A stretch of 64,000 nt of DNA from an uncultured Bacteroidia bacterium (GTDB taxonomy: Bacteria > Bacteroidota > Bacteroidia > Bacteroidales > UBA932). Below the pieces are notes generated by a model. That model searched no databases. It was not told the DNA's origin and saw only the letters and a list, made by a program, of their open reading frames with translations. Below are positions 1-64,000 of this stretch, in pieces; position 1 is the first letter of the stretch, and each line of letters opens with the position of its first letter. Position numbers and translations under genes: made by a program. The stretch spans positions 1 to 64,000 of the forward strand of contig CACZUR010000018.1 in the NCBI GenBank assembly GCA_902784435.1, written 5' to 3'.

Positions 1-43
1 CTTTGGCGTTCTTCTGACGCCATACTTTCACATTATATTCCAT
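1..43 (-). CDS. sdhB: Succinate dehydrogenase/fumarate reductase iron-sulfur subunit, N-terminal fragment
   Basis: Only the first 14 codons are in the window. An ATG at 43 reads leftward as MEYNVKVWRQKNAK and runs off the edge. The start lies 8 nt after the stop of the flavoprotein gene, the usual A-B order of this complex. The VWRQK-type opening resembles the first beta strand of SdhB/FrdB ferredoxin domains. The call rests mainly on this context. The subunit passes electrons through three Fe-S clusters between flavoprotein and membrane cytochrome. Confidence 0.72.
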   Translation of the reverse strand, partial: MEYNVKVWRQKNAK

Positions 44-51
44 AATCGGGA

Positions 52-2001
52 TTAGTCTTTATAGTTACGGGTTGCAATCTTGATGTTTTCGTACTTGAGC
101 TCTTCCTTGTGCAGCTCGGGTTCCTTGCCCTCGCCCTTGTACTCCCAGGCGGCTACATACATGAAGTTCTCGTCATCACGCTTGGTTTCGCCTTCTTCGG
201 TCTGCATTTCCTCGCGGAAGTGGCCGCCGCAGGATTCCCGGCGGTTCAGGGCGTCATAAGCCATGAGTTCGCCGATATCGAAGAAGTCTACCAGACGCAG
301 GGCCTTTTCCAGTTCCTGGTTGAATTCCTCGTTGGTTCCGGGAACGCGCACCGTCTTCCAGAATTCCTCACGCAGCTTCTTGATTTCCTCGATACCTTTC
401 TTCAGGCCGGCCTCGTTGCGCGCCATACCTACATATTCCCACATGATGTGGCCCAGCTTCTTGTGGATGCTGTCCACGGTTTCCGTACCCTTCACCGCGA
501 AAATCTTGGCGATACGCTCCTTCACAGCCTTTTCCGCCTCTGCGAATTCGGGGGCGTTGGTGTCCGTCTTGGGCTCCGAGAATTTGTGGGAAAGATAGTC
601 GCCGATGGTGTAAGGCAGCACGAAGTAGCCGTCGGCCAGACCCTGCATGAGGGCGCTGGCACCCAGGCGGTTGCCGCCGTGATCGGAGAAGTTGGCCTCG
701 CCGATGGCATACAGGCCGGGGATGGTGGTCTGGAGGTCGTAGTCTACCCACAGGCCGCCCATGGTGTAGTGGATGGCGGGATAAATCATCATGGGTTCTT
801 CCCAAGGGGAGGACGAGGTGATTTTCTCGTACATGTCAAAGAGGTTGCCGTAGCGCTCCTGTACGCGCTGGTGACCCAGGCGCTGGATGGCATCCGCGAA
901 ATCCAGGAATACGGCCAGGCCGGTTTCGTTTACGCCGAAGCCTGCATCGCAGCGCTCCTTGGCGGCGCGGGAAGCCACGTCACGGGGAACCAGGTTGCCG
1001 AAGGCCGGGTAGCGGCGCTCCAGATAGTAGTCGCGGTCCTCTTCGGGAATCTGGGAAGGCTTGATTTCGTGCTTGCGCAGTTTCATCACGTCTTCCTTCT
1101 TCTTGGGAACCCAGATGCGGCCGTCGTTGCGCAGCGACTCGGACATGAGCGTGAGCTTGCACTGCTGGTCTCCGTGCACGGGAATACAGGTGGGATGGAT
1201 CTGGGCGAAGCAGGGGTTGGCAAAGAAAGCGCCTTTGCGGTAGGCCTGCATGGCGGCAGAACCGTTGGAGTTCATGGCGTTGGTGCTCAGGAAATAGGTA
1301 TTTCCGTAACCGCCGGTGGCCAGGACCACGGCATGGGCGCCGAAGCGCTCGATCTCACCGGTAACCAGGTTGCGGGCGATGATACCCTTGGCCTCTCCGT
1401 TGATGATGACCAGATCCAGCATTTCGTGGCGGGGATAGCTCTTCACGGTGCCGGCGGCAATTTCCTTGTTCAGGGAAGCATAGGCACCCAGCAGCAGCTG
1501 CTGGCCGGTTTGTCCGCGGGCATAGAAGGTACGGCTTACCTGCACGCCGCCGAAGGAACGGTTGGCCAGGTATCCGCCGTATTCACGGGCAAACGGAACA
1601 CCCTGGGCCACGCACTGGTCGATGATGGCGGCGCTCACCTCTGCCAGACGATACACGTTGGCTTCGCGGGAACGGTAGTCGCCACCCTTGATGGTGTCAT
1701 AGAACAGCCGGTACACGGAGTCGTTGTCGTTCTGGTAGTTCTTGGCAGCGTTGATACCACCCTGTGCAGCGATGGAGTGTGCACGGCGGGGGGAGTCGCT
1801 GATGCAGAAAATCTTGACGTTGTAGCCCATCTCGCCCAGAGACGCAGCTGCAGATGCACCGCCAAGACCGGTACCTACCACAATCACTTCCAGTTTCCGC
1901 TTGTTGTTCGGAGAAACAATCCGGATCTCTGCTTTGCGCTTGGACCATTTTTCCTTGAGCGGTCCGTCCGGAATCTTGGAAATCAATTTAGGATCAGCCA
2001 T
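52..2001 (-). CDS. sdhA: Succinate dehydrogenase/fumarate reductase flavoprotein subunit
   Basis: A 649-residue protein of normal length for the Bacteroidetes enzyme. It interconverts fumarate and succinate at the cytoplasmic face of the membrane; in anaerobic gut Bacteroidales this is the terminal fumarate reductase step. A Rossmann FAD motif (GTGLGG) lies at residues 43-48. The [13 protein letters not shown] segment around residues 74-86 contains the His that normally carries covalent FAD (His75). Later segments ([20 protein letters not shown]) are typical of the family. The ATG at 2001 follows a TATTTTTG box at 2041-2048. The gene directly upstream is ruvB, so the expected cytochrome b subunit (sdhC) is not adjacent. 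sdhB follows after 8 nt. Confidence 0.96.
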
Positions 2002-2040
2002 ATAATATTACAGTTGTTGTGATTTTATTTCATCAGTTCA

Positions 2041-2048
2041 CAAAAATA
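2041..2048 (-). promoter_or_regulatory. Putative -7 box of the sdhAB transcript
   Basis: The minus strand reads TATTTTTG, matching the Bacteroidetes TAnnTTTG element, 39 nt upstream of the sdhA ATG. It lies in the 82-nt gap after ruvB and would allow sdhAB to be transcribed without ruvB. No convincing -33 element was identified. Confidence 0.45.
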
Positions 2049-2083
2049 AGCATTTTTCGTGAATAAATTATGAAAAATCGTGA

Positions 2084-3124
2084 TTAAAACAAAGAACCGC
2101 TCTCATCGGGGTTGTATTTCCGCTGATTCAGGTAGGCTTCCATGCCCAGATGCTGGTACGCCAGTTCGGTGGCCACGCGGCCCCGCTGGGTTCGGATGAG
2201 GAAACCTTCCTTGATGAGGAAAGGCTCGTACACCTCTTCCAGGGTGCCGGCATCCTCGCTCACGGAAGTGGCCAGGGTGCCGATACCCACGGGACCGCCC
2301 TTGAAAGTGAGGATGAGCGTACGCAGGATTTTGTTGTCGATGGCATCCAGGCCCCGCTTGTCGATCTTCAGTTTATTCAGGGCGAAACGCGTAATTTCCA
2401 GGTTGATACGTCCGTCTCCCAGCACCTGTGCAAAGTCCCGTACGCGCTTGAGAAGGGCATTGGCGATACGCGCCGTACCACGGCTGCGGAGGGCAATCTC
2501 GAAGGCGGCGTCCTCGTCAATTTCCAGCTGCAGGATGCGGGCCGACCTGAGGACGATCTTCTTCAAATCCTCCGTGTCGTAGTATTCCAGGGCGCAGTTG
2601 ATGCCGAAGCGGTCCCGCAGCGGCGCCGTGAGCAGGCCGCTCCGGGTAGTGGCCCCCACCAGCGTGAAAGGATTCAGGGAAATACGTACGGAACGGGCGC
2701 CGGGGCCCTTGTCGATCATGATGTCGATCACATAGTCCTCCATGGCGGAGTACAGGTACTCTTCCACTTCCGGGGACAGCCGGTGAATCTCGTCGATGAA
2801 AAGGACATCTCCCGTTTCCAGGGACGTGAGCAGGCCGGCCAGGTCTCCGGGTTTGTCCAGCACGGGGCCGGAGGTCACCTTCATGTTCACGCCCATCTCA
2901 TTGGCGATGATGTGCGCCAGGGTGGTCTTTCCCAGGCCGGGAGGGCCGTGGAACAGCACATGGTCCAGGGCCTCGCCCCGCAGTTTGGCCGCCTTTATAT
3001 AGATGGAAAGGTTGGAAACGATTTCTTTCTGGCCGGTGAAATCTCCCAGGCCCTGCGGACGGATAATTCCATCAAATTCACTATCTTTGCGGTCGATTGT
3101 ATCGTGCGGGTCAAAATCGGACAT
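2084..3124 (-). CDS. ruvB: Holliday junction branch-migration helicase RuvB
   Basis: A 346-residue AAA+ motor that, with RuvA, drives branch migration of Holliday junctions during recombination repair. Walker A is GPPGLGKT at residues 60-67 and Walker B is LFIDEIHRL. The sensor segment [18 protein letters not shown] is intact, and the C-terminal winged-helix domain contains the RTQRGR motif. Length and motif order are normal. It is divergent from mfd, another repair gene, across an AT-rich gap, with a TATATTTG -7 box at 3152-3159. The ATG at 3124 is supported by that promoter and by conserved N-terminal length. Confidence 0.97.
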
Positions 3125-3151
3125 AGTCTGTCTGTGCGTTCAATTCAAATA

Positions 3152-3159
3152 CAAATATA
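3152..3159 (-). promoter_or_regulatory. -7 box of ruvB
   Basis: The minus strand reads TATATTTG, a full match to the Bacteroidetes TAnnTTTG consensus, 27 nt upstream of the ruvB start. Confidence 0.6.
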
Positions 3160-3340
3160 GTTTTTTTTATTTAAGAATTATGTTTTTTATGTACTTGTTC
3201 ATATGTTGATAAATATATGCAAGTATTTAAAAATCAATAAATTAAATAGATAAATAGAAAGTTGAAAACCTGTCAGTATCCTGTGAAGGACCTGTGAATG
3301 GAAAGGGCACCCTGCGCACCGGTGCGTTATTAACAGGGTT
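3160..3340. other. AT-rich divergent intergenic region with DnaA-box-like words
   Basis: About 180 bp between the divergent ruvB and mfd. The left part (3160-3262) is very AT-rich for this genome. TGTTGATAA at 3204-3212 differs by one base from the reverse DnaA box TGTGGATAA. TTATTAACA (3327-3335), TTATGAACA (3339-3347) and TTTTCAACA (3350-3358) follow, each with two mismatches to TTATCCACA; the last two run into the mfd start. Genes point outward on both sides. It may be only a promoter region, or may hold replication or regulatory sites. No small gene is evident. Confidence 0.35.
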
Positions 3341-6300
3341 ATGAACAGCTTTTCAACAGGCAAAACGAGGAAAATGTTAATAAGCCAAAAATCCTCTGCG
3401 CTCCTGCAAAAGAAACTTCAAAACCAGGAAGAATGCTTTTGCAGCGGGCTTTTTTTGTCGGCACGCTGGGCGGTTCTGTCCCAGGTAGCCACAGAAGGAA
3501 CCCACATCATCGTGCTTCCCACCCGGGAATCGGCGGAATATTGCAGCGCAGACTTATATAATATGGTAGAGGGAGACTGCGTTTTCTTTCTGCCGGAATC
3601 GGGAAAAAGCGTAGAGCGCAGCAATTACAAGTCGTCGCTGGGCGTGCAGCGGACGGCCGCCATCGGCCAATTGCTGCAGGCCGGGAGCAAGCGGCTTTTC
3701 ATCGTCACGTATCCCGGGGCGCTGGAAGAAAAGGTGGCATCGGCCCAAAAGTTGGAAGGGGCCATGCTCAGCCTGAAAGTGGGGGAGGAGATTTCCTACG
3801 ACGGCCTGCGCACCCGCCTCCTGGAAGAAGGCTTCGAGCGGGTCGATTTCGTATCGGCCCCCGGCCAGATAGCCGTCCGCGGCGCCGTGATGGACATTTT
3901 CTCCTATTCGCTGGACAAACCCTACCGCATCAGCTTCTGGGGCAATGAAATAGAGAAAATCCATACCTTCGACTGCAATACGCAGCTCTCTGTGGAGGTA
4001 ATGGATCAGGCCGACATCTACCCGGACATCGCCGCCCGCGAAGCGGGGGAAGAGGGGGAGAGCGTCGTGAACCTGCTGCCCCAGGGAAGCACGGTGTGGC
4101 TGGATTCGTCGGACATGTATAAAGAGCGGGATTTTTTCCCTGAATTATTGGCTTTCAGGCATGTCTACCTGGATATTCCGCTGCAGACGGAGGGGGCCGA
4201 TGCCGTAGCCTTCAACATTGCCCCGCAGCCGGTTTTCAACAAAAACTTCGAGCTGCTGCTCTCCGACATCCGTTCCCGGATAGAAAGCAATTATCAGGTC
4301 TATATCTTCGGGGAAAAGGAAAGCCAGCTGGAGCGCCTCCGTTCCATCATGCTGCAGGAGCAGGATGCCCTGCTGCCGGAATTTGTGAAGGGAAAAAACA
4401 TCCACGCGGGCTTCATCGACCATGAAGATAAAGTGTGCTGGTACACGGACCACGAAATCTTCGACCGCTTCCACCGCGTGCGCATCCGCCGCACGGTGGA
4501 AAAGAGCGAACAGCTCACCATCAACGACTTAAGTTCTTTCAACATCGGGGATTTCGTGGTGCATATAGACCATGGCGTGGGAGTTTTCGGCGGTCTGGTG
4601 AAAATGAAAGACGACTATGGGCGCGTGCACGAAGTGGTAAAACTCATGTATCACGGGGGCGATGTGGTATTTGTGTCCGTCCATTCCCTGCACAAGATTT
4701 CCCGCTTCCGCTCCAAGGAAGGGGAGCCGCCGCGCATCAACAAACTGGGTTCCAAGACCTGGGGCAATCTGAAATCGGCCGCCAAATCCCGCGTAAAGGA
4801 CATTGCGAAGGAACTCATCCAGCTGTACGCCAAACGGCGGGCGGCCAAGGGCTTCGCCTTCTCTCCGGACACCTATCTCCAGGAAGAACTGGAATCGTCC
4901 TTCATGTATGAGGATACGCCGGATCAGGAGCGCGCCACCAAGGCCGTGAAAGAGGACATGGAGGACAGCTGCCCCATGGACCGGCTCATCTGCGGCGACG
5001 TGGGCTTCGGCAAGACGGAAGTGGCCATCCGGGCGGCGTTCAAGGCCGTCTGCGACTCCAAGCAAGTGGCGGTGCTGGTGCCCACCACCATCCTTTCCCT
5101 GCAGCACTATGAGACGTTCAAAGCAAGGCTGCAGAACCTTCCGTGCACGGTGGAATATGTGAGCCGGCTGCGTACGGCGAAACAGATTACGGACATCAAG
5201 AAGCGGCTCAGGGAGGGGAGCATCGATATTCTCATCGGCACGCACAAAATCCTGGGCAGCGGCTTCGAATTCAAGGACCTGGGGCTCCTGATCATCGACG
5301 AAGAACAGAAATTCGGGGTATCGGCCAAGGAAAAGCTGCGCCAGTTCAAGCTGGCGGTAGATACCCTCACCCTCACGGCTACGCCCATTCCCCGTACCCT
5401 GCAGTTTTCGCTGCTGGGGGCGCGGGACCTGTCCATCATCCAGACGCCGCCGCCCAACCGCATTCCCATCCAAACGGAGATCATCCTCTTTGACGAGGCC
5501 GAAATCAAGAGCATCATTAATTATGAACTCAATCGCGGCGGACAGCTGTTTTTCCTGCACAACAAAGTAGAGGAACTGCCGGCCATCCACGACATCCTGC
5601 ACCGCCTGGTACCGGATATGAAGATTTGCATCGCACACGGCCAGATGGAATCCAAAGAACTGGAAGACAGAATGTTGGCCTTTATGCGGGGAGACTATGA
5701 CCTGCTACTTTGCACCACCATCATCGAGAACGGGCTGGACATTCCCAATGCCAACACCATCCTGGTGAACCAGGCGCAGAACATCGGCCTCAGCGACCTG
5801 CACCAGCTGCGCGGCCGGGTGGGAAGGTCCAACAAGAAAGCCTTCTGCTATCTCATCGTGCCCCCGCTCATTTCCATCACGGACGACGCCCGCCGGCGCC
5901 TCAAGGCCATCGAGGAATTCAGCGACCTGGGCAGCGGCTTCAACATCGCCATGCAGGATCTGGACATCCGCGGCGCGGGCAACCTGCTGGGGGCCGAACA
6001 AAGCGGCTTCATCTCCGACATGGGTTACGAGACTTATCAGAAGATCCTGGCCGAAGCCATGGAGGAAATCGGGGTGGAAACGGGCCTGCAGATGCCTTCC
6101 CGCGGAGAAAAGTTCGTGGAAGACTGCACCATCGAAACGGACCGGCCCGCCCACATTCCGGACGATTACATAGACATCACGGCAGAGAAAATCCGTATTT
6201 ACAAGCTGTTGGACGCCCTGCAGGACGACAAGGAGATAGACCGCTGCGGCAAGAATATGGAAGACCGCTTCGGACCGTTGCCGGAGGAGGTGAAAAATCT

Positions 6301-6565
6301 GATCAATGTGGTGAAAATCAGAAATTTGGGTACACGCCTCGGCTTCGAGAAGATCATCGTGAAAAACGGCATGCAGATCATGTTCTTCGTGAACAATCCG
6401 CTCTCGCCCTACTATAAGTCCAAACAGTTTGACACGGTGATTGCGCGCGTGAACGAGCATTCCTCCCTTTACAAGTTCAACCAGGACGGCGGCAAGCTCA
6501 GAACCGTTTCCAGGGGCGTGGATTCGCTGGATAAGGCCTTGCAAATTTTGAAAAAACTGCAATAA
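3341..6565 (+). CDS. mfd: Transcription-repair coupling factor Mfd
   Basis: A 1074-residue translocase that removes RNA polymerase stalled at lesions and recruits UvrA. Visible parts are the UvrB-like N-terminal region, the CarD-like RNA-polymerase-interacting domain (FNIGDFVVHIDHGVGVFGG, around residues 400-418), the helicase core with Walker A GDVGFGKTEVA near residue 552, a DEEQ box, the QLRGRVGRS motif VI, and a C-terminal TRCF domain. Length is in the family range. The ATG at 3341 gives the full frame; an in-frame ATG at 3374 has a purine-rich GAGGAAA before it and could be the true start. coaX follows 18 nt downstream. Confidence 0.96.
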   Translation: MNSFSTGKTRKMLISQKSSALLQKKLQNQEECFCSGLFLSARWAVLSQVATEGTHIIVLPTRESAEYCSADLYNMVEGDCVFFLPESGKSVERSNYKSSLGVQRTAAIGQLLQAGSKRLFIVTYPGALEEKVASAQKLEGAMLSLKVGEEISYDGLRTRLLEEGFERVDFVSAPGQIAVRGAVMDIFSYSLDKPYRISFWGNEIEKIHTFDCNTQLSVEVMDQADIYPDIAAREAGEEGESVVNLLPQGSTVWLDSSDMYKERDFFPELLAFRHVYLDIPLQTEGADAVAFNIAPQPVFNKNFELLLSDIRSRIESNYQVYIFGEKESQLERLRSIMLQEQDALLPEFVKGKNIHAGFIDHEDKVCWYTDHEIFDRFHRVRIRRTVEKSEQLTINDLSSFNIGDFVVHIDHGVGVFGGLVKMKDDYGRVHEVVKLMYHGGDVVFVSVHSLHKISRFRSKEGEPPRINKLGSKTWGNLKSAAKSRVKDIAKELIQLYAKRRAAKGFAFSPDTYLQEELESSFMYEDTPDQERATKAVKEDMEDSCPMDRLICGDVGFGKTEVAIRAAFKAVCDSKQVAVLVPTTILSLQHYETFKARLQNLPCTVEYVSRLRTAKQITDIKKRLREGSIDILIGTHKILGSGFEFKDLGLLIIDEEQKFGVSAKEKLRQFKLAVDTLTLTATPIPRTLQFSLLGARDLSIIQTPPPNRIPIQTEIILFDEAEIKSIINYELNRGGQLFFLHNKVEELPAIHDILHRLVPDMKICIAHGQMESKELEDRMLAFMRGDYDLLLCTTIIENGLDIPNANTILVNQAQNIGLSDLHQLRGRVGRSNKKAFCYLIVPPLISITDDARRRLKAIEEFSDLGSGFNIAMQDLDIRGAGNLLGAEQSGFISDMGYETYQKILAEAMEEIGVETGLQMPSRGEKFVEDCTIETDRPAHIPDDYIDITAEKIRIYKLLDALQDDKEIDRCGKNMEDRFGPLPEEVKNLINVVKIRNLGTRLGFEKIIVKNGMQIMFFVNNPLSPYYKSKQFDTVIARVNEHSSLYKFNQDGGKLRTVSRGVDSLDKALQILKKLQ

Positions 6566-6583
6566 TGCGTATTTTTGCAAGCT

Positions 6584-7312
6584 ATGTCTAATCTGTTGGT
6601 AGAAATAGGAAACACCGCGCTCAAAGCTGCCTGGTCGGAAAAAATGACGCTGGGCAAGACTTTCCGCTACCAGGGAGAGAAATATATGGATTTCATTCTC
6701 TCGCTCACCCAGCGGGAAAAACCCGTGGTCATGGTGGTGTCTTCCGTCTATCCGCTTTCAGACAGCGATGTCCAGTTGCTGCGGGCCGAATGCACCCGCC
6801 TGGAAATCCTGGACCGCAACCACAAGGAAGCGCTGGTTGGCCACGGCCTGCCGGCCTACCTGTCCTACGACAGGGCGGCTTCCATCCTGGCTGCCAGGTA
6901 TTTATTCCGCGGGAAAGCCTGTACCATCGTAGACTTCGGCACCACCCTCTCCATCGATTTCACAGACCAGGAAGGCCTGTACACCGGCGGCAACATTTCC
7001 CTGGGATTCCGCACGCGCTTCAAGGCGCTCAGCCGTTATTCCCGTTCGCTTCCGCTGGTGGAAATACCCGCCAACCCCGCTGTAACGGGCCTTTCGGAAC
7101 AGTCCTCCATCGAAAGCGGCGTGGTGTCAGGCATCATATTTGAAATGGAGGGCTACCTGAATCTTCATCCGGAAAACATCGTGGTATTTACCGGCGGCGA
7201 TGCAAATTATTTTGCAAAACGGATGAAAAGTTCCATCTTTGTAATTTGCAACCTCGTGTTAATGGGGTTGGCTTTAATGGCCGACGAATATGTCCGTAAG
7301 ATTGAAAGCTAG
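6584..7312 (+). CDS. coaX: Type III pantothenate kinase
   Basis: A 242-residue ASKHA-fold kinase that phosphorylates pantothenate in the first step of CoA synthesis; the type III form is insensitive to CoA feedback. The N-terminal LVEIGNTALKAAW segment is the phosphate-binding strand, the P-x-x-L-S-Y-D-R-A-A segment matches the family PxxxGxDR region, and VDFGTTLSIDF carries the conserved Asp-Phe-Gly-Thr. ATG 6584 is preferred; a TTG at 6575 adds three residues with no support. The 3' end overlaps the next gene by 23 bp, so the two are translationally coupled. Confidence 0.9.
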   Translation: MSNLLVEIGNTALKAAWSEKMTLGKTFRYQGEKYMDFILSLTQREKPVVMVVSSVYPLSDSDVQLLRAECTRLEILDRNHKEALVGHGLPAYLSYDRAASILAARYLFRGKACTIVDFGTTLSIDFTDQEGLYTGGNISLGFRTRFKALSRYSRSLPLVEIPANPAVTGLSEQSSIESGVVSGIIFEMEGYLNLHPENIVVFTGGDANYFAKRMKSSIFVICNLVLMGLALMADEYVRKIES

Positions 7313-8582
7313 TTGGTTGGTGGTAATATTGCTGCTGTTTGTTTCCCTGGGTGCCCGGGCACAGACAGACGGTACCTTCGGTGGTTTTTCGCCGTATTCC
7401 GTGTTTGGAATCGGCCAGCTCCACCAGGGCGGAACGGCCTGGAACCGCGGTATGGGCGGGGTGGGCGTAGCTGCCCGCAGCAACCGCTATGTCAATATCC
7501 TGAATCCCGCCGCCGTCACGGCCCGCGATTCCCTTTCCTTCATGTCGGACTTCGGGCTCAACGGCCGCATAGCGGTTTTTTCCGAAGGGGACAAAAAGGC
7601 CTCTAATACCCTATTCAATATAGACGATTTCGTGATTTCCTTCCCCATGTGGAATCACACCGCCTTCATGGCCGGCATCCGTCCCGTGAGTGACGTAGGA
7701 TATAACATCAATACCACCTTCACGGATATATACACCGGAAAGCAGACCTTCATTTCCAAGGGCAGTGGCGGCATGTATCAGATTTTCCTGGGCGCCGGCA
7801 TCACGCTGTGGGACCGCCTGTCGCTGGGGGCACAGTTCAACTACAACTTCGGCAACATCAATAAAAAGGCTTCCCTGAGCTACTCGGACGCCTCTTACCG
7901 CACCTCCAACACCGGAGATTCCCTGCAGGTGAACAACCTCGGAGTTAAATTCGGCCTGCAGTATGCCCAGCCGCTCTCCAACTCTTCCAGCCTCACCGTG
8001 GGTGCCACCTACCAGCTGTCCACCAAAATCAACGGCTACAGCATCCACTACCGGGAACTGGGCAGCTACGACCGCACGCGCTCGGCCACGACCCTGGACC
8101 AGCACAACCTCATGATGGGCGACGAACTCAGCGTGGGCGTAAGCTATAAGCTGGCCGACAAATTCATGGCGGAGGTAGACTATACGCGCACGGACTGGAG
8201 CCGGAGCCGGCTGGACCAGGTGGCAGGCTTCTCCAATGTGGGGGATGTAACCTTCGCACCTGCCGTGGGTCAGAGCATCCGCGCCGGCGTGGAATACACG
8301 CCCAACCGCTCGGACATCCGCTATTACTTACGCCGCTGCACCTATCGCGGAGGCGCCTATTTCGAGCAGTCGCACTATACGGTCGGGGGACAATATGTCA
8401 ATTCCGTGGGAATCACCCTGGGAATGACCCTGCCCGTCTTCCGCTGGTACAACGGCCTGTCGCTGGGCATAGACGTAGGACGTAAAGGCCTCGCGGGCAA
8501 TCAGGTAAAGGAGACGTTCTTTGGCTTTAACATCGGCATGAACGTGTTTGACATCTGGTTCCAGAAACGACCGTACGAATAA
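7290..8582 (+). CDS. Predicted outer-membrane beta-barrel protein of unknown function
   Basis: A 430-residue protein with a signal peptide ending near residue 24 (SLGARAQ). The mature part is rich in alternating hydrophobic strands and glycine/aromatic turns, with an N-terminal segment (FSPYSVFGIGQ, RGMGGVGVAARSNRYVNILNPA) typical of Bacteroidetes FadL/PorV-like barrels. It ends in an amphipathic strand before a charged tail. It overlaps coaX and precedes a TPR protein and lptC, an order also known in Bacteroides, so a role in envelope assembly is likely but unproven. No catalytic motif is seen. Confidence 0.8.
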   Translation: MSVRLKASWLVVILLLFVSLGARAQTDGTFGGFSPYSVFGIGQLHQGGTAWNRGMGGVGVAARSNRYVNILNPAAVTARDSLSFMSDFGLNGRIAVFSEGDKKASNTLFNIDDFVISFPMWNHTAFMAGIRPVSDVGYNINTTFTDIYTGKQTFISKGSGGMYQIFLGAGITLWDRLSLGAQFNYNFGNINKKASLSYSDASYRTSNTGDSLQVNNLGVKFGLQYAQPLSNSSSLTVGATYQLSTKINGYSIHYRELGSYDRTRSATTLDQHNLMMGDELSVGVSYKLADKFMAEVDYTRTDWSRSRLDQVAGFSNVGDVTFAPAVGQSIRAGVEYTPNRSDIRYYLRRCTYRGGAYFEQSHYTVGGQYVNSVGITLGMTLPVFRWYNGLSLGIDVGRKGLAGNQVKETFFGFNIGMNVFDIWFQKRPYE

Positions 8583-8629
8583 TTGTGGTACAATAATTGA
8601 AAATGTGAAAATCTAAAAATACTGATGTT

Positions 8630-9946
8630 ATGAAAAAACTTGCCCTTATCTTCTTCGCCGTAGTGGCCGTATTCTCTTCGCAGAAAGTATCTGCCCAGGG
8701 AAAATATGGTGCCGACAGTGCAGAATGCATCAAGTATCTCTCCTATTATCAGGAGTACTACAAGCAGAAGAACTATGACTCCGCATTGCCCAACTGGCGC
8801 AAGGCCTATGCCCTCTGCCCTGCCACGGCTTCCCAGAATATGTTCGTGCATGGTACCACGCTCATGACCCGCATCGTGAGCAAGGCCCCGGATGCCGCCA
8901 CCCGCAATGCCATCATCGACACCATCCTCACGCTCCAGGACCAGCGTATGGCCGCCTATCCCAAGAACCGCATCTCCATCCTGAACAACAAGGCTCAGTA
9001 TATGGTGAACTACCGCGGAACGGATGCCGCCTACATCTACAAGAACCTGGGCGAGGTAGAAAATGAACTGGGTTCCAAGAGCAACGGCAGTGTGCTGGTG
9101 AACCTCCTGCAGGCTTCCATCGCCCTGTACCGGGAGAATCAGCTCAGCGCAGACGACGTCATCGCCATGTATGACAAGGTCACCGCCGACATCGAAGGCG
9201 CCACCGCCAAGAATGCCGCCGAGGAAGAGGACAACCTGAAGGTGAAAGCCAGCATCGAGAGCATCTTCGCAGACAGCAAGGTGGCCTCCTGCGAGAACCT
9301 CATCGCCATCTTCAGCCCCCGCTTCGACGCAGATCCGGAGAACCTGGCCCTGGTTTCCAACATCGTGAAACTCATGAACTCGGCCGAGGACTGCGCTTCC
9401 AACGACCTGTACCTGAAGGCCGTCACCGCCATGTACAAGATGGATCCTTCCTACCGCAGCGCCTATGCCCTGTACCGTCTTAACAACGCCCGCAACAATG
9501 TGGCCGATGCAGGACGTTACCTCCAGGAAGCCATCGATTCCCCGGAATCCGACGACGCCACCGACGCTCAGTACTACTACGAGCTGGCCGCCTTCTCCTA
9601 TAAGAACGGTATGCGCGGAAAGGCCTACGACGCCGCCCGCAAGGCCATCGAGATGGACTACGGTTATGCCGGCAAGGGCTACCTGATCCTGGGTAACCTC
9701 TGGGCTTCCGCCACCTGCGGAGACACCGTGGACAAGTGGGCCCGCTACTGGGTTGCCGCAGACTACTATCAGAAAGCCCGCAGCGCAGATCCTTCCGTGG
9801 CCGACGAAGCCTCTTCTTCCATCGGCAGCGTAAGCCGCTACTATCCGGAAGCCTCCGAGGCCTTCATGTACGACCTTACCAAGGGTCAGAGCTACACCGT
9901 TTCCTGCGGCGGTATGAGTGCAACCACAACCGTACGCGTCCAGTAA
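8630..9946 (+). CDS. Periplasmic TPR-repeat protein
   Basis: A 438-residue exported protein with signal peptide 1-22 (KVSAQ/G). It is almost wholly helical: two-helix repeats are visible near residues 38-55 (YYQEYYKQKNYDSALPNWRKAY), 275-300 and 318-345, as expected for tetratricopeptide repeats. The last 20 residues look like a short beta segment. Cys residues are scattered, with no lipobox. It lies 47 nt after the OMP gene and just before lptC. TPR proteins usually scaffold protein complexes; its partner is unknown. Confidence 0.8.
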   Translation: MKKLALIFFAVVAVFSSQKVSAQGKYGADSAECIKYLSYYQEYYKQKNYDSALPNWRKAYALCPATASQNMFVHGTTLMTRIVSKAPDAATRNAIIDTILTLQDQRMAAYPKNRISILNNKAQYMVNYRGTDAAYIYKNLGEVENELGSKSNGSVLVNLLQASIALYRENQLSADDVIAMYDKVTADIEGATAKNAAEEEDNLKVKASIESIFADSKVASCENLIAIFSPRFDADPENLALVSNIVKLMNSAEDCASNDLYLKAVTAMYKMDPSYRSAYALYRLNNARNNVADAGRYLQEAIDSPESDDATDAQYYYELAAFSYKNGMRGKAYDAARKAIEMDYGYAGKGYLILGNLWASATCGDTVDKWARYWVAADYYQKARSADPSVADEASSSIGSVSRYYPEASEAFMYDLTKGQSYTVSCGGMSATTTVRVQ

Positions 9947-9950
9947 GGAA

Positions 9951-10577
9951 GTGGCTGTCCGTCACATATTCAAGATAATGGCAAGCGCTGTGGCGCTTGC
10001 TATTGTCGTTTATTCCTGCAAAACCAATCTGGGAGAGGCAGAGAAACTGGACCTGGCCCGGATTCCCCTCCAGACGGTGGACAGCATGTTCTTCGTGCAG
10101 TCCGAAAACGGCCGTCTAAAAATGCGCGTAGAGGCTCCCCGGATGGAGGTTTACGAGTACGATACCCTGTCATACGACCTTTTTCCCAAGGGCATCCACG
10201 TGTATGGCTACACGGAAGAGGGCGCGCTGGAAACCACCATCGTGGCCCGCATGGCCCGGCACGACAAGTATCCCAAGCGGAACGAGGAACTGTGGTCGGC
10301 CTTCGGGAAGGTGGTGGTGCGCAACATCATCAAGCAGGAAACCATGGAGACGGACACTTTGTACTGGGACAGCAAGAAGAGCGAAATCTGGACAGACTGC
10401 TACGTGCGCATGTATTCCCCGTCCGGCCTCATGCAGGGATACGGGATGCGCTCGGACGAGATGGCCCGCAACGCCATTCTCATGCGGCCCTTCGACAATG
10501 AGTTCATTTTGGAGAGCGATTCTACCAAAGTCGTCATTGATTCTGTGAATTTTATCGGACCCATGCCAAAAAAATAG
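9951..10577 (+). CDS. lptC: LPS export ABC transporter periplasmic protein LptC-like lipoprotein
   Basis: A 208-residue protein with a short hydrophobic N-terminus and a lipobox-like VVYSC. The rest alternates short beta strands (KMRVEAPRMEVYEYDTLSYDLFPKGIHVYGY, ETDTLYWDSKKSEIWTD, GMRSD) in the LptC/OstA beta-jellyroll pattern. LptC receives LPS from LptBFG at the inner membrane and passes it to LptA. The start is uncertain: GTG at 9951 sits 4 nt after the upstream stop, ATG at 9978 is the alternative, and a GTG at 9918 would overlap the TPR gene. A SurA-like foldase gene follows. Confidence 0.82.
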   Translation: MAVRHIFKIMASAVALAIVVYSCKTNLGEAEKLDLARIPLQTVDSMFFVQSENGRLKMRVEAPRMEVYEYDTLSYDLFPKGIHVYGYTEEGALETTIVARMARHDKYPKRNEELWSAFGKVVVRNIIKQETMETDTLYWDSKKSEIWTDCYVRMYSPSGLMQGYGMRSDEMARNAILMRPFDNEFILESDSTKVVIDSVNFIGPMPKK

Positions 10578-10599
10578 TGGTTATTTTCCAGAAATTTTG

Positions 10600-10607
10600 T
10601 AATTTTG
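10600..10607 (+). promoter_or_regulatory. Putative -7 box of the PpiD/SurA-like gene
   Basis: TAATTTTG matches the TAnnTTTG element and lies 47 nt before the ATG at 10655, in the gap after lptC. Confidence 0.45.
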
Positions 10608-10654
10608 CAGCCCTTGTGCAAAAATTGAAGAAAAATTAAAAAAAATACACGAAA

Positions 10655-12742
10655 ATGGCAGCTTTAGAGACCATTAGAACCAAATTCGGCATTGGTGCGT
10701 CGCTCATCATTGCCTTCGGTCTGTTACTCTTCCTTGTAAACCCGTCCGACATCATCCAGACCATCCAGTCTGCTTCTACCAAATATGATGTCGGCAAAAT
10801 CAACGGCAAACGCGTCACTTATCAGGACTTCGACCAGGAGGTGAAGAAGTTCCAGGAAATCCGGGAGATGCTCTCCGGCAGCTCCGCTTCCAGCGAGCAG
10901 GCACAGCGCCAGGTGCGCGACATGGCCTGGAACAATCTGGTAGAGGAATACCTGGTTATCCCCACCATCCAGGAAGCCGGTATCCGTGTGGGCCAGAAGG
11001 AGCAGATCGACCTCATGATCGGCGACGAAATCTCCCCCGTGATCACTTCCCTGGGCATTTTCTCGGACCAGAACGGCAACTTCTCCAAGGAGTCCGTCCG
11101 TGACTTTGTGGACAATGTGAACGCCGACGAAAGCGGCCGCGGCCTGCTGCTGCGCAACTACATCTTCAACGCCGTGCGCAACAACCGCTACAGCGAAAAG
11201 TACAATGCGCTGTTCACCGCCGCCTCCTATGTGAATTCCCTGGAGCGCAACCGTGCCATCGAGGAAAACAATACCACCGCCCAGGTGCGTTTCGTATCGG
11301 CCCCCAACACCTACTTCCCCATGGATTCTTCCATCGTGGTTTCTTCTTCCGAAATCAAGAAGTACTACGACAGCCACAAGGAGACCTTCCAGCGCAACGC
11401 TTCCCGCGACATCGAGTACGTGGTGTATGAGGTAAAGCCTTCTACGGCAGATATTTCCGCTCAGAATGAGGAATTTGCTTCCCTGTACGAGGAATTTGCA
11501 TCGGCCCAGAATGTGCGCGCCTTCCTGCAGCGCAACAGCGACCGCCAGTGGAGCGAAACCTGGTACAAGGACGGAGACCTGCGCAGCGTGAGCCGCGAGG
11601 TAGACGCTTTCGTGTCGGCCAACAACAGCGGCGTTTCCCCGGTGTACAAGTCCGGAGATACCTTCTATGCCGCCCGCATCATGGACCTGAAGAACATTCC
11701 GGATTCCGTGTATGTGCGCCACATGATGTTCCAGGGTGCCGACGCCCGTCATCTGGCCGACAGCCTGCTGGCCGTGGTGAAGGGCAATAACTTCTCGGCC
11801 CTCGCTGCCATTTATTCCGCCGACCAGGGCAATGCCGACGAAGGCGAAATGGGCAACATCGGCTGGATGACCCAGAACATGATGATCCCCGGCTTCGAAT
11901 CTGTGCTCACCGCCCAGGTTGGAAAGCCTTACATCATCGGCACCCAGTATGGTACCCACATCGTAGAGGTGACCAAGGCCACCAAGCCCCTTGCCAAGAA
12001 GCAGGTAGCCATCTTCGAGAAGGCCACCCTGCCCAGCAAGGAAACCTATGCAGAGGTGTACAACAAGGCCAATGTGCTGGCTGTACGTGCCGCCGGCAAG
12101 TATGCCAACTACAAGGCCGCCTGCGACTCTACCGGTACCTATTCCCGCAGCCTCACCATCAACGAGGGTACGGACACTTACGGTGCCATCAGCCACGCCA
12201 AGGAAGTTACCCGCTGGGCCTTCGACAACAAGCCCGGCAAGGCTTCCGGCATCATTACCGTAGACAACAACTATTTCTTCATCGTGGCCGTCAAGGACGC
12301 TCACAAGGAGGGCTACGCTGCCGTATCCGAGGTTTCCGACGATATCAAGAACGTGCTCTACCGTGAAAAGTACGCCCAGGCCCGCAAGGAAGAGGTTGCT
12401 GCCAAAATCGAGGGTCTGAAAGACCTGGAGGCCATTGCCGAGAAACTGGGAACCACCGTTTCCACCGTTTCCGACGTCACCTTCTCCACCAACTCCGCTC
12501 CTGCCACCGAGCCCGCTTTCGTGGGTGCCGTGGCCGCTGCCAAGGAGGGTGAGATCACCGGTCCCGTAGCCGGTATTATGGGAACCTATGTGCTGCAGGT
12601 GGACGGCCGCGAGACCGGCGCCTACTTCACGGAGGACGATGCCAAGGCCGCCCAGAGCCGCATCGACACCTATCACACCCAGATGCTGCTGCCCCTGATG
12701 GCCGATAAGACCGTCAAGGACAACCGGGCCCGTTTCTATTAA
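10655..12742 (+). CDS. Membrane-anchored peptidyl-prolyl isomerase, PpiD/SurA-like
   Basis: A 695-residue foldase. One transmembrane helix (about residues 12-29, GIGASLIIAFGLLLFLVN) anchors a periplasmic part. A SurA-N-like chaperone region spans about 45-240. A parvulin-type PpiC domain is visible at about 350-440 (YVRHMMFQGAD, then GEMGNIGWMTQNMMIPGFE and YGTHIVEVTK). A second, degenerate PPIase-like region follows. Such proteins assist folding of outer-membrane proteins in the periplasm. It follows lptC, has its own possible promoter at 10600-10607, and is followed by a strong hairpin terminator. Confidence 0.9.
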   Translation: MAALETIRTKFGIGASLIIAFGLLLFLVNPSDIIQTIQSASTKYDVGKINGKRVTYQDFDQEVKKFQEIREMLSGSSASSEQAQRQVRDMAWNNLVEEYLVIPTIQEAGIRVGQKEQIDLMIGDEISPVITSLGIFSDQNGNFSKESVRDFVDNVNADESGRGLLLRNYIFNAVRNNRYSEKYNALFTAASYVNSLERNRAIEENNTTAQVRFVSAPNTYFPMDSSIVVSSSEIKKYYDSHKETFQRNASRDIEYVVYEVKPSTADISAQNEEFASLYEEFASAQNVRAFLQRNSDRQWSETWYKDGDLRSVSREVDAFVSANNSGVSPVYKSGDTFYAARIMDLKNIPDSVYVRHMMFQGADARHLADSLLAVVKGNNFSALAAIYSADQGNADEGEMGNIGWMTQNMMIPGFESVLTAQVGKPYIIGTQYGTHIVEVTKATKPLAKKQVAIFEKATLPSKETYAEVYNKANVLAVRAAGKYANYKAACDSTGTYSRSLTINEGTDTYGAISHAKEVTRWAFDNKPGKASGIITVDNNYFFIVAVKDAHKEGYAAVSEVSDDIKNVLYREKYAQARKEEVAAKIEGLKDLEAIAEKLGTTVSTVSDVTFSTNSAPATEPAFVGAVAAAKEGEITGPVAGIMGTYVLQVDGRETGAYFTEDDAKAAQSRIDTYHTQMLLPLMADKTVKDNRARFY

Positions 12743-12760
12743 TCGGTAATCAAACCCTGA

Positions 12761-12794
12761 GAGCATGCCCGGCCCCTGACCGGGCATCTCTTTT
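12761..12794 (+). terminator. Intrinsic terminator after the foldase gene
   Basis: An 8-bp GC-rich stem (ATGCCCGG at 12765-12772, CCGGGCAT at 12780-12787) with a 7-nt loop, flanked by GAG/CTC that can extend the stem past a bulge, followed by a T-rich run. It closes the coaX-to-foldase block before ychF. Confidence 0.8.
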
Positions 12795-12806
12795 ATTGAA
12801 TGCGCT

Positions 12807-13910
12807 ATGTCTCTTAAATGCGGAATCGTAGGTCTTCCGAACGTAGGGAAGTCTACTCTTTTCAATTGTGTGAGCTCCGGCAAGGCCCAGAGCGCCAACT
12901 ATCCTTTCTGCACCATCGACCCTAACGTAGGGTCTACCAATGTGCCGGACAAACGCCTGGAGGTGCTTACGGAAATCTGTCATCCCCAGCGCACCATTCC
13001 CGCGACGGTGGAAATCGTGGACATTGCCGGCCTGGTGAAGGGCGCTTCCCGCGGAGAAGGCCTGGGGAACCAGTTCCTGGCCAATATCCGGGAGACGGAC
13101 GCCATCCTGCATGTGCTGCGCTGCTTCGACGACGGCAATATCGTGCATGTAGACGGCTCCATCGACCCTGTCCGGGACAAGGAAGTGGTCGATACAGAGC
13201 TGCAGATCAAGGACTTGGAAACCGTAGAGAACCGCATCAAGAAGGTAGAGAAAATGGCTACCACCGGCGGGGACAAGGAGGCCAAAAAGCTGCTGGGCCT
13301 GCTGCTCAGGTACAAGGCGGCCCTGGAGCAGGGGCTTTCCTGCCGCACCGTGGCCCTGGAGAACGCGGAGGAGGAGCAGATGGCCCACGACCTGTTCCTC
13401 ATCACCAACAAGCCGGTGATGTACGTCTGCAACGTGGATGAAGCATCGGCCGCTTCCGGCAACGCCTACGTAGACGCCGTGCGGGCCGCCGTAGCTTCGG
13501 AAAATGCAGAGATTCTGGTGATATCGGCCAAGACCGAGGCGGAGATTGCAGAGATCGAGGAGTACGAAGACCGCCAGATGTTCCTGGAAGAGATGGGGCT
13601 GCAGGAGAGCGGTGTGGTGCGCCTCATCCAGGCGGCTTACCACCTGCTGGGCCTCCGCACCTTCTTCACCGCCGGGGCCGACGAATGCCGCGCCTGGACC
13701 ATCAAGGCGGGGGACAAGGCTCCCCGCGCCGCCGGTGTCATCCACACGGACTTCGAGCGGGGCTTCATCCGGGCCGAAGTGATCAAGTACGAGGATTTCG
13801 TGCAGTACCGCACGGAAGCTGCCGTCCGCGCCGCCGGCAAGATGGGCATCGAAGGCAAGGAATACGTAGTGCAGGACGGCGACATCATGCACTTCCTCTT
13901 TAACGTGTAA
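12807..13910 (+). CDS. ychF: Redox-regulated ATPase YchF (Obg-family)
   Basis: A 367-residue P-loop protein of the Obg family that binds ATP more strongly than GTP and associates with ribosomes. G1 is GLPNVGKST at residues 9-17 and G3 is DIAGLVKGAS. The G4 region reads NVDE rather than NKxD, the signature of the YchF adenine preference. The C-terminal TGS-like domain (AGVIHTDFERGFIRAEVIKYEDF) is complete. It stands alone between a terminator and the convergent CpXC gene, whose stop is 3 nt away. Confidence 0.96.
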   Translation: MSLKCGIVGLPNVGKSTLFNCVSSGKAQSANYPFCTIDPNVGSTNVPDKRLEVLTEICHPQRTIPATVEIVDIAGLVKGASRGEGLGNQFLANIRETDAILHVLRCFDDGNIVHVDGSIDPVRDKEVVDTELQIKDLETVENRIKKVEKMATTGGDKEAKKLLGLLLRYKAALEQGLSCRTVALENAEEEQMAHDLFLITNKPVMYVCNVDEASAASGNAYVDAVRAAVASENAEILVISAKTEAEIAEIEEYEDRQMFLEEMGLQESGVVRLIQAAYHLLGLRTFFTAGADECRAWTIKAGDKAPRAAGVIHTDFERGFIRAEVIKYEDFVQYRTEAAVRAAGKMGIEGKEYVVQDGDIMHFLFNV

Positions 13911-13913
13911 GTT

Positions 13914-14528
13914 TTATCGGAAGAAACGCTCTATCCAGGCGGCGTCCACCTGCGCGAAGCCGGCGTCGGGTTTAATGTCCGGATGGCGGGACAGGATGCC
14001 CCGGGCGTCTTCGTATACGTTGAATCCCACATTTACAACCTGCATCTGGCCACCCAGGGGGAAGGCCAGCACCAGGTCGTTGTCGGCCCCTTCCAGGCGA
14101 AGGAATTTGAGGGGAGCCTGCAGGGCTTCCGGGTTCTTGGCGGCCAGTTCCCGGCGCGTCACCCATTTGCATATTTCCAGGATGCTGTCGTCCAGGCCGG
14201 CATCGTGGATGTTCACTTTCTCGATGAGGTCTCCCACTTCCCGTACCAGACGGAGGGTGTAGCCGTCCAGGTCCTTGACGGCATCGGCCACTTTCTGCGG
14301 GGGCATTTCCGTGCCCGGAAGCAGCCAGACCATGAGTTTGGCGTCCGGGTCGTGGTACAGCGTCTGGTACTTGGCCAGGTTGCGGTGACCGCAGTAGGGA
14401 CACTCCCACACAAAGAGGGAACCGTCCCTGACCCGGGCTTTGAGTTCCGGGTCAAGGGCGGTGTTGATGCTCTGACGGACTTCTATTTCCGTCTTCTGCC
14501 CGCACTTGTTACAGTTTACGGGCACCAT
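13914..14528 (-). CDS. CpXC zinc-ribbon domain protein
   Basis: A 204-residue protein with an N-terminal zinc ribbon made by Cys6-x-x-Cys9 and Cys43-x-x-Cys46 (ECPYCGH), matching the CpXC family. The remainder is mixed alpha/beta with no known catalytic motif. Family function is not established. The ATG at 14528 is preferred over a TTG at 14540 because it sits directly before the first zinc-ribbon strand. It overlaps the 3' end of galK by 20 nt, so the two are co-transcribed; nothing in its sequence links it to galactose metabolism. Confidence 0.8.
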   Translation of the reverse strand: MVPVNCNKCGQKTEIEVRQSINTALDPELKARVRDGSLFVWECPYCGHRNLAKYQTLYHDPDAKLMVWLLPGTEMPPQKVADAVKDLDGYTLRLVREVGDLIEKVNIHDAGLDDSILEICKWVTRRELAAKNPEALQAPLKFLRLEGADNDLVLAFPLGGQMQVVNVGFNVYEDARGILSRHPDIKPDAGFAQVDAAWIERFFR

Positions 14529-15651
14529 CGCTGATGACAACGTCGTACACCTTGGGGGCGTGGCCGAACTTGGCTTCGAACTGCTTCCTGGCTTCGGAGA
14601 CGAAGGCGTCGTACAGTTCGTCCTTGACCAGGTTGATGGTGCAGCCGCCGAAGCCGCCGCCCATCACGCGGGAACCGGTGACATCCATCTTGCGGGCCAG
14701 CTTGTTCAGGAAGTCCAGCTCTTCGCAGGAGACCTCGTACAGGCGGCTCAGGCCGAAGTGGGTCTGGTACATCATCTCGCCCACGGTTTCGTAGTCGCCG
14801 CGCTCCAGGGCGTCGCAGACGTCCAGTACGCGCTGCACTTCGCCAATCACATATTCGGCCCGCAGGAAGTCCTCTTCGGTGATTTCTCCGCGGACTTCGT
14901 CCAGCCACAACCGCTTGGCGTCCGAGAGGAATTCTACGTCCGGATGGTTTTTCCGGATGGCGGCGGCGGCCTTTTCGCAGGATTCGCGGCGCTTGTTGTA
15001 GGCGCTGGAGGCCAGCTCATGCTTTACGCAGGAGTCGATGAGCACCAGCCGATAGCCGTCCGGGCGGAAGGGGAAGTACTTGTACTCGCCGGTTTTGCAG
15101 TTGAGGCGCATCAGGGAGCCTTCCTTGCCGAAGATGGAGGCGAACTGGTCCATGATGCCGCACTTCACGCCGCAGTAATTGTGCTCCGTGCTCTGGCCGA
15201 TCTTGGCCAGTTCGAACTTCTCGATGCCGTTGCCGTTGATTTCGTTGATGGCGAAAGCAAATACGCTTTCCAGGGCCGCGGAACTGCTGAGGCCTGCGCC
15301 CAGGGGCACATCGCCGGCAAATACGGCGTCGAATCCCTGCACCTTGCCGCCCCGCTTGAGGGTTTCCCGGCAAACGCCAAAGATATAGCGGGCCCAGGAC
15401 TGCGCGGGTTTGTCTTCCTCGTTGAGGCCGAACTCCACATACTCGTTAAAGTTGATGGAGAACAGCTTCACCTTGTTGGTCCCGTTGGGCTCGATGGCCG
15501 CCATGATGCCGAAGTTGATGGCACCGGGGAACACGTAACCACCATTGTAGTCCGTGTGCTCACCAATGAGGTTGATACGGCCGGAGGACATATAGAGGGT
15601 GCCTTCCTTGCCAAACAGTTCTTTGAATTTTTCCTGGATTTTGTTTTTCAT
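14509..15651 (-). CDS. galK: Galactokinase
   Basis: A 380-residue GHMP kinase that phosphorylates galactose to galactose-1-phosphate, the entry step of the Leloir pathway. GRINLIGEHTDYNGG is the GalK signature, GLSSSAALE the ATP-binding GHMP motif, and GGGFGGCTINL the C-terminal motif. The frame stays open upstream into the repeat array, but the ATG at 15651 gives the conserved N-terminus and has a TATCTTTG -7 box 35 nt upstream. A galactose mutarotase gene lies 14 kb away, but galT was not seen in the window. Confidence 0.95.
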   Translation of the reverse strand: MKNKIQEKFKELFGKEGTLYMSSGRINLIGEHTDYNGGYVFPGAINFGIMAAIEPNGTNKVKLFSINFNEYVEFGLNEEDKPAQSWARYIFGVCRETLKRGGKVQGFDAVFAGDVPLGAGLSSSAALESVFAFAINEINGNGIEKFELAKIGQSTEHNYCGVKCGIMDQFASIFGKEGSLMRLNCKTGEYKYFPFRPDGYRLVLIDSCVKHELASSAYNKRRESCEKAAAAIRKNHPDVEFLSDAKRLWLDEVRGEITEEDFLRAEYVIGEVQRVLDVCDALERGDYETVGEMMYQTHFGLSRLYEVSCEELDFLNKLARKMDVTGSRVMGGGFGGCTINLVKDELYDAFVSEARKQFEAKFGHAPKVYDVVISDGARKL

Positions 15652-15685
15652 ATCTAGTGTTACTATTTTGGTTTTGCTTATCACA

Positions 15686-15693
15686 CAAAGATA
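15686..15693 (-). promoter_or_regulatory. -7 box of galK
   Basis: The minus strand reads TATCTTTG, an exact TAnnTTTG match, 35 nt upstream of the galK ATG. The first palindromic-array unit begins only about 40 bp further upstream, so the array abuts the galK promoter. Confidence 0.6.
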
Positions 15694-15735
15694 GTGAATA
15701 TTCCGCGAAAAACCGAATACCGAGGTTTCTGCCCG

Positions 15736-16190
15736 GTGTACATACCTCGCCCGGAACTCCTTCCTGCCCGCTGTACATACCTCCGCCAGAACCCCTTCCT
15801 GGCCGCTGTACATACCAGGTATGTACACGAAAACGGCCTCCTAGCGCGTTCCAGCTGTACATACCTCCGCCGGAACCCCTCTCCAGCCGCTGTACATACC
15901 AGGTATGTACACGAAAACGGCTTCCTAGCGCGTTCCAGCTGTACATACCTCCGGCGAAACCCCTTTCCACCCGCTGCACATACCAGGTATGTACACAAAA
16001 TCGGCCTCCTAGCGCGTTCCAGCTGTACATACCTCCGCCGGAACCCCTTCCTAGCCGCTGTACATACCAGGTATGTACACAAAAACGGCCTCCTAGCGCG
16101 TTCTGGCTGTACATACCTACGGCGAAACCCCTCTCCGTACACGAAAACGGCCTCCCAGCGCGTTCCAGCTGTACATACCAGGTATGTACA
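15736..16190. repeat. Left palindromic tandem array (REP-like), 84-bp composite period
   Basis: Alternating units both begin CTGTACATACC. Unit A is 49 nt and carries a near-perfect palindrome TGTACATACC-A-GGTATGTACA, then a spacer ending GCGCGTTCCAG. Unit B is 35 nt (CTGTACATACCTCCGCCGG...CCG) and holds only one arm. A units start at 15806, 15890, 15974 and 16058, an exact 84-bp period. Two B-like units precede (15736, 15771). At the right end the B unit at 16107 is truncated, an A unit lacks its palindrome (16137-16168), and a lone palindrome closes the array (16169-16190). It lies between galK and the RAYT gene, as expected for repeats tied to such transposases. Confidence 0.9.
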
Positions 16191-16227
16191 TCCGCACCCA
16201 CACCCACACCCGCATCTCCGCACAACC

Positions 16228-17148
16228 CTACATCACCAGACACCGTTTGATTTGCCTGGCGCCGGCATGGTAATCCCTATACAGGATATTGGCTATTTCC
16301 AGCTTTTCTTTCTGCGCCAGCTCATAGACAGAAAACTTCCCGTATCTAGGAACATACTGTGTATCAATCACCTTACATAGCTCCAGATCAGATATAGGTG
16401 CCGTCACATACCGGCTTTTTTCGTTTCGAAGCATCTCTGCAACCGTAACTCCGTCAGGAGCTATAAGCGGCGCCTCCATACTCTCCAGCGAAAAAGGTGC
16501 AGTGCCATTCTCGTCTTCCTGCTCTTTTATCCAATCGGTTCCACTCTTTCGGCCCATATAATAGTTAAAAGCCTGAACGGTGGAAAAACTATTCTCCACC
16601 AGGCCGATATCCAGGACCGTTTCGGGCAAGAAAACACCGGCAGGACCCATTTTCCACCGGGTCTCGAATGCCGCCCTCCTGGGAAGCGCCGCCTTTGTTT
16701 CCCAGAAATCCAACACTTTCTCAGGCATTGCGTCTTTTCCCAGCTCTTTTCGGAAATAGGCATTGGCCGAGGAATACGGATATTCGAACGGCGTCTGGCT
16801 AACCCCGTGATGCGGCGGGTTCTTCAGCGTATAGGAAACGGCGGCCAAGAAGTGCTTTAAGCCCACAACTTCCTGAATATAGCAACCCGGTTCTCCCAGC
16901 TGCCCCGTCCTCCGGTATTTGGAATTGAACTGTTTTGTGTAAGACTCCCGCGTGGTCCTTATCAGTTCAACGGGCTTCTGACTCGCGTAACAACCGTGAT
17001 GATGATCGCTCATCGCAGCGTAGGCATAGCAGGTGCTTCCGGTTTTGCATAAGGCCGAGCAAAGACTGTTGAAGCCCCTATTCATGTCGTCTTCGTTTCT
17101 GAACATCACCTCGCCATGGGAGGTGAAGCATAAATGGTAAGTTCCCAT
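16228..17148 (-). CDS. REP-associated tyrosine transposase (RAYT, Y1/HUH family)
   Basis: A 306-residue protein of the TnpA-REP group, single-strand DNA transposases domesticated to act on REP palindromes. The N-terminus (GTYHLCFTSHGEVMF) is the RAYT first strand. The HUH site is the His triplet in MSDHHHGCY (residues 49-51). Candidate catalytic tyrosines are Tyr70 and Tyr78 in SYTKQFNSKYRRTGQL, matching the usual YxxxFNxKYxRxG helix. The C-terminus (KLEIANILYRDYHAGARQIKR) resembles the DNA-binding tail. It is longer than many RAYTs. Palindromic arrays lie on both sides of the locus. The upstream nuclease gene ends 7 nt before its start, suggesting one transcript. Confidence 0.85.
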   Translation of the reverse strand: MGTYHLCFTSHGEVMFRNEDDMNRGFNSLCSALCKTGSTCYAYAAMSDHHHGCYASQKPVELIRTTRESYTKQFNSKYRRTGQLGEPGCYIQEVVGLKHFLAAVSYTLKNPPHHGVSQTPFEYPYSSANAYFRKELGKDAMPEKVLDFWETKAALPRRAAFETRWKMGPAGVFLPETVLDIGLVENSFSTVQAFNYYMGRKSGTDWIKEQEDENGTAPFSLESMEAPLIAPDGVTVAEMLRNEKSRYVTAPISDLELCKVIDTQYVPRYGKFSVYELAQKEKLEIANILYRDYHAGARQIKRCLVM

Positions 17149-17155
17149 ATATCAA

Positions 17156-18121
17156 TTATTTTTGGCCGATAGTCACCTGTATCCAAACCGGGCAGTGATC
17201 CGACACCCCACCCTGATACCGGGGGCCGGAGTAAGTTCTCAGGGGTTTCTCGCCGGCATGTCCTGCGTCCCGCGTCATCAGGAAAGGAATGCGGAGAATC
17301 TTCATGGACGGAGGTGCTTTCACCGCCCGGCTCACAAAAATCATGTCGATGAGTTCCCAAGCCCCGTCGTACTTGATGGTTCCCTCTCCTTGCCGACCAA
17401 GCGGCTCCGCCAGATTCCGCAACGTTGGCTCCAGGTCCTTGTAGACAGGATTGTCCGGCGTATCGTTCATATCGCCCATGGCTACAATCTTCCGGACGCC
17501 GGCGTCCTGCAAAGAATCGGCAAGCACCCGTAAACGCCTGACAGCCATCTGACGCCGGGCGTCGGACACGAGGGTACCTCCGTATTTGGAGGGGTGGTGG
17601 TTCACCAGGAAGGCGATGCTGTCGTCATCGGCCAGGCGAAAAGTAGCCAGCAGAATATCGCGGGTAGCGACGATGCTGTCCCCGGCGTAAAGATGGCAGG
17701 GACGGGCATCGGCCAGCTTCAGGCGGGAATGCCGATACAGGAGCGCGACGTCGATGCCGCGCCGGTCAGGCGAATCGAAATGCACGAGCCGATAGTCCAG
17801 CTTCCGCAGCGCCGTTACCTGTAACATCCGACGGAGAACAAAGGCATTCTCCACTTCCGCAAAGCCGATAACGTCCGGCACCCCTCCTTCCTGCGACCCT
17901 GCCCAAAGGATGCTCTTCGCAATGGCGTGGCACTTGGTATAGAAGCGTTTCCGCGTCCAGTGCCTTTCCCCGCGAGAACTGAATTCGGCGTCGGATACGC
18001 TGGTGGAATCGTTGCGCCAGTCAAAAAAGTTCTCCAGGTTCCAGAACATGACACGAAGGGTGTCTTCAGGAGGTTGCGCTGTTGCCAATAAAGCCCACAG
18101 CAGTGTAACAATCGTGCTCAT
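17156..18121 (-). CDS. Secreted endonuclease/exonuclease/phosphatase (EEP) family protein
   Basis: A 321-residue protein with a signal-peptide-like N-terminus (STIVTLLWALLATAQ). The EEP catalytic set is present: FWNLENFF, PDVIGFAEVEN, NHHPSKYGG, GDMNDTPDNP and the terminal SDHCPVW. The fold uses Mg2+ to cut phosphodiester bonds; Bacteroidetes homologues are annotated as secreted nucleases or phosphatases, and the substrate cannot be told from sequence. ATG 18121 is preferred because a TATATTTG box lies at 18126-18133; an ATG further upstream would place the promoter inside the gene. It lies 7 nt upstream of the RAYT gene and inside the pair of inverted repeat arrays. Confidence 0.87.
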   Translation of the reverse strand: MSTIVTLLWALLATAQPPEDTLRVMFWNLENFFDWRNDSTSVSDAEFSSRGERHWTRKRFYTKCHAIAKSILWAGSQEGGVPDVIGFAEVENAFVLRRMLQVTALRKLDYRLVHFDSPDRRGIDVALLYRHSRLKLADARPCHLYAGDSIVATRDILLATFRLADDDSIAFLVNHHPSKYGGTLVSDARRQMAVRRLRVLADSLQDAGVRKIVAMGDMNDTPDNPVYKDLEPTLRNLAEPLGRQGEGTIKYDGAWELIDMIFVSRAVKAPPSMKILRIPFLMTRDAGHAGEKPLRTYSGPRYQGGVSDHCPVWIQVTIGQK

Positions 18122-18125
18122 GCCC

Positions 18126-18133
18126 CAAATATA
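18126..18133 (-). promoter_or_regulatory. -7 box of the EEP nuclease-RAYT transcript
   Basis: The minus strand reads TATATTTG. Its 3' end is only 4 nt from the ATG at 18121, so the mRNA would be leaderless or nearly so. Confidence 0.5.
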
Positions 18134-18302
18134 AACGCCTGAGCGCGAAGTTGTCATGCAAAACAGAAAAATCTTTTAACGGATTTTTCCTGTAATAAAA
18201 TATTTTATTTATGGTTTTTGCCGGAACGACCTTTTTTTACGGGGAAACGACGTTTTTGAGGTCTGACAGCGGGTAGTGGCCTTCTGGTCCAGAGGTGAAA
18301 AA

Positions 18303-18620
18303 ATGTACATACCTCGTATGTACAACCGGAAGGCCGTGGAAGGGCGTTTTCGTGTTCATACCTGGTATGTGCAGCGGCTGGAGAGGGGTTCCGGCGGAGG
18401 TATGTACAGCTGGAACGCGCTGGGAGGCCGTTTTCGTGTACATACCTGGTATGAGCAGCGGCTGGAGAGGGGTTTCGCCGTAGGTATGTACAGCCAGACA
18501 GCGGCTAGGAAGGGGTTCCGGAGGAGGTATGTACAGCTGGAACGCTCTGGAAGGCCGATTTTGTGTACATACCTAGTATGTACAGCGAGCAGGGAGGGCT
18601 TTCGGGGGGAGGTGTTCCGC
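18303..18620. repeat. Right palindromic array, inverted relative to the left array
   Basis: The same units occur as reverse complements. Palindromes lie at 18304-18324 (TGTACATACC-TCG-type centre), 18353-18373, 18438-18458 and 18563-18583, separated by GCAGCGGCTGGAGAGGGGTT and GCTGGAACGCGCTGGGAGG-type segments. Copies here are more diverged than on the left (TGTTCATACC, GGTATGAGCA) and unit order is less regular. It lies downstream of the thioredoxin-like lipoprotein gene and upstream of the nuclease promoter. The preceding gap (18134-18302) is AT-rich, with no gene or clear structure. Confidence 0.85.
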
Positions 18621-18634
18621 GACAGGGAGCGCCT

Positions 18635-19582
18635 CTACAGCAGCATTTCCAGGACTTTTTCCGGGAGGGCGTCTTTCAGGAGGACGGTCTTGTCTTCGGA
18701 CAGCAGATAGAGGGAGGGGATGGCGCGGACGTTGTACAGGAGGTCTTCGCGGATGGTGAACGTGGGGTCGTAACCGTTGATCCAGGAAGCGGGGTAGCTG
18801 GCCTTGCGCTGTTTCCAGAGGTCGATATCCTGGTCGATATAGATGTCCACCACCTGCAGGGCGCCGGAAGTGATTTGGCCGGTGATTTCCGGATAGCTTT
18901 CCATCTGGGCCATCAGGTCCTTGCAGGCGGTGCAGTCCGGATTCCCGAAAATCAGGAGCGTCCGCGGGGCTTTGATGCTGTACAGGGTGCGGCGCCGGCC
19001 TTCCGTGTCGACGAAGATGAAGTCCGTGGCCGGGGTGCCCGTTCGGTTCATGCTGCACATCTGGGCGTCCCACTTGTAGCCCATGCGATAGGCCGGGTCG
19101 ATGAGTTCGCTGGCGGCGAGCTTCTTCACAAAGGGCAGGTACAGGTCTTCGCTGCGAACCGGCGAGTTGGGGTCGTAGAAGTAGCGGGTGGCCAGGCCCA
19201 CGGTCTGCGGAAGCAGGTTACCGGCCGGCTGGGCCTTCTGGAAGGCCTCCAGCCTTTCGTAGAAACGAACCATGGCCCGGCTGCCTTCCTCCAGGGGAAG
19301 GCTTTCTGTCAGGGTGGCGAAGATGCCCATCTGCTTTTCCAGGTCTTCCTTGCTTACGCCGTTAATCACCAGCGAATCGCAGCGATACAGGGTGTCCGGC
19401 TCCGTAAAACGGTCCCAGAAATGGTTCACCAGCCAGGCGGCCCGTTCCAGAGGGTCCGTTACCATCATGGGAACTTCCCCCATGGGGAAATCCCGTGTAG
19501 AACTCTCCGAGTACGAGGCCGAAGGGCCGGCGCACGCATACAGCAGCAGGGCAAAGCCCATCACAGTCAGAAGCTTTTTCAT
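18635..19582 (-). CDS. DUF5106-type thioredoxin-fold lipoprotein
   Basis: A 315-residue lipoprotein (lipobox LLLYAC, Cys17). The first 180 residues are helical (DPLERAAWLVNHFWDRF...), matching DUF5106. The C-terminal half is a thioredoxin fold with a Cys-Thr-Ala-Cys redox pair in FGNPDCTACKDL and the cis-Pro segment RAIPSLYLL. Such proteins face the periplasm and may handle thiol exchange or lipoprotein maturation; the true substrate is unknown. It has a TATCTTTG -7 box at 19587-19594, 4 nt before the start, and is divergent from the next gene. Confidence 0.85.
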   Translation of the reverse strand: MKKLLTVMGFALLLYACAGPSASYSESSTRDFPMGEVPMMVTDPLERAAWLVNHFWDRFTEPDTLYRCDSLVINGVSKEDLEKQMGIFATLTESLPLEEGSRAMVRFYERLEAFQKAQPAGNLLPQTVGLATRYFYDPNSPVRSEDLYLPFVKKLAASELIDPAYRMGYKWDAQMCSMNRTGTPATDFIFVDTEGRRRTLYSIKAPRTLLIFGNPDCTACKDLMAQMESYPEITGQITSGALQVVDIYIDQDIDLWKQRKASYPASWINGYDPTFTIREDLLYNVRAIPSLYLLSEDKTVLLKDALPEKVLEMLL

Positions 19583-19586
19583 ATAG

Positions 19587-19615
19587 CAAAGATACTACAT
19601 TTTTTATTATCTTTG
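19587..19615. promoter_or_regulatory. Back-to-back divergent promoters in a 40-bp gap
   Basis: A minus-strand TATCTTTG at 19587-19594 serves the DUF5106 gene (start 19582), and a plus-strand TATCTTTG at 19608-19615 serves the gene at 19623. Both start codons lie 4-7 nt past their -7 box, so both mRNAs should be nearly leaderless. Confidence 0.6.
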
Positions 19616-19622
19616 TAGGAAT

Positions 19623-22600
19623 ATGAAAAAGACCCTCCTGACCCTTATCATACTGCTTGCGGCCGCTACGGCAGGCCACGCCCAATTTTATCTTGCCGGC
19701 GACGACCCCGGCCATCTGCGCTGGCGCAGCATAGAAAGCGCCCATTACCGGATTATCTATCCCGTCGGGGCCGATTCCCTGGCATACCAGTATGGCCGTG
19801 CCCTGGAGCAGTTCCGCGTTCCGGTGGGCCGAAGCCTGGACATGACCCCCGGCAAGGGTCTGCGGGGAAAAACGCCCGTGGTTCTGCACACCCATAACAC
19901 TTATTCCAACGGCTCCATGGGCTGGGCACCCAGGCGCATGGACCTGTTCACCCTCCAGGAGCCGTATGGCTCAGACCCCATTCCCTGGTACCTGCAGCTC
20001 ACTTCCCACGAGCCCCGTCACCAGGCCCAGATGCAATTCGGCGCCGGCAGTTTCCTCACCTGGCTCACCGGTCAGGCCTGGGCGCCCGTGGCCTGGCAGC
20101 TGTATCTGGAAAGGGCCATCGGCGAGGGTGATGCCGTGGCCGTGGAAACGGGCCTTGCCGGCGGCACCCGCGCCCGCACCGCCGACTTCCTCAACTATTA
20201 CCGCGTGGTGCTGGACCAGGGAGACTACCGCAGCTGGGACCGCTGGCGCTACGGTTCCTACAAGCACTTTACACCGGACCTGTACACGCTGGGCTATGTG
20301 ACAGTCGCCGGCGCACGCTACCTTTACGACGACCCCATGATCGTCCGCGAAGCCATGGACGTTTCCGGCAAAAAGCCCTGGATGATCGGCCCGTACAATA
20401 CCCAGAAGGTAATCAAGCAGCATTCCGGCAAAAAATTCAAGGCGGCCTTCCGCGACATCCAGCAGGCCTTTAATGACGTCTGGCAGGCCGATGCCGCCGC
20501 CCGCGCCCCCTTCATGCCCCTGGAGCAGGTTACCCGCAAGGCAGACTTCGCGCTGGAGTACAGCAGCCTGCAGGCCAGCCCGAACGGCCTCCTGGCACTG
20601 CGTACAAGCAATCTGCGTCCCGCAGAACTGGTCCTGATCCGGGACGGCCAGGTGCGCCGCCTGCGCTCTTTCGCGAGTCATACCTCCTCCATAGAATACG
20701 AAGAAAGCTACAACCGGCTGTACTGGTCGGAAAGCCAGGGCCATCCGCGGTGGAGCCTGGCCGGAAATTCCGAACTGTGCTATTACGACCTCAACACCAA
20801 TCGTTTCCGTCAGCTCACCCACGGTGCCCGCTACTACAATCCGCATGTGGGCCGGGACACGAAGACGCTCATCGCCGTAGAGTATCCCACCGCCGGCGGA
20901 TCGGCCGTGGTGGAAGTGGACGCCTTCGGCGGAAAAACCCTGAACCGCATAGAAATGCCCGCCGCCATCCTGGCCATGGATGCCGCCATTTATCAGGGCA
21001 GCATTTACCTGAGCGGCCTTACCCCGGAGGGCTACGGCCTGTACCGGCAGGCGGCAGACGGCAACTGGGAAACCCTCCTGGCCCCTTCGCACCAGAAGAT
21101 CGGAAATTTCGGTGCCGGCGAAGACTGCCTGTCATGGGAAAGCGACCGCACCGGCGTCAATGAGCTGTACCACTATTACCCCGAGCAGGATAAACTGCTG
21201 CAAATCACCAATTCCCGCTATGGCGCGACCAATTATGCAGAAGACGGCGAGTATCTTTATTCCGTCAGCCAGACCCCGGAAGGCCGTCCGGTCTTCCGCA
21301 CCCCGCTCGGAGACCTCCGTCCCAAGGAGGTAAGCTATGGGGATGTCTGCAGCCACCCCATCGAAGACAAGCTCACGGCACAGGAGCAGGCCCTGGGCGC
21401 AGCGCCGGACCTGGAAGAAGAAGTGCCCCTGTCGGCCCCCAAACCCTACAGCCGTATCGCCCATGCGCTGCAGCTGCATTCCTGGCTGCCGCTGTATGTG
21501 AACTACGACGCCGTCAAAGAGGGAAGCATGGACTTCTCCTACGAAACGGCCTCCATCGGCCTCAGCGGCTTTTTCCAGAATACGCTGGGCAATTTCTCGG
21601 GTATGCTGGGCTATGCCCTGCATCCGGACCCGGACCGGAAAGGCGGCTGGCGCAACGCCCTGCACCTGAAAGCCACTTACACCGGCCTGTATCCCGTGTT
21701 TGAGTTCCAGGCCGACCTCGGAGACGAGGCCTCCCGGCAGTATGTGGTGCAGCGCTACGTCAACCAGGGAACGGCCCAGTGGGCCCTGAACGCCTTCCCG
21801 CGCAGGAATCCCCTGTTCAGCGCTTCCCTGCGCACCTATATCCCGCTCAGCTTCAACAAGGGCGGGCGGCTGTACGGTTTCACCCCCCAGCTCCGTTACA
21901 GCCTCTCCAACAACCTCTTTGCCCCGGATCCGGTGTGCTTCGACGCCCCCGGCTACCTGAAAGGCCTTCCTGCCCACTATACCCTTTCCAGCACCGGCGA
22001 CGGCTCCAGCTTCTGGTTCCATCGGCTCACGGGGTCGGTCCGCGGCTATTATATGCTGCCCCGGGCCGATTCCCAGATCTATCCCCGTCTGGGTATCGGC
22101 GCAGAACTCGGAGGCGGTATCCGGCCCGGCATGACGGACTATTACGCGCCCAACCTTTACGGTTACGTCTATGGGTACCTGCCCGGCCTCTGGCCCACGC
22201 AGGGGCTCAAGCTGTCGGCCATGTACCAGCAGCAGATGGGCACCCCCGGTTTCTTCGGAGACCTGGTGGCCAACACCCTTCCGCGCGGCTTCTCGGCCGA
22301 TGTAGGGGCCCTGGTGGCCCGCGCCTTCACGGGGCAGTGGAAGGTGACGGCCGACTATGCCATCCCCATTTACGTGGGAGAATGGTCCATTCCCGGCCTG
22401 GCCTATATCAAGAACTTCCTCCTTTCCCCGCACGCAGACTATACCGGCCTTGCTGACGGGTATGACTTGTACAGCGTGGGCGCAGATTTCTCCGCCTCGC
22501 TGGCCCGGCTGTTCGTCCTGCCCTTCGACGCCTCCATCGGCGTGTCCTTCTCCTATCTGGGCGGAACGCTCATGGAGCACTTGGAAGACCAGAAACCCTA

Positions 22601-22634
22601 TTCTGTAGAACTCATATTCGGTGTAGACTTTTGA
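19623..22634 (+). CDS. Large outer-membrane protein: metalloprotease-like domain, beta-propeller, C-terminal barrel
   Basis: A 1003-residue exported protein (signal peptide to about residue 20, GHA/QF). An HExxH zinc site is visible as HEPRH at residues 129-133, followed by [20 protein letters not shown] (165-184), whose Glu168 or Glu175 could be the third ligand, so the N-terminal 300 residues resemble gluzincin peptidases. Residues about 320-600 form WD/TolB-like strands ([28 protein letters not shown]). The rest (about 640-1003) is aromatic-rich strands ending in an F-terminal strand (VELIFGVDF), typical of a barrel. Family members are uncharacterised. thyA starts 1 nt after its stop. Confidence 0.78.
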
Positions 22635-22635
22635 T

Positions 22636-23430
22636 ATGCAACAATACCTGGACCTGCTCAGACACATCCGCGCCCACGGCGCCATGAAAGAAGACCGCAC
22701 GGGTACCGGAACCCAGAGCGTCTTCGGCTACCAGATGCGCTTCGACCTCTCCGACGGTTTCCCGCTCCTGACCACCAAGAAGGTGCACCTGAAATCCATT
22801 ATCTACGAACTGCTCTGGTTCATCGCCGGAGACACCAACGTGAAATTCCTGCAGGACCACGGCGTTACCATCTGGGACGAATGGGCCGACCCAGACGGCA
22901 ATCTGGGGCCTGTCTACGGCCACCAGTGGCGTTCGTGGGAAGCGACGGATGGAAGGGTCATCGACCAGCTTTCGTCGGTAATTGACCTGATACAACACCA
23001 TCCGGACTCCAGAAGGATGCTGGTAACGGCCTGGAATCCCGCGGACGTAGACAAGATGGCCCTGCCTCCCTGTCACTGCCTGTTCCAGTTTTATGTGGCC
23101 GAGGGAAAACTCTCCTGCCAGTTGTATCAGCGCAGCGCGGACGTGTTCCTGGGGGTGCCTTTCAACATTGCTTCCTACGCCCTTCTCACGCTCATGATCG
23201 CCCAGGTGTGCGGCCTGCAGCCCGGGGAATTCATCCATACTACCGGCGACACCCACATTTACCGGAACCACTTCGACCAGGTGGCCCTGCAGCTGAGCCG
23301 CGAGCCCCGGAAACTCCCGGTAATGAAACTCAATCCGGACGTCACATCCCTCTTCGACTTCTGCTACGAAGACTTCACCCTGGAAGGCTACGATCCCTGG
23401 CCGGCCATCAAGGCGCCTGTCGCCGTTTAG
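22636..23430 (+). CDS. thyA: Thymidylate synthase
   Basis: A 264-residue ThyA that methylates dUMP to dTMP using methylene-tetrahydrofolate. The nucleophile Cys lies in [12 protein letters not shown], with [19 protein letters not shown] and HIYRNHFDQ as conserved substrate segments; the C-terminus ends in the usual IKAPVAV. Length equals the E. coli enzyme. folA, which recycles the dihydrofolate product, lies 2.7 kb away on the other strand. Its start is 1 nt beyond the preceding OMP stop, so it is probably co-transcribed with it. Confidence 0.97.
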
Positions 23431-23449
23431 CTCCCCCAAAACGAACTTG

Positions 23450-24811
23450 ATGAACGAAAAAAGAGAAAAATTCGGCAGCCGGATGGCTGTGATCATGGCC
23501 CTGGCGGGCAGTGCCATCGGCCTGGGCAACATCTGGCGTTTTCCCTACCTGGTGGGGCAGAACGGCGGTGCGGCCTTCATCCTCATTTACATTGGTTTTA
23601 CGCTGGTGCTGTCCCTGCCCATTTTCCTGGCAGAAAGTGCCATCGGCCGCGGCAGCGGTGCCAACTGCCGTCACGCCATCGCTTCGCTGGCGCCCGGCCG
23701 GGCGGGCCGGTGGATGGGCCTTCTGATGGTATTCACGCCCCTGTGGATTGTCTCGTACTACTCTGTGGTGGGCGGCTGGTCGCTGGAATACCTGGTGCAG
23801 GCCGTCCGGTTGGACTTCCTGCATACCGCTCCGGAAGAGATCACGGGCAGTTTCGGCCGTTTCATCGCCAAGCCCCTGGCGCCCCTTTTCTGCCACCTGG
23901 GCTTCCTGGCGGTAACGGTGGGCGTGGTGGCCCTGGGCGTTAAGTCCGGCATCGAACGCTTCAGCAAATGGAGCATTCCCACGCTGTTTGTCCTCGTCGT
24001 GGCCATTGCCGTCTACTCCCTCACGCTCCCGGGTGCCTCCAAGGGCGTGGAATACCTGCTCAAGCCGGATTTCTCCAAGGTGACGGCCGACACGTTCATC
24101 GACGCCCTGGGCCAGTCGTTCTATTCCATGTCCCTGGGCATGGGCATCGTCATCACCTATTCATCCTATATCAGCAAGAAGGAAAACCTGATGGTGGCGG
24201 GCGTGGGATCTTCCCTGAGCGACCTTTTCTTCGCCCTGCTGGCGGGTTTCGCCATCCTTCCCGCGGTGTTCGCCGCCGGCATCGAGCCCGGCAACGGCCC
24301 CACCCTCATCTTCGATACCCTGCCGTTCATCTTCTCCAACCTGGGGCATACGGCGCCCGTCCTGAGCACGGCGGCGGCCATTTTCTTCTTCCTGGCGGTG
24401 CTCATTGCGGCTCTCACCTCGTCCATCTCCCTCATGGAAGTGGGCGTAGCCTACCTCTCGGAATCCAAGGGACTCAGCCGCACGGCTGCCTGCATCGTCC
24501 TTTTCCTGGCCTGCGGTGTCGTGGGCTCCTTCTGCAGCCTTTCCTTCGGCCCGCTGTCCCAGGTGCACATCGGCTCTCTGGCCATCTTCGATTTTGCCGA
24601 CAGTTTCGCCTCCAACGTGCTGCTGGTGCTGGGCGGCCTCATCGTGGTGGTGCTGGCGGGCTGGGTCATGCCCCGGCAGAAACTCTATGACGAACTCACC
24701 AACGGCGGCACCCTGCCGGTGAACGTGAAACTGTTCCCGGCGGTGCGTTTCCTGCTGCGCTACGTGGCGCCGGCGGGCATCCTGGTGCTGGTTATCTCCA
24801 ACCTCCTATGA
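23450..24811 (+). CDS. SNF-family sodium-dependent amino-acid/neurotransmitter-type symporter
   Basis: A 453-residue LeuT-fold transporter with about 11-12 transmembrane helices. The TM1 signature GSAIGLGNIWRFPYLVGQNGGAAF, which forms the Na+ and substrate site, is intact, and TM6-TM8 signatures (SLGMGIVITYSSYISKKENL) are present. It imports amino acids or related compounds with Na+; the substrate cannot be assigned. ATG 23450 is used; a TTG immediately before is in frame. It follows thyA by 19 nt and overlaps the next symporter copy by 4 nt (ATGA), so the pair arose by tandem duplication and is co-transcribed. Confidence 0.93.
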   Translation: MNEKREKFGSRMAVIMALAGSAIGLGNIWRFPYLVGQNGGAAFILIYIGFTLVLSLPIFLAESAIGRGSGANCRHAIASLAPGRAGRWMGLLMVFTPLWIVSYYSVVGGWSLEYLVQAVRLDFLHTAPEEITGSFGRFIAKPLAPLFCHLGFLAVTVGVVALGVKSGIERFSKWSIPTLFVLVVAIAVYSLTLPGASKGVEYLLKPDFSKVTADTFIDALGQSFYSMSLGMGIVITYSSYISKKENLMVAGVGSSLSDLFFALLAGFAILPAVFAAGIEPGNGPTLIFDTLPFIFSNLGHTAPVLSTAAAIFFFLAVLIAALTSSISLMEVGVAYLSESKGLSRTAACIVLFLACGVVGSFCSLSFGPLSQVHIGSLAIFDFADSFASNVLLVLGGLIVVVLAGWVMPRQKLYDELTNGGTLPVNVKLFPAVRFLLRYVAPAGILVLVISNLL

Positions 24812-26152
24812 AGCCCCGGGAGAGTTTCGGCAGCCGTTTTGCGGTCATTGCGGCCATGGCGGGCAGCGCCGTGGGCCTGGGCAACATCTGGCGTTTTCCC
24901 TATGTGCTGGGCGAAAACGGCGGTGCGGCCTTCATCCTGGTCTATATAGCAGCCACGCTGCTGGTGGCCCTGCCCATCTTCTATGCCGAATCCATCATCG
25001 GCCGGCATGCCCGCACCGACACCTACGGCGCCATGAAAAAACTGGCCCCCGGCACTGCCTGGCGCTGGGCGGGCCTGCTCACCGTGGTGTCGCCCCTCCT
25101 GATCCTCAGTTACTATTCCGTGGTGGGCGGCTGGTCGGTGCAGTACCTTTTCAAGTCGCTTTCCTTCAGCTTTACGGATGTTCCGGCCAGCGAAGTGCCG
25201 GGCCTGTTCGGGAAGTTCATCTCTTCCGCCTGGCAGCCCCTCGTGTCCCACACCCTCTTTATGGCCCTGGTCACGGCCATCGTGCTGGGCGGGGTGAAAA
25301 AAGGCATCGAGAAGTTTTCCAAGGTGGCCATGCCGGTGCTCTTCGTGCTCATCCTGGTCATCCTGGTGTATAGCCTTACCCTGCCGGGGTCGCGCAGCGG
25401 CGTGGAATATCTGATCAAGCCGGATTTCTCGCGCCTGACGGCCGATGCCGTGGCCGCCGCGCTGGGCCAGGCTTTCCCTGGGCGTAGGCACCATCCTCAC
25501 CTATGCATCCTATATCAAGAAAGAGGAAAATCTTCTGGTCTCCGGCCTGGGCACGGCCATCAGCGACCTGGCCTTTGCGCTCATTGCCGCCTTCGCCGTG
25601 ATGCCGGCCGTCTTCGCCGCGGGCATCCAGCCCGGCGCCGGTCCGGGCCTGGTGTTCGAAACCCTGCCCTACATCTTCCATCGGATGGGCGAGGGAATGC
25701 CGGTGCTCAGTACCGTCATATCCGCCGTGTTCTTCATTACCATCCTGGCGGCGGCGCTCACATCGGCCATTTCCATGCTGGAGGTGGGCGTGACTTTCCT
25801 CTCCGACGAAAAGGGGATGCCCCGCCGGCGGGCCACCCTGATGCTGGCCTTCCTGTGCTGGCTCCTGGGTGTGGTGTGCAGTCTGTCCTTCGGCCCGCTG
25901 TCCGGATTTAAAATCCTGGGCCTGAGTTTCTTCGATTTCCTGGATAAGTTGTGCTCCAGCCTGTTCATGCCCTTCGGCGGCCTCATCTTCACCCTGTTCG
26001 TGGGCTGGAAGATGTCCAAGGTCCGCGTGCGCAAGGAGTTTACCAACGGCGGCACGGTGAACCGCCGCATCTTCGGCGTGGTGTACTTCCTGGTGCGCTA
26101 TGTGGCACCCGTGGGCATCGTGCTGGTCTGCGTTACTTCGCTGCTGGGATAG
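24808..26152 (+). pseudogene. Second SNF-family symporter, frameshifted
   Basis: A paralogue of the preceding gene in two frames. The first frame (from ATG 24808) is good to GLGQAF-type residues at 25476. Homology then continues in another frame from SLGVGTILTYASYIKKEENL to the end at 26152. Against the first copy, TTC-TAT-TCC-ATG-TCC-CTG is reduced to TTC-CC-CTG, a loss of 10 nt after 25476. The missing residues are in the transmembrane segment after the long extracellular loop, so neither half would work alone. Both halves are otherwise well conserved, meaning the lesion is recent, polymorphic, or an assembly error. Confidence 0.85.
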
Positions 26153-26154
26153 GC

Positions 26155-26667
26155 TTATCCCCGGCGGCCCCTCTTCTTGTAAACGACAAATTCGAAGGTG
26201 TAGCCCGTTTCGGGGTCCGTGTGCGTTTCGGAGGTGCTTTTGCGCTCCCACACGGCCGGGTCGATGACGGGGAAGAAGACATCGGCCTCCTTTACTTCCG
26301 TGTGGACGTGGGTGATGTACAGGAGGTCCATCTCCGGCAGGGCGGCCTTGTACACGGAAGCGCCGCCGATGACAAAACACTTGTCGGCCCCGGTTTTCCG
26401 GGCCTCGGCATAGGCATCCTCAAAGGAATAGACGCAGGTTGCCTCCGGGATGGGGTCTCCCCCCAGGTTGAGGACGATGTTCTTGCGCCCCTTGAGCGGA
26501 CGCACGGGCAGGGAGAAGTAGGTGGTACGGCCCATGATGACGGGATAGCCGCGGGTGGTTTCCTTGAAATACCGCAGGTCCTCTGCCAGGTGCCAGGGAA
26601 GGTCTCCTTTGACGCCGATTCCGTAGTTGTCGGCAACGGCGACGATGATGCATTTTTTCATTCTCAT
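26155..26667 (-). CDS. folA: Dihydrofolate reductase
   Basis: A 170-residue DHFR that reduces dihydrofolate to tetrahydrofolate with NADPH. Conserved segments are IIVAVADNYGIGVKGDLPWHLAEDLRYFK (the acidic active-site residue is in helix B), VIMGRTTYFSLP, and CFVIGGASVYKAALP before the terminal strands. The ATG at 26667 overlaps the mutS stop as ATGA, supporting translational coupling; a second ATG at 26661 is possible. It is convergent with the frameshifted symporter, 2 nt apart. Its partner thyA is nearby on the opposite strand. Confidence 0.95.
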   Translation of the reverse strand: MRMKKCIIVAVADNYGIGVKGDLPWHLAEDLRYFKETTRGYPVIMGRTTYFSLPVRPLKGRKNIVLNLGGDPIPEATCVYSFEDAYAEARKTGADKCFVIGGASVYKAALPEMDLLYITHVHTEVKEADVFFPVIDPAVWERKSTSETHTDPETGYTFEFVVYKKRGRRG

Positions 26668-29288
26668 ATTCCCAGTTCCTCTTTCATGCCGCGCAGCAGG
26701 TCGAAGGCCTGGAGCGGAGTTAAATTATTGAGGTCCACGTCCTTGAGGCGGTCCCGCAGACTTTCCAGCAAAGGGTCGTCCAGCTGGAACATGGACAGCT
26801 GCAGCGAGCCGTCCTTCTCCACTTTGCCGGCCTTGGTGTTGTGTGGCTTCACGGGCGTGAGGGCGCCGATGGCTTCCAGCTTGTCGCTGTTTTCCAGGGC
26901 CTTCAGGGTGCGCTCTGCGCTTTCCAGGACGGCCGCCGGCATGCCCGCCATGCGGGCCACGTGGATACCGAAGCTGTGGGCCGTTCCGCCTTCCTTGACT
27001 TTGCGCAGGAACAGGACCTCCCGGCCCACTTCCTTCACGGTTACGTGGAAGTTCTTCACGCGCGGGAAAAGGCCTTCCAGGTCGTTCAGTTCGTGATAAT
27101 GGGTGGCGAAAAGGGTCTTGGCCCCCTTGCCGTATTCGTGGATGAACTCCACGATGCCGCGGGCGATGGACATACCGTCGTAGGTAGAGGTTCCCCGGCC
27201 GATCTCGTCCAGCAGCACCAGCGAGCGGGCGCTCAGATTGTTCAGGATCATGGCCGTTTCCAGCATCTCTACCATGAAGGTGGATTCCCCGCGGGAAATG
27301 TTGTCCGTGGCGCCCACGCGGGTGAACAGCTTGTCAAACCAGCCGATGCTGGCTTCGCGGGCGGGGACGAACGACCCGGCCTGGGCCATGAGGACGATGA
27401 GGGCCGTCTGGCGCAGGAGGGCGCTCTTACCGGCCATATTGGGACCGGTGAGGATGATGATCTGCTGTTTTTCGGTGTCCAGATAGACGTCGTTGGGGAC
27501 GTATTCCTCTCCGGCGGGCATCAGGGTCTCGATCACGGGATGGCGGCCGTCCTTGATGTCCAGGGCCTTGCCGTCGTTCATCCGGGGCCGGCAGTAACGG
27601 CGTTCCACGGCCTGCTGGGCAAAGCCCGCCAGCACGTCCAGCTTGGCCAGGATGCGGCTGTTGCACTGGATGGCGGGAATCTGCTGCTGGATGCGGCCGA
27701 TGAGTTCCCCGTACAGGCGCGATTCGATGGCGTAGATGCGGTCTTCGGCCGTGAGGATCTTTTCCTCGTATTCCTTGAGTTCCTCGGTGATGTAGCGCTC
27801 TGCGTTCACCAGCGTCTGCTTGCGGATCCACTCCGGCGGCACCTGGTCCCGGTAGGTGTTGCGCACCTCGATATAATAGCCGAAAACGTTGTTGTAGGCT
27901 ATTTTGAGCGAGGAAATGCCGGTTCTTTCGGCCTCCCTCTGCTGCATCTGCAGGAGGTAATCCTTGCCGCCGGCCGAGAGGCTGCGGAGTTCGTCCAGCT
28001 GGGCGTCTACACCGGGGCCGATCACCGGGCCCTTTCCCAGCTGGATGGCCGGTTCCGGGTCCATGACGCGCCGGATATCGGCCAGCAGTTTTTCGCAGTT
28101 GCGGAGGCCTTTGAGCAGCTTTTCCAAGGCATCGCAGCCCGTGAGGCGCTCCTGGATGGGGGCGGTGAGGGCCAGGCCGCGGCCCAGCTGCATGATTTCC
28201 CGGGGATTGGCCTTGCCGGTGGCAATGCGGCCCAGGATGCGTTCCATGTCGCCCAGTTTCCCCAGGTCCGTCTGGGTAGCCTCCAGGATTTCCGGCTTTT
28301 CCGTGAAATACTGGACGATGTCGTAGCGGGCGTTCAGTTCCTTCAGGTCCATGATGGGCATGGCCAGCCACTGGCGCAGCAGGCGCGCCCCCATGGGGCT
28401 GGAACACTTGTCCAGGGTTTGCACCAGCGACACGCCGTCGGCCCCGGAAGCGCTCTGGAAGACCTCCAGGTTGCGCAGGGTGAACTTGTCCATCCACACG
28501 AACTTGGCCTCGTCTATGCGGCCGATGGTGCAGATGTTCCGGAGGCCCGTATGCTGCGTCTGCTCCAGGTACACCAGCAGGGCGCCGGCGCTGCACACGC
28601 CCAGCGGATACGGGTCTATGGCAAAGCCCTTGAGGCTGTCTACCTGCAGCTGGCGTTTCAGGCGCTCCACCGCGGCGTCGTACACAAAGGCCCATTCGTC
28701 GATGGAGGTGGTAAAATAGTCTCCCAGACGTTCCCGGAGCCCTTTTTCGTAGCCCCGCTGCACCACCAGTTCCCGGGGCTTGAGCGAGCCCAGCAGGGTG
28801 GCGATGTACTCCAGGGAGCCCTGGGCCACCTGGAACTGGCCGGTGGAAACATCCAGGAAGGCCGCCCCGCACTGGTCTTTTTCCACGGTGAGGCCGCAGA
28901 GGTAGTTGTTCTCCTTGACCTCCAGCATGTTCTCCCCGAAGGAGATGCCCGGGGTGACAATTTCCGTCACACCGCGCTTGACCAGTTTCTTGGCGAATTT
29001 CGGGTCTTCCAGCTGGTCGCACACGGCCACTTTGAAGCCGGCCCGGACCAGTTTGGTGAGATAGTTTTCCAGGGCGTGATGCGGGAAGCCCGCCATGGCC
29101 ACCGGCCCTTTGTCTCCGTTGGATTTCTTGGTCTGGACCAGCCCCAGCACCCGCACGGCCGTGACGGCATCGTCCGAGTAGCATTCGTAAAAGTCTCCCA
29201 CGCGGTACAGCAGGATGGCTTCGGGGTGCTGTGCCTTTACCTCGAAATAATGTTTGAGCATGGGAGTATCTTCCGCCATCTTCGCCAT
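26664..29288 (-). CDS. mutS: DNA mismatch repair protein MutS
   Basis: An 874-residue mismatch-recognition ATPase. The N-terminal mismatch-binding domain shows the PMLKHYFEVKAQHPEAILLYRVGDFYECY segment with the Phe-x-Glu wedge (GDFYE). The ATPase has Walker A TGPNMAGKSALLRQ, the DEIGRGTSTYDG Walker B region and THYHEL. The C-terminus (LDLLRGMKEELGI) is the usual tail. ATG 29288 is chosen because longer frames run into the promoter; a TAACTTTG box lies at 29295-29302, 6 nt upstream. It forms an operon with folA. Confidence 0.97.
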   Translation of the reverse strand: MAKMAEDTPMLKHYFEVKAQHPEAILLYRVGDFYECYSDDAVTAVRVLGLVQTKKSNGDKGPVAMAGFPHHALENYLTKLVRAGFKVAVCDQLEDPKFAKKLVKRGVTEIVTPGISFGENMLEVKENNYLCGLTVEKDQCGAAFLDVSTGQFQVAQGSLEYIATLLGSLKPRELVVQRGYEKGLRERLGDYFTTSIDEWAFVYDAAVERLKRQLQVDSLKGFAIDPYPLGVCSAGALLVYLEQTQHTGLRNICTIGRIDEAKFVWMDKFTLRNLEVFQSASGADGVSLVQTLDKCSSPMGARLLRQWLAMPIMDLKELNARYDIVQYFTEKPEILEATQTDLGKLGDMERILGRIATGKANPREIMQLGRGLALTAPIQERLTGCDALEKLLKGLRNCEKLLADIRRVMDPEPAIQLGKGPVIGPGVDAQLDELRSLSAGGKDYLLQMQQREAERTGISSLKIAYNNVFGYYIEVRNTYRDQVPPEWIRKQTLVNAERYITEELKEYEEKILTAEDRIYAIESRLYGELIGRIQQQIPAIQCNSRILAKLDVLAGFAQQAVERRYCRPRMNDGKALDIKDGRHPVIETLMPAGEEYVPNDVYLDTEKQQIIILTGPNMAGKSALLRQTALIVLMAQAGSFVPAREASIGWFDKLFTRVGATDNISRGESTFMVEMLETAMILNNLSARSLVLLDEIGRGTSTYDGMSIARGIVEFIHEYGKGAKTLFATHYHELNDLEGLFPRVKNFHVTVKEVGREVLFLRKVKEGGTAHSFGIHVARMAGMPAAVLESAERTLKALENSDKLEAIGALTPVKPHNTKAGKVEKDGSLQLSMFQLDDPLLESLRDRLKDVDLNNLTPLQAFDLLRGMKEELGI

Positions 29289-29294
29289 AGAATG

Positions 29295-29302
29295 CAAAGT
29301 TA
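29295..29302 (-). promoter_or_regulatory. -7 box of mutS-folA
   Basis: The minus strand reads TAACTTTG, ending 6 nt before the mutS ATG, again implying a very short 5' leader. Confidence 0.45.
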
Positions 29303-29315
29303 CGAAAAAAAACGA

Positions 29316-29346
29316 TTTGCCGATAGTGCCTTTTTTCTTATATTTG
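29316..29346 (+). promoter_or_regulatory. Promoter of galM
   Basis: TTTG at 29316-29319 and TATATTTG at 29339-29346 are separated by 19 nt, a textbook Bacteroidetes -33/-7 pair. The galM ATG follows 21 nt later. Confidence 0.7.
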
Positions 29347-29367
29347 CCAGAGATAAAGCTTTTAACC

Positions 29368-30411
29368 ATGGCCATTACCAAAGAACTCTGGGGCACATCG
29401 CCCTGCGGAAAAGAAATCTATCTGTATACGCTCAAGAATGCCTCCGGTGCCTATGTGCAGCTTTGCAGCATCGGCGCAGGCATCGTCTCCATCGTAGTCC
29501 CCGACAAGGAGGGCAAGCTGGCCGATGTCGCCCTCGGTTATAAGAATCCCCTGGATTATTTTGCCGACGGTCCCTGCTCCGGCAAGGTGCCCGGCCGCTA
29601 TGCCAACCGCATCGCCAAGGGGAAGTTCTCCCTGGACGGCGTGGAATACACCCTGCCCGTGAACAACGGCCCCAACCACCTGCACGGCGGCCCGGACGGC
29701 TTCCAGAACAAGGTGTGGGACAGCCGCATAGACGGCAATGCGGTGGAGTTCCTGTACTTCTCCGAAGACGGCGAGGCCGGTTATCCCGGCAACCTGAAAG
29801 CAGTGGCCCACTACACCTGGGGAGAGGACAATTCCCTCAAACTCATCCTCACGGCCGAAACCGACAAGCCCACGGTGGTAAACCTGACCAACCACGTGTA
29901 TGTGAACCTGGACGGCGAGGCCTCCGGCAGCGTGCTGAACCATCGGCTGGAGCTGAACGCCTCCCAGTGGCTGCCCACGGACGAAACCCTCATCCCGCTG
30001 GGTGCCCCCGAGGATGTGGCCGGCACGCCCATGGACTTCGTGGAGGCCAAGGTGATCGGCCAGGACATCCAGGCCCATTTCCCCGCCCTCAAGTACGGCA
30101 AGGGCTACGACAACTGCTACCTGATAGACGGCTACATGCCCGGCCAGCTTTCCGAGGCCGCACAGCTCTGGGGTGCCGTTTCCGGCCGCCGCATGACGGT
30201 CCTCACCACCCAGCCCGCCGTGCAGGTGTACACCGGCAACTGGCTCAAGGGCTGCCCCATGGGCAAGACCCGCGCCTACGAGGATTATGACGGCGTGGCC
30301 ATCGAATGCCAGCACGCCCCGGATGCTCCCAACCAGCCGGAATACCCCTCTACGGTGCTCCGTCCCGGAGAAGTGTACGAAGAAGCCATCATCTGGGTGT
30401 TCGAGGCATAA
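29368..30411 (+). CDS. galM: Galactose mutarotase (aldose 1-epimerase)
   Basis: A 347-residue enzyme interconverting alpha and beta anomers of galactose or glucose, feeding galactokinase. GRYANRIAKGKFSLDG, NNGPNHLHGGPDGFQNKVW (catalytic His in the NHLHGG motif) and VNLTNHVYVNLDG are family signatures. The catalytic Glu lies near the end (GVAIECQHAPDAPNQPEYPSTVLRPGE). No signal peptide is evident with the ATG at 29368, which is placed just after a good promoter. galK is 14 kb away, so there is no gal operon. Confidence 0.95.
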   Translation: MAITKELWGTSPCGKEIYLYTLKNASGAYVQLCSIGAGIVSIVVPDKEGKLADVALGYKNPLDYFADGPCSGKVPGRYANRIAKGKFSLDGVEYTLPVNNGPNHLHGGPDGFQNKVWDSRIDGNAVEFLYFSEDGEAGYPGNLKAVAHYTWGEDNSLKLILTAETDKPTVVNLTNHVYVNLDGEASGSVLNHRLELNASQWLPTDETLIPLGAPEDVAGTPMDFVEAKVIGQDIQAHFPALKYGKGYDNCYLIDGYMPGQLSEAAQLWGAVSGRRMTVLTTQPAVQVYTGNWLKGCPMGKTRAYEDYDGVAIECQHAPDAPNQPEYPSTVLRPGEVYEEAIIWVFEA

Positions 30412-30454
30412 AGCCTCCGTGCAAGATTCATCCCTCACAAGGGTTTCATTATTG

Positions 30455-31189
30455 ATGCGAAGCGTCGTCTGTGAAATAGGGGCTGCCATCCTGGTGGCCG
30501 TGGGCGTGCTGGCCGGCTGCTCAAAAGGGGAGTCCTTTCCCGGACCCTCCATGCCTCCTGCTACGGATAACGTCGGCCCGGAAAAAAGCTATACCGCCAT
30601 CGTGACGGTAAAGCAAAACGAAAAAGGCGCCATCTATTTTCAGCTGGACGAGAACAAACGGCTTTTTCCCCAGAATTACGAGCATCCCTTCACAGGCCTT
30701 CGGCGCGTCATCTGCGAGCTGCAGGAAACCGACGGGAATCGCTGCCGGATTCTGTGGATGGAGTTCCTGGAGCAGGAAATCATGACCAGTGGTATGATCA
30801 GTGGTCCGGACAGCGCTCCGTACGACGATCCTCCTCCGGGCGGACCGTACGATTTTCCGCAGGACCCGCTGGATATCCTGGAGGACTGGATGACCAGCGT
30901 GGAAGACGGTTTTCTCACCCTGCACTACAGTACATGGTGGGGGGACGGCAGTGTGGCACACGCGTTTCTCCTGATTCGCGGGACCAATCCGGAAGACCCG
31001 TATGAGGTGGTGTTGTCCCACGACCGCAAGTCCGATGCATCCCTGGAAAAGGCCGATGCCCTCATCTGCTTCGACATCAATGATTTGCCCTCTACGGAAG
31101 GGCAGTATGTGAACCTGAGATTAAAGTGGATCGACTGTGAGGGAAAACCGGCCGCGAAAAACTTCCCCTTCAAGAGCAGAACCCAGTGA
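30455..31189 (+). CDS. NigD-like lipoprotein
   Basis: A 244-residue lipoprotein (lipobox VLAGCSKG, Cys about residue 22). An N-terminal OB-like strand region (YTAIVTVKQNEKGAIYFQLDENKRLFPQNY) and a C-terminal beta-sandwich (FLTLHYSTWWGDGSVAHAFLLIRG, YEVVLSHDRKSD) match the two-domain layout of NigD-like Bacteroidetes proteins. A low-complexity Pro/Asp/Gly stretch (about 130-150) lies between. The role is unknown; NigD was named from a bacteriocin-immunity-like locus. The 3' end overlaps the sigma-factor frame by 53 bp if that gene starts at its GTG. Confidence 0.7.
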   Translation: MRSVVCEIGAAILVAVGVLAGCSKGESFPGPSMPPATDNVGPEKSYTAIVTVKQNEKGAIYFQLDENKRLFPQNYEHPFTGLRRVICELQETDGNRCRILWMEFLEQEIMTSGMISGPDSAPYDDPPPGGPYDFPQDPLDILEDWMTSVEDGFLTLHYSTWWGDGSVAHAFLLIRGTNPEDPYEVVLSHDRKSDASLEKADALICFDINDLPSTEGQYVNLRLKWIDCEGKPAAKNFPFKSRTQ

Positions 31190-31718
31190 ACGGGAGCTGC
31201 TGGAAAAGCTCCGCCGGAAGGACGCCGCAGCCATGCGCCAGTTTTACGAGCGCTATGCGGATTACCTCACGGCGGTGTGCTCCCGTTATATCCCCGAAAA
31301 GGCCGATGCCAAAGACGTCCTGCAGGAATCTTTTGTGAAAATGTTAGGCGCCCTGGATTCCTTCGAGTACCGGGGCGAGGGCTCCCTGAAGGCCTGGTCC
31401 TCGCGCATCGTGGTGAACACGGCGCTTAAAAGCCTGCGGAAAAGCGGCCGGCTCCGGTATATGGAGGCGTTGCCGGACCTGCCGGAAGAATCGGAACCGG
31501 AGGTAGAACGGGTGCCCGCGCCAGTCCTGCAGCAGTTCATCCAGGCCCTTCCGGACGGTTACAGGACCGTTTTCAACCTGTTTGTCTTTGAAAAGAAATC
31601 GCACCGGGAAATTGCGGCGCTGCTGGGCATCAAGGAAGACAGCTCGGCCTCGCAGTTCTTCCGGGCCCGGGCCCTGCTGGCCCGGAAAATCAAACAATAT
31701 CTGAAGGAAAATGAGTAA
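31137..31718 (+). CDS. ECF-type RNA polymerase sigma factor
   Basis: A 193-residue sigma-70-family factor. Region 2 is visible as FYERYADYLTAVCSRYIPEKADAKDVLQESFVKML, the classic DvlQEsFvk motif, and region 4 as LPDGYRTVFNLFVFEKKSHREIAALLGIKEDSSASQFFRAR with its helix-turn-helix. The GTG at 31137 (SREN.. tail preceding) is the only reasonable start; the next ATG lies inside region 2. It overlaps the next gene by 8 nt, pairing it with a membrane protein that looks like its partner, as in sigma/anti-sigma pairs. Confidence 0.88.
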   Translation: MRENRPRKTSPSRAEPSERELLEKLRRKDAAAMRQFYERYADYLTAVCSRYIPEKADAKDVLQESFVKMLGALDSFEYRGEGSLKAWSSRIVVNTALKSLRKSGRLRYMEALPDLPEESEPEVERVPAPVLQQFIQALPDGYRTVFNLFVFEKKSHREIAALLGIKEDSSASQFFRARALLARKIKQYLKENE

Positions 31719-32919
31719 AGATTGGACCCATCGGCTTCCCGACCTCCTGGAGGGTTACACGGAAGCGGCGCCGGAAGGACTGTGGGACGCAGTCCAGGCC
31801 GGCGTAGTGGCGCCCCGGAAACGCCGGGGGGCCGTTGTCTGGTGGAGCGCCGCCGCCCTCGTGGCGGCCGCCGCGGCCATCCTCCTGCTGGTTTTCCTTC
31901 CAAAACCGGCCCCCCTCCAGCCGGCGGCCCTCCCCGTCCCGGAGAACCGCCTGGTACAAGGTGCCGCGCCCGAGTTGCCTACAGCCCCTCTTCCGGACAA
32001 ACCTCCCGCCACGGCCTTCCCGAAGGCGTTTCCGGAAATCCATTCCGAAGCCGTTCCGGAAGCGGCCACCGACGCGGCACTTGACGTGATCCCTGAGGCG
32101 GCCCCTGAAGTGATCCCTGAGGTGACCTCTGAAACGGAGGGGCCTGAGAGCCTTCCGCACGAAACGGAACCGCAGCATCCCGTGCGGCCGGATCGTCCGA
32201 CGCCTGGGGCGAATCCCAAGACCCATCCCGGGGCCAAGCCCAGACTGCAGTTCACGGTCACTTCGGGCGCCTATCTGGCACAGGCCGGGAGCGCTGTCAC
32301 GCAGGGATACGGCATTTCTGCCAATCCCGGCATGCCCATGCTGTCCAAGGCCATCGGCAGCAACCCCATCTCCGTACCCATGCTCCGCCGGAATCAGGCC
32401 AGCACCACGGAGAGCCGCCATCGGCAGAGCCTTCGTCTGGCCGTAGGTGTAAGCTACAACTTCACGGACCGCTGGAGCGTGGCCAGCGGGCTTTCGTATA
32501 CCGTCCTCCGGTCGGACTACAATACCGTTTCCGGAGAAACCGCCACCTTCAGCACGCGCCACCTGCACTACCTGGGCATTCCGCTCTCGCTGCAGTGGAA
32601 AGCGCTGGAGTGGAAGCGTTTAAGCCTTTACCTGAATGCCGGTCCCATGTGGGAAACCGCCGTGGGCGCCCGGCTGGGTTCCCGCTCTTACGTGGGCGCG
32701 GCGCTCTCGTCCGAACAGGCGGAGTCCCCGTCGGTGAGAGACAGCCGATGGTCCCTGAACGCGGGCGTCGGCATCCAGTACCAGTTGTTCCGGCGGGGAG
32801 CGCTGTTCCTGCAGCCGGGCCTCTCCTGGCACATTCCCCGGGCCGATTCCCCGGAATCCTACTACACCGTGCACCCCCTGTTGCCGGACTTCAGCTTCGG
32901 CTATCGCTTCACCTTCTAA
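31711..32919 (+). CDS. Membrane-anchored protein with cytoplasmic head and C-terminal outer-membrane-type beta-barrel
   Basis: 402 residues in four parts. A 40-residue soluble N-terminus (KDWTHRLPDLLEGYTEAAPEGLWDAVQAG) resembles anti-sigma heads. One transmembrane helix follows at about 43-65. Residues 65-170 form a long Pro/Glu/Ala-rich linker with repeated PEAAPEVIPE-type segments. The C-terminal 210 residues (FTVTSGAYLAQAG..., ending FSFGYRFTF) look like an 8-10-strand OMP_b-brl barrel with a terminal Phe. It overlaps the sigma gene, so it probably senses envelope state and holds the sigma factor. This role is inferred. Confidence 0.72.
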   Translation: MSKDWTHRLPDLLEGYTEAAPEGLWDAVQAGVVAPRKRRGAVVWWSAAALVAAAAAILLLVFLPKPAPLQPAALPVPENRLVQGAAPELPTAPLPDKPPATAFPKAFPEIHSEAVPEAATDAALDVIPEAAPEVIPEVTSETEGPESLPHETEPQHPVRPDRPTPGANPKTHPGAKPRLQFTVTSGAYLAQAGSAVTQGYGISANPGMPMLSKAIGSNPISVPMLRRNQASTTESRHRQSLRLAVGVSYNFTDRWSVASGLSYTVLRSDYNTVSGETATFSTRHLHYLGIPLSLQWKALEWKRLSLYLNAGPMWETAVGARLGSRSYVGAALSSEQAESPSVRDSRWSLNAGVGIQYQLFRRGALFLQPGLSWHIPRADSPESYYTVHPLLPDFSFGYRFTF

Positions 32920-32946
32920 CGGCGGGGTATGGCAGAGGCCGTTTTT
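32918..32946 (+). terminator. Weak hairpin after the barrel gene
   Basis: AACGGC at 32918-32923 can pair with GCCGTT at 32938-32943, followed by a T run. The stem is short and the loop long, so this is a weak candidate between convergent genes. Confidence 0.3.
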
Positions 32947-32949
32947 CTG

Positions 32950-33573
32950 TCAACGCGGAAACAGCGCAGGCTCCAGCTCTTTTACGTGGAAGGACTTCCG
33001 GTGCCACGGGGTGTACCCGTAGCGCCGGATGGCTTCTATGTGCTCGGCGGTGGGGTAGCCCATGTTGCGGTCCCAGCCGTATTGGGGATAGTCCCGGGCG
33101 AGTTCCCGCATGCGGTCGTCGCGGTAGGTTTTGGCCAGGACCGACGCCGCGGCAATGCTGGCATAGGTGGCGTCGCCGTGCACCACGGTCTGGTAGTGCT
33201 TGAAGCCATAGGGGCCGAAGGGCCGGAACTTGTTGCCGTCGATGAGCAGGAATTCGGGGGCGGGATCCAGCCGGAGCACGGCCCGCTGCATGCCGGTGAC
33301 GGAGGCCCAGAGGATGTTCAGGCGGTCAATCTCATCGGCCTCCACGGCCTCTACCGCCCAGGCGACGGCCTCCCGCTCGATGATGGGCCGGAGCGTTTCC
33401 CGCGCCTTTTCGCTCATCTGCTTGGAGTCGTTCAGCAGGGGATGAAAGAAGTCCGGCGGCAGAATGACGGCGGCGGCATACACCGGCCCCGCCAGCGGCC
33501 CGCGGCCGGCCTCGTCACAGCCGGCTTCCAGCCTGTCCGGCTCCAGAAAAGGTTTCAGCAAGGGTTTAGACAT
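32950..33573 (-). CDS. rnhB: Ribonuclease HII
   Basis: A 207-residue enzyme that nicks RNA-DNA hybrids and removes misincorporated ribonucleotides. The motif [23 protein letters not shown] contains the catalytic Asp-Glu, DGNKF the third acidic segment, and [22 protein letters not shown] the fourth. Length is normal. It is convergent with the sigma/barrel pair and has a TATCTTTG box at 33633-33640, 59 nt upstream. Confidence 0.96.
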
Positions 33574-33632
33574 GTCAGGGTTGTTTCCGTTCCACTTTCC
33601 AGCCCAGGAGGCCGATGGTTTTCATAATGGAC

Positions 33633-33640
33633 CAAAGATA
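33633..33640 (-). promoter_or_regulatory. -7 box of rnhB
   Basis: The minus strand reads TATCTTTG, 59 nt upstream of the rnhB ATG. The divergent peptidase gene has only a near match (TATCTTTA at 33676-33683). Confidence 0.5.
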
Positions 33641-33700
33641 AGACTTTTTATTGATGCTATCCTGCAAATTATGCTTATCTTTACAAAAATTTACTGACGA

Positions 33701-35803
33701 ATGAAACGGATTCTTACCTTTTTGGCGGCGCTCACCGTCGCTTTCAGCGCCGCGGCCGACGAAGGCATGTGGCTGCTGCCCCTCCTGAAACAACTCAACG
33801 GCAAAGACCTCAAGGCGGCCGGCTGCAAGCTGAGCCCGGAGGAAATCTACTCCATCAACAAGACCTCCCTGAAGGACGCCATCGTGCATTTCGGCGGCGG
33901 CTGCACCGGCGAGATGATCAGCGACCAGGGCCTGCTGGTGACCAACCACCACTGCGGCTACAGCAGCATCCAGGCCTTGTCCACGGACGAGCACAACTAC
34001 CTCATGGACGGCTACTGGGCCAAGAATTACGCAGAAGAAATCCCCTGCCCGGACCTCACGGTGACCTTCCTGGTGAAGATGGAAGACGTGACGGACGCCA
34101 TCGAGAAAGCCTCGGACCCCGATAAGGCCGAAAAGGAAATCACGGACGCCGCCAAGGCCGCCAACCCCGGCTGCCGCGTGCAGGTCACGGGATTCTACAA
34201 CGACAACATCCATTACCTCATCGTATACCGCACCTATCGGGACGTGCGCTTTGTGGGCGCCCCGCCGGCATCCATGGGTAAGTTCGGCGGAGAGACGGAC
34301 AACTGGATGTGGCCCCGCCACACCTGCGACTTCTCCATGTTCCGCGTGTATGCCGGAAAGGACAACCTGCCGGCCGAATACAGCCAGGACAATGTCCCTT
34401 ACAAGCCCGCCAAGGCCCTGAAAGTGTCCCTCAAGGGCGTCCAGGAAGGGGATTACACCATGGTCATGGGCTATCCCGGCCGCACCCAGCGCTACCAGAC
34501 GGCCGCCCAGCTCAATCAGATGATCCAGACCAACCGCATCCGCATCGACGCCCGCACCGTGCGTCAGGACCTGATGTGGGAGGCCATGTGCGCAGACCCT
34601 TCCGTGCAGCTCAAGTATGCCGACAAATACGCCGGCAGCGCCAATGGCTGGAAGAAGTGGCAGGGTGAGGAGCTGGCCTTCCAGAACCTGAACATCATCG
34701 GCCGGGAAGAAGAGAAAGAGGCGGCCCTGAAGGCCTGGATCGAAGCCTCGCCGGAGCGTAAGGCCCAGTACGGAGACCCGGTGGCCGACATTGCCGCCTA
34801 CGTGAAGGCCAACGAGGCCGACAACCGCGCCATCACCCTCCTCACGGAAGCCCCGCTTCGCATCGAGCTCCTGAGCCTTGCCGCCGGCGCCTTCCGCATG
34901 TTCTCCAACGGCATCCCCGCAGGGGCCGACACCACCGCCCTCCTCCAGCAGGCCGTGGAGGCGATGAAGGACCAGTACCGCGATTATGTAGAGCCGCTGG
35001 ACCGCAAGGAAGCGGTGGCCCTTCTGGATTTCTACCGGAAGAACGCCAAGGAAGAAGACTATCTGCAGGGCCTCGGCGGCACCGACTTCGCCTCGCTGGA
35101 CATCCCCGCCTACGTGCAGAACCTCTTCGACAAGAGCGTGTTCACTTCCTATGAAAAAGCCAAGGCGGCTGCATCCAAGGGCCTTTCCGCCTTTGCCGAA
35201 GACCCTGCCGTGGAGCTCTACAACAGCGCCATCACCGTCCTGATGAAGTACTACCAGAAGGCGTTCCTGTCCAATGACGCAAAGTACGACACCGCCCGCA
35301 AGCACTTCGCAGCCGCCCTCATGGAGTGGCAGAAGGGGGTGGCCCTGTATCCGGACGCCAACTCCACCATGCGCCTCACCTACGGCCACGTGTTGCCCTA
35401 CAGCCCCAAGGATGCCCTGGTGTACAAGCATTTCACCACCGCCAAGGGCCTGCTGGAGAAAGAGGATCCCACCAATCCGGAATTCATCCTGCCCGAGGGC
35501 ATCAAGAACCTCGTGCTTGCCGGCGACTATGGCCGCTGGGCCGATGCCGACGGCTCCCTGCACACCTGCTTCCTCACCAACAACGACATCACCGGCGGCA
35601 ACTCCGGCTCGCCCGTGCTGGATGCCAGGGGCAACCTCATCGGCCTGGCCTTTGACGGCAACTGGGAAAGCATGAGCTCCGACGTCATGTTCGAGCCGGA
35701 CCTGCAGCGCTGCATCTGCGTAGACATCCGCTACGTGCTGTGGCTGGTAGAAAAATACGGCCAGGCGCACAACATCATTAACGAAATCACTTACGCCAAA
35801 TAA
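33701..35803 (+). CDS. S46-family dipeptidyl-peptidase, DPP7-like
   Basis: A 700-residue periplasmic serine peptidase with signal peptide 1-19 (AFSAAADEG). The chymotrypsin-like core has TNHHCGY (catalytic His about residue 84) and GGNSGSPV near the C-terminus (catalytic Ser635). The residue 18 positions after that Ser is Gly653. In characterised S46 enzymes Gly at this site marks DPP7 (hydrophobic P1) and Arg marks DPP11 (Asp/Glu P1), so a DPP7 type is predicted. These enzymes release dipeptides for amino-acid fermentation. A bidirectional hairpin separates it from the convergent Mrp gene. Confidence 0.94.
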   Translation: MKRILTFLAALTVAFSAAADEGMWLLPLLKQLNGKDLKAAGCKLSPEEIYSINKTSLKDAIVHFGGGCTGEMISDQGLLVTNHHCGYSSIQALSTDEHNYLMDGYWAKNYAEEIPCPDLTVTFLVKMEDVTDAIEKASDPDKAEKEITDAAKAANPGCRVQVTGFYNDNIHYLIVYRTYRDVRFVGAPPASMGKFGGETDNWMWPRHTCDFSMFRVYAGKDNLPAEYSQDNVPYKPAKALKVSLKGVQEGDYTMVMGYPGRTQRYQTAAQLNQMIQTNRIRIDARTVRQDLMWEAMCADPSVQLKYADKYAGSANGWKKWQGEELAFQNLNIIGREEEKEAALKAWIEASPERKAQYGDPVADIAAYVKANEADNRAITLLTEAPLRIELLSLAAGAFRMFSNGIPAGADTTALLQQAVEAMKDQYRDYVEPLDRKEAVALLDFYRKNAKEEDYLQGLGGTDFASLDIPAYVQNLFDKSVFTSYEKAKAAASKGLSAFAEDPAVELYNSAITVLMKYYQKAFLSNDAKYDTARKHFAAALMEWQKGVALYPDANSTMRLTYGHVLPYSPKDALVYKHFTTAKGLLEKEDPTNPEFILPEGIKNLVLAGDYGRWADADGSLHTCFLTNNDITGGNSGSPVLDARGNLIGLAFDGNWESMSSDVMFEPDLQRCICVDIRYVLWLVEKYGQAHNIINEITYAK

Positions 35804-35838
35804 GAAAAAAGTCCCGGGGTTTGTCCGGGACTTTTTTT
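35804..35838. terminator. Bidirectional intrinsic terminator
   Basis: AGTCCCGG (35810-35817) pairs with CCGGGACT (35825-35832), with an A run before and a T run after, so it can end both the peptidase transcript and the convergent Mrp transcript. Confidence 0.88.
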
Positions 35839-36898
35839 ATACGGCCTCGGCGAGTTTCCGGGCCAGTTCCAGGAACGCCAGGGCGTCCGGGCGGGAGCCC
35901 AGGGCGATGGGCTCGCCGTTGTCGGCGCCCTCCCGGATTCCCTGTACCAGGGGTATCTGCCCCAGCAGGGGAATGTCCAGGTTCCGGGCCATCTGCGCCC
36001 CGCCGTCCTTTCCGAACAGATAATACTTTTCCTCCGGATGGGCCTCGGGGGTGAACCAGGACATGTTTTCCACCAGCCCGTAGATGGGCTTGTTCACCTG
36101 CGGGTTGCGGAACATGTTGGCTCCGCGCAGGACATCGGCAAGGGCCACCTCCTGCGGGGTGGTCACGATGACGGCGCCGCTCATGGGAACGTCGCCCAGC
36201 AGCGAGATGTGGATGTCGCCGGTTCCCGGAGGCATGTCGATGAGCAGGAAATCCAGCGGGCCCCAGAGGGTCTGGAGGATAATCTGCTTCAAGGCGGTGG
36301 AGGCCATGGGGCCGCGCCAGATCAGGGCCTGGCCCGCGCCGGAGACGTGCCCTACGGACAGCCATTTTACGCCGTATTTCTCCACGGGAACGAAGAGATT
36401 GTCGTTCTCGTCCTCCCCGTACATCTCGATCACGGCGTCTTCCGTGCCGGTCATGGTGGGGATGGAGGGGCCGTAGACATCGGCATCGGCCAGTCCCACG
36501 CGATAGCCCAGGCGGGAGAGCGCCACGGCCAGGTTCACGGCCACCGTGCTCTTGCCCACACCGCCCTTTCCGGAGGCGATACCCACGATGTAGCGCACCT
36601 CCCTCAGCTGCTCCAGATTGAACTGGATGCCTTTGGGGGCCGCTTTGGCCGGGTCTTTCACGATGCTGTCCACCTGGATGTCCGTTCCGCCGGGGAGGTG
36701 CCGGTACAGGCAGGCCTGCACCGCGCCGATCAGGTAGTTTTTCAGCGGATCCGGCCGCTTGGGAAAGGCCAGCGTCACCCGCACGCTGCCATCGGCACAT
36801 GCTATCTTGTCCACCATCCCCAGGGCCACCAGGCTTTGGTCTCCCTGGGCGGGATGCTGCACTTCCTGCAGCCATTGCCGTATTTCGTCTTGGTTCAT
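35837..36898 (-). CDS. Mrp/NBP35-type ATPase, iron-sulfur cluster carrier
   Basis: A 353-residue protein with an N-terminal DUF59/MIP18-like domain (1-85) and a MinD-fold ATPase. The deviant Walker A is ASGKGGVGKSTVAVNLA near residue 95, and VDMPPGTGD-type switch segments are intact. Mrp proteins carry 4Fe-4S clusters to target enzymes. The C-terminal CxxC that binds the cluster in the classic form is absent; the region reads NMSWFTPEAHPEEKYYLFGKDGG, the form I expect in Bacteroidetes. It stands alone between a terminator and the yfhO-like gene. Confidence 0.93.
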   Translation of the reverse strand: MNQDEIRQWLQEVQHPAQGDQSLVALGMVDKIACADGSVRVTLAFPKRPDPLKNYLIGAVQACLYRHLPGGTDIQVDSIVKDPAKAAPKGIQFNLEQLREVRYIVGIASGKGGVGKSTVAVNLAVALSRLGYRVGLADADVYGPSIPTMTGTEDAVIEMYGEDENDNLFVPVEKYGVKWLSVGHVSGAGQALIWRGPMASTALKQIILQTLWGPLDFLLIDMPPGTGDIHISLLGDVPMSGAVIVTTPQEVALADVLRGANMFRNPQVNKPIYGLVENMSWFTPEAHPEEKYYLFGKDGGAQMARNLDIPLLGQIPLVQGIREGADNGEPIALGSRPDALAFLELARKLAEAV

Positions 36899-36985
36899 GC
36901 TGATATGTATCTTATTGACTATGAGTCATTTCCTGATTTTTATCGGCGCCATTTGGTCCGATAAAAAACCGTAATTTGTTAATTT

Positions 36986-39529
36986 TCAGGCGTTTGCGCG
37001 CCATGAGCGGGCGGCCAGGAGGGCCAGGGCCAGCACCAGGAGCACGAGCAGGCCGATGGAAGCCGCGCGGGAAACGGCGGCGCCCACCCGGTAGCTGTCC
37101 GGCAGGAAGGTCATCACCACTTCGTGCGCTCCGGCGGGCAGCAGGGCGGCGCGGAGGGTCCAGTTTGCCCGCAGGAGCTCCAGGGGCTGCCCGTCCACCG
37201 TGGCGTGCCAGCCGTCGGGGTAGTAGATTTCGCTGAAGACCGCCAGCCGGTCTGTGGCCGATGTATAGCGGTAATGCAGCTCGTTGGGGGCGTAGGAAGT
37301 CATTTCAATGGCGTCGGAAGGATTCCCGGTCGAGCCGGGAATGACGGGGGAGCCGGGAATGACGGCGGCCGGCAGCTCCGCCGTCACCACCGCCTGCGTC
37401 CGCAGGTCCACCTGGCCCAGGAGGGCGATTTCCTCGTCCGGCGAAGCCGCCTGCACCACGGAATCCACGAACCAGGCCGCACCCAGGGCGGCCCCGTTCA
37501 CCACGGGCGGATAGTCCCCGTCCAGAATCACATAGCGCGTGTTCAGGGCGTTGAGCACCGGCGTGGCGGCGGCCATGTAGTCCTCTACCTCTTCTATCTC
37601 CTTGGCCTGGTTCAGGGTTTTGTAGATTCCGTTGATTTCGGCCGACAGATATTGTTCAATCAGGTCCTGATAACGCTGCAGCTTGGCGGGGGAGTACCCG
37701 CCCACGCTCTTGTGCCGATAGGACGGTACGGACGAATTGAACACGTTCACCGTGAGGTCCAGCACGCGGTACTGCGGGTCTGTGTCTTCCAGGATGATCC
37801 GGTCTGCGGGACGCTCGGCAAAGGGCTTGTCAAAGTCCTTGGGCGTGGTGAAATGGTCGGCGTTCAGGTAGCGCTTGCCCACCGCGAAAAGGTCCAGGGT
37901 AACCAGCAGGCAGATGCCCGCGGCGGCGATCCATCTGCGTCCGAAGCCGGCAAAAGCCTTGGCGTGCTCCGTCTGGCCCTTGGGCGAAAGGGCCCAGACA
38001 ATGAGGGCCACCGTGGCGAAAATGAGCAGCAGGGAGCGCATGGCATCGGCACGGAACAGGGCGATGCGGTCCTCTACCAGGGCGTCTACCAGCACGTCCT
38101 GCATCTGGGCGTCGGCCGCTCCCGTGAAACTGCCGAAGAGGGTGGGCGCCAGCCAGCACAGGAAGCAGAACCCTCCGGTAACGGAAAAGGCGATGAGGCC
38201 CTGCTTCCGGAAGGCTTTCAAGTCGTAATCCCCTTTGACCAGCCGGTCCAGCGTCACGAAGCCCAGCAGGGGCAGGGTTACCTGCAGCACCACCAGCGCC
38301 ATGGACACCGTCCGGAACTTGTTATAGAGCGGCAGCACCGTGAAGCACAGTTTGGTAAAGGCCATGAAATGGCTTCCTACGGCCATGAGGATGGCAATCA
38401 GGGTAGCCGACAGCAGCCACCATTTTTCCCGCCCCTTGTACAGGCCCAGGCCCAGGATGAAGAGGAAAAGGGAAATGGCGCCCATATACATGGGCCCGGC
38501 GGTGAAGGGCTGCGGCCCCCAGTACAGCGGCAGGGCCTTGGCGGTTTCCTTGAGGTTGCGCTGGCCGTTTTGCCGGAGCAGCCGGATGGTGGCCGATTTC
38601 TCCGGATTCACGGCCCCGGCCGAAGCCCCGCCGTTGAAATCCGGAATGAGCAGGTTGGGCAGTTCCTCCCAGCCGTAGCTCCAGGAAGTGGCATAATCCA
38701 GGTCCAGGCCCTTGCCCGGGGCGCCGTCCTTGGACAGTTCGGAGCCCCCGCGCATGGTGTAGGGCGTATATTTGGCCAGCGGCAGCAGTTTGTTCACATT
38801 GGTGGCGATGCCCGCGCCGCCCAGGACCAGCAGCAGGGCCGATGCCACCCAGAACGCCTTCCACGCCCGCGTCCGTATCACATGGATGAATTCCACCAGT
38901 GCATACAGCAGCACCAGGATGGCCAGGTAATACGTGATTTGCTGGTGGTTGGCCTTGATTTGCAGGCTCAGGGCCAGGCCGAAAAGCACTGCGCCCAGGA
39001 GTGTCTGCCACCCGTTTTTGGCCCGCTTGTAGGTATAGACCAGCGCCGCCAGCACCCAAGGCATGAAGGCGATGGCCTGCATCTTGGTGTTGTGGCCCAC
39101 CTGGATAATCTGGAAATTATAACTGCAGAAGGCCACGGCCACGGCCCCACCCAGGGCCACCGGCCAGCTTACGCCCATGGTCAGAAACAGCAGGAAGGCC
39201 CCCAGCAGGGCGATGAACAGATAGGTGGCCGGCCGTTTTCCGGTGAGCAGCAGGTCGTACAGCCACTGGGTGTAGTCCCCGCCGTTGCGCGTGCTGATGG
39301 CCGTAGTGGGCATGCCGCCGAACATGGAATCCGTCCAGTAAGTGGGGTTGTCGGGATGCGCCTTGTTCCACTGGTTCATCTCGTGCGCCATGCCGTTGTA
39401 GCCGGAGATGTCGCTCTGGTTCACGATCTTGCCCTCCAGCACCTGCGGCACAAAGCCGTAGCTCAGGGCCAGGAACAGGGCCACGATGCCCAGGGCGATG
39501 CCGATCTTCTTAAGGAGCCTTTTATTCAT
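36986..39529 (-). CDS. YfhO-family polytopic membrane protein
   Basis: An 847-residue protein with about 12-14 transmembrane helices in the N-terminal 550 residues and a C-terminal soluble part ending with one more helix (about 815-838). NQSDISGYNGMAHEMNQW and FSEIYYPDGWHATVDGQPL are family signatures. YfhO proteins resemble GT-C glycosyltransferases and are linked to lipoteichoic acid or glycan glycosylation in other bacteria; the role here is unknown. Residues about 720-737 (AAVIPGSPVIPGSTGNPSDA) are encoded by a palindromic repeat inserted in frame. It overlaps the upstream glycosyltransferase by 8 nt. Confidence 0.88.
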   Translation of the reverse strand: MNKRLLKKIGIALGIVALFLALSYGFVPQVLEGKIVNQSDISGYNGMAHEMNQWNKAHPDNPTYWTDSMFGGMPTTAISTRNGGDYTQWLYDLLLTGKRPATYLFIALLGAFLLFLTMGVSWPVALGGAVAVAFCSYNFQIIQVGHNTKMQAIAFMPWVLAALVYTYKRAKNGWQTLLGAVLFGLALSLQIKANHQQITYYLAILVLLYALVEFIHVIRTRAWKAFWVASALLLVLGGAGIATNVNKLLPLAKYTPYTMRGGSELSKDGAPGKGLDLDYATSWSYGWEELPNLLIPDFNGGASAGAVNPEKSATIRLLRQNGQRNLKETAKALPLYWGPQPFTAGPMYMGAISLFLFILGLGLYKGREKWWLLSATLIAILMAVGSHFMAFTKLCFTVLPLYNKFRTVSMALVVLQVTLPLLGFVTLDRLVKGDYDLKAFRKQGLIAFSVTGGFCFLCWLAPTLFGSFTGAADAQMQDVLVDALVEDRIALFRADAMRSLLLIFATVALIVWALSPKGQTEHAKAFAGFGRRWIAAAGICLLVTLDLFAVGKRYLNADHFTTPKDFDKPFAERPADRIILEDTDPQYRVLDLTVNVFNSSVPSYRHKSVGGYSPAKLQRYQDLIEQYLSAEINGIYKTLNQAKEIEEVEDYMAAATPVLNALNTRYVILDGDYPPVVNGAALGAAWFVDSVVQAASPDEEIALLGQVDLRTQAVVTAELPAAVIPGSPVIPGSTGNPSDAIEMTSYAPNELHYRYTSATDRLAVFSEIYYPDGWHATVDGQPLELLRANWTLRAALLPAGAHEVVMTFLPDSYRVGAAVSRAASIGLLVLLVLALALLAARSWRANA
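37319..37372. repeat. Palindromic repeat element inserted in a coding sequence
   Basis: GATTCCCGGTCGAGCCGGGAATGAC-type sequence: ATTCCCGG (37322-37329) pairs with CCGGGAAT (37335-37342), and a second GCCGGGAATGACGG copy follows at 37352-37365. On the minus strand it is translated as VIPGSPVIPGSTGNP. The same palindrome (encoding IPGSTGNP-like peptides) is a known dispersed repeat in many bacterial genomes. The reading frame is preserved. Confidence 0.75.
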
Positions 39530-40820
39530 GTCGGGTGATTTTATCTAATAGTTGCGCCAGGGCATGGGTGGTGCTCCGGCGGGTGTACGGGCCGATGTCT
39601 CCGGCGGTGGCGGGCACGCCGCCCTCGCGGTGCTGCTGCCAGGCCGTCGTCAGGAAAGCCTGCATGGAAGCGGCATTTTCCCAGCCGGCCGTAACGCCCG
39701 CCTCCGTCTCCGTGAGCACGCGGGCCATGGCCCCGTCTTCCTGGCCGATGCCCAGCACGGGCCGCCGCGCCGCCAGGTACTCGAAGAGCTTCCCGGGCAG
39801 GATGGGGCGGTATTCAGGGTCGTTCCTCAGCGGAAGGATGAGCAGGCTGGCGGCGCGCTGCTCGGCCACGGCGTCGGCATGCTTGCACGGTCCCAGGGCT
39901 ACCACGTTGGCGGCCAGCCCGGCATCGGCCAGGGCGTCCAGCACCTCCCGGTCCACTTTCCCCACCAGGCGGATGCGCAGTGCCTCCCGGAAACCAGGCA
40001 CCGAAGCGGCCATTTTCCCCAGGACTTTCCAGAGCGTGAGCGGGTTGCCGTCGGCCGCGAAAAGGCCGGTGTGGGTGATGTTGAAATGCCCGTCGGGTTC
40101 CGGTGCCGGGCCTTCAAAGTCTTCTTCGTCGAAGCCGTTGGTGATGCAGGCCACCGGCGTACGGGTCTGTGCGGCGAACTCCTCCTGCACCAGCGGCGTG
40201 CAGGACAGCACCGTCTGGCACTCGTCCAGCACCGCCTGCTCCTGCCGGCGCAGCCGCGCCCAGGTGCAGGAAGTCATGGGCAGATACTTCAGATAGTACA
40301 TCCGGGTCCAGGGGTCCCGGAAATCCGGAATCCAGGGAAGGCCCGTGGCCTTGTGCAGCTTTTGGCCGATCAGGTGCACCGAATGCGGCGGGCCGGTGGT
40401 CACGATAGCGTCTACGGGGTGTTCCCGCAGATAGGCCTTCAGGGTTTTCACCGAGGGTTTCACCCAGCCCACGCGCGGGTCCGGCACAAAGAGATTGGCG
40501 CGGATCCACAGCGACAGCCGCTGCTTCCAGGTTTTCTTTCCGGACGATATCTCCGTCACCTGCGTACTGGCGCCTTTGCCGCCCAGCAGCTTGCGGTAGG
40601 CGGCATAGGGTTCCCAGATGCGGCCGCGGAGCACTTCCAGCGAAGCCGGCAGGTCCGCCCCCATCGTGGGGTCCAGGGCGGGATAATCGGCATGGAGCGG
40701 GGCAAACACCACAGGTTCCCAGCCCTCGGCGGGCAAATACTTGCAGAACTTCACCCAGCGCTGCACCCCCGACCCTCCGGACGGTGGCCAATAGTAGGCT
40801 ATTACCAGAACCCTTTTCAT
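39522..40820 (-). CDS. Glycosyltransferase, GT-B fold (GT4-like)
   Basis: A 432-residue protein with the GT-B opening MKRVLVIAYYWPPSGGSGVQRWVKFCKYL. Conserved features are TTGPPHSVHLIGQKLHKATGLPWIPDFRDPWT in the N-domain and, in the C-domain, LLILPLRNDPEYRPILPGKLFEYLAARRPVLGIG, the nucleotide-sugar site around the Glu of the KLFEY motif. The acceptor is unknown; the coupling with YfhO suggests a surface glycan pathway. The ATG at 40820 gives the conserved N-terminus and has a TATCTTTG box at 40855-40862; a longer frame to 41000 has no support. Confidence 0.9.
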   Translation of the reverse strand: MKRVLVIAYYWPPSGGSGVQRWVKFCKYLPAEGWEPVVFAPLHADYPALDPTMGADLPASLEVLRGRIWEPYAAYRKLLGGKGASTQVTEISSGKKTWKQRLSLWIRANLFVPDPRVGWVKPSVKTLKAYLREHPVDAIVTTGPPHSVHLIGQKLHKATGLPWIPDFRDPWTRMYYLKYLPMTSCTWARLRRQEQAVLDECQTVLSCTPLVQEEFAAQTRTPVACITNGFDEEDFEGPAPEPDGHFNITHTGLFAADGNPLTLWKVLGKMAASVPGFREALRIRLVGKVDREVLDALADAGLAANVVALGPCKHADAVAEQRAASLLILPLRNDPEYRPILPGKLFEYLAARRPVLGIGQEDGAMARVLTETEAGVTAGWENAASMQAFLTTAWQQHREGGVPATAGDIGPYTRRSTTHALAQLLDKITRHE

Positions 40821-40854
40821 AGACGGCTTCCGCCGGCACATGCCCGGCAGCATG

Positions 40855-40862
40855 CAAAGATA
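40855..40862 (-). promoter_or_regulatory. -7 box of the glycosyltransferase-yfhO operon
   Basis: The minus strand reads TATCTTTG, 34 nt before the glycosyltransferase start. Confidence 0.55.
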
Positions 40863-40918
40863 GCAAAAACCAGTGGAAAAACCCTGCTCCGAACCGTCTC
40901 CTTTGCGCGAAGCCCGTC

Positions 40919-41851
40919 TTAGTTTACGTAAACGGGACGGATGGCCGCACCTTCGCAGCGGGCACGAGTGCTGATGACCGGAGCATTGCCTTGCAGGCAC
41001 GCAAATTCCGTGGCATTCTCATACGGATTGCCCTCGCCGGAACCAGGAGCGAGGGTTCGGCTCCAGCAATGGAACGTCCGCGCCCAGATGGACTGGTAGA
41101 TATTTTCGGAGTCCAGCGGGAAGAAGATGGCGTTGCCGGTGATTTTGCTGGTGAAGAGCCACCCGTTGGCTCCGGAGAAGTGAAAATACTGAAGGTCGCA
41201 GTTTTGCAGCAATTCCTGGAATTCTTCTTCCGACGGCATTCTCCACTTGCCGCCAAGGGCGGCATATGCGGCATCGTCTTCCAGGTCCAGGACGGTTTTT
41301 CCATCGGCCTGCGAATATTTGGTAAGCGCATCCGGCATGCCCCATTTGTAGGATTTCCAGTAGAAGCTGGATCTATAGGTAATATCGCCCCAGACGTATA
41401 TTCCGCCATAATTAAAAGGACTCCTTGCCATCAGATTGGTCGAGGCCCATTTTACGCTGGTTCCCATGTCCACGGGGCCTTCCGGCAATGTGGGCGTATC
41501 GAACAGCATAAGCTCCGAGCTGTAGTCGCGACCATTGCGGGTAAGGGTGGTTGTATAATAATAAGTGCGTCCCGGAATCACGAAGTTTAGCGGGATCCTG
41601 AATTTTCCGTCCTGGATGTTCTTCTCGGTAATGGAGATGGTATAGCCCTTTGGCATATCCGGAAACTCGGAAATGTTTGCCGTAAAGACCATGATAGGGT
41701 CGTTCTGTTGAGCCCAGTCCTTCAGGTTGCCGACGATGGTTGCCTCGAAAGGTTTCTGGTCCACCACCGAAAGGGTATAAGGGGCCAGGCTGCCTTTTTC
41801 GCAGGACAAAAAGGCCAGCAGGACGGCCAGGACGACAGGGACGTGTTTCAT
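40919..41851 (-). CDS. Lipoprotein with FISUMP-like C-terminal domain
   Basis: A 310-residue lipoprotein (lipobox LAFLSC, Cys about 17). Residues 20-120 form a beta-rich Ig-like part. The C-terminal domain (VDMGTSVKWASTNLMARSPFNYGGIYVWGDI, LGGKWRMPSEEEFQELLQNCDLQYF) matches the Fibrobacter succinogenes major paralogous domain family, common on Bacteroidetes cell surfaces. It has no enzymatic motif and is probably a ligand-binding or structural surface protein. ATG 41851 precedes the signal peptide and has a TACATTTG box at 41902-41909. Confidence 0.8.
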   Translation of the reverse strand: MKHVPVVLAVLLAFLSCEKGSLAPYTLSVVDQKPFEATIVGNLKDWAQQNDPIMVFTANISEFPDMPKGYTISITEKNIQDGKFRIPLNFVIPGRTYYYTTTLTRNGRDYSSELMLFDTPTLPEGPVDMGTSVKWASTNLMARSPFNYGGIYVWGDITYRSSFYWKSYKWGMPDALTKYSQADGKTVLDLEDDAAYAALGGKWRMPSEEEFQELLQNCDLQYFHFSGANGWLFTSKITGNAIFFPLDSENIYQSIWARTFHCWSRTLAPGSGEGNPYENATEFACLQGNAPVISTRARCEGAAIRPVYVN

Positions 41852-41901
41852 AAGAAAGACAGGCTTCTGGTTAATCATTGCGGGATGCGAGTATTTTTCT
41901 C

Positions 41902-41909
41902 CAAATGTA
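41902..41909 (-). promoter_or_regulatory. -7 box of the FISUMP-like lipoprotein gene
   Basis: The minus strand reads TACATTTG, a TAnnTTTG match, 50 nt upstream of the start. Confidence 0.5.
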
Positions 41910-42310
41910 AAGTTCGGTATTATTTTATTAACAAACTAATTTTTCCAGTAACATTTTTTGCCTGTAAACGCCTGATTACCAATAATGGCCCAAAAACCGA
42001 AGTAACATTTGATTTTTAATTCGTAAAAAGGCCTCTTTCTATTCCTCCTGGAAAACTACCTTGGCTCCGAAGCTGCAACGTATTACGCAGAAAACGGCCA
42101 AAAGTGCGTAACTGGGTGATGGCCCGGGCATAACACCGAAGCAGGGTTGTAGAACTGCTTTATTTTGGGGGTACAGCTTCCGGTTTTTGGGGTGCAAACC
42201 TTCTGGATTTGGGGAAGGTGTCATTTAAGGCGGGGGACCTTCCCCATGGAATCGGCCACACAGGGCCCTACGGGGCCATTTCAGCGGGGAAGGTCCTGAC
42301 CACAAAAAGA

Positions 42311-42420
42311 GACCTTCCCCATAGGGGCCGCACACCTTCCCCAAACGTGCCTGGCACCTTCCCCATAGAAGGGGTACACCTTTCCCATTGGGGCGACCCA
42401 CCTTCCCTACAATGTACCCG
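42311..42420. repeat. 22-bp-period array with conserved 11-mer
   Basis: Units start at 42311, 42333, 42355, 42377 and 42399. Each begins with a conserved (G/C)ACCTTCCCCA word and ends with about 11 variable bases. Further copies of the word lie outside the register at 42236 and 42435, and reverse-complement GGGGAAGGT words at about 42211 and 42287. The period equals about two helical turns, so all words face one side of the DNA. Confidence 0.75.
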
Positions 42421-42521
42421 GCTCCTTTCTCAAGCACCTTCCCCTATTAAATTGCCTGTCCTTCCGGCGACGGGCCGGGGGCGACATGTAGACTGACCTG
42501 CGACAGAATGAACGATGACGG

Positions 42522-42724
42522 GCAACGTATTACGCGAAAAACGCCCAAAAGTGCGTAACAGGGTGCACTCCAAAGCAACGTGTAACGCAGAAAACGCCCA
42601 AAAGTGCGTAACAGGGTGTTCCTCGCGGCAACGTGTTACGCGAAAAACGGCCGAAAGCGCGTTACAGGGTGCCGGGAAGGGTAGGGTGTAACGCAGAAAT
42701 CGGCCGAAAGTGTGTTACAGGGTT
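42522..42724. repeat. 53-bp tandem repeat array, four copies
   Basis: Units start at 42522, 42575, 42628 and 42681. The conserved 44 nt run from GCAACGT through (A/G)TTACGC, a GAAAA-CGGCC-AAAAG centre and GCGTAAC to AGGGTG, followed by 9 variable bases. The GTTACGC/GCGTAAC ends form an imperfect inverted repeat. A fifth, isolated copy is at 42075-42118. Copies differ by several compensating changes. Confidence 0.85.
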
Positions 42725-42754
42725 CGGGCCGATACGTCCGGCCCGGAATGCTGC

Positions 42755-43396
42755 TTAGAAGCGGAAAGCGATACCGCCGGAGATGATGTTGCTGCCGTAA
42801 GGGTTGTTCTTGGCGGCAATGGGACGGTAACGCACCACCAGGCCCAGGTCCTGATACCAGATGTTGGCCTTCAGGTCCAGGCGGAAGCCCACGCGGTTCT
42901 TGGTGTCGTGGAAGGAGTCCGTGTGCCGGAAATCGCCTTCTGCGTAGGTGCTGTGATAGTTGACGATACCGATGCCGGCAGCGGCGGTGAGGCTGATGCC
43001 CCAGTCCTCGTTGAATTGCTGGTTGATACCCACCGGGACAGAGAAGGAAATGTCACAGAGGTTACCCTTGGCACCATCGATGGGGATGATGGTGGTGCCG
43101 CCGATAAAGCGGTTGCCATTCAGCAGGTACTGGAAATCGAAGAACATGTCCAGCAGGCCGATGGTGAAGGATCCGCCTCTCCAGGCCTGGTAACTCATGA
43201 CGATGGGGGCGATTTCCAGACCGAAACCGCTGGTGTTAAGTCCGTTTACGTTGGTCTGGTTGTAGTTGTACATGAAGCCGAACTGTGCTCCCACCTTCCA
43301 TTTGGAATCCTCCAGGAGGTCGTTGGCGGGATTGGACTGGGCCAGGGCGCCCATGCAGACGCCGGCCAGAAGAAGGGTTGCAAATAATTTCCGCAT
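42755..43396 (-). CDS. Small outer-membrane beta-barrel protein
   Basis: A 213-residue protein with a clear signal peptide (MRKLFATLLLAGVCMGALAQ). The mature part has about eight amphipathic strands (KVGAQFGFMYNYNQT, FGLEIAPIVMSYQ, FRLDLKANIWYQDLGLVVRYR) ending in the terminal strand GGIAFRF with a final Phe, as recognised by the Bam complex. It has no known ligand. ATG 43396 starts the signal peptide and a TATCTTTG box lies at 43421-43428. It is divergent from the EF-G-like gene. Confidence 0.85.
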   Translation of the reverse strand: MRKLFATLLLAGVCMGALAQSNPANDLLEDSKWKVGAQFGFMYNYNQTNVNGLNTSGFGLEIAPIVMSYQAWRGGSFTIGLLDMFFDFQYLLNGNRFIGGTTIIPIDGAKGNLCDISFSVPVGINQQFNEDWGISLTAAAGIGIVNYHSTYAEGDFRHTDSFHDTKNRVGFRLDLKANIWYQDLGLVVRYRPIAAKNNPYGSNIISGGIAFRF

Positions 43397-43420
43397 ATTC
43401 GATTCTTGTTTTAATCTGGG

Positions 43421-43469
43421 CAAAGATAAGCAAATTTTATTGCTTTTGCAGGTTTTTTCCTTATATTTG
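43421..43469. promoter_or_regulatory. Divergent promoters of the small barrel and EF-G2-like genes
   Basis: A minus-strand TATCTTTG lies at 43421-43428, 24 nt before the barrel start. A plus-strand TATATTTG lies at 43462-43469, 41 nt before the EF-G start. Confidence 0.55.
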
Positions 43470-43510
43470 CAGACTGCGATTCGAAATAGCAAAAATAATT
43501 AATAATACAG

Positions 43511-45649
43511 ATGAAAGCTTACACTACAAAAAACATCCGCAACATCGTTCTCATCGGCGCCCCGCGTTCCGGTAAAACCACTCTGTCCGAGGCTATGCTC
43601 TTCGAAGGCAAGGTCATCGACCGCCGCGGCAGCGTAGAAGACAAGAACACCGTTTCGGATAACACCGAATTCGAGCAGACCAACCAGAAGTCCATCAACG
43701 CCACGCCCCTGTACGGAGAGTTCGGCGGCTGCAAGATCAACTTCATCGATGCTCCCGGTTCGGACGATTTCTCCGGCGGAGCCCTGAGCGCCTTCAAGGT
43801 GGTCGAGGCTGCCGTGATGGTCATGAACGGCACTGCCGGCATCGAGGTGGGAACCTCCCTGTTCGGCCGTTACGCAGACCAGTACGGCATTCCCATGGTC
43901 ATCGCCGTGAACCAGCTGGACCACGATAAGGCCAACTGGGACGGTGTGCGTGCCGCCATCGCCGAGGAATTCGGCAAGAAAGCCGCCCTGTGCCAGTTTC
44001 CGGTGAACCCCGGTCCCGGCCTGGAAGGCGTTGTGGACGTGATCACCATGAAGTTCTACAACACGAAGAACGAGGAGCAGGACATCCCTGCCGCCTATGC
44101 CGACGAAGCCGAGGAACTGCGCGCCGAACTCATGGAGAAGGCCGCCGAAGGTTCCGACGAGCTCATGGAGAAGTTCTTCGAGACCATGGAGCTGAGCACC
44201 GACGAAATCCGCGAAGGCCTGCGCCTGGGCCTGCAGAAGGGAGAGACCATCCCCGTGTTCTGCGTGGCTGCCAAGGAGAACATCGGCACCAAGCGTCTGA
44301 TGGAATTCATCGTGAACGTAGTTCCTTCCCCGGAAGGCAAGGAAGAAGCCACCGTGGACGGCGGCACCATCAAGTGCGACCCTGCCGGTCCCGTTTCCCT
44401 GTTCATCTTCAAGACCAGCGTGGAACAGCACCTGGGCGAAGTTTCCTACTTCAAGGTCATGAGCGGTACCCTCAACGAGGGCGCAGACCTGGTGAATCCG
44501 GAAACCGGCAACGGAGAGCGCCTGAGCGCCATCTACGCCGTGGCCGGCTCCAAGAAGGAAAAGGTTCCCTCCATCAGCGCCGGTGACATCGGCTGCGCCA
44601 TGAAGCTCAAGGCCGGCAAGACGGACGTCACCCTGGCCGTGGCCGGACAGGAAGCCATCAAGCACATGGTATTCCCGGACGCCAAGTACCGCTGCGCCGT
44701 GAAGGCCGTGGACAAGAACGACGAAGCCAAGGTGGGCGACGCCCTGAACAAGATTGCCGCACAGGATCCCACCATCGGCGTGGAATATTCCAAGGAACTG
44801 CGCCAGACCATCCTCACCGGCATGGGCGAACAGCACATCAACTATGTGAAGTGGAGAGTGACCAACGAGTTCAAGCAGAACATCGAACTCTACGCTCCCA
44901 AGGTGCCCTACCGCGAAACCATCACCAAGATTGCCACGGCCCAGTACCGTCACAAGAAACAGTCCGGCGGCGCCGGTCAGTTCGGTGAGGTCCACCTGCT
45001 GGTATGCCCCTACGTGGAAGGTCAGGAAGCTCCCAAGAACTTCAAGATCGACGGCAAGGATGTGGTGTTCAACTTCAAGAGCCAGGACATCACGGATCTG
45101 GAGTGGGGCGGCAAGCTGGAATTCTACAACTGCGTGGTGGGTGGTTCCATCGACCTCAGCTTCATGCCCGCCATCCTGAAGGGTATCAAGAGCAAGATGG
45201 AAGAAGGCCCGCTTACCGGTTCCTACGCCCGCGACATCCGCGTGTATGTGTACGACGGTAAGATGCACCCGGTAGACTCCAAGGAAATCGCCTTCATCAT
45301 CGCCGGCCGCAACGCCTTCAAGGAGGCCTTCCGCAACGCCGGTCCCAAGATCCTGGAACCCATCTACAACGTGGACATCATCACCCCCAACGAGTATGTA
45401 GGCCCCTGCATGAGTGACCTCAACACCCGTCGCGGCATGATCATGAACCAGGATATGGACAAGGGCTTCACCGTGCTGCACGCCCGCGTGCCGCTCGCAG
45501 AGCTCTACCGCTACTCCACCATCCTGAGCTCCCTCACCGGCGGCTCCGCCACCTTCTCCATGAAGTTCGCAGAGTACGTACAGGTTCCGGCCGAAGTCCA
45601 GACCAAGCTGCTGGCAGAATACGCTGCCCAGGAGCAGGAAGAGGACTAA
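43511..45649 (+). CDS. fusA2: EF-G paralogue of the EF-G2 type (atypical GTPase)
   Basis: A 712-residue, five-domain translation elongation factor G homologue. G1 (residues 16-23, GAPRSGKT) has Arg19 where EF-G has the conserved Asp. The switch II motif is DAPGSDDF at 80-87 instead of DTPGHVDF, so the GTP-activating His is Ser84. G4 is NQLD (134-137) instead of NKxD. Domains IV and V are well kept (PYRETITKIA, QSGGAGQFGEVHL, RRGMIMNQDMDKGFTVLHARVPLAELYRYSTILSSLTGG). This pattern fits the Bacteroides EF-G2 group, reported to work in translation without GTPase activity. A terminator follows. Confidence 0.9.
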   Translation: MKAYTTKNIRNIVLIGAPRSGKTTLSEAMLFEGKVIDRRGSVEDKNTVSDNTEFEQTNQKSINATPLYGEFGGCKINFIDAPGSDDFSGGALSAFKVVEAAVMVMNGTAGIEVGTSLFGRYADQYGIPMVIAVNQLDHDKANWDGVRAAIAEEFGKKAALCQFPVNPGPGLEGVVDVITMKFYNTKNEEQDIPAAYADEAEELRAELMEKAAEGSDELMEKFFETMELSTDEIREGLRLGLQKGETIPVFCVAAKENIGTKRLMEFIVNVVPSPEGKEEATVDGGTIKCDPAGPVSLFIFKTSVEQHLGEVSYFKVMSGTLNEGADLVNPETGNGERLSAIYAVAGSKKEKVPSISAGDIGCAMKLKAGKTDVTLAVAGQEAIKHMVFPDAKYRCAVKAVDKNDEAKVGDALNKIAAQDPTIGVEYSKELRQTILTGMGEQHINYVKWRVTNEFKQNIELYAPKVPYRETITKIATAQYRHKKQSGGAGQFGEVHLLVCPYVEGQEAPKNFKIDGKDVVFNFKSQDITDLEWGGKLEFYNCVVGGSIDLSFMPAILKGIKSKMEEGPLTGSYARDIRVYVYDGKMHPVDSKEIAFIIAGRNAFKEAFRNAGPKILEPIYNVDIITPNEYVGPCMSDLNTRRGMIMNQDMDKGFTVLHARVPLAELYRYSTILSSLTGGSATFSMKFAEYVQVPAEVQTKLLAEYAAQEQEED

Positions 45650-47862
45650 TCGCTCAAGGAATACGGTTTGTCAGCCTTCCCGAGACCACGGTTTCGGGAA
45701 GGCTTTTTGGATAGGGTGAAGCGCAGGCGGGCGCCGTTCACAAGGTCTTCGTGCCGGAGATAATTCCGGGTCCAGGGGCGGCCGTTCAGCGTCAGTTTCT
45801 CTACATAGACGTTCTCCGGGCCGTTTCCCGGGGCCTCGATGCGCACATCGCCGCCGGGCAGGTGCAGCATCGCTTTTTCGAAGAGCGGAGAGCCCAGGGC
45901 ATACTCCCCGGACCCCGGGCATACCGGATAAAAGCCCAGGGCGGAGAAAACGTACCAGGCCGATGTCTGGCCGTTGTCCTCGTCGCCGCAGTAACCGTCG
46001 GCCCAGGGGCCGTAGAATTTCTCCATGACCTCGCGTACGCGGGCCTGCGTCTTCCAGGGCTGGCTGCACCAGTCATAGAGGTACAGCATGTGCTGGATGG
46101 GCTGGTTGCCATGGGCGTAATTGCCCATGCCCATCACCGTCATCTCGATGATTTCGTGGATGGGACCGCCATAGTAGGAGTCGTCGTACTTGGGCGGCAT
46201 CACAAAGACGGTGTCCAGCCGGGCGGCAAAGGCCTCTTCCCCGCCCATCAGGTCCATGAGCCCCTGCACATCGTGAAACACGCTCCAGGTGTAATGCAGG
46301 GCATTTCCTTCGGTGAAATCGCCGCCCCACTTGAGCGGAGAGAAGGGGCGGGAGAAGTGGCCGTCGGCCCGGCGTCCGTTCATGAGCCGATGGGCCGGAT
46401 CAAACACCTGCCGGTAGTTGAGGGCCGCTTTCCGGTAAGGCGCCAGCGCTTCTTCGGGCTTTCCCAAAGCCTGCCCCAGCCGCCAGATGCACCAGTCGTC
46501 GTAGGCGTATTCCAGCGTGCGGGCGGCATTCTCGCGGATGCCCACGTCGCAGGGCACATAGCCCAGGGAGTCGTAATACTCCCAGCCCAGGCGGCCGGAA
46601 GAGGGCACGGAAGGATGTACTGAGTGGGCGCCGCGGGTCACGGCTTCCCACAGTTTCTCCACGTCATGGCCGCGGATGCCCTTGAGATAGGCGTCGGCCA
46701 CCACGGAGGCGCTGTTGTTCCCCACCATGCAGTTCCGGTGCCCCGGCGAGGCCCATTCCGGCAGGAACCCGCTTTCCAGGTAGTCGTTCACCAGCCCTTC
46801 CTGCACCCGGGCCGATGTTTCCGGATACACCAGGTTCATGAGCGGGAACAGGGCGCGGAAGGTGTCCCAGAAGCCGGTGTCGGTGAAGAAATACCCCTTT
46901 TCTATGCGGCCGCTGTGCGGGCTGTAATGGACCCGCTCCCCGGCGGCATCCACTTCCGACAGGTCCCGCGGGAACAGGAGGGCGCGGTACAGGCAGCTGT
47001 AGAAAGTGCGCAGGTGGTCCAGGTTCTGATCCTGCACCTCGATGCGGCCCAATGTGGCATTCCACTGCTCCCGAGCGGCGTTTTTCACCTGGTCAAAGCC
47101 CCCCTGGAGCTCCTGCAGGTTCCGCTCTGCCTGTTCGGCGGAGATAAAGGACGAGGCCACCTGCAGGTTCACCTGCTGGCCCCGGAGGGTCCGGAAGCCC
47201 ACCAGCGCCACATCCTCCCTGGCCGGGCAGGCCTCGAAGGGGGTGTCGGAGCGCACGATGAACCAGTTGCGGAAGCCCTCGGCCACCCCGCCGTGGTTGT
47301 GGACGGTGTAACCGGCCAGGGTATGGGCGTCTACCAGCGCCACCTGCCCGCCCTCGAAGGCATCCACCACCAGGTAGGACTGCCCCTCGGGGTAGGTGAG
47401 GCGGAAGGCCGCGGCATGGGCCGTGGGCGTGAGCTCCGCCGTGACGTCATGGTCGGCCAGATACACGCTGTAATAGTAAGGCGTGGCGGTTTCCGCCTTG
47501 TGGGAGAACCAGCTGGCGCGGCCCTCCTGGTCATAGACCGGCCCCGTGGTGACGGGCATGAGGGAGAAGGCGCCGTAGTCGTTGATCCAGGGACTGGGCT
47601 GATGCGTCTGCTTGAGGCCGCGGATGTGCGTAGCGTCGTAGCGGTAGGTCCATCCGTCGCCGTTCACTCCCGTCTGCGGGGTCCAGAAATGCGCGCCCCA
47701 GGGAACGGCCACCGCCGGATAGGTGTTGCCGGTGGAAAGCCGGAACGTGGACAGGGTGCCCGCGAGGGGATTCACATAATCCACAGGCTCTGCCGTCGGG
47801 GTGGGGGCGGCGCAGGAAAAGAGGGCTCCGAGAGCCAGGATAAGCGGGAGAAGGCGTTTCAT
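45646..47862 (-). CDS. GH92-family glycosidase (alpha-mannosidase type), lipoprotein
   Basis: A 738-residue lipoprotein (LGALFSC, Cys about 17). The N-terminal beta-sandwich (YVNPLAGT, NTYPAVAVPWG) and the alpha/alpha catalytic domain are complete: GYFFTDTGFWDTFRALFPL, VVADAYLKGIRG, EGNALHYTWSVFHDVQGLMDLMGG and GYCGDEDNGQTSAWYVFSALGFYPVCPGSGEY. GH92 enzymes are Ca2+-dependent exo-alpha-mannosidases that trim host or fungal mannans. ATG 47862 begins the lipoprotein signal. About 12 residues beyond the usual family end are encoded by the EF-G2 terminator, and the two stop codons overlap. Confidence 0.93.
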   Translation of the reverse strand: MKRLLPLILALGALFSCAAPTPTAEPVDYVNPLAGTLSTFRLSTGNTYPAVAVPWGAHFWTPQTGVNGDGWTYRYDATHIRGLKQTHQPSPWINDYGAFSLMPVTTGPVYDQEGRASWFSHKAETATPYYYSVYLADHDVTAELTPTAHAAAFRLTYPEGQSYLVVDAFEGGQVALVDAHTLAGYTVHNHGGVAEGFRNWFIVRSDTPFEACPAREDVALVGFRTLRGQQVNLQVASSFISAEQAERNLQELQGGFDQVKNAAREQWNATLGRIEVQDQNLDHLRTFYSCLYRALLFPRDLSEVDAAGERVHYSPHSGRIEKGYFFTDTGFWDTFRALFPLMNLVYPETSARVQEGLVNDYLESGFLPEWASPGHRNCMVGNNSASVVADAYLKGIRGHDVEKLWEAVTRGAHSVHPSVPSSGRLGWEYYDSLGYVPCDVGIRENAARTLEYAYDDWCIWRLGQALGKPEEALAPYRKAALNYRQVFDPAHRLMNGRRADGHFSRPFSPLKWGGDFTEGNALHYTWSVFHDVQGLMDLMGGEEAFAARLDTVFVMPPKYDDSYYGGPIHEIIEMTVMGMGNYAHGNQPIQHMLYLYDWCSQPWKTQARVREVMEKFYGPWADGYCGDEDNGQTSAWYVFSALGFYPVCPGSGEYALGSPLFEKAMLHLPGGDVRIEAPGNGPENVYVEKLTLNGRPWTRNYLRHEDLVNGARLRFTLSKKPSRNRGLGKADKPYSLSD
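45672..45708 (+). terminator. Intrinsic terminator overlapping the convergent GH92 coding end
   Basis: An 11-bp perfect stem (AGCCTTCCCGA at 45673-45683, TCGGGAAGGCT at 45694-45704) with a 10-nt loop and a T run. It ends the EF-G2 transcript but lies within the last codons of the convergent GH92 gene. Confidence 0.88.
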
Positions 47863-47897
47863 AGCGTGCATTTTCCCCGAAGGTACGAATAATTTCG

Positions 47898-49817
47898 TTA
47901 CCATGTATACTCCGCGGAAAGTTGCAGGCCGATTCCCGGCATGGGATAGCCCTGGACAATTTGGTAGGAGGTGTTGAACAGGTTGTCGCAGAGAAGCGCC
48001 AGGCGCCATTTCCGGAGGGCGGTGCATTGCAGGGCCAGGCTGCTGATGCTCCAGGGAGCCAGAGAATAGTCGGCCGTGTTGGCGCTGCGGGACCACCGGG
48101 TTCCGGTGAGGGTGGTACTCCAGGAAAGGGCCCAGTCCTTCCACCGGGCCGACACATCCGCGCTGCCGCTGTTGAGGGGAATGTAGGGAATCTGGTTTCC
48201 CCAGGTCTGGCTGCCCGGGGTGCTGTGGTCCAGGGCCTGCTGGAAGCAGTAGCGGAGCGTTCCCTCCACCGTCCAGGCCCCGCGCCGCCAGGTTCCGGAA
48301 GCCTTCACGTCCAGTCCCGTAATGTCCGCCAGGCCGATGTTGAGCATGGTCCAGCGGAACTGCGAAAGGGTGGGGATGGCCACAATCTTGTTGCTCACGC
48401 GGTTGTAGTACGGGCCAAGGCGGAGTTCCCCCCGGAAGGGACCCCGGCCGGCCTTCAGCCGCAGGTCCATGCCCGCCTGGAGCGCCTGCTCCGGCAGCAG
48501 GCTGGCATTGCCCATGAGGCTGTAATAGAGGTCGTTGAAGGAGGGAAGCCTGTAGGAGCGCTTCAGGAAGGCATCGGCCTCCAGCCAGGGTAGCGGGGCC
48601 CAGAAAAGGCTCAGGGAAGGCATCCAGCTGTCCCGGTAAGTGTTTTCCCGGGTCCAGCCGCCGGCATCGGGCGTGTCGAACGTATCCCAGGCGCCTTGAT
48701 AAACGAGGTGCGCCGCCGCCCGGAAACGCTCCCACACCAGCCGTGTGGCCAGGGCGCCCGTGAACGTGGTCCGGCGCGGGGTCACGAACTGTCCCGAGTC
48801 GGCATCCAGGGCGTTCCGCTGCACGTCCGTACTCAGGTCTACGGACCAGGGACTGGACAGCACAAACGACTGGGCCAGCGACAGATACCCGGACTGCAGC
48901 CGGTAATGCAGGTTATAGGGCAGCGCCATGGGATTTTTTTCCGGATGGGTGTTGTAATGGGTGTAATTGTTGGCGTATTTCAGGCGGAGGGCCGTGCTGT
49001 AACGGGGGGTCCACTCCTGGGTCCAGCCACCCTGGACAAAGAGGTCCTGGTCGGCCTGGCGCTCGGCGCTGAAGGGGAAGGACGAGCCGCGGCGAATCAC
49101 CGGGCCGGGAAAGCCCCGCTCGGATCCGTAACTGTAAACGTGCGCCTGCCACTGCCCGCCTTTCACCCGGCCGAAGAGCTGCGCCTCCAGCCGCAGGCTG
49201 CGAATGTCGCCGTTTTCCCGTACCAGGGGCTGGTCGAAGCAGGAATAGGGGTACCGGCCCGACGAGTAAAGGAACGCTCCGGCCGTACGCAGCACCAGGG
49301 AAGGGCTCAGGCGACGGTCCCACTGCAGCCGGGGATTCACCGTGGCCAGGGAGCCGCCCTTCAGCCCCACCAGCCCGCCATTCCCATCCGGCACGGCAGT
49401 CTCCAGGTGCACGGAGGCTCCGGCCGCATACTCCTTGGCGGTTTGCAAACGACTGGTTTTCTGTCCGTTATAGAGCGATACCGTGCCCAGTCCCTCCGTT
49501 GAGAATCGCCCCAGGTCCACCTGCATGTTCTGGGCGTTGTCCACCTGGATGCCGTCCAGGAAAATGCCCACATGCTCGCTGCCCAGGCTGCGCACGTTCA
49601 CGGTCTTGAGCCCGCCGGCGCCGCCATAGTCCTTCACCTGCACACCGGTGAACCGGCGCAAGACGTCGGCCACCTGGGGCGGGGTGTACACCTGGGCGTC
49701 CAGGCGCACCGACTCCGTGGCCTTCACCACCGGCAACTCCTTCACGGCGAACACGGCGGCCGGCGCCAGGGTATCCGGCGCCTGCAGGAAGAGGGCTATG
49801 ACGGCCGCAAGAATCAC
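47898..49817 (-). CDS. btuB: TonB-dependent outer-membrane cobalamin receptor BtuB
   Basis: A 639-residue TonB-dependent receptor. A short signal sequence is followed by a TonB-box-like ELPVV, then the plug domain (QVADVLRRFTGVQVKDYGGAGGLKTVNVRSLGSEHVGIFLDGIQVDNAQNMQVDLGRF) and a 22-strand-type barrel ending in SAEYTW. The plug resembles BtuB and related small-ligand receptors. The cobalamin assignment comes from its 4-nt overlap with the upstream BtuG-like gene and the cobalamin riboswitch that precedes both. It imports vitamin B12 handed over by BtuG. Confidence 0.9.
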   Translation of the reverse strand: MILAAVIALFLQAPDTLAPAAVFAVKELPVVKATESVRLDAQVYTPPQVADVLRRFTGVQVKDYGGAGGLKTVNVRSLGSEHVGIFLDGIQVDNAQNMQVDLGRFSTEGLGTVSLYNGQKTSRLQTAKEYAAGASVHLETAVPDGNGGLVGLKGGSLATVNPRLQWDRRLSPSLVLRTAGAFLYSSGRYPYSCFDQPLVRENGDIRSLRLEAQLFGRVKGGQWQAHVYSYGSERGFPGPVIRRGSSFPFSAERQADQDLFVQGGWTQEWTPRYSTALRLKYANNYTHYNTHPEKNPMALPYNLHYRLQSGYLSLAQSFVLSSPWSVDLSTDVQRNALDADSGQFVTPRRTTFTGALATRLVWERFRAAAHLVYQGAWDTFDTPDAGGWTRENTYRDSWMPSLSLFWAPLPWLEADAFLKRSYRLPSFNDLYYSLMGNASLLPEQALQAGMDLRLKAGRGPFRGELRLGPYYNRVSNKIVAIPTLSQFRWTMLNIGLADITGLDVKASGTWRRGAWTVEGTLRYCFQQALDHSTPGSQTWGNQIPYIPLNSGSADVSARWKDWALSWSTTLTGTRWSRSANTADYSLAPWSISSLALQCTALRKWRLALLCDNLFNTSYQIVQGYPMPGIGLQLSAEYTW

Positions 49818-50959
49818 TTCCAGAGGGCAAAGTGACCGGGGCAGACACCCGCCGTCACGCTCCAGAGTTTCTTGCCCTTGTCATAACAGAGGACACTTCC
49901 GGGATTGAAAAAGTCATCGGCGTCGCCCACCAGGAAAGTATCGGCATCCAAGGCGTAAAGGCTGTACAGCGAGGTGACCGATACACTGAGGTTCCAATCG
50001 GCCTTGGTGCCGCCGGTAACGGAGAAGCCTTTGTACACATTGGGGACATTCCATTCATACTCGTTTTCGGAGCCGATGCAATAGAGGGTGTCGCCATAAA
50101 TGGCCGATACGCTCACGTAGTCGGATACTTTGGAGGCTTTCCCCGCCGCGTCAATCCGGTACAGGCCGGAGTGGATGTCACTGTAATTGCCCAGGGATGT
50201 CACGTAGATGTTGCCCTTGGTATCGGCATAGACGTTTTTGAGGTTTACCTGTACCTCGACGGTGCCTGTCAGCTTGAAAGAAGCCGCGTCGATGACGCTC
50301 ACGGTGTTGTCGTAGGAATACAGGGGCGGAAGCTGGCTGGAGATGCCGCCGGAATTGGCCACGTAGATTTTCCCGCCGCTCACGGCCACGCCTTCGGGCT
50401 GGTAGCCCACTTCCACAGTGCCTTCCACTTTGTAAGTGCTCAGGTTGATGCGGTACAGCCGCCCCTTGGGATTGGCGGAATCCACCACGTCGTAGCCTTC
50501 ATAGGAGGCAAAAGCGCCCGCCCAGGAGGTTACGTAGGCATATTGTCCATCGAAGGCGATGTTTCTGGGCGTAGGAATTTCGATGACGGCCATTTCCGTT
50601 TCATCGGCCGCGGAAACCACTTCCACCAGGCCGGAATTGTTGATGACCATCCAGACTTCATCTCCGTGAACGGCAATATCGTTGCCCACATCTCCGAGAC
50701 CGGCCGATGCCCCGGGATTCATCTTCTTGAAGGCGCCGGTAATGTACATGCCGTCGCTCATGCGCAGGAAATCCAGGGTGGCGTTGTTGGCGCCCATACT
50801 GCCCTCGTTGAGAACGAAAATCTTCCGTGCCGCGCCGGAGAAAGCTTCCACGGCCACTTTTTTCCCCTCCAGGGTGGCATCTTTTGCCGGGGTAGGGGCT
50901 TTCTGGCATGCCACCACCGTGAGCACGCCAAGGGAGAAAAGCATCAGAGCTTTTTTCAT
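49814..50959 (-). CDS. btuG: BtuG-like surface cobalamin-binding lipoprotein (beta-propeller)
   Basis: A 381-residue lipoprotein (lipobox TVVACQK, Cys18) predicted to fold as a seven-blade propeller: repeated strand blocks such as KIFVLNEGSMGANNATLDFL, GNDIAVHGDEVWMVINNSGLVEVV, RNIAFDGQYAYVTSW and GVAVSGGKIYVANSG. This is the YncE/DUF5074-like form. In Bacteroides, BtuG caps BtuB and binds B12 at very high affinity. It is the first gene after the riboswitch and is translationally coupled to btuB. Confidence 0.9.
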   Translation of the reverse strand: MKKALMLFSLGVLTVVACQKAPTPAKDATLEGKKVAVEAFSGAARKIFVLNEGSMGANNATLDFLRMSDGMYITGAFKKMNPGASAGLGDVGNDIAVHGDEVWMVINNSGLVEVVSAADETEMAVIEIPTPRNIAFDGQYAYVTSWAGAFASYEGYDVVDSANPKGRLYRINLSTYKVEGTVEVGYQPEGVAVSGGKIYVANSGGISSQLPPLYSYDNTVSVIDAASFKLTGTVEVQVNLKNVYADTKGNIYVTSLGNYSDIHSGLYRIDAAGKASKVSDYVSVSAIYGDTLYCIGSENEYEWNVPNVYKGFSVTGGTKADWNLSVSVTSLYSLYALDADTFLVGDADDFFNPGSVLCYDKGKKLWSVTAGVCPGHFALWK

Positions 50960-51009
50960 AAAAACAGGTATTTACGTTAGCGCACCGGCTTGTCCCCGAG
51001 CACGGATGC

Positions 51010-51170
51010 ATAACTGGATTCAGGCAGGTCTTCTGACTTCTCCCGGCTCCGGCCTTCTCGGGGAGATTCCCAATGGCAATTCGTGGAGCCGATAACGGAT
51101 GACACAGCTGCGGGCACAGTTCCGGTTTCCCACCGGCTTCCCTGTTGGGCCCCTGGGGGCACCTGGATCT
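51010..51170 (-). promoter_or_regulatory. Cobalamin riboswitch
   Basis: On the minus strand, from about 51170 downward, it shows the B12 riboswitch landmarks in order: AGGTGCC, AACAGGGAAGCCGGTG, GGAACTGTGCCCGCAGCTGT, and the B12 box GAAGTCAGAAGACCTGCC near 51022-51042. The leader to the btuG ATG (50959) has no U-rich terminator, so control is probably at translation. B12 binding would lower expression of btuG-btuB. Confidence 0.92.
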
Positions 51171-51175
51171 GTGGG

Positions 51176-51183
51176 CAAAGATA
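51176..51183 (-). promoter_or_regulatory. -7 box of the riboswitch-btuG-btuB transcript
   Basis: The minus strand reads TATCTTTG just upstream of the riboswitch aptamer, in the short gap after the transglutaminase-like gene. Confidence 0.6.
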
Positions 51184-51208
51184 CAATAAAAAACGATTCC
51201 CGGAAAGG

Positions 51209-53686
51209 TTACAGGCGGGCGATGACGCCGGAAAGCTGTTCTCCCAGGCCGATGGTATAGCCTTCCGAGCGGAAGAACAGGCGGTTGAAGCTGTCGGCCA
51301 CCAGCACCACCGGGGTGGCGCCCTGGAGCAGGTGGAGGGAATCGACGCCCAGGAGCACGTTCGCGGGCAGCTGGCCGTATCGGCCTTCCCCGTTTTCCTT
51401 CTGCAGGCGTTTCAGGGCCTCCTCCGTGGGGCACAGCAGTACGATGGGCCGCCCCCAGGCTTCCAGTTTTTCCCTTGCGGCCGAAAGGTCCCGCAGGGCG
51501 TGGTTGGTGGGTTCTTTTCCCGGTTCCAGCAGCAGGACGGCGTAGAAGCCGCGGCCCACGGCAGACAACAGGGACAGCTCCCCATTGGCCCCGCGGAAAA
51601 GGCCTTCGGCATCGAAGGAGCCGATGACCGGGACGCTTCCCTCGGGCTCGCTGATCTCCAGGTCTACCAAGGTGGCGGCATCCCTGGGCACGGAGAAAAA
51701 GTGCAGGGTCACGGGTACGGAACCGTCGGCCAGGCGGTTGCCGGAGACCAGCAGATAGTGGCCTTCGTCCAGACGGACACCTGGACGGAAGGCATGTTCC
51801 CAGTCCATGCCGCCGCCCATGTCCACTTCGCCTTCGTCGAAGGCCATCAGGTGCGGGCGGCCGTCTTCCAGGCGGGACAGCGTAAAATGCGAATAGTAGC
51901 TGGGATTGCTTACAGCTCCGCTGGGTTCGTAACGGAGCCGGAGGATGCCCTGAGGGGCCTCTGTGGCCGTTTCTCCGTCAAAGTTCACGTCCATCCAGAC
52001 GCCGTGGTCGCGGTACTGCACCTTGCCCGTGACCGGGTCTTTGCGGGCCGGGAAGCCTTTGGCGCGGGCGGCCGAAACGAAGAAGATGTCGCGGCTGCGG
52101 GGAAGGGCCAGGCGGCTTTCGTACACGCCCCGGGGACTCATGGCGATGTTCCATGCCCTGGGGTCCGGCAGCATCGTGAGGCTGTCGCTGATCCAGCGAA
52201 CCAGGGCTTCGGGGCTGTCCACGGACGGCAGTTTTTCCGCAAAATAGCTGTAGAACGGAGTCAGGAACTCGTTTTCCACCCTTGCGCCCAGGAAGACGGG
52301 CGTGCTGTAATAATCCTGCAGGATGTCCAGGGTAACGTCGTGCCAGTCCTTGGTGCTTAACGAATCCAGCACGGCCGCGATGCGCTCGTGGTTGCCGCAG
52401 CTTACCTGGAAGGCTTCCAGGGTTTCCCAGTTGCCCCGGGCCTTGGGATGGCGGAAAGTGGCTTCGTAGGCGTGCCGGAGCGAATCTTCATAGGCAAAGC
52501 GCCGCTCGTTCAGGGCGCGCTGCTCCGGCGTCACTTCCGGCAGGACGGCCGTCTCCGGCGGCGGCACCAGGGTAAAATGCTCCGTGATGCCGTCCGGGCT
52601 GCCGTCGGCCCTGTACCGCAGGGCGATTTCGGCTTCCGTGTCCTTGCCGAAGCGTACACGGGTGTAACCAAAGGCCCCGTCCAGCGATGCCCACACCAGC
52701 ATGTCGCCCAGGCCGGCGCTCAGGAAGGTGCGGCCGTCTTTGTCGGCATATTTGGTGACGGCGGGGTAGAATTCCGCGTAGTTGTAGATGCAGAAGTCCA
52801 CGCGGGCGCCGGCGGCGGGGGTGCCATCGGCCCGGAGGACCCGGAAATCCGTGCGGGCTGTGCTGGCGTAATGGTCTATCAGGTTCACTTCCGTGTAGTT
52901 GGGGCTTTCCAGCACCACCTCTTCGGGGCCGTCATACTTGCCGAACACCTTGGTATGCATGAGCATGGCCCGGGAGGCGGGGGCGTTGAACCAGCCCAGG
53001 TCCAGGACCGGTTCCGGCTCGCAGGCGCCCAGAAAATGCCACCGGCCGTCGGCCCAGGCCTCCACCCAGGCGTGGTTGTCGTCCGTATGCGCCCAGCGGG
53101 GCGTGTACACCTGCCGGGCGGGGATGCCCACGCTGCGGAGGGCTGCCACGGTGAACGTGGATTCCTCGCCGCATCGGCCCAGGGCATTCCTGACGGTATT
53201 CAGCGGGGACGATGTCCGGGCGTCCGACGGCTGGTAGGTCACTTTCTCGTGGCACCAGTGGTTCACCTCCAGGATGGCTTCCTGCATGCCCAGACCCTGG
53301 ATACGCGGCAGCAGTTCTTCCTGGAAAATAGCCCTGTGGCCGTCCAGGTTTTCGTTGTTCACCCGGATGGGCAGCACAAAGTGGCGCCACTCCCGCTCCG
53401 GCACATTCCAGCGATTGCGCACCTTCAGTGCGGCGCGTACGTTTTCCAGGTAGTACGCTCCGGAGTAGTCTGTGACATCGGCCAGCGGCATATAGGCATA
53501 CAGGAACTGCAGCGCATCTTTTTCCGGGGCCGAAATGCCTTCCGGCAGGGCCATGAACGGCTTCAGCGCGCCGTCCCGGGCCTCCAGGCGGTTCCGGTAA
53601 TCCGTTACATAATACTTCTGGCTACAGGAAAGCGCCAGCAACACGACAGGAAGAATATGCAAAAGGGAGGACAGGCGGTATCTCAT
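51209..53686 (-). CDS. Transglutaminase-like lipoprotein
   Basis: An 825-residue lipoprotein (lipobox LLALSC, Cys21). A papain-like transglutaminase core is visible at about 120-230: Cys172 in GRCGEES, His205 in DDNHAWVEAW, with an acidic residue (Glu223 in GACEPEP) where the usual triad Asp would be. The remaining 600 residues are mainly beta, with a carboxypeptidase-regulatory-like segment (FRVLRADGTPAAGARVDF, about 275-345) and no further enzyme motif. Such proteins may be peptidases or peptide cross-linkers on the cell surface. It is upstream of the btu operon but separated from it by the riboswitch promoter. Confidence 0.83.
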   Translation of the reverse strand: MRYRLSSLLHILPVVLLALSCSQKYYVTDYRNRLEARDGALKPFMALPEGISAPEKDALQFLYAYMPLADVTDYSGAYYLENVRAALKVRNRWNVPEREWRHFVLPIRVNNENLDGHRAIFQEELLPRIQGLGMQEAILEVNHWCHEKVTYQPSDARTSSPLNTVRNALGRCGEESTFTVAALRSVGIPARQVYTPRWAHTDDNHAWVEAWADGRWHFLGACEPEPVLDLGWFNAPASRAMLMHTKVFGKYDGPEEVVLESPNYTEVNLIDHYASTARTDFRVLRADGTPAAGARVDFCIYNYAEFYPAVTKYADKDGRTFLSAGLGDMLVWASLDGAFGYTRVRFGKDTEAEIALRYRADGSPDGITEHFTLVPPPETAVLPEVTPEQRALNERRFAYEDSLRHAYEATFRHPKARGNWETLEAFQVSCGNHERIAAVLDSLSTKDWHDVTLDILQDYYSTPVFLGARVENEFLTPFYSYFAEKLPSVDSPEALVRWISDSLTMLPDPRAWNIAMSPRGVYESRLALPRSRDIFFVSAARAKGFPARKDPVTGKVQYRDHGVWMDVNFDGETATEAPQGILRLRYEPSGAVSNPSYYSHFTLSRLEDGRPHLMAFDEGEVDMGGGMDWEHAFRPGVRLDEGHYLLVSGNRLADGSVPVTLHFFSVPRDAATLVDLEISEPEGSVPVIGSFDAEGLFRGANGELSLLSAVGRGFYAVLLLEPGKEPTNHALRDLSAAREKLEAWGRPIVLLCPTEEALKRLQKENGEGRYGQLPANVLLGVDSLHLLQGATPVVLVADSFNRLFFRSEGYTIGLGEQLSGVIARL

Positions 53687-53750
53687 GGAAAGCAGTGTTG
53701 TTAACAGGCCCTAAGATACGACTTTTCCCGCGATAACGCAACGGCACAAA

Positions 53751-53790
53751 AAAAACGATGTGTCAAAGGGCTTGACACATCGTCTTTTGT
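53751..53790. terminator. Bidirectional intrinsic terminator
   Basis: ACGATGTGTCAA (53755-53766) pairs perfectly with TTGACACATCGT (53772-53783), preceded by A8 and followed by a T-rich run. It follows the 53804-54283 gene on the minus strand. Confidence 0.85.
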
Positions 53791-53803
53791 TTCCGAAGAT
53801 GCT

Positions 53804-54283
53804 TTATTGCCTTTCTGCGGGGCAGGGTTTGTTGGCGATATCCAGCGTACCTTTGTTTCCGGAATAAGTGAATTTGATCTCGATGACGGAACCGAATTGA
53901 TCGGGATTCTGGAAGACTTCCTGCTTGTCATAGACGGTCCACCACTCGTACAAGTGAAGAGGGCTTACGGCATCATTGCCCAGTTCGCCGGCATTGCCGC
54001 GGAACAGGAACTTGTTCCATTTGAGTTTGACCACCTGGCCGTCGTAGGTGTAGGTGCCCTGCCAGCGGCTGCCCCAGGCGGTAAGCATCAGGTCGGCGGT
54101 TTTGTCGGCTTTGAGCTCCAGCACGATGGCCACGTCGTTCTTGTCGGCGGTGCCGTTTTCCTGCGGGTTATAGCCATACCATTTGCCTACTTCCGTGACT
54201 TGTGCATCATTTCCTTTGTCTTTGTTGCAACCGCTGAACAGTACTATTGCAGCGGCGGCGAAAATCCAAGCAAGTTTTTTCAT
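53804..54283 (-). CDS. Small lipoprotein of unknown function
   Basis: A 159-residue lipoprotein (MKKLAWIFAAAAIVLFSGCNKDKG, Cys20). The mature part has strands WYGYNPQENGTADKNDVAIVLELKADKTADLMLTAWGSRWQGTYTYDGQVVKLKWN, resembling lipocalin-like or META-like small beta domains of Bacteroidetes lipoproteins. I recognise no function. The ATG at 54283 begins the signal peptide and a TATCTTTG box lies at 54315-54322. It is followed by a strong terminator and is monocistronic. Confidence 0.78.
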   Translation of the reverse strand: MKKLAWIFAAAAIVLFSGCNKDKGNDAQVTEVGKWYGYNPQENGTADKNDVAIVLELKADKTADLMLTAWGSRWQGTYTYDGQVVKLKWNKFLFRGNAGELGNDAVSPLHLYEWWTVYDKQEVFQNPDQFGSVIEIKFTYSGNKGTLDIANKPCPAERQ

Positions 54284-54314
54284 AATGAACGTTTTTGAAT
54301 AATAGCTATTGGCG

Positions 54315-54322
54315 CAAAGATA
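54315..54322 (-). promoter_or_regulatory. -7 box of the small lipoprotein gene
   Basis: The minus strand reads TATCTTTG, 31 nt before the start at 54283. Confidence 0.5.
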
Positions 54323-54428
54323 GCCCTTCTTTATATATACAGGCCGCCGCCGAAATGGATTTATATGATTTGCAACACAATATTTACCTTTTGTAACATG
54401 CCCTTGCTTTATTTGGGGAGGCATTTTC

Positions 54429-54436
54429 TATATTTG
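54429..54436 (+). promoter_or_regulatory. -7 box of the GGNTNP-repeat lipoprotein gene
   Basis: TATATTTG lies 28 nt before the ATG at 54465; a TTG at 54404-54406 could be the -33 element. Confidence 0.5.
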
Positions 54437-54464
54437 TGCACTAACCATATAATAACAAAATATA

Positions 54465-55730
54465 ATGAACCGCACTGTGACATTACTCCTGTTGGGGTTA
54501 TTGGTCTTTGCCTGTACTCCGTCCCAGCCGGAGCAGAATCAGAACCCGGGTGGAAACACCAACCCCGGAGGAAACACCAATCCGGGAGGAAATACCAACC
54601 CGGGCGGAAACACCAACCCCGGTGAGGAAAAAATCGATTTTACCCCGGAGGCCTGGTACGAAACCAACTACTGGGACCGGTCCGACAGGGAAAAGGCCGG
54701 TCTCCGCGGTCCCGTGAAGCGGTGGTACCTGTCCAAGTCTTCGGCCCATCGGGTGTATGAGTACAACGAAGCCGGCAACATCACCCTCATCCGCGACGTG
54801 GATCCCAGCAGCCCCCGCGGAGAATGGATGGAGCAGCGTTTCTACGACGACAACAACCGCCTTGTCAAGAAAATCTTCGGCCGGAGCACGGAGAAAGGCG
54901 GGATGGAATTCGACGAATGGGCCGCCCTTGAAATCTGGACATACGAGTATGGGAATCCCGGAAAATATGTCTGGGTGCGTCCGGACGATTCTCCCTTCTC
55001 CAGCTTTTATGCCTTCCGCCACCTGAGCCCGGAGTCCTTCTCCGAGCACAATGTAGAGACGAATGGCAACGCCCTGATCATGAAAGATCTTTCCAAGATC
55101 CGGCTGGAGAATGCCAGTTTGGTGAATACGGGCTTCAGAGAGTATGTGGACTATGATTTTGTATTCAATGGCGAAGGCAACATGGATTACTCTTACCATC
55201 AGTATTCCAGGGCATACGACGTCAATACCGGAGAGGCCGGGGACATCCGGACCGATGACGGTACCGTCACTTTCGACCATCCCGTCATGTACCGGAATAA
55301 CTATCCCGTTTCCGGCACCATCGCAGTGAACGGCAATGTGCTCTACGAGATCACGTCCATTACCTGGCAGAGCAATGGAATGCCTCTCAAGATAGAAGGG
55401 CCGGACGGCATAACGGAGTTCTACCCCGACCAAAAACGTTATATCTGCACCAAACGATGGGACTGCCAGCCCGGAAAACCGCACGACTCCTTATTTGTCT
55501 TCGACTTCTGGGAAACTTTCCAATACAATGAAGCCGGCGACCTGACGGAGATGCAGGAGCGTTTCAATGAAGAATCGGACCGGCCCTGGACCCGTCCCAC
55601 CACCTGGGAGTTTGAATACGACAGTCACGGTAACTGGATCTCGTACAAAACCCAGTACATGATTGCCGTGGACGGTCCTGACGGAGAAGTCAAAAACGGC
55701 TCACTCTCAAGGACTATCGAGTATTATTAA
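54465..55730 (+). CDS. Lipoprotein with GGNTNP tandem-repeat linker
   Basis: A 421-residue lipoprotein (LLVFACTP, Cys17). Just after the Cys come four and a half copies of a six-residue Asn-Pro-Gly-Gly-Asn-Thr repeat (about 27-51), encoded by 18-nt units at 54541-54625, forming a flexible surface tether. The rest has YD/RHS-like strands (HRVYEYNEAGNITLIRDVD, EQRFYDDNNRLVKKIFG, FQYNEAGDLTEMQERF, FEYDSHGNWISYK), so it is a beta-repeat surface protein. The ligand is unknown. Its 3' end overlaps the convergent AraC gene by 17 bp. Confidence 0.8.
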   Translation: MNRTVTLLLLGLLVFACTPSQPEQNQNPGGNTNPGGNTNPGGNTNPGGNTNPGEEKIDFTPEAWYETNYWDRSDREKAGLRGPVKRWYLSKSSAHRVYEYNEAGNITLIRDVDPSSPRGEWMEQRFYDDNNRLVKKIFGRSTEKGGMEFDEWAALEIWTYEYGNPGKYVWVRPDDSPFSSFYAFRHLSPESFSEHNVETNGNALIMKDLSKIRLENASLVNTGFREYVDYDFVFNGEGNMDYSYHQYSRAYDVNTGEAGDIRTDDGTVTFDHPVMYRNNYPVSGTIAVNGNVLYEITSITWQSNGMPLKIEGPDGITEFYPDQKRYICTKRWDCQPGKPHDSLFVFDFWETFQYNEAGDLTEMQERFNEESDRPWTRPTTWEFEYDSHGNWISYKTQYMIAVDGPDGEVKNGSLSRTIEYY

Positions 55731-56769
55731 CCTGGAGCCATTCCGTGGGGCCCATCCCCGCCATCTTCTTGAAACTCCGGTAGAAAGTGGTGCGGTCGGT
55801 GAATCCGGCCTTGTCGGCCACCTCCGTTATGGTGAGGTGGCCGTCGCTTTTCATCAGCTGCTGGGCGTATTCAATGCGCCATTTGTTCACGAAATCCGAG
55901 AAGGACTGCCCGGCCAGATGGTTGATACAGGCCGATACATATGTCCTGTTGGAGCCTACAGCCTCGGCCAGTTCGGCCACGGTGAGCCCCTTGGAGCGGA
56001 ACAGCTGCTGCTGCTCCATCTGCTGGTGAATCTTTTCCATGAGTGCCTCCCGGGCCGATTCGTCCGCGGAGTCTTTTGCCGTCTCTTCTGTCTTTCCCTC
56101 CGTCCTGACATCGTCTGCCGGCAGTTCCGTATGCTCGCCGACATAGAAAATGGCAAACAGCAGGGTAGAAAACAGGGTGGCCGGAATAATGAGGCGGTCC
56201 ATTGCCATGAAATGGCCCCGCCCCAGGATGTTTACCACAAACGAAGCGACGGCCGTCGCGAAGAGCAGTATCAGGAGCACGGCTGTCGGTCCCAGCCTTT
56301 TCTCTTCCGGGTTGGCGTAGTAGTTGTTGACACGGGCCCGGAAACGGAGAAGATGGAGCTCCGCCGCAAAGGTTGCCGACAGGGAGACCAGAGCAAAAAG
56401 TACCTGCTCTGCCAGTTGGAATCCTTGGTGTTCCCGGATGTCCCCGATGAGGGACAGTACGAAAACAACCAGGGCCGGCACGAACCACAGGAAGTTGACA
56501 CCGCGGGGGGCCTTCTTGCCGGTAAGGCAGAGGATATAGACGGAGTACAGCGGATACACCGAGAGGCTGCAGAAAAAGTACAGTCCCTCTGAAAAACGGG
56601 TCTCCAGTCCGTTGAAATGCAGGTAGTGACAAAAATACAACAAACTCGCCACAGCACCGAAAAACGCCAGGGCCCTGCGGCCCCGGTCGTTTTGACGGTA
56701 TTTCAGCCCGAGAATGATGGTCCAGGTCAGACACACCACAAAGGGCAGCGCTGTAGCGAGGCTGTACAT
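55714..56769 (-). CDS. Membrane-bound AraC-family transcriptional regulator
   Basis: A 351-residue protein. Residues 1-215 contain about seven hydrophobic helices (SLATALPFVVCLTWTIILG, FLWFVPALVVFVLSLIG, and others) and the C-terminal 120 residues are an AraC double helix-turn-helix (LTVAELAEAVGSNRTYVSACINHLAG, LTITEVADKAGFTDRTTFYRSFKKMAGMGP). This membrane-sensor plus HTH layout is common in Bacteroidetes. It starts 2 nt after the nagB stop, so it shares the nagB transcript and may sense an amino-sugar-related signal; that is inference. Confidence 0.86.
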   Translation of the reverse strand: MYSLATALPFVVCLTWTIILGLKYRQNDRGRRALAFFGAVASLLYFCHYLHFNGLETRFSEGLYFFCSLSVYPLYSVYILCLTGKKAPRGVNFLWFVPALVVFVLSLIGDIREHQGFQLAEQVLFALVSLSATFAAELHLLRFRARVNNYYANPEEKRLGPTAVLLILLFATAVASFVVNILGRGHFMAMDRLIIPATLFSTLLFAIFYVGEHTELPADDVRTEGKTEETAKDSADESAREALMEKIHQQMEQQQLFRSKGLTVAELAEAVGSNRTYVSACINHLAGQSFSDFVNKWRIEYAQQLMKSDGHLTITEVADKAGFTDRTTFYRSFKKMAGMGPTEWLQVNNTR

Positions 56770-56771
56770 CT

Positions 56772-57566
56772 CTACCGGTTCTCGGCGGCCTCGACGGCTT
56801 TGAAGTAGCGGTAGGAGCTCACTTTTACCTCAGAGATGGAATTCTCGTCGCACACGATGGTGCCGGCGGGGTGGTTCTGCAGACCGGAAAGGGTGCAGTA
56901 GTGGCTCATGGGGCCTTCGATGGCGGCCTGCAGGGCGCGGGCTTTCTTGGAGCCGAAGGCCAGGATGACCACTTCCTTGGCGCTGAGCACGGTGGCCACG
57001 CCCACGGTGAGGGCCTGGGCCGGAACGGCCTCGGGGTCATTGTCGAAGAAGCGGGCGTTCACTTCGCGGGTGTCCTGGGTAAGGGTGACCACGCGGGTGC
57101 GGCTGCTCAGGGAAGAGAAGGGCTCGTTGAAGGCAATGTGACCGTCTTCGCCCACACCACCCAGGAACAGGTCGAAACCGCCGGCCTTTACAATGGCCTC
57201 TTCGTAGGCGGCGCACTCTGCCTCGATGTCCTTGGCGTTGCCGTCCAGGATGTGGATGTTTTCCGGTTTTTCGTCAATCTGGTCGAACAGATACTTGTGC
57301 ATGAAGCTGTGGTAGCTTTCCGGATGCTCTACGGGAAGGCCCACGTATTCATCCATATTGAAGGAGATGACGTTCTTGAAAGAGAGTTCGCCTGCCTTGA
57401 CCATGCGGATGAGTTCTGCATAGGTTTCGATGGGCGTGGATCCGGTGCAAAGACCGATGACGAAAGGCTCGCTGGTGCGGGCGGCTTTTTCTTTGATTCT
57501 GGCTGCGATGTAGTGGGCAGCCCACAGAGAACCCTCGGCGGAGTTCTGACGGATAATAACTTTCAT
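56772..57566 (-). CDS. nagB: Glucosamine-6-phosphate deaminase
   Basis: A 264-residue NagB that converts glucosamine-6-phosphate to fructose-6-phosphate and ammonia. All catalytic residues are present: NMDEYVG (general-base Asp) and GVGEDGHIAFNEP (Asp, His and Glu of the E. coli 141/143/148 set). Its length matches bacterial NagB. It is downstream of the NagB/PIG-L fusion but has its own -7 box at 57686-57693 and a 120-nt leader containing a dispersed palindrome. The AraC regulator follows. Confidence 0.96.
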   Translation of the reverse strand: MKVIIRQNSAEGSLWAAHYIAARIKEKAARTSEPFVIGLCTGSTPIETYAELIRMVKAGELSFKNVISFNMDEYVGLPVEHPESYHSFMHKYLFDQIDEKPENIHILDGNAKDIEAECAAYEEAIVKAGGFDLFLGGVGEDGHIAFNEPFSSLSSRTRVVTLTQDTREVNARFFDNDPEAVPAQALTVGVATVLSAKEVVILAFGSKKARALQAAIEGPMSHYCTLSGLQNHPAGTIVCDENSISEVKVSSYRYFKAVEAAENR

Positions 57567-57592
57567 TTCATGAAAATTAAATGATTAACATT

Positions 57593-57630
57593 ACCCCCTC
57601 CCGAAACCCCTCCCCTTAGGGGAGGGACTT
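57593..57630. repeat. CCCTCCCC palindrome, dispersed-repeat-like
   Basis: CCCTCCCC (57608-57615) TTA GGGGAGGG (57619-57626) forms a strong hairpin inside a CCCCCTCCCGAAACCCC...GGGACTT context, in the nagB leader. It resembles a palindrome common in Bacteroidetes intergenic spaces. It could also act as an attenuator. Confidence 0.6.
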
Positions 57631-57685
57631 AAAAGAGGAAAATTAAACCGGAATTCCATACAACGGCGGCTGGAATTCCGGGAGG

Positions 57686-57693
57686 CAAAGTTA
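57686..57693 (-). promoter_or_regulatory. Putative -7 box of nagB
   Basis: The minus strand reads TAACTTTG in the gap between the fusion gene and nagB, about 120 nt upstream of the nagB start. Confidence 0.4.
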
Positions 57694-57711
57694 TCAATTA
57701 TTCGGGAATAA

Positions 57712-59637
57712 TTAATACAATTTTAAGAAAACTTCAATGGCTTGATACTCAGCCATGCCCAGACGGTCGTACAGGCGGGCTGTGTTCTGGGTACGTTCTT
57801 CGGCCCGCTGCCAGAATTCGCGCGGATCCTCTCCGGGGAACGGCACGATGTCTTTCTGGGAAAGGTGCCGGAAGATGGCGTGGCGCTTCATCACCACCTC
57901 TTCCGGGCTCAGCGGAACGGCCATGTCCACACGGCCCAGCTCCCACTCCATCCAGGCCCCGCGATACAGCCACACGTGGGTGTCGGAGAGCCAGGGATTG
58001 CCTTCGGCCTTTAACTGCTCCAGAGCGTCCAGGGCGGCTTCCGTGCATACACGGTGCGTCCCGTGCGGGTCTGCCAGGTCTCCGGCCATGAAAATCATGT
58101 GGGGCTTGAGGCGGGCGATGAGCTCCTTGATGATGTCCACATCGGCCTGGGTGCGCGGATTCTTCTTGATGCCGCCGCTTTCGTAGAAGGGCAGATTCAG
58201 GAAGTGGGCGTTGGTGTTGTCGTTGAGGCCGAAGCTTCGCACGGCGGCGCGGGCTTCGCTGCGGCGGATGGCGCCTTTCATCTCCAGCAGGGCGCGGGGT
58301 TCCGGCCGGCCGGGCACCTTGCTGTCCACCAGGGCCTTCACCTCGTCGAATTTGTCGGCAAAACCCAGCTGGAACGAGCAGTCCATGTGCTGGAGCACTA
58401 CGTCGTCGTGGACGGCCACGTTGCCGGAAGTCTCGTAGGCCACGTGCACGTCGTGTCCCTGGCTGGCCAGGCGGATGAAGGTGCCGCCCATGGAAATGAC
58501 GTCGTCGTCCGGGTGGGGGCTGAAGATGAGCACGGTCTTGGGGAAGGGCGTGGCCGATACGGGCCGCGTGCTGTCGTCGGCGTTGGGCTTGCCGCCCGGC
58601 CATCCGGTGATGGTGTGCTGCAGGTCGTTGAAGACGTCAATGTTGATCTTGTCGAAGGTGCCGGCCTTCTCCAGCAGTTCGCTGAGTCCGTTGTTCTGAT
58701 AGTCGCTTTCGGTGAGCTTCAGGATGGGTTTCCCGGTTACCTCGCACAGCCACACGACGGCTTTCCGGATGAACTTGGGCGTCCAGTCGCAGGGACCGAC
58801 CAGCCAGGGCGCCACGCTGCGGGTGAGCAGGCTGGCGGCCGTCTCGTCCACGTAGAAGGAGATGTGGTCGTGTTCCTGCAAAAGGGAAGCGGGGCAGTCC
58901 GTGGTGGCGGGGCCTTCGGCGATGGCCTTCACGGCCTTGGCCTTGGATTCGCCCCAGGCCATGAGGATGATGCGCTTGGCACTGAGCATGGTTCCCACAC
59001 CCAGGGTGATGGCTTTGTCCGGGGTGACGGCCATGTCATGGTTGAAATTGGCGCTTTGGCGCTTGCGGGAAGGATAGCTCAGACGGACCACGCGGGTGCG
59101 CGTCTTTTCATTGGACCCGGCCTCGTTGAAGCCGATCTGGCCTTCTTCGCCGATGCCGATGACCAGCAGGTCCAGGCCCCGGGCCTTGGCGTCGAACTGG
59201 GCGCAATAGTCCCCCAGCTGCTCCTGGGGCACCGTTCCGTCCGGGATGTGGATGTTTTCCCGGCGGATGTCCACCTTGTCCAGCAGGGCTTCGTGCAGCC
59301 GGTGGTTGCGGCTCTGGAGTTCGTCCTTGGAAGAAGGATAGTATTCGTCGATGGAGAAGATCTCCACGTTCTTGAAGGACACTTTGCCGTCTTTGCAGCG
59401 GCGGGAAAGTTCGTTGTACAGGGACATGGGCGTAGAGCCCGTGGTGAGACCCAGGCGGAACAGGCCGTCCCGGTGCGCATTGATGGAATCTACGATAAAG
59501 TCGGCGATGGCATAGGAGGCCGGACGCGACTCCCGGTACACGTTGGTCCAGATTTTTTCGTAGGTGTGCAGGATACCGGCGGGGAGGTTTTTCTCTATGA
59601 GCCCGCCCTCATAAGGAAGCGTAAAATGCTTGGCCAT
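57712..59637 (-). CDS. NagB-like/PIG-L deacetylase fusion protein
   Basis: 641 residues. The N-terminal 270 residues are a glucosamine-6-phosphate-deaminase-like fold with FSIDEYY (Asp97), but the second motif reads GEEGQIGFNE (164-172): the Asp and His of NagB are Glu165 and Gln167. The C-terminal half is a PIG-L/LmbE zinc deacetylase: PHPDDDVISMGG (His375, Asp377) and DPHGTHRVCTEAALDAL. A Bacteroides homologue with this architecture is annotated as a GlcN6P deaminase. It may deacetylate an N-acetyl amino-sugar derivative and bind its product. It starts 2 nt after the phosphodiesterase gene. Confidence 0.88.
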   Translation of the reverse strand: MAKHFTLPYEGGLIEKNLPAGILHTYEKIWTNVYRESRPASYAIADFIVDSINAHRDGLFRLGLTTGSTPMSLYNELSRRCKDGKVSFKNVEIFSIDEYYPSSKDELQSRNHRLHEALLDKVDIRRENIHIPDGTVPQEQLGDYCAQFDAKARGLDLLVIGIGEEGQIGFNEAGSNEKTRTRVVRLSYPSRKRQSANFNHDMAVTPDKAITLGVGTMLSAKRIILMAWGESKAKAVKAIAEGPATTDCPASLLQEHDHISFYVDETAASLLTRSVAPWLVGPCDWTPKFIRKAVVWLCEVTGKPILKLTESDYQNNGLSELLEKAGTFDKINIDVFNDLQHTITGWPGGKPNADDSTRPVSATPFPKTVLIFSPHPDDDVISMGGTFIRLASQGHDVHVAYETSGNVAVHDDVVLQHMDCSFQLGFADKFDEVKALVDSKVPGRPEPRALLEMKGAIRRSEARAAVRSFGLNDNTNAHFLNLPFYESGGIKKNPRTQADVDIIKELIARLKPHMIFMAGDLADPHGTHRVCTEAALDALEQLKAEGNPWLSDTHVWLYRGAWMEWELGRVDMAVPLSPEEVVMKRHAIFRHLSQKDIVPFPGEDPREFWQRAEERTQNTARLYDRLGMAEYQAIEVFLKLY

Positions 59638-59639
59638 AG

Positions 59640-60860
59640 TTATTTGAGAATTTTTTTGATGCGTTCCAGTCTGCCGTCCACGGGTGCGGGCTCAATGCCC
59701 AGCAGTTCGCACAGCAGGGGGTAAAGGTCTATGTTGCGGAAGGCCGAATTCTCCCCTTCGGTAAAGGGCGCTTCGTAGCCCCGCTTGAAGTCCGGTCCCA
59801 CGGCACGGAAGGCCACCATCATGTCCGGCTCCGTGCAGTCGTACCCGTGGGCGCCCTTGTTCTTGGACGGGGAGAAGTTGAACTGCCATCCCAGGTCCGG
59901 GGCCACGATAATGTCGCCCAGACGGTCCGAGGTACCGTAGTGCAGGTATTCCGGCACTTCTCCGTGCTTCCAGACGCTCAGGTGTTCCAGGCCCTTGAGG
60001 CGGTTGTACAGGCTGTCCACATAGCCTTCTTTGACCCAGATGCTGGTGGGTGTATGGCCCACGATGTGTTCTATCCATTCTTCCGGCACATTGCCGTGCC
60101 AGGGGATGAATCGCTCCGGGGAAATGTCTTCCATGCCGTGGTCTCCGGCCAGGATGAAGTTGATCCTGTTCCCGTACGGCAGGGCCTTCAGGCGCAGGTA
60201 CAGGGCGTGCATGAGGCTGTCCATGTGCTCGGCCATCTCTTTGGTTTCGGCCGATATGGGACCGTACTCGTGGCCCGTGTGGTCCGGCTCGTCAAAGTAA
60301 CCCATCACCAGGCGGGGACGCTGGTCTTCCGGGAGGCTCATCAGGCGGACGATCTCTTCGACGCGCTCCTCGAAACTCCAGTGCGGCTGCTCGTCCCACA
60401 TGCGCCAGTAGGTGGGATAGGTGTCGCAGATTTTGATGTCCGAGCCCACCCAGTAGATGACGCCGGTCTTTACGCCCTGCTTCTGGGCCGTTACCCAGAT
60501 GGGCTCCCCGCGGTAGTAGTAAGGGTCGTAGCGGCAGTTCTCGTCGCCCATGGAGTAGGTGTACTGCCGGCCGGGGTCCCAGTAGCTGTTGTTCACCAGG
60601 CCGTGATGGTCCGGTACCAGGCCTGTGGCCATGGTATAGTGGTTGGGGAAGGTAGAGGACGGGAACGAGGGCTCCATGCGGGCCTTTACGCCCACGGTGG
60701 CCAGGGAATCGAAGAAGGGCATCTCGTAATAGTCGGGATAGTCCCAGCGGCTGCCGTCCAGGGAAATGATGACGGTGTAATTGTCTCTGCGGGCCTTGCA
60801 GGCGGGAAGCAGAAGGGTCAGGCCGGCCGCCAGCATCAGGAATCTGAATAGTTTACGCAT
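59640..60860 (-). CDS. Type I phosphodiesterase/nucleotide pyrophosphatase family lipoprotein
   Basis: A 406-residue lipoprotein (LLLPAC, Cys21) of the alkaline-phosphatase superfamily. SLDGSRWDYPD gives the first metal Asp and PSFPSSTFPNHYTMATGLVPDHHGLV holds the nucleophile Thr. YFDEPDHTGHEYGP and LAGDHGMEDI carry further metal-binding Asp/His, and GAHGYDCTEPDMMVAF the last His. Family enzymes cleave phosphodiesters or pyrophosphates of nucleotides, sugars or lipids outside the cytoplasm. It has its own TAAATTTG box at 60886-60893 and is first in an operon with the NagB/PIG-L fusion. Confidence 0.9.
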   Translation of the reverse strand: MRKLFRFLMLAAGLTLLLPACKARRDNYTVIISLDGSRWDYPDYYEMPFFDSLATVGVKARMEPSFPSSTFPNHYTMATGLVPDHHGLVNNSYWDPGRQYTYSMGDENCRYDPYYYRGEPIWVTAQKQGVKTGVIYWVGSDIKICDTYPTYWRMWDEQPHWSFEERVEEIVRLMSLPEDQRPRLVMGYFDEPDHTGHEYGPISAETKEMAEHMDSLMHALYLRLKALPYGNRINFILAGDHGMEDISPERFIPWHGNVPEEWIEHIVGHTPTSIWVKEGYVDSLYNRLKGLEHLSVWKHGEVPEYLHYGTSDRLGDIIVAPDLGWQFNFSPSKNKGAHGYDCTEPDMMVAFRAVGPDFKRGYEAPFTEGENSAFRNIDLYPLLCELLGIEPAPVDGRLERIKKILK

Positions 60861-60885
60861 AGTAGTAGTTCCGTATAGAATCCTA

Positions 60886-60915
60886 CAAATTTAACAAAAA
60901 AATTTTTTATCTTTG
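60886..60915. promoter_or_regulatory. Divergent promoters: phosphodiesterase and esterase/dipeptidase genes
   Basis: A minus-strand TAAATTTG lies at 60886-60893 and a plus-strand TATCTTTG at 60908-60915, between starts at 60860 and 60933. Confidence 0.55.
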
Positions 60916-60932
60916 AGAAAAATTGAAGGACT

Positions 60933-62843
60933 ATGCGACGTTCCCTATTTGTGCTTCTGATCGTGCTGTCGGCAGCCTGCGCACCCAAGACTCAGCCCGC
61001 CACGGGCATTTCCAGCCCGGACCTGGGTTGGCTCTTCCTGGACAAGGGCCCCTATACCCTCACCACCCATGTGGACGCGGCGCCCGGTCCGGCCACTTTC
61101 CAGCTGGTCAGGGACCTTTCCCTCATGGCCGATACCCCGGACGTGGTGTTCTCCACCACCACGGAAGTGTCCCCGGACAGCATGCTCACCGTGAAACTGG
61201 GCCAGGTCGAGCCCGGTTTTTACCAGGTGCGGCTACGGGACACCGTGCGCTGGAACATCGGCTTCCGCCCGGACCAGGTGGTGAGCCCGCCGGATGCCCC
61301 GGCAGACTTTGACGCCTTCTGGACCCAGACGCTGGAGGCCCTGGAGCAGGTGCCCCTGGAGCCCGTCCTCACGGAAGTGCCCGAGTATTCCAATGCGCTT
61401 CGCACCACCTATCAGGTGCGGTACGCTTCGCTGGACGGGGCCATCGCCGGCGGTGTCCTCTGCGTGCCCAACGCTCCCGGCAAATACCCGGTGGTCATCA
61501 ATTACATGGGCTACGGGGCCGATGTCTACTATTACGACCCTTCCTCGGCCCCGGACCGGATTGAATTCCTGGTGAGCGTCCGGGACCAGGGCATTTTCAA
61601 GGAAGGACAGGAACGCTGGATAGACCGCGGTATCGACGCGAAAGAGCAGTTCTACTACCGCGGCGCCTTCTGCGACGTCAAGCGCGCCGTGGACTTCGCG
61701 GCCTCCTATGAGAAGGCGGACCCGGAACGCATGGTGGCCTGGGGCGAAAGCCAGGGCGGCGCCTTCACCTTCGTGGCCGCCGCGCTGGACAGCCGCATCA
61801 AGGCCATCGCCCCTGCGGTGCCTTTCCTCGGAGATTATGCAGACTATGCCCGCATCGTGTGGTGGCCCGTGCATGAGGTCTTTGAAACGGCCGATGCCCA
61901 GGGCCTGCCCCGGGAACAAGTGCTGGAGATGCTGCGCTACTTCGATGTGAAGAACTTCGCCCCGCGCATCACCTGCCCGGTGTACATGTCTTTCGGCCTG
62001 CAGGATCCCACCTGCCCGCCGCATACCAACTTTTCCATCTATAACAACCTGGGAACCAAGGACAAACGCTTCTACTGCGTGCCCACCTGCGGCCATGCCA
62101 TGTGGCAGGAACCTTCCTGGACGGCGGAGCGCAGCGCTTTCCTGGACCGGTATCTGGGCACGGCCGGCGCCCTGGAGGCCGATGCATCGGCCTTCGTGAA
62201 TGTGACGGACGTGGTGCCGGACGCCATCCTGGAAATCCGCTACTTCGGCACGTATAATTTTGTGGGCGCGCGCGTAGACGGCTACCTGGAGCCCGTGGCG
62301 CTCATGACCCGCGCGGGGGCCGAGCACCTGAAGGCCGTGAGCGACGACGTGAAGGCCCAGGGCTACCGGCTCAAGATTTATGACGCCTATCGTCCGCAGT
62401 GCGCCGTAGACCATTTCTGCCGTTGGGGAGCGGACTTGAAGGCCACCGAGATGAAGCCCTACTTCTATCCCAACGAAGACAAGGCCCATCTGTTCGAGCG
62501 CGGATACATCGCGGAAAAGAGCGGCCATTCCCGCGGCAGCACCCTGGACCTGACCCTGTTTGACATGGCCACGGGCAAGGAACTGGACATGGGCGGCGTA
62601 CACGACTGGTTCGGCCCCGAGAGTCACCCGGACTACTGCGGCAACCCGGACACGGACCAGTACATTCCCGTGGAAGGCGGCATTACCGAACAGCAGTTCC
62701 ACAACCGGCAAATCCTGCGGAGGGCCATGCTGCGCCACGGATTCAAGCCCTACGACTGCGAGTGGTGGCACTTCACCCTGGAAAACGAGCCCTTCCCCAA
62801 TACTTATTTCACCTTCCCCAACAAAACGCTCCGGCAGCCGTAA
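60933..62843 (+). CDS. Fusion of an acetylxylan-esterase (CE7) domain and a VanX-type D-Ala-D-Ala dipeptidase
   Basis: A 636-residue lipoprotein (VLSAAC, Cys16). Residues about 115-410 are an AXE1/CE7 alpha/beta-hydrolase: Ser273 in GESQGG, Asp358 in GLQDPTCPP, His388 in CGHAM. Residues about 415-636 are an M15D peptidase: DAYRP, SGHSRGSTLD (zinc ligands His532 and Asp539) and EWWHF (Glu610 base, His613 ligand). The order of domains and the linker near 410-420 are clear. The combined enzyme could deacetylate and trim a cell-wall peptide or glycan; that is inference. It has its own promoter and is divergent from the amino-sugar operon. Confidence 0.9.
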   Translation: MRRSLFVLLIVLSAACAPKTQPATGISSPDLGWLFLDKGPYTLTTHVDAAPGPATFQLVRDLSLMADTPDVVFSTTTEVSPDSMLTVKLGQVEPGFYQVRLRDTVRWNIGFRPDQVVSPPDAPADFDAFWTQTLEALEQVPLEPVLTEVPEYSNALRTTYQVRYASLDGAIAGGVLCVPNAPGKYPVVINYMGYGADVYYYDPSSAPDRIEFLVSVRDQGIFKEGQERWIDRGIDAKEQFYYRGAFCDVKRAVDFAASYEKADPERMVAWGESQGGAFTFVAAALDSRIKAIAPAVPFLGDYADYARIVWWPVHEVFETADAQGLPREQVLEMLRYFDVKNFAPRITCPVYMSFGLQDPTCPPHTNFSIYNNLGTKDKRFYCVPTCGHAMWQEPSWTAERSAFLDRYLGTAGALEADASAFVNVTDVVPDAILEIRYFGTYNFVGARVDGYLEPVALMTRAGAEHLKAVSDDVKAQGYRLKIYDAYRPQCAVDHFCRWGADLKATEMKPYFYPNEDKAHLFERGYIAEKSGHSRGSTLDLTLFDMATGKELDMGGVHDWFGPESHPDYCGNPDTDQYIPVEGGITEQQFHNRQILRRAMLRHGFKPYDCEWWHFTLENEPFPNTYFTFPNKTLRQP

Positions 62844-62860
62844 AAATTTTTAAAAAACAT

Positions 62861-62890
62861 TTTGAGAATAGAAAAATTGTTGTACCTTTG
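62861..62890 (+). promoter_or_regulatory. Promoter of the TonB-dependent receptor-like gene
   Basis: TTTG at 62861-62864, an 18-nt spacer and TACCTTTG at 62883-62890, a good Bacteroidetes -33/-7 pair. The start codon follows 29 nt later. Confidence 0.68.
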
Positions 62891-62919
62891 CAGTGTACTA
62901 TTAAACTATTACACTAGAA

Positions 62920-64000
62920 ATGAAGCAACTTCTCGTATTCTCGATGCTGCTGCTGACCACGCTTTCGGCCGGCGCCAAGAACGACTGGAAAGGAAAAGTG
63001 GTGGACCAGAACGGTGAGCCCGTGGCCTATGCCAATGTGGCCGTGCTGTCCAAGGCCGACTCTACCGTCGTGTGCGGTGCCGTCACGGAAGAAGACGGCA
63101 GCTTCCATATCGTCACCTCCGAGACCGACGGCATCATGATGGTGGCCATGCTGGGTTACCAAACCCGGTATTTCGCCCCCGTAGACGGCATGGTGATTAC
63201 CCTGCCGGAAGACACCGCCGTCCTGGAAGCGGCGGCTGTCCAGGCCATTATGCCAAAAACCAAGCTCACCGGAGAGGGGCTGCAGACCAGCGTACGCGGC
63301 TCGGTGCTGGAGCATGTGGGAAGTGCCGGTGACGTGCTGGCCAAGACCCCGGGCATCATCAAGGGCGCCAACGGCCTGGAAGTGATCGGGAAGGGAGCGC
63401 CCATGATCTATATCAACGGCCGGCGGGTGACGGACGCCACGGAGCTGGAACGTCTTCGCAGTGACGAGATTCAGAACGTGGAGGTGATTACTAATCCCGG
63501 ACCGCAGTACGACGCCACCGTGCGTGCCGTGGTGCGCATCAAGACCATCCGTCGGCAGGGAGAAGGCTTCGGCTTTAACCTGGATGCCTCCGACGCCCAG
63601 TCCCTGCGCTGGGCCAGGGGGAACGACCCCTTCGGCGGCGTGAACGTGAATTACCGCACCGGCGGCGTGGACATTTTCGGCGGCGTCAACTACCAGGGGA
63701 ACACCTCCCGACAGGTGAGTGACTTGGAGAAAAGGAGTTTCGGCAAGCAGGCCGACGGCTCCGACTGGCAGTTCGAAAACAAGGGAGACCTGCTGAATGA
63801 ATACATGGGAAGTTCCCTGTATGGAAATGCCGGCATCAACTGGCAGCTGGCCGACAATCACTTCCTGGGCGGAAAGGTGGAGTGGGGCCGTACCCTTACA
63901 TACGATGTGAGCACCCTGGTGCACGACCAGGTGTTCGAGAACGGCGTCCAGGTAGACCAGCTTTCTACCCTGTCCCGGGACACCATGGGCGACCATGCCC
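62920..64000 (+). CDS. TonB-dependent receptor-like outer-membrane protein, N-terminal part
   Basis: A partial frame open to the window end (360 residues visible). The signal peptide is residues 1-19 (LLLTTLSAGA). A carboxypeptidase-D-regulatory-like beta-sandwich follows (WKGKVVDQNGEPVAYANVAVLSKADSTVVCGAVTEEDGSF), then a TonB plug (VLEHVGSAGDVLAKTPGIIKGANGLEVIGKGAPMIYINGRRV, ELERLRSDEIQNVEVITNPGPQYDA), then barrel strands. This is the OMP_b-brl_3 style of receptor. No ligand is evident, and no susD-like gene is seen before the edge. Confidence 0.9.
   Translation, partial: MKQLLVFSMLLLTTLSAGAKNDWKGKVVDQNGEPVAYANVAVLSKADSTVVCGAVTEEDGSFHIVTSETDGIMMVAMLGYQTRYFAPVDGMVITLPEDTAVLEAAAVQAIMPKTKLTGEGLQTSVRGSVLEHVGSAGDVLAKTPGIIKGANGLEVIGKGAPMIYINGRRVTDATELERLRSDEIQNVEVITNPGPQYDATVRAVVRIKTIRRQGEGFGFNLDASDAQSLRWARGNDPFGGVNVNYRTGGVDIFGGVNYQGNTSRQVSDLEKRSFGKQADGSDWQFENKGDLLNEYMGSSLYGNAGINWQLADNHFLGGKVEWGRTLTYDVSTLVHDQVFENGVQVDQLSTLSRDTMGDHA

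Follow-up and report, generated by a model that had tools for sequence, protein, structure and literature searches.

The locus analysed here is very probably a REPtron of a divergent RAYT subgroup, which arrived once behind a resident nuclease gene and left that nuclease as a bystander. The transposase apparently looks domesticated and tied to its own family of palindromes, which is scattered round the genome. In the following, the window denotes the whole stretch of 64,000 nt of DNA that was analysed.

Organization of the locus

The RAYT-like Y1/HUH transposase is encoded on the minus strand at 16228..17148 as an ORF of 306 aa with H49, H51, Y106 and a long C-terminal region. The nuclease gene lies 7 nt upstream on the same strand at 17156..18121, with an ORF that is readable from 18157 and a likely start at 18121. 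Both genes are enclosed by a left REP array on the plus strand (about 15732..16195), which is built from 84-nt units and contains 16 half-sites with at most one mismatch, and by a right array (about 18304..18608, minus strand), which contains the same units in inverted orientation and 10 half-sites. In relatives, the gene that usually follows the nuclease is galK, located here at 14509..15651 on the minus strand. The elements described in an earlier note on this DNA, a RAYT gene, a nuclease gene 7 nt upstream and two opposite-facing arrays of one palindromic unit, are all present in the sequence. Rfam gave no match at E ≤ 1 over 15600-18700.

By eye, TATATTTG at 18126..18133 (minus strand), just before the likely nuclease start, conforms to what we take to be the Bacteroidetes-type -7 box, and TATCTTTG at 15686..15693 (minus strand), between the left array and galK, is a possible -7 box of a galK promoter. 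A motif similar to the first box, TAnnTTgGG..ATG, is seen by eye before nuclease genes of relatives. Given these positions, the TATATTTG box would drive nuclease and RAYT, so that RAYT may share the nuclease promoter, and galK may be served separately by its own promoter at TATCTTTG. RAYT is probably co-transcribed with the nuclease in the window's species and in the relative G028.

In a typical 84-nt unit of the left array, the half-site TGTACATACC is separated by 25 nt from the 21-nt palindrome TGTACATACCAGGTATGTACA, after which another 28 nt complete the unit; the palindrome is composed of TGTACATACC-A-GGTATGTACA. The left array holds 4.3 copies at the 84-nt period, with half-site offsets repeating as 35/11/38. 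Arms of 188 nt in the left and right arrays are 86-87% complementary, including one 43-nt stretch of 100%. All 21 occurrences of TGTACATACC in the window are found inside the two arrays, with 0.03 expected. By inspection, the REPs lack the GT[AG]G tag at their foot and have a TGTACA core instead. When one unit is folded as single-stranded DNA, the minus strand beats all 200 shuffles (z -4.6) and the plus strand does less well (z -2.2, with 7 of 200 shuffles as good), while a stretch of the right array is unremarkable (z -1.2, 24 of 200 shuffles as good). This unevenness of the fold signal among strands and stretches is a point against the REPtron reading.

The transposase

The RAYT ORF has no match in Pfam, and with the NCBIfam model REP_Tyr_transpos (NF047646) it scores 24.8 bits, under the equivalog cut-off of 80. 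At E ≤ 0.1, NF047646 matches 14 of 28 RAYT homologues (best 1.8e-10) and the Pfam model Y1_Tnp matches four of the 28. Sequence searches of the PDB returned no match for RAYT or for the RAYT profile, both at E ≤ 1, nor for the nuclease at E ≤ 0.01. Residues H49, H51 and Y106 are invariant across 62 aligned RAYT homologues. From what is known of the family, H49 and H51 as the HxH motif and the single Tyr106 are the putative catalytic residues.

The AlphaFold2 model of RAYT has a pLDDT of 92.2. Its best Foldseek match in the PDB is 4er8, E. coli TnpA_REP bound to REP, with E 5.5e-06, a probability of 1.00, 157 columns and a TM of 0.68 by target length. Three matches reach E ≤ 0.001, and the fold matches after 4er8 are IS200/IS605 transposases at E 5e-4 and weaker. 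The matched stretches cover about 100-157 columns out of 306 residues, and in the model we take the matched part as the N-terminal region with the motifs and the remainder as a further domain. The identification as a RAYT made in the earlier note is supported by the HxH/Tyr motif, the predicted Y1/HUH fold and the first match to 4er8.

By analogy to the biochemistry of the family, the most likely substrates of this HUH nuclease, which has a single catalytic tyrosine, are its own palindromes in single-stranded form. It would nick and rejoin them and so seed REP copies elsewhere, and strand slippage or unequal exchange would probably enlarge local copies into tandem arrays with the 84-nt period. 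There is one close RAYT for this REP family in the own genome (82.6% complete): the gene is not multiplied, a second close copy was not found there, and two others are at 23-24% identity. An IS200/IS605 insertion sequence that transposes as a whole element is not supported, since no second close copy was found in the available part of the own genome.

REP population across the genome

At up to three mismatches, the palindrome has 69 forward matches in the own genome and the reversed control has 0; the consensus unit has 66 matches. In the window and 15 own-genome stretches around unit matches, we count 185 half-sites with at most one mismatch, single half-sites being dropped. They form 13 arrays, including the two of the window, and seven isolated palindromes. 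The offsets 11, 38 and 35, which sum to 84, recur between half-sites in the arrays. Long ORFs reported across some of the arrays were taken for chance. The further palindrome copies on which the earlier note had made its proposal depend are present, and they are species-specific: among 150 genomes searched at up to one mismatch, the own genome has 59 forward palindrome matches, G064 has one and 148 of the 149 relatives have none. G064 carries a few of the repeats, yet it has no RAYT at E ≤ 1e-20.

A single array was matched to an empty orthologous gap. At this site, the distance between the stops of a dnaE-like and a secDF-like gene is 822 nt in the own genome, including a 631-nt array, and 54 nt without an array in G028; in G038, the gap is about 230 nt and contains other repeats. 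Next to another array, the orientation of apt relative to guaB is reversed, whereas the two genes are collinear in all 5 relatives for which the sequence of both is available. From this place and from the arrangement in the window and G028, the arrays may act as chromosomal inversion points. An inversion of the window segment through simple recombination of two arrays is not supported, because only 3 nt and no array separate YchF from the next gene. A RAYT was also sought for a second, 53-nt array family, and the four inverted pairs of its arrays that were inspected have no RAYT-like ORF between them according to the ORF lists, read by eye.

Repeats around related RAYTs

The 14 closest RAYTs, at 51% identity or more, comprise the window, L144-L155 and L192, and all have TGTACA sites on both sides. 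For 12 of them, we counted 79 TGTACA sites in the 7.2 kb within 300 nt of RAYT (11.0/kb) and 19 in the 60.0 kb further out (0.32/kb). The arms around this core are GGTATGTACA in the window, CTGTATGTACA in G028 (L155) and AGACTTGTACA, GTTTGTACA, AGCTTGTACA, ATCTGTACA and ATGTGTACA in the others. With AGACTTGTACA common to six loci and GTTTGTACA to two, the arm marks subclades and not every species. L153 deviates, with GCAGCGTACAG as its main repeat and just three TGTACA sites. The repeats of L148 and L155 were read by eye, as the automatic top word of L148 was a coding repeat and none was computed for L155.

The palindromes are CTGTATGTACAG in G028 and AGACTTGTACA in G069. The G028 variant has 38 matches in G028, 26 of them away from the RAYT locus, and 0-3 in 11 other genomes, in a search where the reversed control gave 0-4 matches per genome. 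Likewise, GCGAGACTTGTACA is found 14 times in G069 (9 away from RAYT), 12 times in G003 (6 away), three times in G064 and 0-1 times in nine other genomes. The site offsets 15, 34, 50, 34, 15, or parts of this series, recur on both sides of RAYT in most of the 14 loci. The stretch of about 165 nt forms a large imperfect palindrome, often nested, as seen for 12 elements of six loci (L144, L146, L149, L150, L152 and L192) that contain three to six of the six expected sites and were folded without a shuffle control. The RAYTs are flanked by inverted REPs; in the window, the upstream REPs sit beyond the nuclease.

Of the 150 genomes, 30 contain a RAYT homologue at E ≤ 1e-20, all of them within the window's genus. 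A scan of GTDB contigs yielded 70 RAYT loci from Bacteroidales or Bacteroidia MAGs, many of which bear names that refer to ruminants. In 53 of 65 loci, a 9-mer is repeated within 600 nt of RAYT beyond shuffles, that is, to an extent reached by at most 1 of 40 shuffles, with three short-flank loci left out; a first run had given 54 of 66, including one N-masked locus. At control distances of 1.2, 2.4 and 3.2 kb, the fractions are 7/53, 7/46 and 2/44, and for loci allowing both positions they are 37/45 near RAYT and 8/46 offset.

Sharing of words was tested for 49 loci whose top word occurs at least four times, a word being shared if it has at least three occurrences in the flanks of the other locus. 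Over ordered pairs, sharing amounts to 4/472 below 40% RAYT identity, 14/1186 at 40-50%, 30/206 at 50-60%, 15/362 at 60-70%, 17/82 at 70-80% and 31/44 above, which corresponds to a rise with RAYT identity (correlation 0.34, with 0 of 999 permutations as high). The rise is not smooth, with lower sharing at 60-70% than at 50-60%, and this dip indicates that repeats can change faster than the enzyme. Dispersed REPs, TGTACA near the RAYTs and repeats that vary with RAYT all support the tie between RAYT and palindrome.

The nuclease and the arrival of RAYT

The nuclease belongs to Exo_endo_phos_3 (Pfam PF19580, 1.9e-64). From the start at 18121 it begins with MSTIVTLLWALLATAQ..., which by eye is a signal-like N-terminus. 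At E ≤ 1e-20, 141 of 150 genomes, from 54 of 60 genera, carry a homologue. The surroundings of the nuclease were examined at 28 loci (L045-L072): at 23 of them galK follows directly in the same direction, and the gap contains neither a RAYT match nor TGTACA. This gap measures 23-171 nt in 21 of the 23 loci, 506 nt in L071 and 592 nt in L057. Of the other five loci, L053 and L056 are RAYT loci, L059 has galK on the other side, L055 (G070) has a distant RAYT-like gene of 24% identity adjoining the nuclease, and L049 is counted here as its galK start lies outside the available sequence. Nine of the 23 genomes with a RAYT-less gap carry a more distant RAYT elsewhere, so that they are without RAYT at this place and not altogether. 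No scar of RAYT loss was recognised, as TGTACA is absent from 23 of 23 gaps, and the 592-nt gap of L057, considered as a RAYT remnant, by eye resembles another small gene. All 13 fetched RAYTs of at least 51% identity are directly behind the nuclease on the same strand (14 of 14 with the window), while none of 57 fetched RAYTs at 48% identity or less is next to it, some of these being on short contigs. Judged by gene order and distribution, the nuclease looks like an old resident neighbour and a bystander rather than mobile cargo.

The 14 nuclease-linked RAYTs form one clade (SH-aLRT 100). Presence of RAYT at the nuclease requires at least three changes on starred branches of the YchF tree and four on the nuclease tree, or five as drawn in both of these quick trees. 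Given the single clade, one arrival behind the nuclease followed by repeated losses is the simplest reading; transfer of the linked nuclease-RAYT pair is a possible alternative to inheritance with losses. Synteny and the one clade suggest that RAYT would have entered the nuclease-galK gap once and would then have been inherited with losses.

In 12 species, the nuclease stop is 65-303 nt from RAYT, and the stretch from where nuclease homology ends up to RAYT contains 1-5 TGTACA sites, which in L151 are covered by a longer reading frame of the nuclease. The window and G028 have no TGTACA between the two genes, gaps of 7 and 1 nt, and arrays outside the pair. The window's species and G028 would thus have lost the repeats between nuclease and RAYT, and with these gone the genes nearly touch, the arrays lie outside the pair and the nuclease comes to lie inside the bracket. 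In both, YchF is on the RAYT side of the pair, whereas in the 12 others it is the nuclease start that faces YchF, which indicates that the pair was turned together. YchF is collinear in 10 and divergent in two of these 12 loci.

Alternative explanations

A different reading makes the nuclease either a functional partner of RAYT or its cargo, with the two-gene unit between the inverted arrays moving, or being selected, as one module; the earlier note had proposed a mobile or recently expanded module for the whole 2.9 kb. The 14 of 14 linked RAYTs do stay behind the nuclease although galK is kilobases away in G069 and G003, the two genes nearly touch in the window and G028, and there the pair has turned as one. 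The nuclease, however, is far more widespread than RAYT (141 against 30 of 150 genomes), and co-occurrence is confined to the clade of at least 51% identity, L055 with its RAYT-like gene excepted: 0 of 57 more distant RAYTs adjoin a nuclease, and the own genome has no second close RAYT. Since the linked RAYTs are one clade, their 14 adjacencies count as one event. Relatives moreover have the nuclease without RAYT or arrays at the same place, 23-171 nt before galK in 21 of 28 loci, which is the finding that the earlier note had named as refuting its proposal. A secreted nuclease, too, would presumably not meet a cytosolic transposase. We regard a module as very improbable, and cargo status of the nuclease is not borne out.

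The arrays could also surround RAYT incidentally, as common tandem repeats or as sites of a regulator that were distributed by recombination. The 84-nt tandem period would fit, as would the array at the place where apt is turned relative to guaB in comparison to relatives, and perfect palindromes would be equally suitable as targets of a DNA-binding protein that acts as a dimer. Against this, repeated words surround RAYT in 53 of 65 homologous loci, differ by locus and are rare at offset positions, the repeat sequence co-varies with RAYT, and in the 14-member clade the arms differ with subclade round a near-fixed TGTACA core. An incidental association is very improbable, and the REPtron of a divergent RAYT subgroup is the reading that we prefer. 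Besides the uneven fold signal, the points that speak against this reading are the missing GT[AG]G tag, the NCBIfam score under the cut-off, the match of just one array to an empty gap, the irregular course of word sharing, the repeats of G064 without a RAYT match and the RAYT-like gene beside the nuclease in L055.

Relation to known systems

The bracketing by inverted arrays, which had been regarded as unusual, is the usual layout of a REPtron: a study of 2010 already described RAYTs with inverted REPs on their flanks, BIMEs directly adjoining one third of them (PMC2817692). In the TnpA_REP (yafM/rayt) REPtron of E. coli, inverted palindromes or BIMEs likewise flank a Y1/HUH gene on both sides and are dispersed across the genome (PMC2817692). 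The fold is shared, too, the REP-bound E. coli enzyme being the first match of the RAYT model. The system here differs by its 306 aa with the long C-terminal region, half-sites with a TGTACA core, the lack of a GTAG tag, the 84-nt period and, in two species, a resident nuclease inside the bracket.

Work on RAYT recognition (PMC8266576), the TnpA_Y1 classification (PMC6006769) and the description of TIRYTs (PMC3733652) provide further comparisons. TnpA_Y1 subclass 2.6 (RAYT group 5) is also found in Bacteroidetes and has flanking atypical structures without GT[AG]G and with copies elsewhere; the relevant passages of the classification give subclasses 2.6 and 3 as lacking this tag (PMC6006769). 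The table row of subclass 2.6 lists 179, which we take as the median length, and WQ (PMC6006769), compared to 306 aa and, by eye, LGE at seemingly the same place here. A long C-terminal domain is shared with subclasses 2.1 and 2.3 and with TIRYTs, the latter also having long inverted repeats round the gene (PMC6006769, PMC3733652). The TIR consensus stated in these sources, GGGG[AT][CG]A[CG], is not the repeat here (PMC6006769, PMC3733652). Subclasses 2.1 and 2.3 are characterised in the corresponding passages as without REP-like sequences (PMC6006769); cognate repeats are present here, unlike in the long-domain subclasses so reported.

Among the matches listed for open-licence papers, none describes this RAYT family. 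Apparently new are a RAYT subgroup that combines a long C-terminal region with cognate REPs and lacks the GT[AG]G tag, and nested palindromes of about 165 nt with fast-diversifying repeats; the subgroup is set apart from the TnpA_Y1 subclasses by their descriptions and not by position in the published tree. A further-reaching proposal, which we put forward as a tentative and rather doubtful one, is a new RAYT subclass of gut Bacteroidales that would do without a GTAG guide. Its C-terminal domain would instead read the near-fixed TGTACA and a fast-changing arm of a few bases, each lineage would have a REP code private to it, the unit would be a large nested palindrome, and the arrays would also serve as inversion points of the chromosome. 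Dozens of natural RAYT/repeat pairs are available in one bacterial group, in which the repeat varies by enzyme and the core is near-fixed in the clade of 14. This makes REP recognition by RAYTs without a GTAG guide, and the role of the long C-terminal region, testable. The locus also shows that a bystander gene can end up inside a transposon-like bracket without being cargo.

REPIN populations are tied to one RAYT. In Pseudomonas, REPINs are inverted palindrome pairs that similarly form a genomic population (PMC3116915, PMC8049555). In contrast to these scattered doublets, the repeats here occur mostly as 84-nt tandem arrays.

The window carries an array of a 53-nt unit with the inverted half-sites GTAACGC/GCGTTAC at 42521-42723. 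This array belongs to a second dispersed family, with 69 matches in the same genome (G000), for example at loci L220-L222 and L128. Palindromes of the TGCACATACC type that lie outside the 84-nt arrays adjoin 53-nt arrays in seven of seven isolated copies. Judged by this adjacency, the 84-nt and 53-nt repeat families look as if they form composites. At four inverted array pairs, whose ORF lists were inspected by eye, we recognised no RAYT for the 53-nt family. Further short tandem arrays with 22-nt and 18-nt units are found in the window at 42312-42407 and 54543-54630.

Two more, distant RAYT-like genes are present in G000, each with repeats nearby. The gene at L117 (G000:C25) is surrounded by the repeats CCGTCCGGGA and CCGGACGG, and the hairpin GTGCGGGAGGTGTCC is located downstream of the gene at L116 (G000:C24). 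The sequence AAAAAAGGCCGATTTTGCGGG is also found beside this different RAYT, at about 10500 of L116, and again in repeats of different species, at about 2100-2335 of L237 (genome G038). The repeat unit of relative G028 (L107) too contains GGCCGATTTT. These shared sequences suggest that repeat families may swap spacers among themselves.

A further array lies between apt and guaB (L137, G000:C33:1281-1553). These two genes are divergent in G000, whereas they are collinear in G037, G005, G038, G019 and G034, and the array is likely located at an inversion breakpoint.

Among the relatives, G064 contains one near-match to the window palindrome and three matches to AGACTTGTACA. A search at E<=1e-20 found no RAYT in this genome, where the gene is possibly lost or unassembled. 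In G070 (L055), the nuclease has a distant RAYT-like gene (24% identity) immediately upstream, possibly a separate arrival at the same nuclease gene.
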